Source of the DNA: Oscillospiraceae bacterium
GTDB taxonomy: Bacteria > Bacillota > Clostridia > Oscillospirales > Oscillospiraceae
DNA length: 12,272 bases
NCBI GenBank assembly: GCA_017378975.1
Contig: JAFNXT010000003.1
Coordinates: 1-12,272, forward strand
Direction of reading: 5' to 3'
Below the pieces are notes generated by a model. That model was not told where the DNA came from and made no database searches. It was given only the letters and a program-made list of their open reading frames with translations. Positions 1-12,272 of the stretch are shown piece after piece. Made by a program: the position numbers and the translations under genes. The stretch's first letter is position 1. Each line of letters starts with the position of its first letter.

Positions 1-26
1 GCTGATGACGAAAAGGAGAGGATATC

Positions 27-341
27 ATGGAAGCTACACTGAACGTCACCCCCGAGCAGCTGCGGTCTACTGCCAGCACTTTCTCCGCTAAAGCCACTCA
101 GGTCAAGGCCCTCCACGACAGCATGCTGCAGAAGGTCAACGCCCTGAACAACACCTGGACCGGCGAGGCCGCCACCGCTTACGCCACCAAGTTCAATGCC
201 CTGAAGGGCGGTATGGAGACCATCTACTCCATGATCACGGAGCACGTCAAAGACCTGAACGCCATCTGCGATAAGTTCACGGAGGCCGAGCGGGTCTCCA
301 CCGCCGCCGCCAACGAGCTGCCCAACAGTACGCTGGGCTGA
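27..341 (+). CDS. WXG100 family (EsxA-like) T7SS protein
   Basis: This 104-aa protein has the length and all-helical character of WXG100/ESAT-6 proteins, the small secreted dimers that are substrates and co-substrates of type VII secretion. The signature W44-T45-G46 lies at the turn between two predicted amphipathic helices (about 8-42 and 47-90). Near the end of helix 2, F84-x3-E88 resembles the YxxxD/E secretion motif with Phe in place of Tyr. There is no signal peptide or membrane segment, as expected. The start is supported by an AGGAG site at 14-18, 8 nt before the ATG. It is the first complete gene of the window and heads the tight + strand cluster. A perfect hairpin lies between it and the next gene and may set their relative expression. 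The family call is secure; which proteins it partners is inferred. Confidence 0.93.
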   Translation: MEATLNVTPEQLRSTASTFSAKATQVKALHDSMLQKVNALNNTWTGEAATAYATKFNALKGGMETIYSMITEHVKDLNAICDKFTEAERVSTAAANELPNSTLG

Positions 342-355
342 TAACGGATCACGAT

Positions 356-377
356 ACCGGGGCCACAGTGCCCCGGT
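356..377 (+). promoter_or_regulatory. Intergenic hairpin upstream of the 352-aa gene
   Basis: ACCGGGGC (356-363) and GCCCCGGT (370-377) form a perfect 8-bp stem with a 6-nt loop. No T-run follows; the next bases are A-rich and lead into the ribosome site at 393-397. It is therefore not a canonical terminator. More likely it is an mRNA stability, processing or attenuation element that sets WXG100 expression apart from the downstream genes (inference). Confidence 0.6.
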
Positions 378-404
378 CACAGAGAAAAGAACGGAGGAAA
401 GAGG

Positions 405-1463
405 ATGCTGAAGGTAGACACCCTCTGCATGCAGACCCAAGAGCAACGGCTGCGCCAGATCGCACGGCAATTGGAGGATATCTCATCTCGTGTGGCAGAT
501 GTCCACCAGAAGCTCCGCTGGAGCTCCGGCATCAAGCCCCAGGTCCGCAGCAGTATCAACAGCCACCGCCAGCAAGTCGCAAACGGACGGACCAGTGCGA
601 TCCAGCTGGCCAACGCTCTGGATACCGCCGCCGCGATGTATATCCGCTGTGAAGAGGCCGCCGCTCCCGACAGTCAGGGGCCGGTCGGCAAGGCCAGTGG
701 CCCTCTATCAGGAAAGATCCCCGGCGCCTCGGAGCTGGGCACATCCATGAGCGGAGCCATCTCCGGTGGCAAGAGCTGGCGGGACTATCTGGGCACATTC
801 AACGATGTGTTCCCCTACGCCTATACCGCGTTCTCTACCTTTGGTCGATACGCCAAGATCGGTCGGGCGGTAGGCTTCGGAAAAGCCGTCTCCTGGTGGT
901 CCAGAGAGGTCATGGGACTGAAGCCCGGCCGTGCCTCCACCGCCAGCACCTTCGCCAAGCGGTTCCACAACAACCTGACCAACTCCACCTCCCCCTACAA
1001 CAAGATGTGGAAAGAGATCGGCAAGGACTTCACCGGCAAGAACGGTGTAGGCAAGGCCGTCGTATCCTACGGCACCGTCGCCATCACCGGCGTGCTGAAT
1101 TTCTTCGACAACAAGGATGAGCGGGACCAGTCCGGCGGCACCATATCCACGGAACGGATGGTCGCGGAGACTGTGACCGAGACCGCCGTGGATGTGGCGG
1201 TCGGCTACGGTGCCAGCATCGCTGTCGGTGCGGCGATCACCGCCCTCACCGGTGCGGTAGCTGCACCCGCCCTGGTGTTCGTCGCCTCCGGTGCTGCGAT
1301 CGCTGTGTGGAACAAGTATGACATGACGGAGAAGGTCTCCGACTGCGTGCTGGATGGAGTGGAGGCTGTGGCGGATACCGCCCAGAACGTCGCCAAGTCC
1401 GTGGGCAAGGGCGTGAAGAACGCAGGCAAAGCCGTAGGCAAATGGTTCAAAAAAATATTCTAA
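405..1463 (+). CDS. Candidate T7SS effector: N-terminal LXG/WXG-like domain, hydrophobic Gly/Ala-rich C-terminal region
   Basis: The 352-aa product opens with a predicted helical hairpin (about 1-86, starting MLKVDT and ending around Y79-I-R-C-E-E) that resembles the T7SS targeting domains of LXG-type proteins. The same pattern recurs at the C-terminus of the lipase encoded at 7865. A Gly/Ser/Pro linker (88-122) and a middle region (123-240) follow. Residues 261-301 are a long hydrophobic Gly/Ala-rich stretch, and the tail (329-352) is Lys-rich and ends K-W-F-K-K-I-F. Known LXG toxins with glycine-zipper segments, such as TelE and TspA, damage membranes, so a membrane-active effector is the leading idea, but no toxin family is recognised with certainty. 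The start is supported by GGAGG 7 nt before the ATG. The DUF4176-like gene follows after 9-15 nt. It could instead be a structural or scaffold substrate. Confidence 0.72.
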   Translation: MLKVDTLCMQTQEQRLRQIARQLEDISSRVADVHQKLRWSSGIKPQVRSSINSHRQQVANGRTSAIQLANALDTAAAMYIRCEEAAAPDSQGPVGKASGPLSGKIPGASELGTSMSGAISGGKSWRDYLGTFNDVFPYAYTAFSTFGRYAKIGRAVGFGKAVSWWSREVMGLKPGRASTASTFAKRFHNNLTNSTSPYNKMWKEIGKDFTGKNGVGKAVVSYGTVAITGVLNFFDNKDERDQSGGTISTERMVAETVTETAVDVAVGYGASIAVGAAITALTGAVAAPALVFVASGAAIAVWNKYDMTEKVSDCVLDGVEAVADTAQNVAKSVGKGVKNAGKAVGKWFKKIF

Positions 1464-1478
1464 CAGAGGTAGATGACA

Positions 1479-1751
1479 ATGACGATCAAAGACCTTCTCC
1501 CTGTCGGTTCCGTGGTCCTGCTGAAAGAGGGCCAGAAAAAACTGATGATCTGCGGTATCCTGCAGAGCGACGCTGCGAACCAGGGCGATGAGTACGACTA
1601 CATGGGCGTCCTTTACCCCGAAGGCCATATCGGAGAACAGTTCCAGTATCTGTTCTACCACGAGGATATCGACCAGATCATCTTCCGTGGCTATGAGGAC
1701 GAAGAACGGGACGCGTTCCTGACGAAGCTGGCAGCGCTCTACGAACAGTAA
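1479..1751 (+). CDS. DUF4176-like small protein
   Basis: This 90-aa acidic, soluble protein matches what I know of DUF4176: an early LPVGSVVLL strand, then KLMICGIL, a Y-D-Y-x-G-V-L-Y-P-E-G core and a hydrophobic F-x-Y-L-F-Y-H-E-D-I stretch. DUF4176 proteins are typically encoded beside WXG100 and LXG genes in Firmicutes T7SS loci. Their biochemical role is not established; an accessory or chaperone function for the adjacent substrate is an inference. I chose the ATG at 1479 because GAGG at 1466-1469 sits 9 nt upstream of it. The in-frame ATG at 1473, two residues earlier, would leave only 3 nt. It has no signal peptide or TM segment, so it is a poor candidate for immunity against a membrane-inserting toxin. 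Confidence 0.8.
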   Translation: MTIKDLLPVGSVVLLKEGQKKLMICGILQSDAANQGDEYDYMGVLYPEGHIGEQFQYLFYHEDIDQIIFRGYEDEERDAFLTKLAALYEQ

Positions 1752-1763
1752 GACGCATCGCTC

Positions 1764-1790
1764 CCTGCGGTGGGCTGGCCCCATCGCAGG
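1764..1790 (+). promoter_or_regulatory. Intergenic hairpin upstream of the PP2C gene
   Basis: CCTGCGGTGGG (1764-1774) pairs with CCCATCGCAGG (1780-1790), giving an 11-bp stem with one G-U pair and a CTGGC loop. It lies 10 nt before the AGGAGG site at 1801-1806 and has no T-tract. Its position matches the hairpins at 356-377 and 6799-6826. Confidence 0.55.
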
Positions 1791-1811
1791 AGAGATATAC
1801 AGGAGGCATCT

Positions 1812-2534
1812 ATGGACTGGGCAGCGATATCACATCCCGGCTCACGGGAAGTAAATGAGGATAGCACGGGCATCGCGGAAACGCAGGATGTCCGCTGCTT
1901 TGTCGTTGCGGACGGTTTGGGCGGACACGGCATGGGAGATACAGCCTCACAAACGGCTGTAGAAGCTTTCCGGAGCGTGTTCCAGGGATCTTCCGCTCCC
2001 CTGACACAGACCATGGAAGCCGCGTTCCTCCATGCTCAGGACCAGCTCCTGGCGGAGCAGGACCGGCTCCACGTCCCGGCGCAGATGAAGACCACAGCCG
2101 TTGCGCTGGCTGTGGACCAGACCCATCTCATCTGGGGCCACATCGGAGACAGCCGGCTGTATTCCTTCCGCTGGGGTCGTGTCCGACAATTGACCCGGGA
2201 TCACAGCGTCCCACAGATGCTGGTGATGACCAAACAGATCCGCCCACAGGCCATCCGCTTCCATCCGGACCGCAATATGTTGCTAAGGGTCCTGGGGCTG
2301 GCGGGGGAACCACCCAGATTCGAGCTGTCACCGCCGAAGAAGCGAAAAAAGAAGCAGGTCTTCCTGCTGTGTACCGATGGATTCTGGGAATGGATCACGG
2401 AAAAAGAGATGGCGCACTGTCTGCGGAGCGCTGCGTCAGCAGAAGATTGGCTGACACGAATGGAACAGATCATACTCAGCCGCGGAGAGGGTCTCCAGAT
2501 GGACAACCTATCCGCGATCGGTGTGTGGCTCTGA
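1812..2534 (+). CDS. PP2C-family Ser/Thr protein phosphatase
   Basis: This 240-aa protein is the usual size for a bacterial PPM/PP2C phosphatase, which removes phosphate from Ser/Thr using a binuclear metal centre. The motifs occur in order: R-E-V-N-E-D near residue 17, V-V-A-D-G-L-G-G-H-G (metal-binding Asp and Gly), W-G-H-I-G-D-S-R-L-Y, L-T-R-D-H-S, L-C-T-D-G-F-W-E near the C-terminal third, and a final D-N-L-S-A-I-G-V. All expected metal-binding acidic residues appear present. The ATG at 1812 is preceded by a consensus AGGAGG with 5-nt spacing; an upstream in-frame start would run through the hairpin and the ribosome site and is unlikely. It has no TM helix, so it is cytosolic. Two kinases encoded nearby are its natural opponents, and the FHA-like protein follows directly. 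The family assignment is firm; the target proteins are not known. Confidence 0.95.
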   Translation: MDWAAISHPGSREVNEDSTGIAETQDVRCFVVADGLGGHGMGDTASQTAVEAFRSVFQGSSAPLTQTMEAAFLHAQDQLLAEQDRLHVPAQMKTTAVALAVDQTHLIWGHIGDSRLYSFRWGRVRQLTRDHSVPQMLVMTKQIRPQAIRFHPDRNMLLRVLGLAGEPPRFELSPPKKRKKKQVFLLCTDGFWEWITEKEMAHCLRSAASAEDWLTRMEQIILSRGEGLQMDNLSAIGVWL

Positions 2535-2569
2535 TACGATATGACGGACCGTGACGAAAGGGTACGACG

Positions 2570-3190
2570 ATGGATAAAGTAAAATGTGAGAATGGACACT
2601 TCTTCGACAGAGACAAATTCACCCATTGTCCGATCAAAGACTGTGGTGCACCGATGGCATTCCGTGTGCAGACGGATCTGTCACCATGGCAGCCCCCTGC
2701 CCCCGTCCCAGTCCCGGATCCGGAGCCGGTCCCTCCCGGGCCTGCCCGGCCTGTCAGGAACGACTGGATCTTCGATGACGATCCAGTCCCGGAGCCTGTG
2801 CCGGAGCCTGTACCGGAGCCTGTACCGGAGATCTCTTCGTTGCCGGTGGGCTGGTTGATCGGACTGACCGGAATGTATCACGGCCAGACCTTCCTCCTCA
2901 GCGAAGGCCAGACCCGCATCGGTCCCAGTGCGGAGCATGAGATCTCCTTATCGGAAGATGGCTCTTTTTCCGCAGATCCCTTCGCCATACTGACCTATAC
3001 CCCCGATACAAGAAAGACTTACATCCAAACCTGCTCCAACGAAAGAGCAGTCTGGCTCAATGACGAACCCTTCCTCTCCCAAACAGAGTTGCGTGCTTAT
3101 GACAAGCTGCAGATCGGACCGGAGCTTTTCCTGTTCCTCCCTCTGTGCGGCGCCCGGTTCGCCTGGGAAGACTACCAACGCCAGAAATAA
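2570..3190 (+). CDS. Zinc-finger protein with proline-rich linker and degenerate FHA-like domain
   Basis: The 206-aa protein has three parts. Residues 6-25 hold a small Cys/His cluster (C6, H10, C20, C25) of the type C-x2-G-H-x-F-D ... C-P, a probable zinc knuckle. Residues 41-90 are a proline-rich spacer that includes P-E-P-V repeats. Residues 95-195 have the strand pattern of an FHA domain: G-x-Y-H-G-Q-T-F-L-L, R-I-G-P-S, a Ser-containing segment, a W-L-N-D turn, and D-K-L-Q-I-G with a closing hydrophobic strand. FHA domains bind phosphothreonine, but the usual Arg after I-G is Pro here and the S-x-x-H pair is not preserved, so phosphopeptide binding is doubtful. It is cytosolic. It lies between the phosphatase and the kinase, its stop codon adjoins the kinase ribosome site (TAAGGAGG), and it probably acts as an adaptor. 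An AAAGGG site lies 7 nt before the ATG. Confidence 0.8.
   Translation: MDKVKCENGHFFDRDKFTHCPIKDCGAPMAFRVQTDLSPWQPPAPVPVPDPEPVPPGPARPVRNDWIFDDDPVPEPVPEPVPEPVPEISSLPVGWLIGLTGMYHGQTFLLSEGQTRIGPSAEHEISLSEDGSFSADPFAILTYTPDTRKTYIQTCSNERAVWLNDEPFLSQTELRAYDKLQIGPELFLFLPLCGARFAWEDYQRQK
2789..2830 (+). repeat. 12-bp in-frame tandem repeat encoding Pro-Glu-Pro-Val
   Basis: CCGGAGCCTGTG at 2789-2800 is followed by two CCGGAGCCTGTA units (2801-2812 and 2813-2824) and a half unit, CCGGAG. It encodes the rigid P-E-P-V spacer before the FHA-like domain. Near-identical units suggest that length changes by slippage. Confidence 0.85.
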
Positions 3191-3205
3191 GGAGGATCAC
3201 ATATC

Positions 3206-6200
3206 ATGTTGAAAAGATGCCTTGGCTGTATGGAGGAACATGAGTTCCAAGACAGCCGATGCCCCAATTGTGGATATATCCAGGACACCGAGGTAGAAAG
3301 CCCCCTCCACATGACACCGGGTCTGAAGCTCCATGGACGCTTCCTGGTGGGACGGGTGCTGGGTTACGGCGGCTTCGGTGTGACCTATATCGGATGGGAC
3401 CTGACCTTACAGCAGAAGGTCGCTATCAAGGAATACCTGCCCAGCGAACTGGCCACACGGATGGGCGGCCAGACTCAGGTGACCGTCTTCGGCGGTAACA
3501 AGCGTGAGCAGTTCGGTACCGGTATCGAACAATTCGTCAAAGAAGCCCAGAGATTACACCAGCTCCAGAACGCAGAAGGTGTTGTCCGCATCCTCGACAG
3601 CTTCCAGGAGAACAACACGGCATACATCGTCATGGAATATCTGGAAGGCGAGACCCTGACCGCCCGTCTGGACCGGGAAGGGAAGCTGGACCCGAAGGAA
3701 GCCATAGAGTTGCTGCTGCCGGTGCTGGATTCTCTGGAGAACATCCACCAGCAGAGCATCATCCACCGGGACATCGCTCCGGATAACATCTTCCTGACCA
3801 AGGACGGTCAGGCAAAGCTGATCGATTTCGGTGCGGCTCGCTATGCCACCACCTCCCACAGCCGCAGCTTGTCTGTGATCATCAAGCCCGGCTATTCCCC
3901 TGAGGAGCAGTACCGGAGCCAGAGTGCCCAGGGCCCCTACACCGACGTGTATGCCCTTGCAGCAGTACTGTACCGTGCGATCACCGGCACTGTGCCTCCG
4001 GATTCCATGGAGCGGCGTGCCATCTTCGAAAAGAGCGGAAAAGATCCGCTCCAGGATCCGACCAAGCTCAGCAGCATCGACAAGGGCGCGGGCAATGCGA
4101 TCATGAACGCCCTGAACATCCGGGCAGAAGACCGTACCGCCACTGCCTCCCTGTTCCGGAAAGAGCTGGAGGAAGGAGCCAAGCCCAAAAAGTCCAAGGG
4201 CGGCAAATGGCCGCTGTGGCTGAAGATGCTGTTGCCGGCTGCCGGCATCGCGGCGATCGCCCTGCTGGTCCTGCTGTCCACCGGTGTGATCGGTCCCTCC
4301 CGGGATCCCGGAGGCCACATCTCTCTGAGCCAGACCGAAGCCCGTGTCCCCAGCGTAGTCAACTATTCGGTGGACGTGGCACGAGCCACCCTGGCGGAAT
4401 TGGGACTGGAATGCCAGATCGTCGGAACACAATATTCCGATTCTCTCCCAGCCAATGTTGTCCTTTACCAGAGCGTCGCCCCCGGTCAGGTGGTGGAGAA
4501 GAACACCGTGATCGGTATCTACATCAGCACAGACACCGGTGGCGATACGACAGAGGGTCAGATGCCCTTCGTGCAGTATACCGCATATGAAGAAGCCAAG
4601 GCCCTGCTGGAATCCCTGGGCCTGATCGTCCTGCCGGAAGAGGTCTACAGCAGTAGCGTCCCCGAAGGCATGGTCGCCAGCCAGAGTCTGGATGCTGAGA
4701 CCGAGATCAAAAAAGGTGACACGGTGACGCTCCAGGTCAGCAAGGGACCGGACCCCGATGCCCCCACCGCAGATATCCATACCGTCGTATTGAGCCAGGA
4801 GAGCTTCGAGCTCTATCTGGGTGACACCATCCCCATGGTAGCTCACGGCGGAAACGGAAAATATACCTATGAGACCAGCGACCCGACCATACTGAGCATC
4901 TCCGCCGACGGGACCATCACCGCAGCAGGTGCGGGCACCGCCACCGTCACGGTCCGCAGCGGCTCCGCCAAGGAAGCCACCTGCACCATCACCGTGTCGG
5001 ATTATACGATCGCCATCGCCCCCGGCGAGCTGAAGCTGTTCGTTTCCGGCAACACCTCCCTTGCTGTGTCCGGCATCCCCACCGGAGCCACTTTGGAATG
5101 GACCAGCGCCGACTCCGCCATCGCCACTGTGGATGCCGAAGGCAAAGTCACAGGCGTTGCCAGCGGTACCACCACCGTCACCGTCACCTGGATCAACGGC
5201 CAAAAGACCTACACCGCTACCTCTGCCGTGATCGTGGATAAGGGCGGCATCACCTTGAGCGAAAGCAGTATCGGCTCCTTCTATGTGGGGCAGACCCGTA
5301 CGCTCACAGCCACCACCTCTCCCGCAGACCAGACGGTGACCTGGAAGAGCAGCAACGAAAAGGTCGTCACAGTCAGCTCCGACGGCAAGATCACCGCAGT
5401 CGGCGGCGGTTCCGCCACCATCACCGCCTCCTTCGGAGAGAATACCGCAAGTTGTAAAGTGACCGTGACCCAGCCTTCCGTGGCTCTGACCAAGTCCAGT
5501 CTGTCTTTGACCGTGGGCGACACCTCCAGATTGTCTGCCACCGTGGTCCCCAGCGGCACCTCTGTAAAGTGGAGCAGTGATGACTCCGGCATAGCGAAGG
5601 TCAGCGACGGTAAGGTCACGGCCGTTTCCGCCGGTACCACTACGATCCGGGTAAAGGTCACCTACGAGGGCAAGACCTATAGCGACAGCTGCAAGGTGAC
5701 TGTGACCAAAAAGGGATCCACATCTACCACGAATCCTACTACGAAACCCACTACGAAACCTAACACGACGCCTACTACGCCCAAACCCGCGGTAAAGCTC
5801 TCCGTTTCTCTGAACAACACTTCGGTGTCTATGACCGTGGGCAACACCCAGACCCTAAAAGCTACTGTCAGTCCCAACGGCACCAAAGTCAGCTGGAGTA
5901 GTAGTGACAATTCCGTAGCCAAAGTCGACAGCAACGGCAAGGTCACCGCAGTAGGAGCTGGCTCCGCCACCATCACTGCCACGATCACCAGCGGCGGCAA
6001 CACCGCCAAGGCTACCTGCAAGGTCACAGTGTCCAAGCCCAGCATTTCTTTGAGTTCCCACTCCGAGAGATTGACCTATGCTGAGCGCGAACAGGACCGC
6101 GGTACGGTCAAGCTGACCGCCACGGTAAAACCTGATAAGGGTGATGTGAACTGGTCTATCAGTGACCGTTCTGTTGCGACCATCAGTAGCAAGGGAACGT

Positions 6201-6688
6201 CCTGTACGATCACAGCAAAGTCTTCCGGTACAGCGACTGTTACCGCAACGTATACAGTGAACGGGACGACGGTGAAGGATACCTGTGAGGTCACGGTCAA
6301 GCCGGCGGGATCCACCCTGAAGATTTCCAATATCAAGCACCCTACCCAAAGCACCCTCTCGGATTTCTACTTTAGTGCGGATATCTCGTCCAATTACCAG
6401 CTCACAAAAATTTTTATGTCGGGCAAGGCGAAGTCCAATAAATTGGGGCTTTCTGTATCTGACAGCGCTACGTTTACTTTCGTCAGTGGTGTCTACGAAA
6501 CCACCCCGGAAGAAGCAGAGCTGTTTACGATATTCCTGAAGGGCTGGTATGGCGGATTGTACAAGCTGTATAATAACACGATCGGTGCATTGCTCAATGA
6601 TTCCCTGACCGTCACGGCGCATGCAACAGTCTATGATTCCTCTGGCGCGACTTACAGCTTTGATATCACCTACGTTTTGGAGGATTGA
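3206..6688 (+). CDS. Membrane Ser/Thr protein kinase with zinc ribbon, PASTA and Big2 domains
   Basis: The 1160-aa protein has an N-terminal zinc ribbon (C5, C8, C19, C22). A Hanks-type kinase domain follows (about 44-322): glycine loop G53-Y-G-G-F-G, catalytic K75 in A-I-K-E-Y-L-P, helix-C E113, H187-R-D189 with N194, and D207-F-G. One TM helix spans about 337-358. Outside the membrane are two PASTA domains (381-442 and 453-514), about six Big2 Ig-like domains (527-1033) with a Thr/Pro linker between the fourth and fifth, and an unrecognised 127-residue tail. PASTA domains in PrkC/Stk kinases bind muropeptides or lipid II; Big2 domains occur in surface proteins. PrkC-type kinases are usually 550-700 aa with three or more PASTA repeats, so this one is enlarged. 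The ATG has GGAGG 10 nt upstream. The Lys of the HRDxK motif is Ala. The kinase call is certain; ligand and targets are inferred. Confidence 0.95.
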   Translation: MLKRCLGCMEEHEFQDSRCPNCGYIQDTEVESPLHMTPGLKLHGRFLVGRVLGYGGFGVTYIGWDLTLQQKVAIKEYLPSELATRMGGQTQVTVFGGNKREQFGTGIEQFVKEAQRLHQLQNAEGVVRILDSFQENNTAYIVMEYLEGETLTARLDREGKLDPKEAIELLLPVLDSLENIHQQSIIHRDIAPDNIFLTKDGQAKLIDFGAARYATTSHSRSLSVIIKPGYSPEEQYRSQSAQGPYTDVYALAAVLYRAITGTVPPDSMERRAIFEKSGKDPLQDPTKLSSIDKGAGNAIMNALNIRAEDRTATASLFRKELEEGAKPKKSKGGKWPLWLKMLLPAAGIAAIALLVLLSTGVIGPSRDPGGHISLSQTEARVPSVVNYSVDVARATLAELGLECQIVGTQYSDSLPANVVLYQSVAPGQVVEKNTVIGIYISTDTGGDTTEGQMPFVQYTAYEEAKALLESLGLIVLPEEVYSSSVPEGMVASQSLDAETEIKKGDTVTLQVSKGPDPDAPTADIHTVVLSQESFELYLGDTIPMVAHGGNGKYTYETSDPTILSISADGTITAAGAGTATVTVRSGSAKEATCTITVSDYTIAIAPGELKLFVSGNTSLAVSGIPTGATLEWTSADSAIATVDAEGKVTGVASGTTTVTVTWINGQKTYTATSAVIVDKGGITLSESSIGSFYVGQTRTLTATTSPADQTVTWKSSNEKVVTVSSDGKITAVGGGSATITASFGENTASCKVTVTQPSVALTKSSLSLTVGDTSRLSATVVPSGTSVKWSSDDSGIAKVSDGKVTAVSAGTTTIRVKVTYEGKTYSDSCKVTVTKKGSTSTTNPTTKPTTKPNTTPTTPKPAVKLSVSLNNTSVSMTVGNTQTLKATVSPNGTKVSWSSSDNSVAKVDSNGKVTAVGAGSATITATITSGGNTAKATCKVTVSKPSISLSSHSERLTYAEREQDRGTVKLTATVKPDKGDVNWSISDRSVATISSKGTSCTITAKSSGTATVTATYTVNGTTVKDTCEVTVKPAGSTLKISNIKHPTQSTLSDFYFSADISSNYQLTKIFMSGKAKSNKLGLSVSDSATFTFVSGVYETTPEEAELFTIFLKGWYGGLYKLYNNTIGALLNDSLTVTAHATVYDSSGATYSFDITYVLED
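5735..5782 (+). repeat. 12-bp tandem repeats encoding a PTTK/PTTP linker
   Basis: There are four 12-bp units: CCTACTACGAAA (5735-5746), CCCACTACGAAA, CCTAACACGACG and CCTACTACGCCC (ending at 5782). In frame they encode PTTK, PTTK, PNTT and PTTP. The result is a flexible Thr/Pro hinge between the fourth and fifth Big2 domains, a type of sequence common in wall-spanning regions and prone to length variation. Confidence 0.85.
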
Positions 6689-6700
6689 TCGACTGGTCCT

Positions 6701-6784
6701 GCGCCAATGCTGTAGATCCCGTTTCGGGTATCGACCCGATCCTGGCGCCAGCCTCACTTTCCAGTTCGTTCACATCATCTACAG
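6701..6784 (+). other. Structured 162-bp gap between the kinase and the lipase module
   Basis: Within the gap at 6689-6850, GCGCCA (6701-6706) pairs with TGGCGC (6743-6748) around an inner CGGGT/ACCCG hairpin (6725-6738). CTGTAGAT (6710-6717) has an exact inverted copy, ATCTACAG, at 6777-6784. These pairings overlap and could be alternative folds. There is no T-run, so it is not an ordinary terminator, and no known riboswitch class is recognised. It may mark a transcript boundary. Confidence 0.4.
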
Positions 6785-6797
6785 TTGAGCCCAAAAT
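6769..6797 (+). promoter_or_regulatory. Weak candidate promoter for the lipase module
   Basis: TTCACA (6769-6774; 5/6 match to TTGACA) is separated by 17 bp from CAAAAT (6792-6797; 4/6 match to TATAAT). Transcription would start near the base of the following hairpin. The match is modest; read-through from the kinase gene is an equal possibility. Confidence 0.3.
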
Positions 6798-6798
6798 G

Positions 6799-6826
6799 CC
6801 CCATGGTCGGGACCCCGGCCATGGGG
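6799..6826 (+). promoter_or_regulatory. Strong hairpin upstream of the TTG-started WXG100 gene
   Basis: CCCCATGG (6799-6806) pairs with CCATGGGG (6819-6826), extended inward by one T-G pair and three G/C pairs, giving a 12-bp stem with a tetraloop. It lies 10 nt before AGGAGG (6837-6842). It has no T-tract. It is the third such hairpin before a ribosome site in this locus. Confidence 0.6.
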
Positions 6827-6850
6827 TCGCCAAGACAGGAGGTTGACCAA

Positions 6851-7144
6851 TTGATCAAATTCAGTTACAAAGATGCTCTGGATCAGGCCAGGGAGCTGGA
6901 TCAGGTCTCTGAAGACCTGTACCGGTTGACCGACCGGATCCTGAAGCCGAAGCTGGAAGACCTGGGTATGACCTGGAAAGGGGACAGTGCCCAGATCTTC
7001 CTAAGAAAAACCGAAGAAGTCCTCAAGGATATGCGGGGCACGGCGGACACCATCGCCAGGATCTCCAACGGATTGGAGGGCACGGCCAAAACCATCAAAG
7101 CCGCAGAAGACGCTGCGAAACAGTTGGTCGCAAAGAAGTCATGA
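6851..7144 (+). CDS. WXG100-like small helical protein, likely partner of the lipase
   Basis: The 97-aa product is all-helical with W42-K43-G44 between helix 1 (about 6-38) and helix 2 (about 45-92), so it belongs to the WXG100/ESAT-6 type. The start is a TTG at 6851, because a consensus AGGAGG (6837-6842) lies 8 nt upstream. An earlier in-frame TTG at 6785 would force translation through the 6799-6826 hairpin and has no ribosome site. Its stop overlaps the lipoprotein start (ATGA), so the two are translationally coupled. In the S. aureus TslA system two small helical proteins (TlaA1 and TlaA2) bind the C-terminal domain of the lipase for secretion. This gene sits in the equivalent position, but only one such gene is seen here. 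It lacks a clear YxxxD/E motif at its end. Alternatively it is an independent EsxB-like substrate. Confidence 0.85.
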   Translation: MIKFSYKDALDQARELDQVSEDLYRLTDRILKPKLEDLGMTWKGDSAQIFLRKTEEVLKDMRGTADTIARISNGLEGTAKTIKAAEDAAKQLVAKKS

Positions 7145-7851
7145 TCAAAAAAATCATCGTGTCATCGATCATCATCTGTATGATCGTGATGTTGGGAGGC
7201 TGTATCAACATGGATGAGCTGTTCAAAAAATTCGAAGGACCGATCACCGACCAGCGCGAGATCTTCCTTGCCCATATGGAAGAAAAGTATGACGAAGAGT
7301 TCCTTCCGATCTCCTACGCCGTAGCGGGCATCTTGACTCCGGAGGAATTCCGCTGCTACGTCAAGGGTACCGATCCGGAACGTGACTTCGTACGGGTCTC
7401 CAGAGTTGAGCTGGATGGTCAGACCGTGATCGTGGACGACTATTTCGGTCATCTGATCCGGCAGGACTATCAGGATCGGGTCCAGGAGATTGCCACACAG
7501 GCAGCCGGTCTGTCCAAGGCTTACCTCGGCAGTTATCTGCTGTCCTATTTCGACCCCGCTCTCACCGGTGAACACACCCTGGACGATGCCATCGAAATGG
7601 GACAAAACATCAGCGCCGCCAAATATATCTTCTTCGAGGTCGCCCCCGGAGAAGAGAGCCGATTCCAGCAGATTTGTGACCAGATCTTCGAAGAACTGGA
7701 CCGCCAGGATCTTCCCGGCATGGTGAAGGTGCTGGGCCTGTCCCAGGGGCAGTTGGAGACGATCACCCAACAGGACTATCTGGAGCAGATACCCAGCATG
7801 GTCAAACCTGACGGCAAGATCGTCCTGATGATGGGCGACCGGATGATTTGA
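7141..7851 (+). CDS. Predicted lipoprotein, candidate immunity protein for the lipase
   Basis: The 236-aa product starts with a classic lipoprotein signal: basic MIKK, a hydrophobic core (5-17) and a lipobox L18-G-G-C21, so Cys21 should be lipidated and the rest lie on the outer face of the membrane. The mature part has M-E-E-K-Y-D-E-E-F followed by alternating short strands, a layout often seen in small Firmicutes lipoproteins. I do not recognise a named domain. Translation begins at an ATG that overlaps the preceding stop by 4 nt, and the lipase gene follows after 13 nt. In S. aureus, lipoprotein TilA protects cells from the secreted lipase TslA; the genomic position here suggests the same job. 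This is an inference from context and topology, not from sequence similarity that I could test. Confidence 0.8.
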   Translation: MIKKIIVSSIIICMIVMLGGCINMDELFKKFEGPITDQREIFLAHMEEKYDEEFLPISYAVAGILTPEEFRCYVKGTDPERDFVRVSRVELDGQTVIVDDYFGHLIRQDYQDRVQEIATQAAGLSKAYLGSYLLSYFDPALTGEHTLDDAIEMGQNISAAKYIFFEVAPGEESRFQQICDQIFEELDRQDLPGMVKVLGLSQGQLETITQQDYLEQIPSMVKPDGKIVLMMGDRMI

Positions 7852-7864
7852 AGGAGGCTCAGAC

Positions 7865-9130
7865 ATGGCAGAACTTACCGAGAAGCAGATGGTACTGCTC
7901 AACTCCTTCATATATCTGGATGTGGATCTCCCTGCAGGTGCCGACCTCGGAGACCTTGCCAACAGTCTGCGTGATACCGGTCTGAAGGGCATGGAGATCG
8001 GCGGCGGTATGGACAAGAAAGAAGCTCTGGAGATGCTGGAGCAAATCGCTACGGACGAAACTCTGGCGAACCTGAAGATCTCCGATTCCGTCAATGGTGA
8101 GATCCGTGCCGCCTGCTTCGTGGATAGCCAAAACGACGCTGTGATCACCTACCGTGGCACCGGTCCGCTGTATGTGGCCTGGGACGACAACGCTCAGGGC
8201 GGCTATCTGGCAGACACGGATATGCAGAAGCAGGCGCTGGCCTTCGCCGAGAAATGCGCTGTACAATACGATGACATCACCGTCACCGGCCACTCCAAAG
8301 GCGGTAACATGGCCCAGTATGTCACCATTCGGATGGGCAATGAGATCGACCGATGCGTCTCCTTCGACGGACAGGGCTTCAGTGGAGAATTCCAGGAGAA
8401 ATACTCCGCCGAGATCCTTGCCAACCGCCACAAGATCCGCAGCGTCTGCGCCTATAACGATTTCGTCAATGGTGCGCTCCCTTCGATCGCCAGTGAGACC
8501 GTCTATCTGGACAACACCTACAACGGGATCGGAAAGCCGGGCCATTATATCTATAACCTGTATAAGGACCCTGACAATGTGATGGTCAACGGTGAATACA
8601 TCACCAGCAGAGAGCAACACTTCATCATCAAACTGCTCTTTCTCTGGGCAAACGATCTCAACACCAAGCTGGACATAGTTCCTCCTGAGATCCAATTCCT
8701 GGTCTACAGCATCATCGGAATGGGGATGGGCTCCGCATTGGGAGATCCTATCAGTAATTCCCAGAAGTTCACCGAACTGCTGAAAAACGCTAAGGACCTC
8801 CTGGCTGAGCAGGCCCAGCAGATCATCTGCGGCCCCAATCCCGGTCCCGCCAGCATGACCGTAGATACCGGCGCCATGCGTGGTATGTGCACGACGCTGT
8901 CCGATGCCGCCTGGCAGGTGGAGCAGCTACAGACCCGCATCCGGAACATCCGTAAGAAGATGGCCAGCAATATCATCAGCGACGGCATGATCATGGGCAT
9001 CCCCGTTCAGACCGTACTGCTGCAGCTGGACCGGGAGAGCGAGAAGCTGGACCGGCTGTCGAAGGCCCTGTCCCGTTGCGCCGATCAGTACGATGCCGCT
9101 GAGGAACGTATCACCGGTCTGGCGACCTGA
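7865..9130 (+). CDS. Lipase-like alpha/beta hydrolase with C-terminal T7SS targeting domain (TslA-like)
   Basis: The 421-aa protein has an N-terminal alpha/beta-hydrolase domain of the Mbeg1/DUF2974 lipase-like type. V-I-T-Y-R-G-T (93-99) matches the first core strand, and V-T-G-H-S144-K-G-G holds the nucleophile Ser. Asp199 in Y-N-D-F and His227 in P-G-H-Y are candidates for the rest of the triad. There is no signal peptide. Residues about 331-421 form a helical hairpin that starts M-T-V-D-T and ends D-Q-Y-D-A-A-E-E-R-I, resembling an LXG/WXG100 targeting domain. The order, enzyme first and targeting domain last, is that of the T7SS phospholipase toxin TslA. AGGAGG lies 7 nt before the ATG. 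The gene ends the module ahead of a strong terminator. Substrate and toxicity are inferred; a housekeeping cytosolic lipase is less likely given the tail. Confidence 0.85.
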   Translation: MAELTEKQMVLLNSFIYLDVDLPAGADLGDLANSLRDTGLKGMEIGGGMDKKEALEMLEQIATDETLANLKISDSVNGEIRAACFVDSQNDAVITYRGTGPLYVAWDDNAQGGYLADTDMQKQALAFAEKCAVQYDDITVTGHSKGGNMAQYVTIRMGNEIDRCVSFDGQGFSGEFQEKYSAEILANRHKIRSVCAYNDFVNGALPSIASETVYLDNTYNGIGKPGHYIYNLYKDPDNVMVNGEYITSREQHFIIKLLFLWANDLNTKLDIVPPEIQFLVYSIIGMGMGSALGDPISNSQKFTELLKNAKDLLAEQAQQIICGPNPGPASMTVDTGAMRGMCTTLSDAAWQVEQLQTRIRNIRKKMASNIISDGMIMGIPVQTVLLQLDRESEKLDRLSKALSRCADQYDAAEERITGLAT

Positions 9131-9146
9131 TCCTCACCAATACCAA

Positions 9147-9179
9147 AAAAGCTCATCTCCCCGATGGAGATGAGCTTTT
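9147..9179 (+). terminator. Rho-independent terminator of the lipase module
   Basis: AAAAGCTCATCTCC (9147-9160) and GGAGATGAGCTTTT (9166-9179) form a perfect 14-bp stem with a 5-nt loop. The 3' arm ends in TTTT and continues with T/A-rich sequence. The A-run on the 5' side could also let it act on transcripts from the other strand. Confidence 0.93.
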
Positions 9180-9210
9180 ATATAAAAAACGGAGATATCA
9201 TCATTTCCTG

Positions 9211-9239
9211 TTGCTAGCGGTAGAAAAAGGATGTATAAT
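9211..9239 (+). promoter_or_regulatory. Sigma-A-type promoter for the second kinase
   Basis: TTGCTA (9211-9216) and a perfect TATAAT (9234-9239) are separated by exactly 17 bp. Transcription would start around 9246, about 30 nt before the ATG. Lying just after a terminator, it makes the second kinase a separate unit. No obvious operator repeat is visible. Confidence 0.8.
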
Positions 9240-9275
9240 CACTCATAGAGTATCTATCAGAGGAGCGAACTTACT

Positions 9276-11201
9276 ATGCAATGCAGAAACTGCTTCCACG
9301 AGTATGATGAGAGCTTCGGGATGTGCCCCGAATGTGGCTATGTCGAAGGAGAATCCGGGGAAGCCTATTGTCTGGCGACCGGCACCGTATTACAAGACCG
9401 CTATGTCATCGGTCAATGTCTCGGTGTTGGTGGCTTCGGCATCACCTATAAAGTATTCGATACCGAGATGCGCGTCGTCAAGGCTGTGAAAGAATATTTC
9501 CCCAGCGGTCTGGTGGCCCGTGCAAAGGATAACTCCAATGTGCTGCTGGTGGCAAAAAAACGGGAAGAGGAGTATCTGATCGGAAAACAACGTTTCCTGA
9601 ACGAAGCCCAGAACATGAACAAATTCCGGAGCCACCGCAACATCATCAATGTGTTCAGTCACTTCGAAGCCAATGATACCGCCTATATCGTGATGGAGTA
9701 TCTGGACGGCATCACCTTGAGCCAGCGGATCCAGGAGGGGCCCATCCCCCAGCTCGAGTGTGTGGAGATCGCCACCAGGATATGCCATGCTCTAACTGCG
9801 ATCCACAAGGAAGGGGTCCTCCATCGGGATGTGAGCCCCGACAACATCATGCTCTGCAAAGACAACACGGTGAAGCTGTTCGACTTCGGTGCAGCCCGGT
9901 TGTCTGCCAAGTCCTCAGATGACTCCCACATGACCGTGATCGTCAAACCCGGCTTCGCTCCCCCGGAACAATACGAGAATGTCAACCAGCAGGATGCCCG
10001 GACCGATATCTATGCGCTGGGTGCCACCATGTACTACGCTCTGACCGGTATAAAACCCATGGAATCCACGGACCGGAAGGTGAAGGATTCCATGCCCACT
10101 CCCCAAATGCTGGACGCCCAGATCCCCACCTATTTGAACAACGCGATCCTCCGCGCCATGTCGCTGGATCCTCAGTCCCGCTTCGCAAGCGCAGAAAAGC
10201 TCTGTGAGGTCCTGCAGGAAGAGATCGTGGTGACACCGCCGCGTCCGCCGAGACCCAAATGGGCAAGCATCCTCATCGCCTCCGTATTGGTCGTTACCCT
10301 GATCGTCGCCGTGATAGCCGTCTGGTCCATCAAGCAGGAAGCCTCGAAAGTCCCCGATGGCAGTATCCGATTGTGGTATATGTCCAGCGGCGACACCGAG
10401 AAGGATCTTGCCACCCAAAAGGCATGGGACGACCTGATCACACAGTTCACCCAGAAGCACCCCAACGTTTCCGTCACGGTGTCTCCCATCCTCTCCAGCG
10501 AATATAACCAGCGTTTGGAAGAAGCCCGGAAGAATGGGACCATGCCCCATATCTATGAATCCACGCTATTGCCCACCTCCATGCTGGACGATGCGATGAC
10601 GTTGGACAGTTCGCTACTGTCCCCGAAGGAACTGTATCTGGATGCGCTGATCGTGAACGAAAACCAGTACCCGACCGGTCTGCTGATCCCCACGATCTAC
10701 ATCCATAAGTCCGTCACCATCGCTCCGCAGACCAACACCCTGGAGGCGCTGAAAGCCGCCTGCAAAGACGGCGGACTGCTGACCAACGCCTCGTCCGCCA
10801 GTCTGTATCAGTCCATCTACCAAAAAGACCTCATGGACCACATCAGCAACGATGCTCTTGATAAGTTCCTCGCCGGCGAATGTCAGATCTATCTGGGGAC
10901 CACCGCTGACTATCTTGAGATCCAAAAGGGGCTGGCAGGCATGTATACCGTATCCTTCCCCGATACCGACTCCGCCACCTACAGCTTTGGACGTCTCTGG
11001 AGCTGTCTTGACAGCGACAAAAACACCGATAAGATCTCTTGTGCACTCTTGGACTACATGAATTCCGACCTTGGTCAGGATCTCCTGAATATCCGGAACT
11101 TCCCCTCCAGCGGATGCGTGCCCGCCTCAAAAAACGGCATCGACGCTTATGTGGATAGCTACACTGAACTCTCCGGACTGAAAGATTATCTGGAAAACTG
11201 A
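9276..11201 (+). CDS. Membrane Ser/Thr protein kinase with extracellular solute-binding-protein-like domain
   Basis: The 641-aa protein begins with a zinc ribbon (C3, C6, C17, C20). A Hanks-type kinase domain follows (about 41-315): G50-V-G-G-F-G loop, K72 in A-V-K-E-Y-F-P, helix-C E110, H183-R-D185 with N190, and D203-F-G. A Pro/Arg linker leads to one TM helix (about 330-351). The outer part (363-640) reads like a family 1 extracellular solute-binding protein: an I-R-L-W-Y-M-S-S-G first strand, a helix with D-D-L-I-T-Q-F-T-Q-K-H-P, and a C-terminal F-P-S-S-G-C-V-P-A-S-K segment where such proteins list their last residues. It is thus a predicted one-protein receptor that phosphorylates targets on binding a sugar, peptide or other ligand. 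AGGAG lies 10 nt before the ATG, and it has its own promoter and terminator. It is a paralogue of the kinase at 3206 in its cytosolic half only. Confidence 0.93.
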   Translation: MQCRNCFHEYDESFGMCPECGYVEGESGEAYCLATGTVLQDRYVIGQCLGVGGFGITYKVFDTEMRVVKAVKEYFPSGLVARAKDNSNVLLVAKKREEEYLIGKQRFLNEAQNMNKFRSHRNIINVFSHFEANDTAYIVMEYLDGITLSQRIQEGPIPQLECVEIATRICHALTAIHKEGVLHRDVSPDNIMLCKDNTVKLFDFGAARLSAKSSDDSHMTVIVKPGFAPPEQYENVNQQDARTDIYALGATMYYALTGIKPMESTDRKVKDSMPTPQMLDAQIPTYLNNAILRAMSLDPQSRFASAEKLCEVLQEEIVVTPPRPPRPKWASILIASVLVVTLIVAVIAVWSIKQEASKVPDGSIRLWYMSSGDTEKDLATQKAWDDLITQFTQKHPNVSVTVSPILSSEYNQRLEEARKNGTMPHIYESTLLPTSMLDDAMTLDSSLLSPKELYLDALIVNENQYPTGLLIPTIYIHKSVTIAPQTNTLEALKAACKDGGLLTNASSASLYQSIYQKDLMDHISNDALDKFLAGECQIYLGTTADYLEIQKGLAGMYTVSFPDTDSATYSFGRLWSCLDSDKNTDKISCALLDYMNSDLGQDLLNIRNFPSSGCVPASKNGIDAYVDSYTELSGLKDYLEN

Positions 11202-11217
11202 TCACCCCATATGACGA

Positions 11218-11254
11218 GAGCCCCAGACTGGGTCGCCGGTCTGGGGCTCGTTTT
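11218..11254 (+). terminator. Rho-independent terminator of the second kinase
   Basis: GAGCCCCAGAC (11218-11228) pairs perfectly with GTCTGGGGCTC (11239-11249) across a 10-nt loop, followed by GTTTT. It begins 16 nt after the kinase stop codon. Confidence 0.9.
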
Positions 11255-11414
11255 ACTTGTAGATATACCGATAGCCTGATTCGAAAAACAAGTAGAGATA
11301 AGCCCGACCTATCCGAAAAAACGCACCTGCTTTTGGCTCAGACCGGCGTAGACCAGAGCGATCTGCTCCGCCGTCAGGATGGTCAGTGAACAGATTCCGC
11401 CTATCAAAAAACGG
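11255..11414. other. Non-coding stretch with a possible decayed C-terminal coding remnant (minus strand)
   Basis: No intact gene is seen. On the minus strand a short open frame ending in TAG at 11309-11311 would read L-T-A-E-Q-I-A-L-V-Y-A-G-L-S-Q-K-Q-V-R-F-F-G. This looks protein-like but has no start and no recognised family. It could be the tail of a lost gene or chance. Confidence 0.3.
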
Positions 11415-11428
11415 TTACTTGAAGTACC
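11405..11428 (-). terminator. Candidate terminator of the minus-strand membrane protein gene
   Basis: Read on the minus strand, CGGTACT and AGTAACCG can pair (7 bp with one bulge) around a TCA loop and are followed by six T (plus-strand A-run 11405-11410). It lies within the rubrerythrin tail fragment, about 40 nt after the membrane-protein stop. The stem is weak, so confidence is moderate. Confidence 0.45.
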
Positions 11429-11462
11429 GCTCCCGCAGGCCCTTCAGAGCCTTGCCGTGACG
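11415..11462 (-). pseudogene. Remnant of the 3' end of a rubrerythrin-like gene (copy 1)
   Basis: The minus strand encodes R-H-G-K-A-L-K-G-L-R-E-R-Y-F-K then TAA, the typical end of a clostridial rubrerythrin/ferritin-like protein. A TAA stop immediately precedes the Arg codon, so nothing upstream belongs to it. It is 15 codons long and cannot fold as a protein. It is a near copy of the tail at 12095-12175. Confidence 0.6.
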
Positions 11463-11463
11463 T
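11417..11463. repeat. 47-bp direct repeat, copy 1
   Basis: This segment matches 12097-12143 in the same orientation with 4 mismatches in 47 positions and no gaps. It consists of the last codons of a rubrerythrin-like gene and ends 2 nt before the stop codon of the minus-strand membrane protein gene. Confidence 0.9.
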
Positions 11464-11465
11464 TA

Positions 11466-11972
11466 TTAATAGAAAATATGACCCGTCAGAAGCATTGTCA
11501 GCACACCGGAAACGATCCCCAGCAGAATAGCAAAACCGTACCCCAGCCTAATATTATCATAATCGGAAAACACCTTCCGCGGCGAAGCCGCATAATAAAG
11601 GGGCAAGTAAATATGGGGCAGATCCCCCTTGCTGAAGACACGGTAGCGCTCCGTCTTTCCATCCACAGTGTACTCGTATACACCATGATAAGTAACTTCC
11701 CGAACGCCTGTATCCTCGTCAGTGTCATAGTCCCTGTATACTTGTACACATTTTGCCTTGATGACCTTTCCGGTCTGGATGGCGAGTTCTTTTTGCTTTT
11801 TCCGTGTTACGATCTTTCTACGGGTCATCACACACAAGATCACAGCGATCAATATCCCAACCGTCACGGAAACCATAACGCGGGCATTGTCGATCTTCTC
11901 TATGCTTTCCATGCCAAGAATATCTGCCTTGCAGGTCCTCCCGATCTCTGAACATACCTCTTTTAATGACAC
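11466..11972 (-). CDS. Two-TM membrane protein, DUF3592-like
   Basis: The 168-aa protein has a short N-terminal part, a TM helix at about 32-50 followed by a very basic stretch (R-R-K-I-V-T-R-K-K), a soluble domain (66-140) and a second TM helix at about 144-164. The soluble domain is rich in strands, with Y-E-Y-T-V-D-G-K-T-E-R-Y and a P-L-Y-Y-A-A-S-P-R-K-V-F segment, resembling DUF3592 proteins, a widespread membrane family of unknown function. I chose the GTG at 11972 because GGAGG (plus strand 11981-11985) lies 8 nt upstream. A GTG at 11993 would add seven residues and lacks a site. The gene is less GC-rich than the T7SS genes and runs against them. It lies between two rubrerythrin tail copies, suggesting it moved or was rearranged here. 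No link to secretion is evident. Confidence 0.75.
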   Translation of the reverse strand: MSLKEVCSEIGRTCKADILGMESIEKIDNARVMVSVTVGILIAVILCVMTRRKIVTRKKQKELAIQTGKVIKAKCVQVYRDYDTDEDTGVREVTYHGVYEYTVDGKTERYRVFSKGDLPHIYLPLYYAASPRKVFSDYDNIRLGYGFAILLGIVSGVLTMLLTGHIFY

Positions 11973-12041
11973 CCTTTTCTCCTCCCTCGACACAGAGATA
12001 TATTATGATACGGTATTGCCCTCCCATGAATTAGTACTATC

Positions 12042-12070
12042 AGTATAGCACAGAAAACAGGTGGGGACAA
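12042..12070 (-). promoter_or_regulatory. Weak candidate promoter for the membrane protein gene
   Basis: On the minus strand TTGTCC (12070-12065) is followed after 17 bp by TATACT (12047-12042), about 70 nt before the GTG start. The -35 element lies in the terminator hairpin, which makes the call uncertain. Confidence 0.35.
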
Positions 12071-12080
12071 GCCCCACCTG
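12050..12080 (-). terminator. Rho-independent terminator after the rubrerythrin-like gene
   Basis: CAGGTGGGG and CCCCACCTG form a perfect 9-bp stem with a 5-nt loop (12058-12080), followed on the minus strand by TTTTCTG. It starts 15 nt past the rubrerythrin stop codon and separates it from the membrane protein gene. Confidence 0.85.
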
Positions 12081-12094
12081 TTCAGGTATTGAGA

Positions 12095-12175
12095 TCACTT
12101 AAAGTACCGCTCCAGCAGGCCCTTCAGTGCCTTGCCGTGGCGTGCCTCGTCGCGGGCCATCTCGTGGACGGAGCC
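12095..12175 (-). pseudogene. 3' end of a rubrerythrin-like gene, apparently truncated (copy 2)
   Basis: The minus strand reads S-V-H-E-M-A-R-D-E-A-R-H-G-K-A-L-K-G-L-L-E-R-Y-F-K then TGA, which matches how clostridial rubrerythrin/ferritin-like peroxide reductases end; E-x-x-R-H is a diiron-ligand helix pattern. Upstream the similarity stops near 12175. The frame continues only into palindromic, non-rubrerythrin sequence and meets an in-frame TAA at 12245-12247. The gene therefore appears broken by inserted or rearranged sequence, although the window ends soon after. A proper terminator follows the stop. Confidence 0.6.
12097..12143. repeat. 47-bp direct repeat, copy 2
   Basis: This is the second copy of the repeat at 11417-11463 (4 mismatches in 47). 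The two copies are 680 bp apart and flank the membrane protein gene and its terminators. Confidence 0.9.
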
Positions 12176-12190
12176 TCGCCGGCGGGCATG

Positions 12191-12243
12191 CGAAAATGTC
12201 CCTATCGGGCCATTTTCAGCATAGAAACGGCCCTGCGGGCCGC
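12191..12243. repeat. Pair of adjacent palindromes, REP-like
   Basis: AAAATG-T-CCC / GGG-C-CATTTT (12193-12216; one internal mismatch, TATC loop) is followed by CGGCCC-TGC-GGGCCG (about 12228-12242). Two palindromes this close, located where rubrerythrin similarity ends, resemble a small interspersed repeat element. The window holds only one copy. Confidence 0.5.
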
Positions 12244-12272
12244 TTTACTGGGACTTTTTCTGCGTAATAGCC

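Follow-up and report, generated by a model that had tools for sequence, protein, structure and literature searches.

The stretch of DNA analysed here, referred to as the window, is the entire contig C60 (12,272 bases) of a 2.02-Mb genome that is 75.7% complete in 359 contigs, and its base composition agrees with that of the other contigs of the same genome. At positions 6851..9130 it carries a module of three open reading frames, encoding a WXG100-like protein of 97 amino acids, a lipoprotein of 236 amino acids and a lipase of 421 amino acids (Table 1). ATGA is common to the first two frames, and 13 bases lie between the lipoprotein and lipase genes. Positions, ATGA coupling, LGGC lipobox and the WXG100-like gene are all as described in an earlier note made from the letters of this DNA. 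The same note had a single terminator closing the module. A hairpin of 14 pairs is indeed found there, but terminator-like sites are no commoner in the scan than in shuffled sequences (2 versus 2.0), so that stem length is its sole support.

The WXG100 gene at the start of the window is probably part of the same T7SS locus as the module, and the 352-aa protein encoded after it is probably a second T7SS cargo. The hydrophobic stretch of the latter is rich in Gly and Ala; the gene next to it encodes a DUF4176 protein, and this pair (405-1751) is also present in locus L077. DUF4176 is the family of the Ltc chaperones of LXG toxins (PMC13355648). The module is preceded by a long intergenic stretch (6690-6850) without a match in Rfam, in which two inverted repeats can be seen by eye, near CGGGTATCGACCCG and CCCCATGG...CCATGGGG. 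A second kinase gene (9276-11201) follows the terminator-like hairpin. Its product, a Ser/Thr kinase, contains a single hydrophobic segment and weakly matches, below the cut-off, the solute-binding protein family PF01547, an unusual, sensor-like make-up.

Table 1. Features of the window (contig C60) and of contig C125 of the same genome
Feature	Position	Strand	Evidence
WXG100 protein	27..341	+	PF06013 63 bits, TIGR03930 70 bits, both above curated cut-offs
352-aa protein, tail/WXG100-like N terminus, hydrophobic segments at 264-301	405..1463	+	Tail profile E 1.6e-9; hydropathy
DUF4176 protein	1473..1751	+	PF13780 92 bits
PP2C phosphatase	1770..2534	+	PF13672 61 bits; L016 and L077 have PP2C as well
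FHA-like protein, weak match	2570..3190	+	PF16697 24 bits, below cut-off 33
Ser/Thr kinase with PASTA and Big_2 domains, one hydrophobic segment	3206..6688	+	Domain search, hydropathy
97-aa WXG100-like protein (WKG)	6851..7144	+	PF06013 24.9 bits, TIGR03930 32 bits; motif reading
236-aa lipoprotein, lipobox LGGC, Cys21	7141..7851	+	Family of 18; upstream of lipases elsewhere; fusions; model
Lipase, N-terminal part, residues 1-324, PF11187/DUF2974	7865..8836	+	Pfam, conserved triad, model
Lipase, C-terminal WXG100-like helical hairpin, residues 325-421, Y409-x-x-x-E413	8837..9130	+	Model, profiles
Terminator-like hairpin, 14 pairs	9147..9179	.	Site scan
DUF6382-FHA protein	C125 8217-9149		Counterpart of T7SSe TseJ; similar protein in T7SSf

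The lipase matches PF11187/DUF2974 (E 8e-16), and residues 4-234 of the predicted structure adopt the class-3 lipase fold. Its catalytic triad (Ser144, Asp199, His227) is invariant in the 98 homologs of alignment A3, which were taken from 120 listed lipases out of 528 found; the 22 left out include three fusions, partial proteins and others not chosen. Residues 330-421 are modelled as an Esx-like hairpin that superimposes over 92 residues on EsxA (3zbh) at 1.7 A, and in profile-profile comparison the lipase tails match the WXG100 seeds at 96%, compared with 1.8% for the reversed control. The N-terminal hydrolase and the C-terminal LXG/WXG-like helical domain proposed earlier are thus both borne out, and the absence of a helical hairpin, which would have spoken against the proposal, was not observed. 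The lipase shows two features of a reverse-domain T7SS lipase, an N-terminal lipase fold with G-x-S-x-G and a C-terminal WXG100/LXG-like hairpin.

Near its end, the lipase tail carries a strongly conserved motif. In the columns of Y409 and E413, 95 of the 98 aligned homologs (from the 120 listed of 528 matches) have [YF]xxx[DE], compared with 7 of 98 for the next best pair of columns in the tail; WxG is present in 1 of these 98 tails. In 111 of the 120 lipases listed of the 528 found, a [YF]xxx[DE] motif begins between 5 and 30 residues before the C terminus. When lipases were examined in their loci, 16 of 21 tail-bearing ones had the pattern near the end and five had LxxxE; 2 of 10 other locus lipases also contain it.

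The 97-aa protein is read from a TTG start at 6851 with AGGAGG upstream. We name it WXG100-like since its scores fall below the curated WXG100 cut-offs (27.3 bits for PF06013, 44.9 bits for TIGR03930) but its length, WxG and position fit. It contains WKG and lacks [YF]xxx[DE]; where other WXG100 proteins examined here have [YF]xxxE, it has IKAAE, which may be a weak motif. Only one near-identical protein was found, so that the link between this protein and the lipase rests on the window and on gene order in relatives. The 97-aa protein is probably the co-export partner of the lipase. Up to three WXG100-like genes lie upstream of the lipoprotein gene in relatives, some with another short helical gene; the single partner noted earlier, as opposed to two, therefore describes the window but is no firm trait.

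The lipoprotein begins with MIKKIIVSSIIICMIVMLGGC. Seventeen further proteins in the database are related to it, at 46-54% identity, and in the resulting alignment of 18 rows (A1) the lipobox Cys is kept in all 14 rows in which the N terminus is present, including that of the window; the other four start later and were not counted. For five relatives, equal longest-contig sizes (21214, 4940, 6559, 27122 and 2589) suggest that they lie on the same contigs as lipase matches. The predicted structure (pLDDT 83) gave no clear structural relative among the families listed in a structure search, and no Pfam match to DUF576, the family of TilA, was obtained at E up to 1. Among 60 close relatives the lipoprotein was found in one, namely the genome of the window itself. 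The module is rare and patchy in its distribution.

The genome encodes a T7SS on another contig. C125 holds an EssC-type ATPase gene above the cut-off, with an FHA domain in the product, together with genes for YukD, a DUF6382-FHA protein (Table 1), a LytTR protein and four proteins above the WXG100 cut-off. Garrett, Higginson and Palmer (2024, PMC11217815) give DUF6382-FHA, YukD and a phosphatase as genes of both T7SSe and T7SSf, with a kinase in addition in T7SSe. Of the T7SSe components, TseC with FHA, TseB (YukD) and WXG100 proteins are present on C125; candidate counterparts of the TseD kinase and the TseF phosphatase are in the window, on a different contig from EssC. EssB/YukC (PF10140), which marks T7SSb, was detected in none of eight genomes searched, including this 75.7%-complete one, with a positive B. 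subtilis control. By its gene content the system looks T7SSe/f-like, unlike that of S. aureus. Judged by eye, the WXG100 gene at the end of C125 and that at the start of the window are of two types which succeed each other in this order in Lachnospiraceae loci. The ends of the two contigs do not overlap, so we infer their adjacency from gene order.

The earlier note pointed out that the module sits directly after a phospho-signalling cassette, which the S. aureus system is not known to have. This association is not new. According to PMC11217815, non-b T7SS loci commonly contain kinases, phosphatases and FHA proteins. L016 comprises EssC, WXG100, lipoprotein, lipase, DUF6382-FHA, PP2C and kinase. 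The nearest full layout, L077 from the same family, comprises EssC, LytTR, YukD, WXG100 genes, VWA-FHA, PP2C, a protein like the 352-aa one, DUF4176, lipoprotein and lipase. From these layouts and that source, the cassette is T7SS equipment and no oddity of the module.

Homologs that regularly occur away from T7SS genes would, by the earlier note, have refuted its proposal, and this was put to the test in 31 lipase genomes. Besides that of the window, these comprise 12 named genomes identified by a peptide-pattern scan, 7 of the 300 genomes searched in the same family (E up to 1e-10) and 11 of the 345 searched in the order (E up to 1e-15), settings that capture the stronger relatives only. A tail was called when the tail profile, whose own members may include some of the 31 lipases, matched the last 130 residues at E 0.001. 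It was detected in 21 of 31 lipases. Reversed C termini passed the same threshold in 5 of 31 (best 0.00038), and G091 (0.00022) and G373 (0.00011), close to this background, are only weakly supported as tail-bearing. All 21 tail-bearing genomes have an EssC-type ATPase, with at least 435 bits against TIGR03928 and 18 above the curated cut-off. Within the stretches retrieved, it is encoded together with the lipase in 17 of 21 (L006, L008-L013, L016, L068-L072, L074, L076-L078) and off the lipase stretch in the remaining four (window, L005, L007, L075). By contrast, EssC was found in none of six genomes with short tailless lipases (361-464 aa), whose best TIGR03928 matches of 108-124 bits are at the level of housekeeping FtsK. 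The other four genomes (G619, G620, G159, G579) hold EssC without a detected lipase tail, so that EssC does not require the tail; G619 and G620 have RTX lipases, G159 a 731-aa protein beside EssC and G579 a broken frame. In the order sample, where two candidates per genome were scored, EssC was above the cut-off in 22 of 345 genomes overall versus all eight whose lipase bears a tail (hypergeometric 7e-11; at the genus level, 5/5 versus 16/162, 5e-6); these eight include the genome of the window and related species, so that the statistics serve as guides.

A lipoprotein-type gene lies directly upstream of the lipase gene in 13 of the 21 tail-bearing genomes, from several lineages, but was not seen beside the lipase in the other eight, nor beside any of the six short tailless lipases. 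Seven of these eight have a VWA-FHA type gene there instead (Pfam finds FHA in four of four scanned and VWA in three). Twelve of the 13 upstream proteins are assigned to the lipoprotein family, either through HMM or profile-profile matches, which some reach only when grouped, or, for G377 and G414, through near identity to such a protein; for that of G279, which has a signal peptide by eye, homology to the family was not detected. A lipobox was found by script or plain reading in 9 of the 13 and by eye in two more (G279, G212), and no signal peptide was found in the proteins of G610 and G091. Seven Lachnospiraceae loci without an adjoining lipoprotein (L006, L008-L013) have EssC, YukD-like, WXG100 and VWA-FHA type genes followed by the lipase gene, the YukD-like match being documented for L006, L008 and L010. 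In these loci the reverse lipase occupies a seemingly fixed place, by eye, next to argininosuccinate synthase-like genes.

Two further arrangements link the lipoprotein to the lipase domain. The lipases of L014 (1,381+ aa; region 7684-13897) and L015 (1,983 aa; region 2411-13069) are DUF2974 proteins with RTX repeats (PF00353) and no tail. Directly upstream of each lies the gene of a membrane-anchored protein related to the lipoprotein (hhalign 68% for a group of three; 1.2% reversed). A C39 ABC exporter and HlyD are encoded beside the RTX lipase of L015, a type I version of the same lipase-lipoprotein pair; L014 has an additional short lipase copy of 167 aa. Moreover, three database proteins (P0026-P0028) combine the lipoprotein domain and the lipase in one chain (E 5e-14 to 7e-18). 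These fusions are Cys/His-rich, lack the tail and have no signal peptide evident by eye. Since it is kept with RTX lipases and fused to lipase, the lipoprotein goes with the lipase domain and not with the export part, which is what would be expected of an immunity protein. On this evidence, the lipoprotein is probably the immunity protein against the lipase.

The founder of the reverse-domain T7SS lipase class is TslA (PMC10730906), of the TslA-TilA-TlaA1-TlaA2 system of S. aureus T7SSb, which likewise comprises an N-terminal lipase with a C-terminal WXG/LXG-like hairpin, an adjoining lipoprotein and a small helical partner. The Phyre2 templates reported for TslA, 3ZBH and 3O0D (PMC10730906), are also among the structures matched by our lipase model. 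The gene order differs, being partner-lipoprotein-lipase here and lipoprotein-lipase-partners in S. aureus (PMC10730906). The YxxxE motif is located inside the lipase tail here, while for TlaA1 and TlaA2 no clear motif of this kind is reported at the termini (Garrett et al. 2023, PMC10730906). Further differences are that EssB was not found and that, by reading, the turn in the lipase hairpin of the window has no G-x-L. As the lipase belongs to DUF2974 and the lipoprotein, unlike TilA, has no DUF576 match, the earlier view of the module as a divergent version of TslA is best taken as an analogy.

Reverse lipases are also reported at T7SSe (Neobacillus) and T7SSg (Paenibacillus) loci, likewise non-b loci with kinases, phosphatases and FHA proteins; these lipases, named in PMC11217815, may be of the same family as the present one. 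DUF2974 effectors are listed for X-T4SS and T6SS (PMC6536674, PMC11854122), with the same hydrolase family but different exporters and targeting parts, and lipoprotein immunity is described for envelope-acting X-Tfes (PMC6536674). A paper on T7SS effectors of S. suis only cites TslA in the text available (PMC12558993). The literature searched, part of it in incomplete text, yielded no DUF2974 lipase as T7SS cargo; within the same scope, four things are new: the order of the genes, the family of the lipoprotein, the motif near the end of the lipase, and the exchange of export parts.

The arrangement of the motifs invites a comparison with LXG toxin-Lap complexes, in which toxin and small helical partner likewise form a composite export signal, the bipartite signal consisting of WxG in one partner and a YxxxD/E arm in the other (PMC9600955, PMC13355648). 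In the LXG case the LxG turn is in the toxin and the FxxxD arm in Lap1; here the YxxxE arm is in the toxin tail and WxG in the partner from the window. The nearest upstream WXG100-like gene encodes WxG without [YF]xxx[DE] in 7 of 14 lipoprotein-type loci (window, L068-L072, L075; four genera), and the split was not seen in the other seven (L016, L073, L074, L076-L079). We tentatively propose, as an idea with slightly less than even chances, that the halves of the export signal have changed places compared with LXG toxins: the lipase hairpin would be EsxB-like with the YxxxD/E arm, the small partner EsxA-like with WxG, and the lipoprotein an antidote that moves with the lipase domain when this passes from T7SS to type I (RTX) export. 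If true, the enzyme would be an EsxB with a lipase fused to its front, which would explain why a C-terminal targeting domain works.

Taken as a whole, the module is likely to encode a cargo lipase of the cell's own T7SSe/f-like system together with its export partner and a protective lipoprotein. The lipase would be made in the cytoplasm, where its C-terminal hairpin, Esx-like in fold and homologous to WXG100 proteins, would pair with the 97-aa partner. The pair would then be recognized by the EssC-type ATPase, with which tail-bearing lipases co-occur, and be exported. Outside the cell, the class-3 lipase domain with its conserved Ser144-Asp199-His227 would attack membrane lipids, the most likely substrate being phospholipids of competing bacteria. 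The genetically linked lipoprotein would be anchored to the outside of the producer's membrane, bind the lipase domain there and so protect the producer and its kin.

Lipase-specific foldases exist, and the lipoprotein might instead be a folding factor or chaperone of the lipase, as its place beside the lipase domain and the single-chain fusions would also allow. T7SS cargo presumably folds before it is exported, so that a foldase outside the cell would not be needed; moreover, 8 of 21 tail-bearing and all six short tailless lipases do without the lipoprotein. We regard a chaperone role as improbable. The lipase could also be a T7SS-exported accessory enzyme of membrane or surface remodelling rather than a toxin, tethered to the producer's surface by the lipoprotein. 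This reading, which we hold to be unlikely though deserving of some weight, would suit the loci L006 and L008-L013, where the lipase follows EssC, YukD-like, WXG100 and VWA-FHA genes without an adjoining lipoprotein, and the single lipase match per genome in the family and order samples (L014 with two copies). It fits less well with a lipoprotein that accompanies the lipase even when another export part is present, and antibacterial lipases with lipoprotein immunity have precedents in T7SS and X-T4SS (PMC10730906, PMC6536674).

A lipase directed at an animal host instead of at bacteria would recall the namesake of the family, Mbeg1 (DUF2974, Gemella sanguinis), which came from a screen for NF-kappaB-inducing clones (PMC6867899). 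The paired lipoprotein suggests instead a need for self-protection, and lists of antibacterial X-T4SS effectors and of predicted T6SS effectors include DUF2974 too (PMC6536674, PMC11854122); we give a host target only a very small chance.

As far as the literature searched goes, reverse-domain T7SS cargo has one worked-out example, in whose partners no clear export motif is reported (Garrett et al. 2023). In the present family, with the module as a likely T7SS cargo lipase, the cargo itself contains a candidate motif that is nearly invariant, and a WxG partner is encoded beside it, so that recognition would be testable by point changes. The analysis further indicates that uncultured Clostridia-type bacteria have a lipase-lipoprotein pair, and that the same lipase domain is carried by different export parts.
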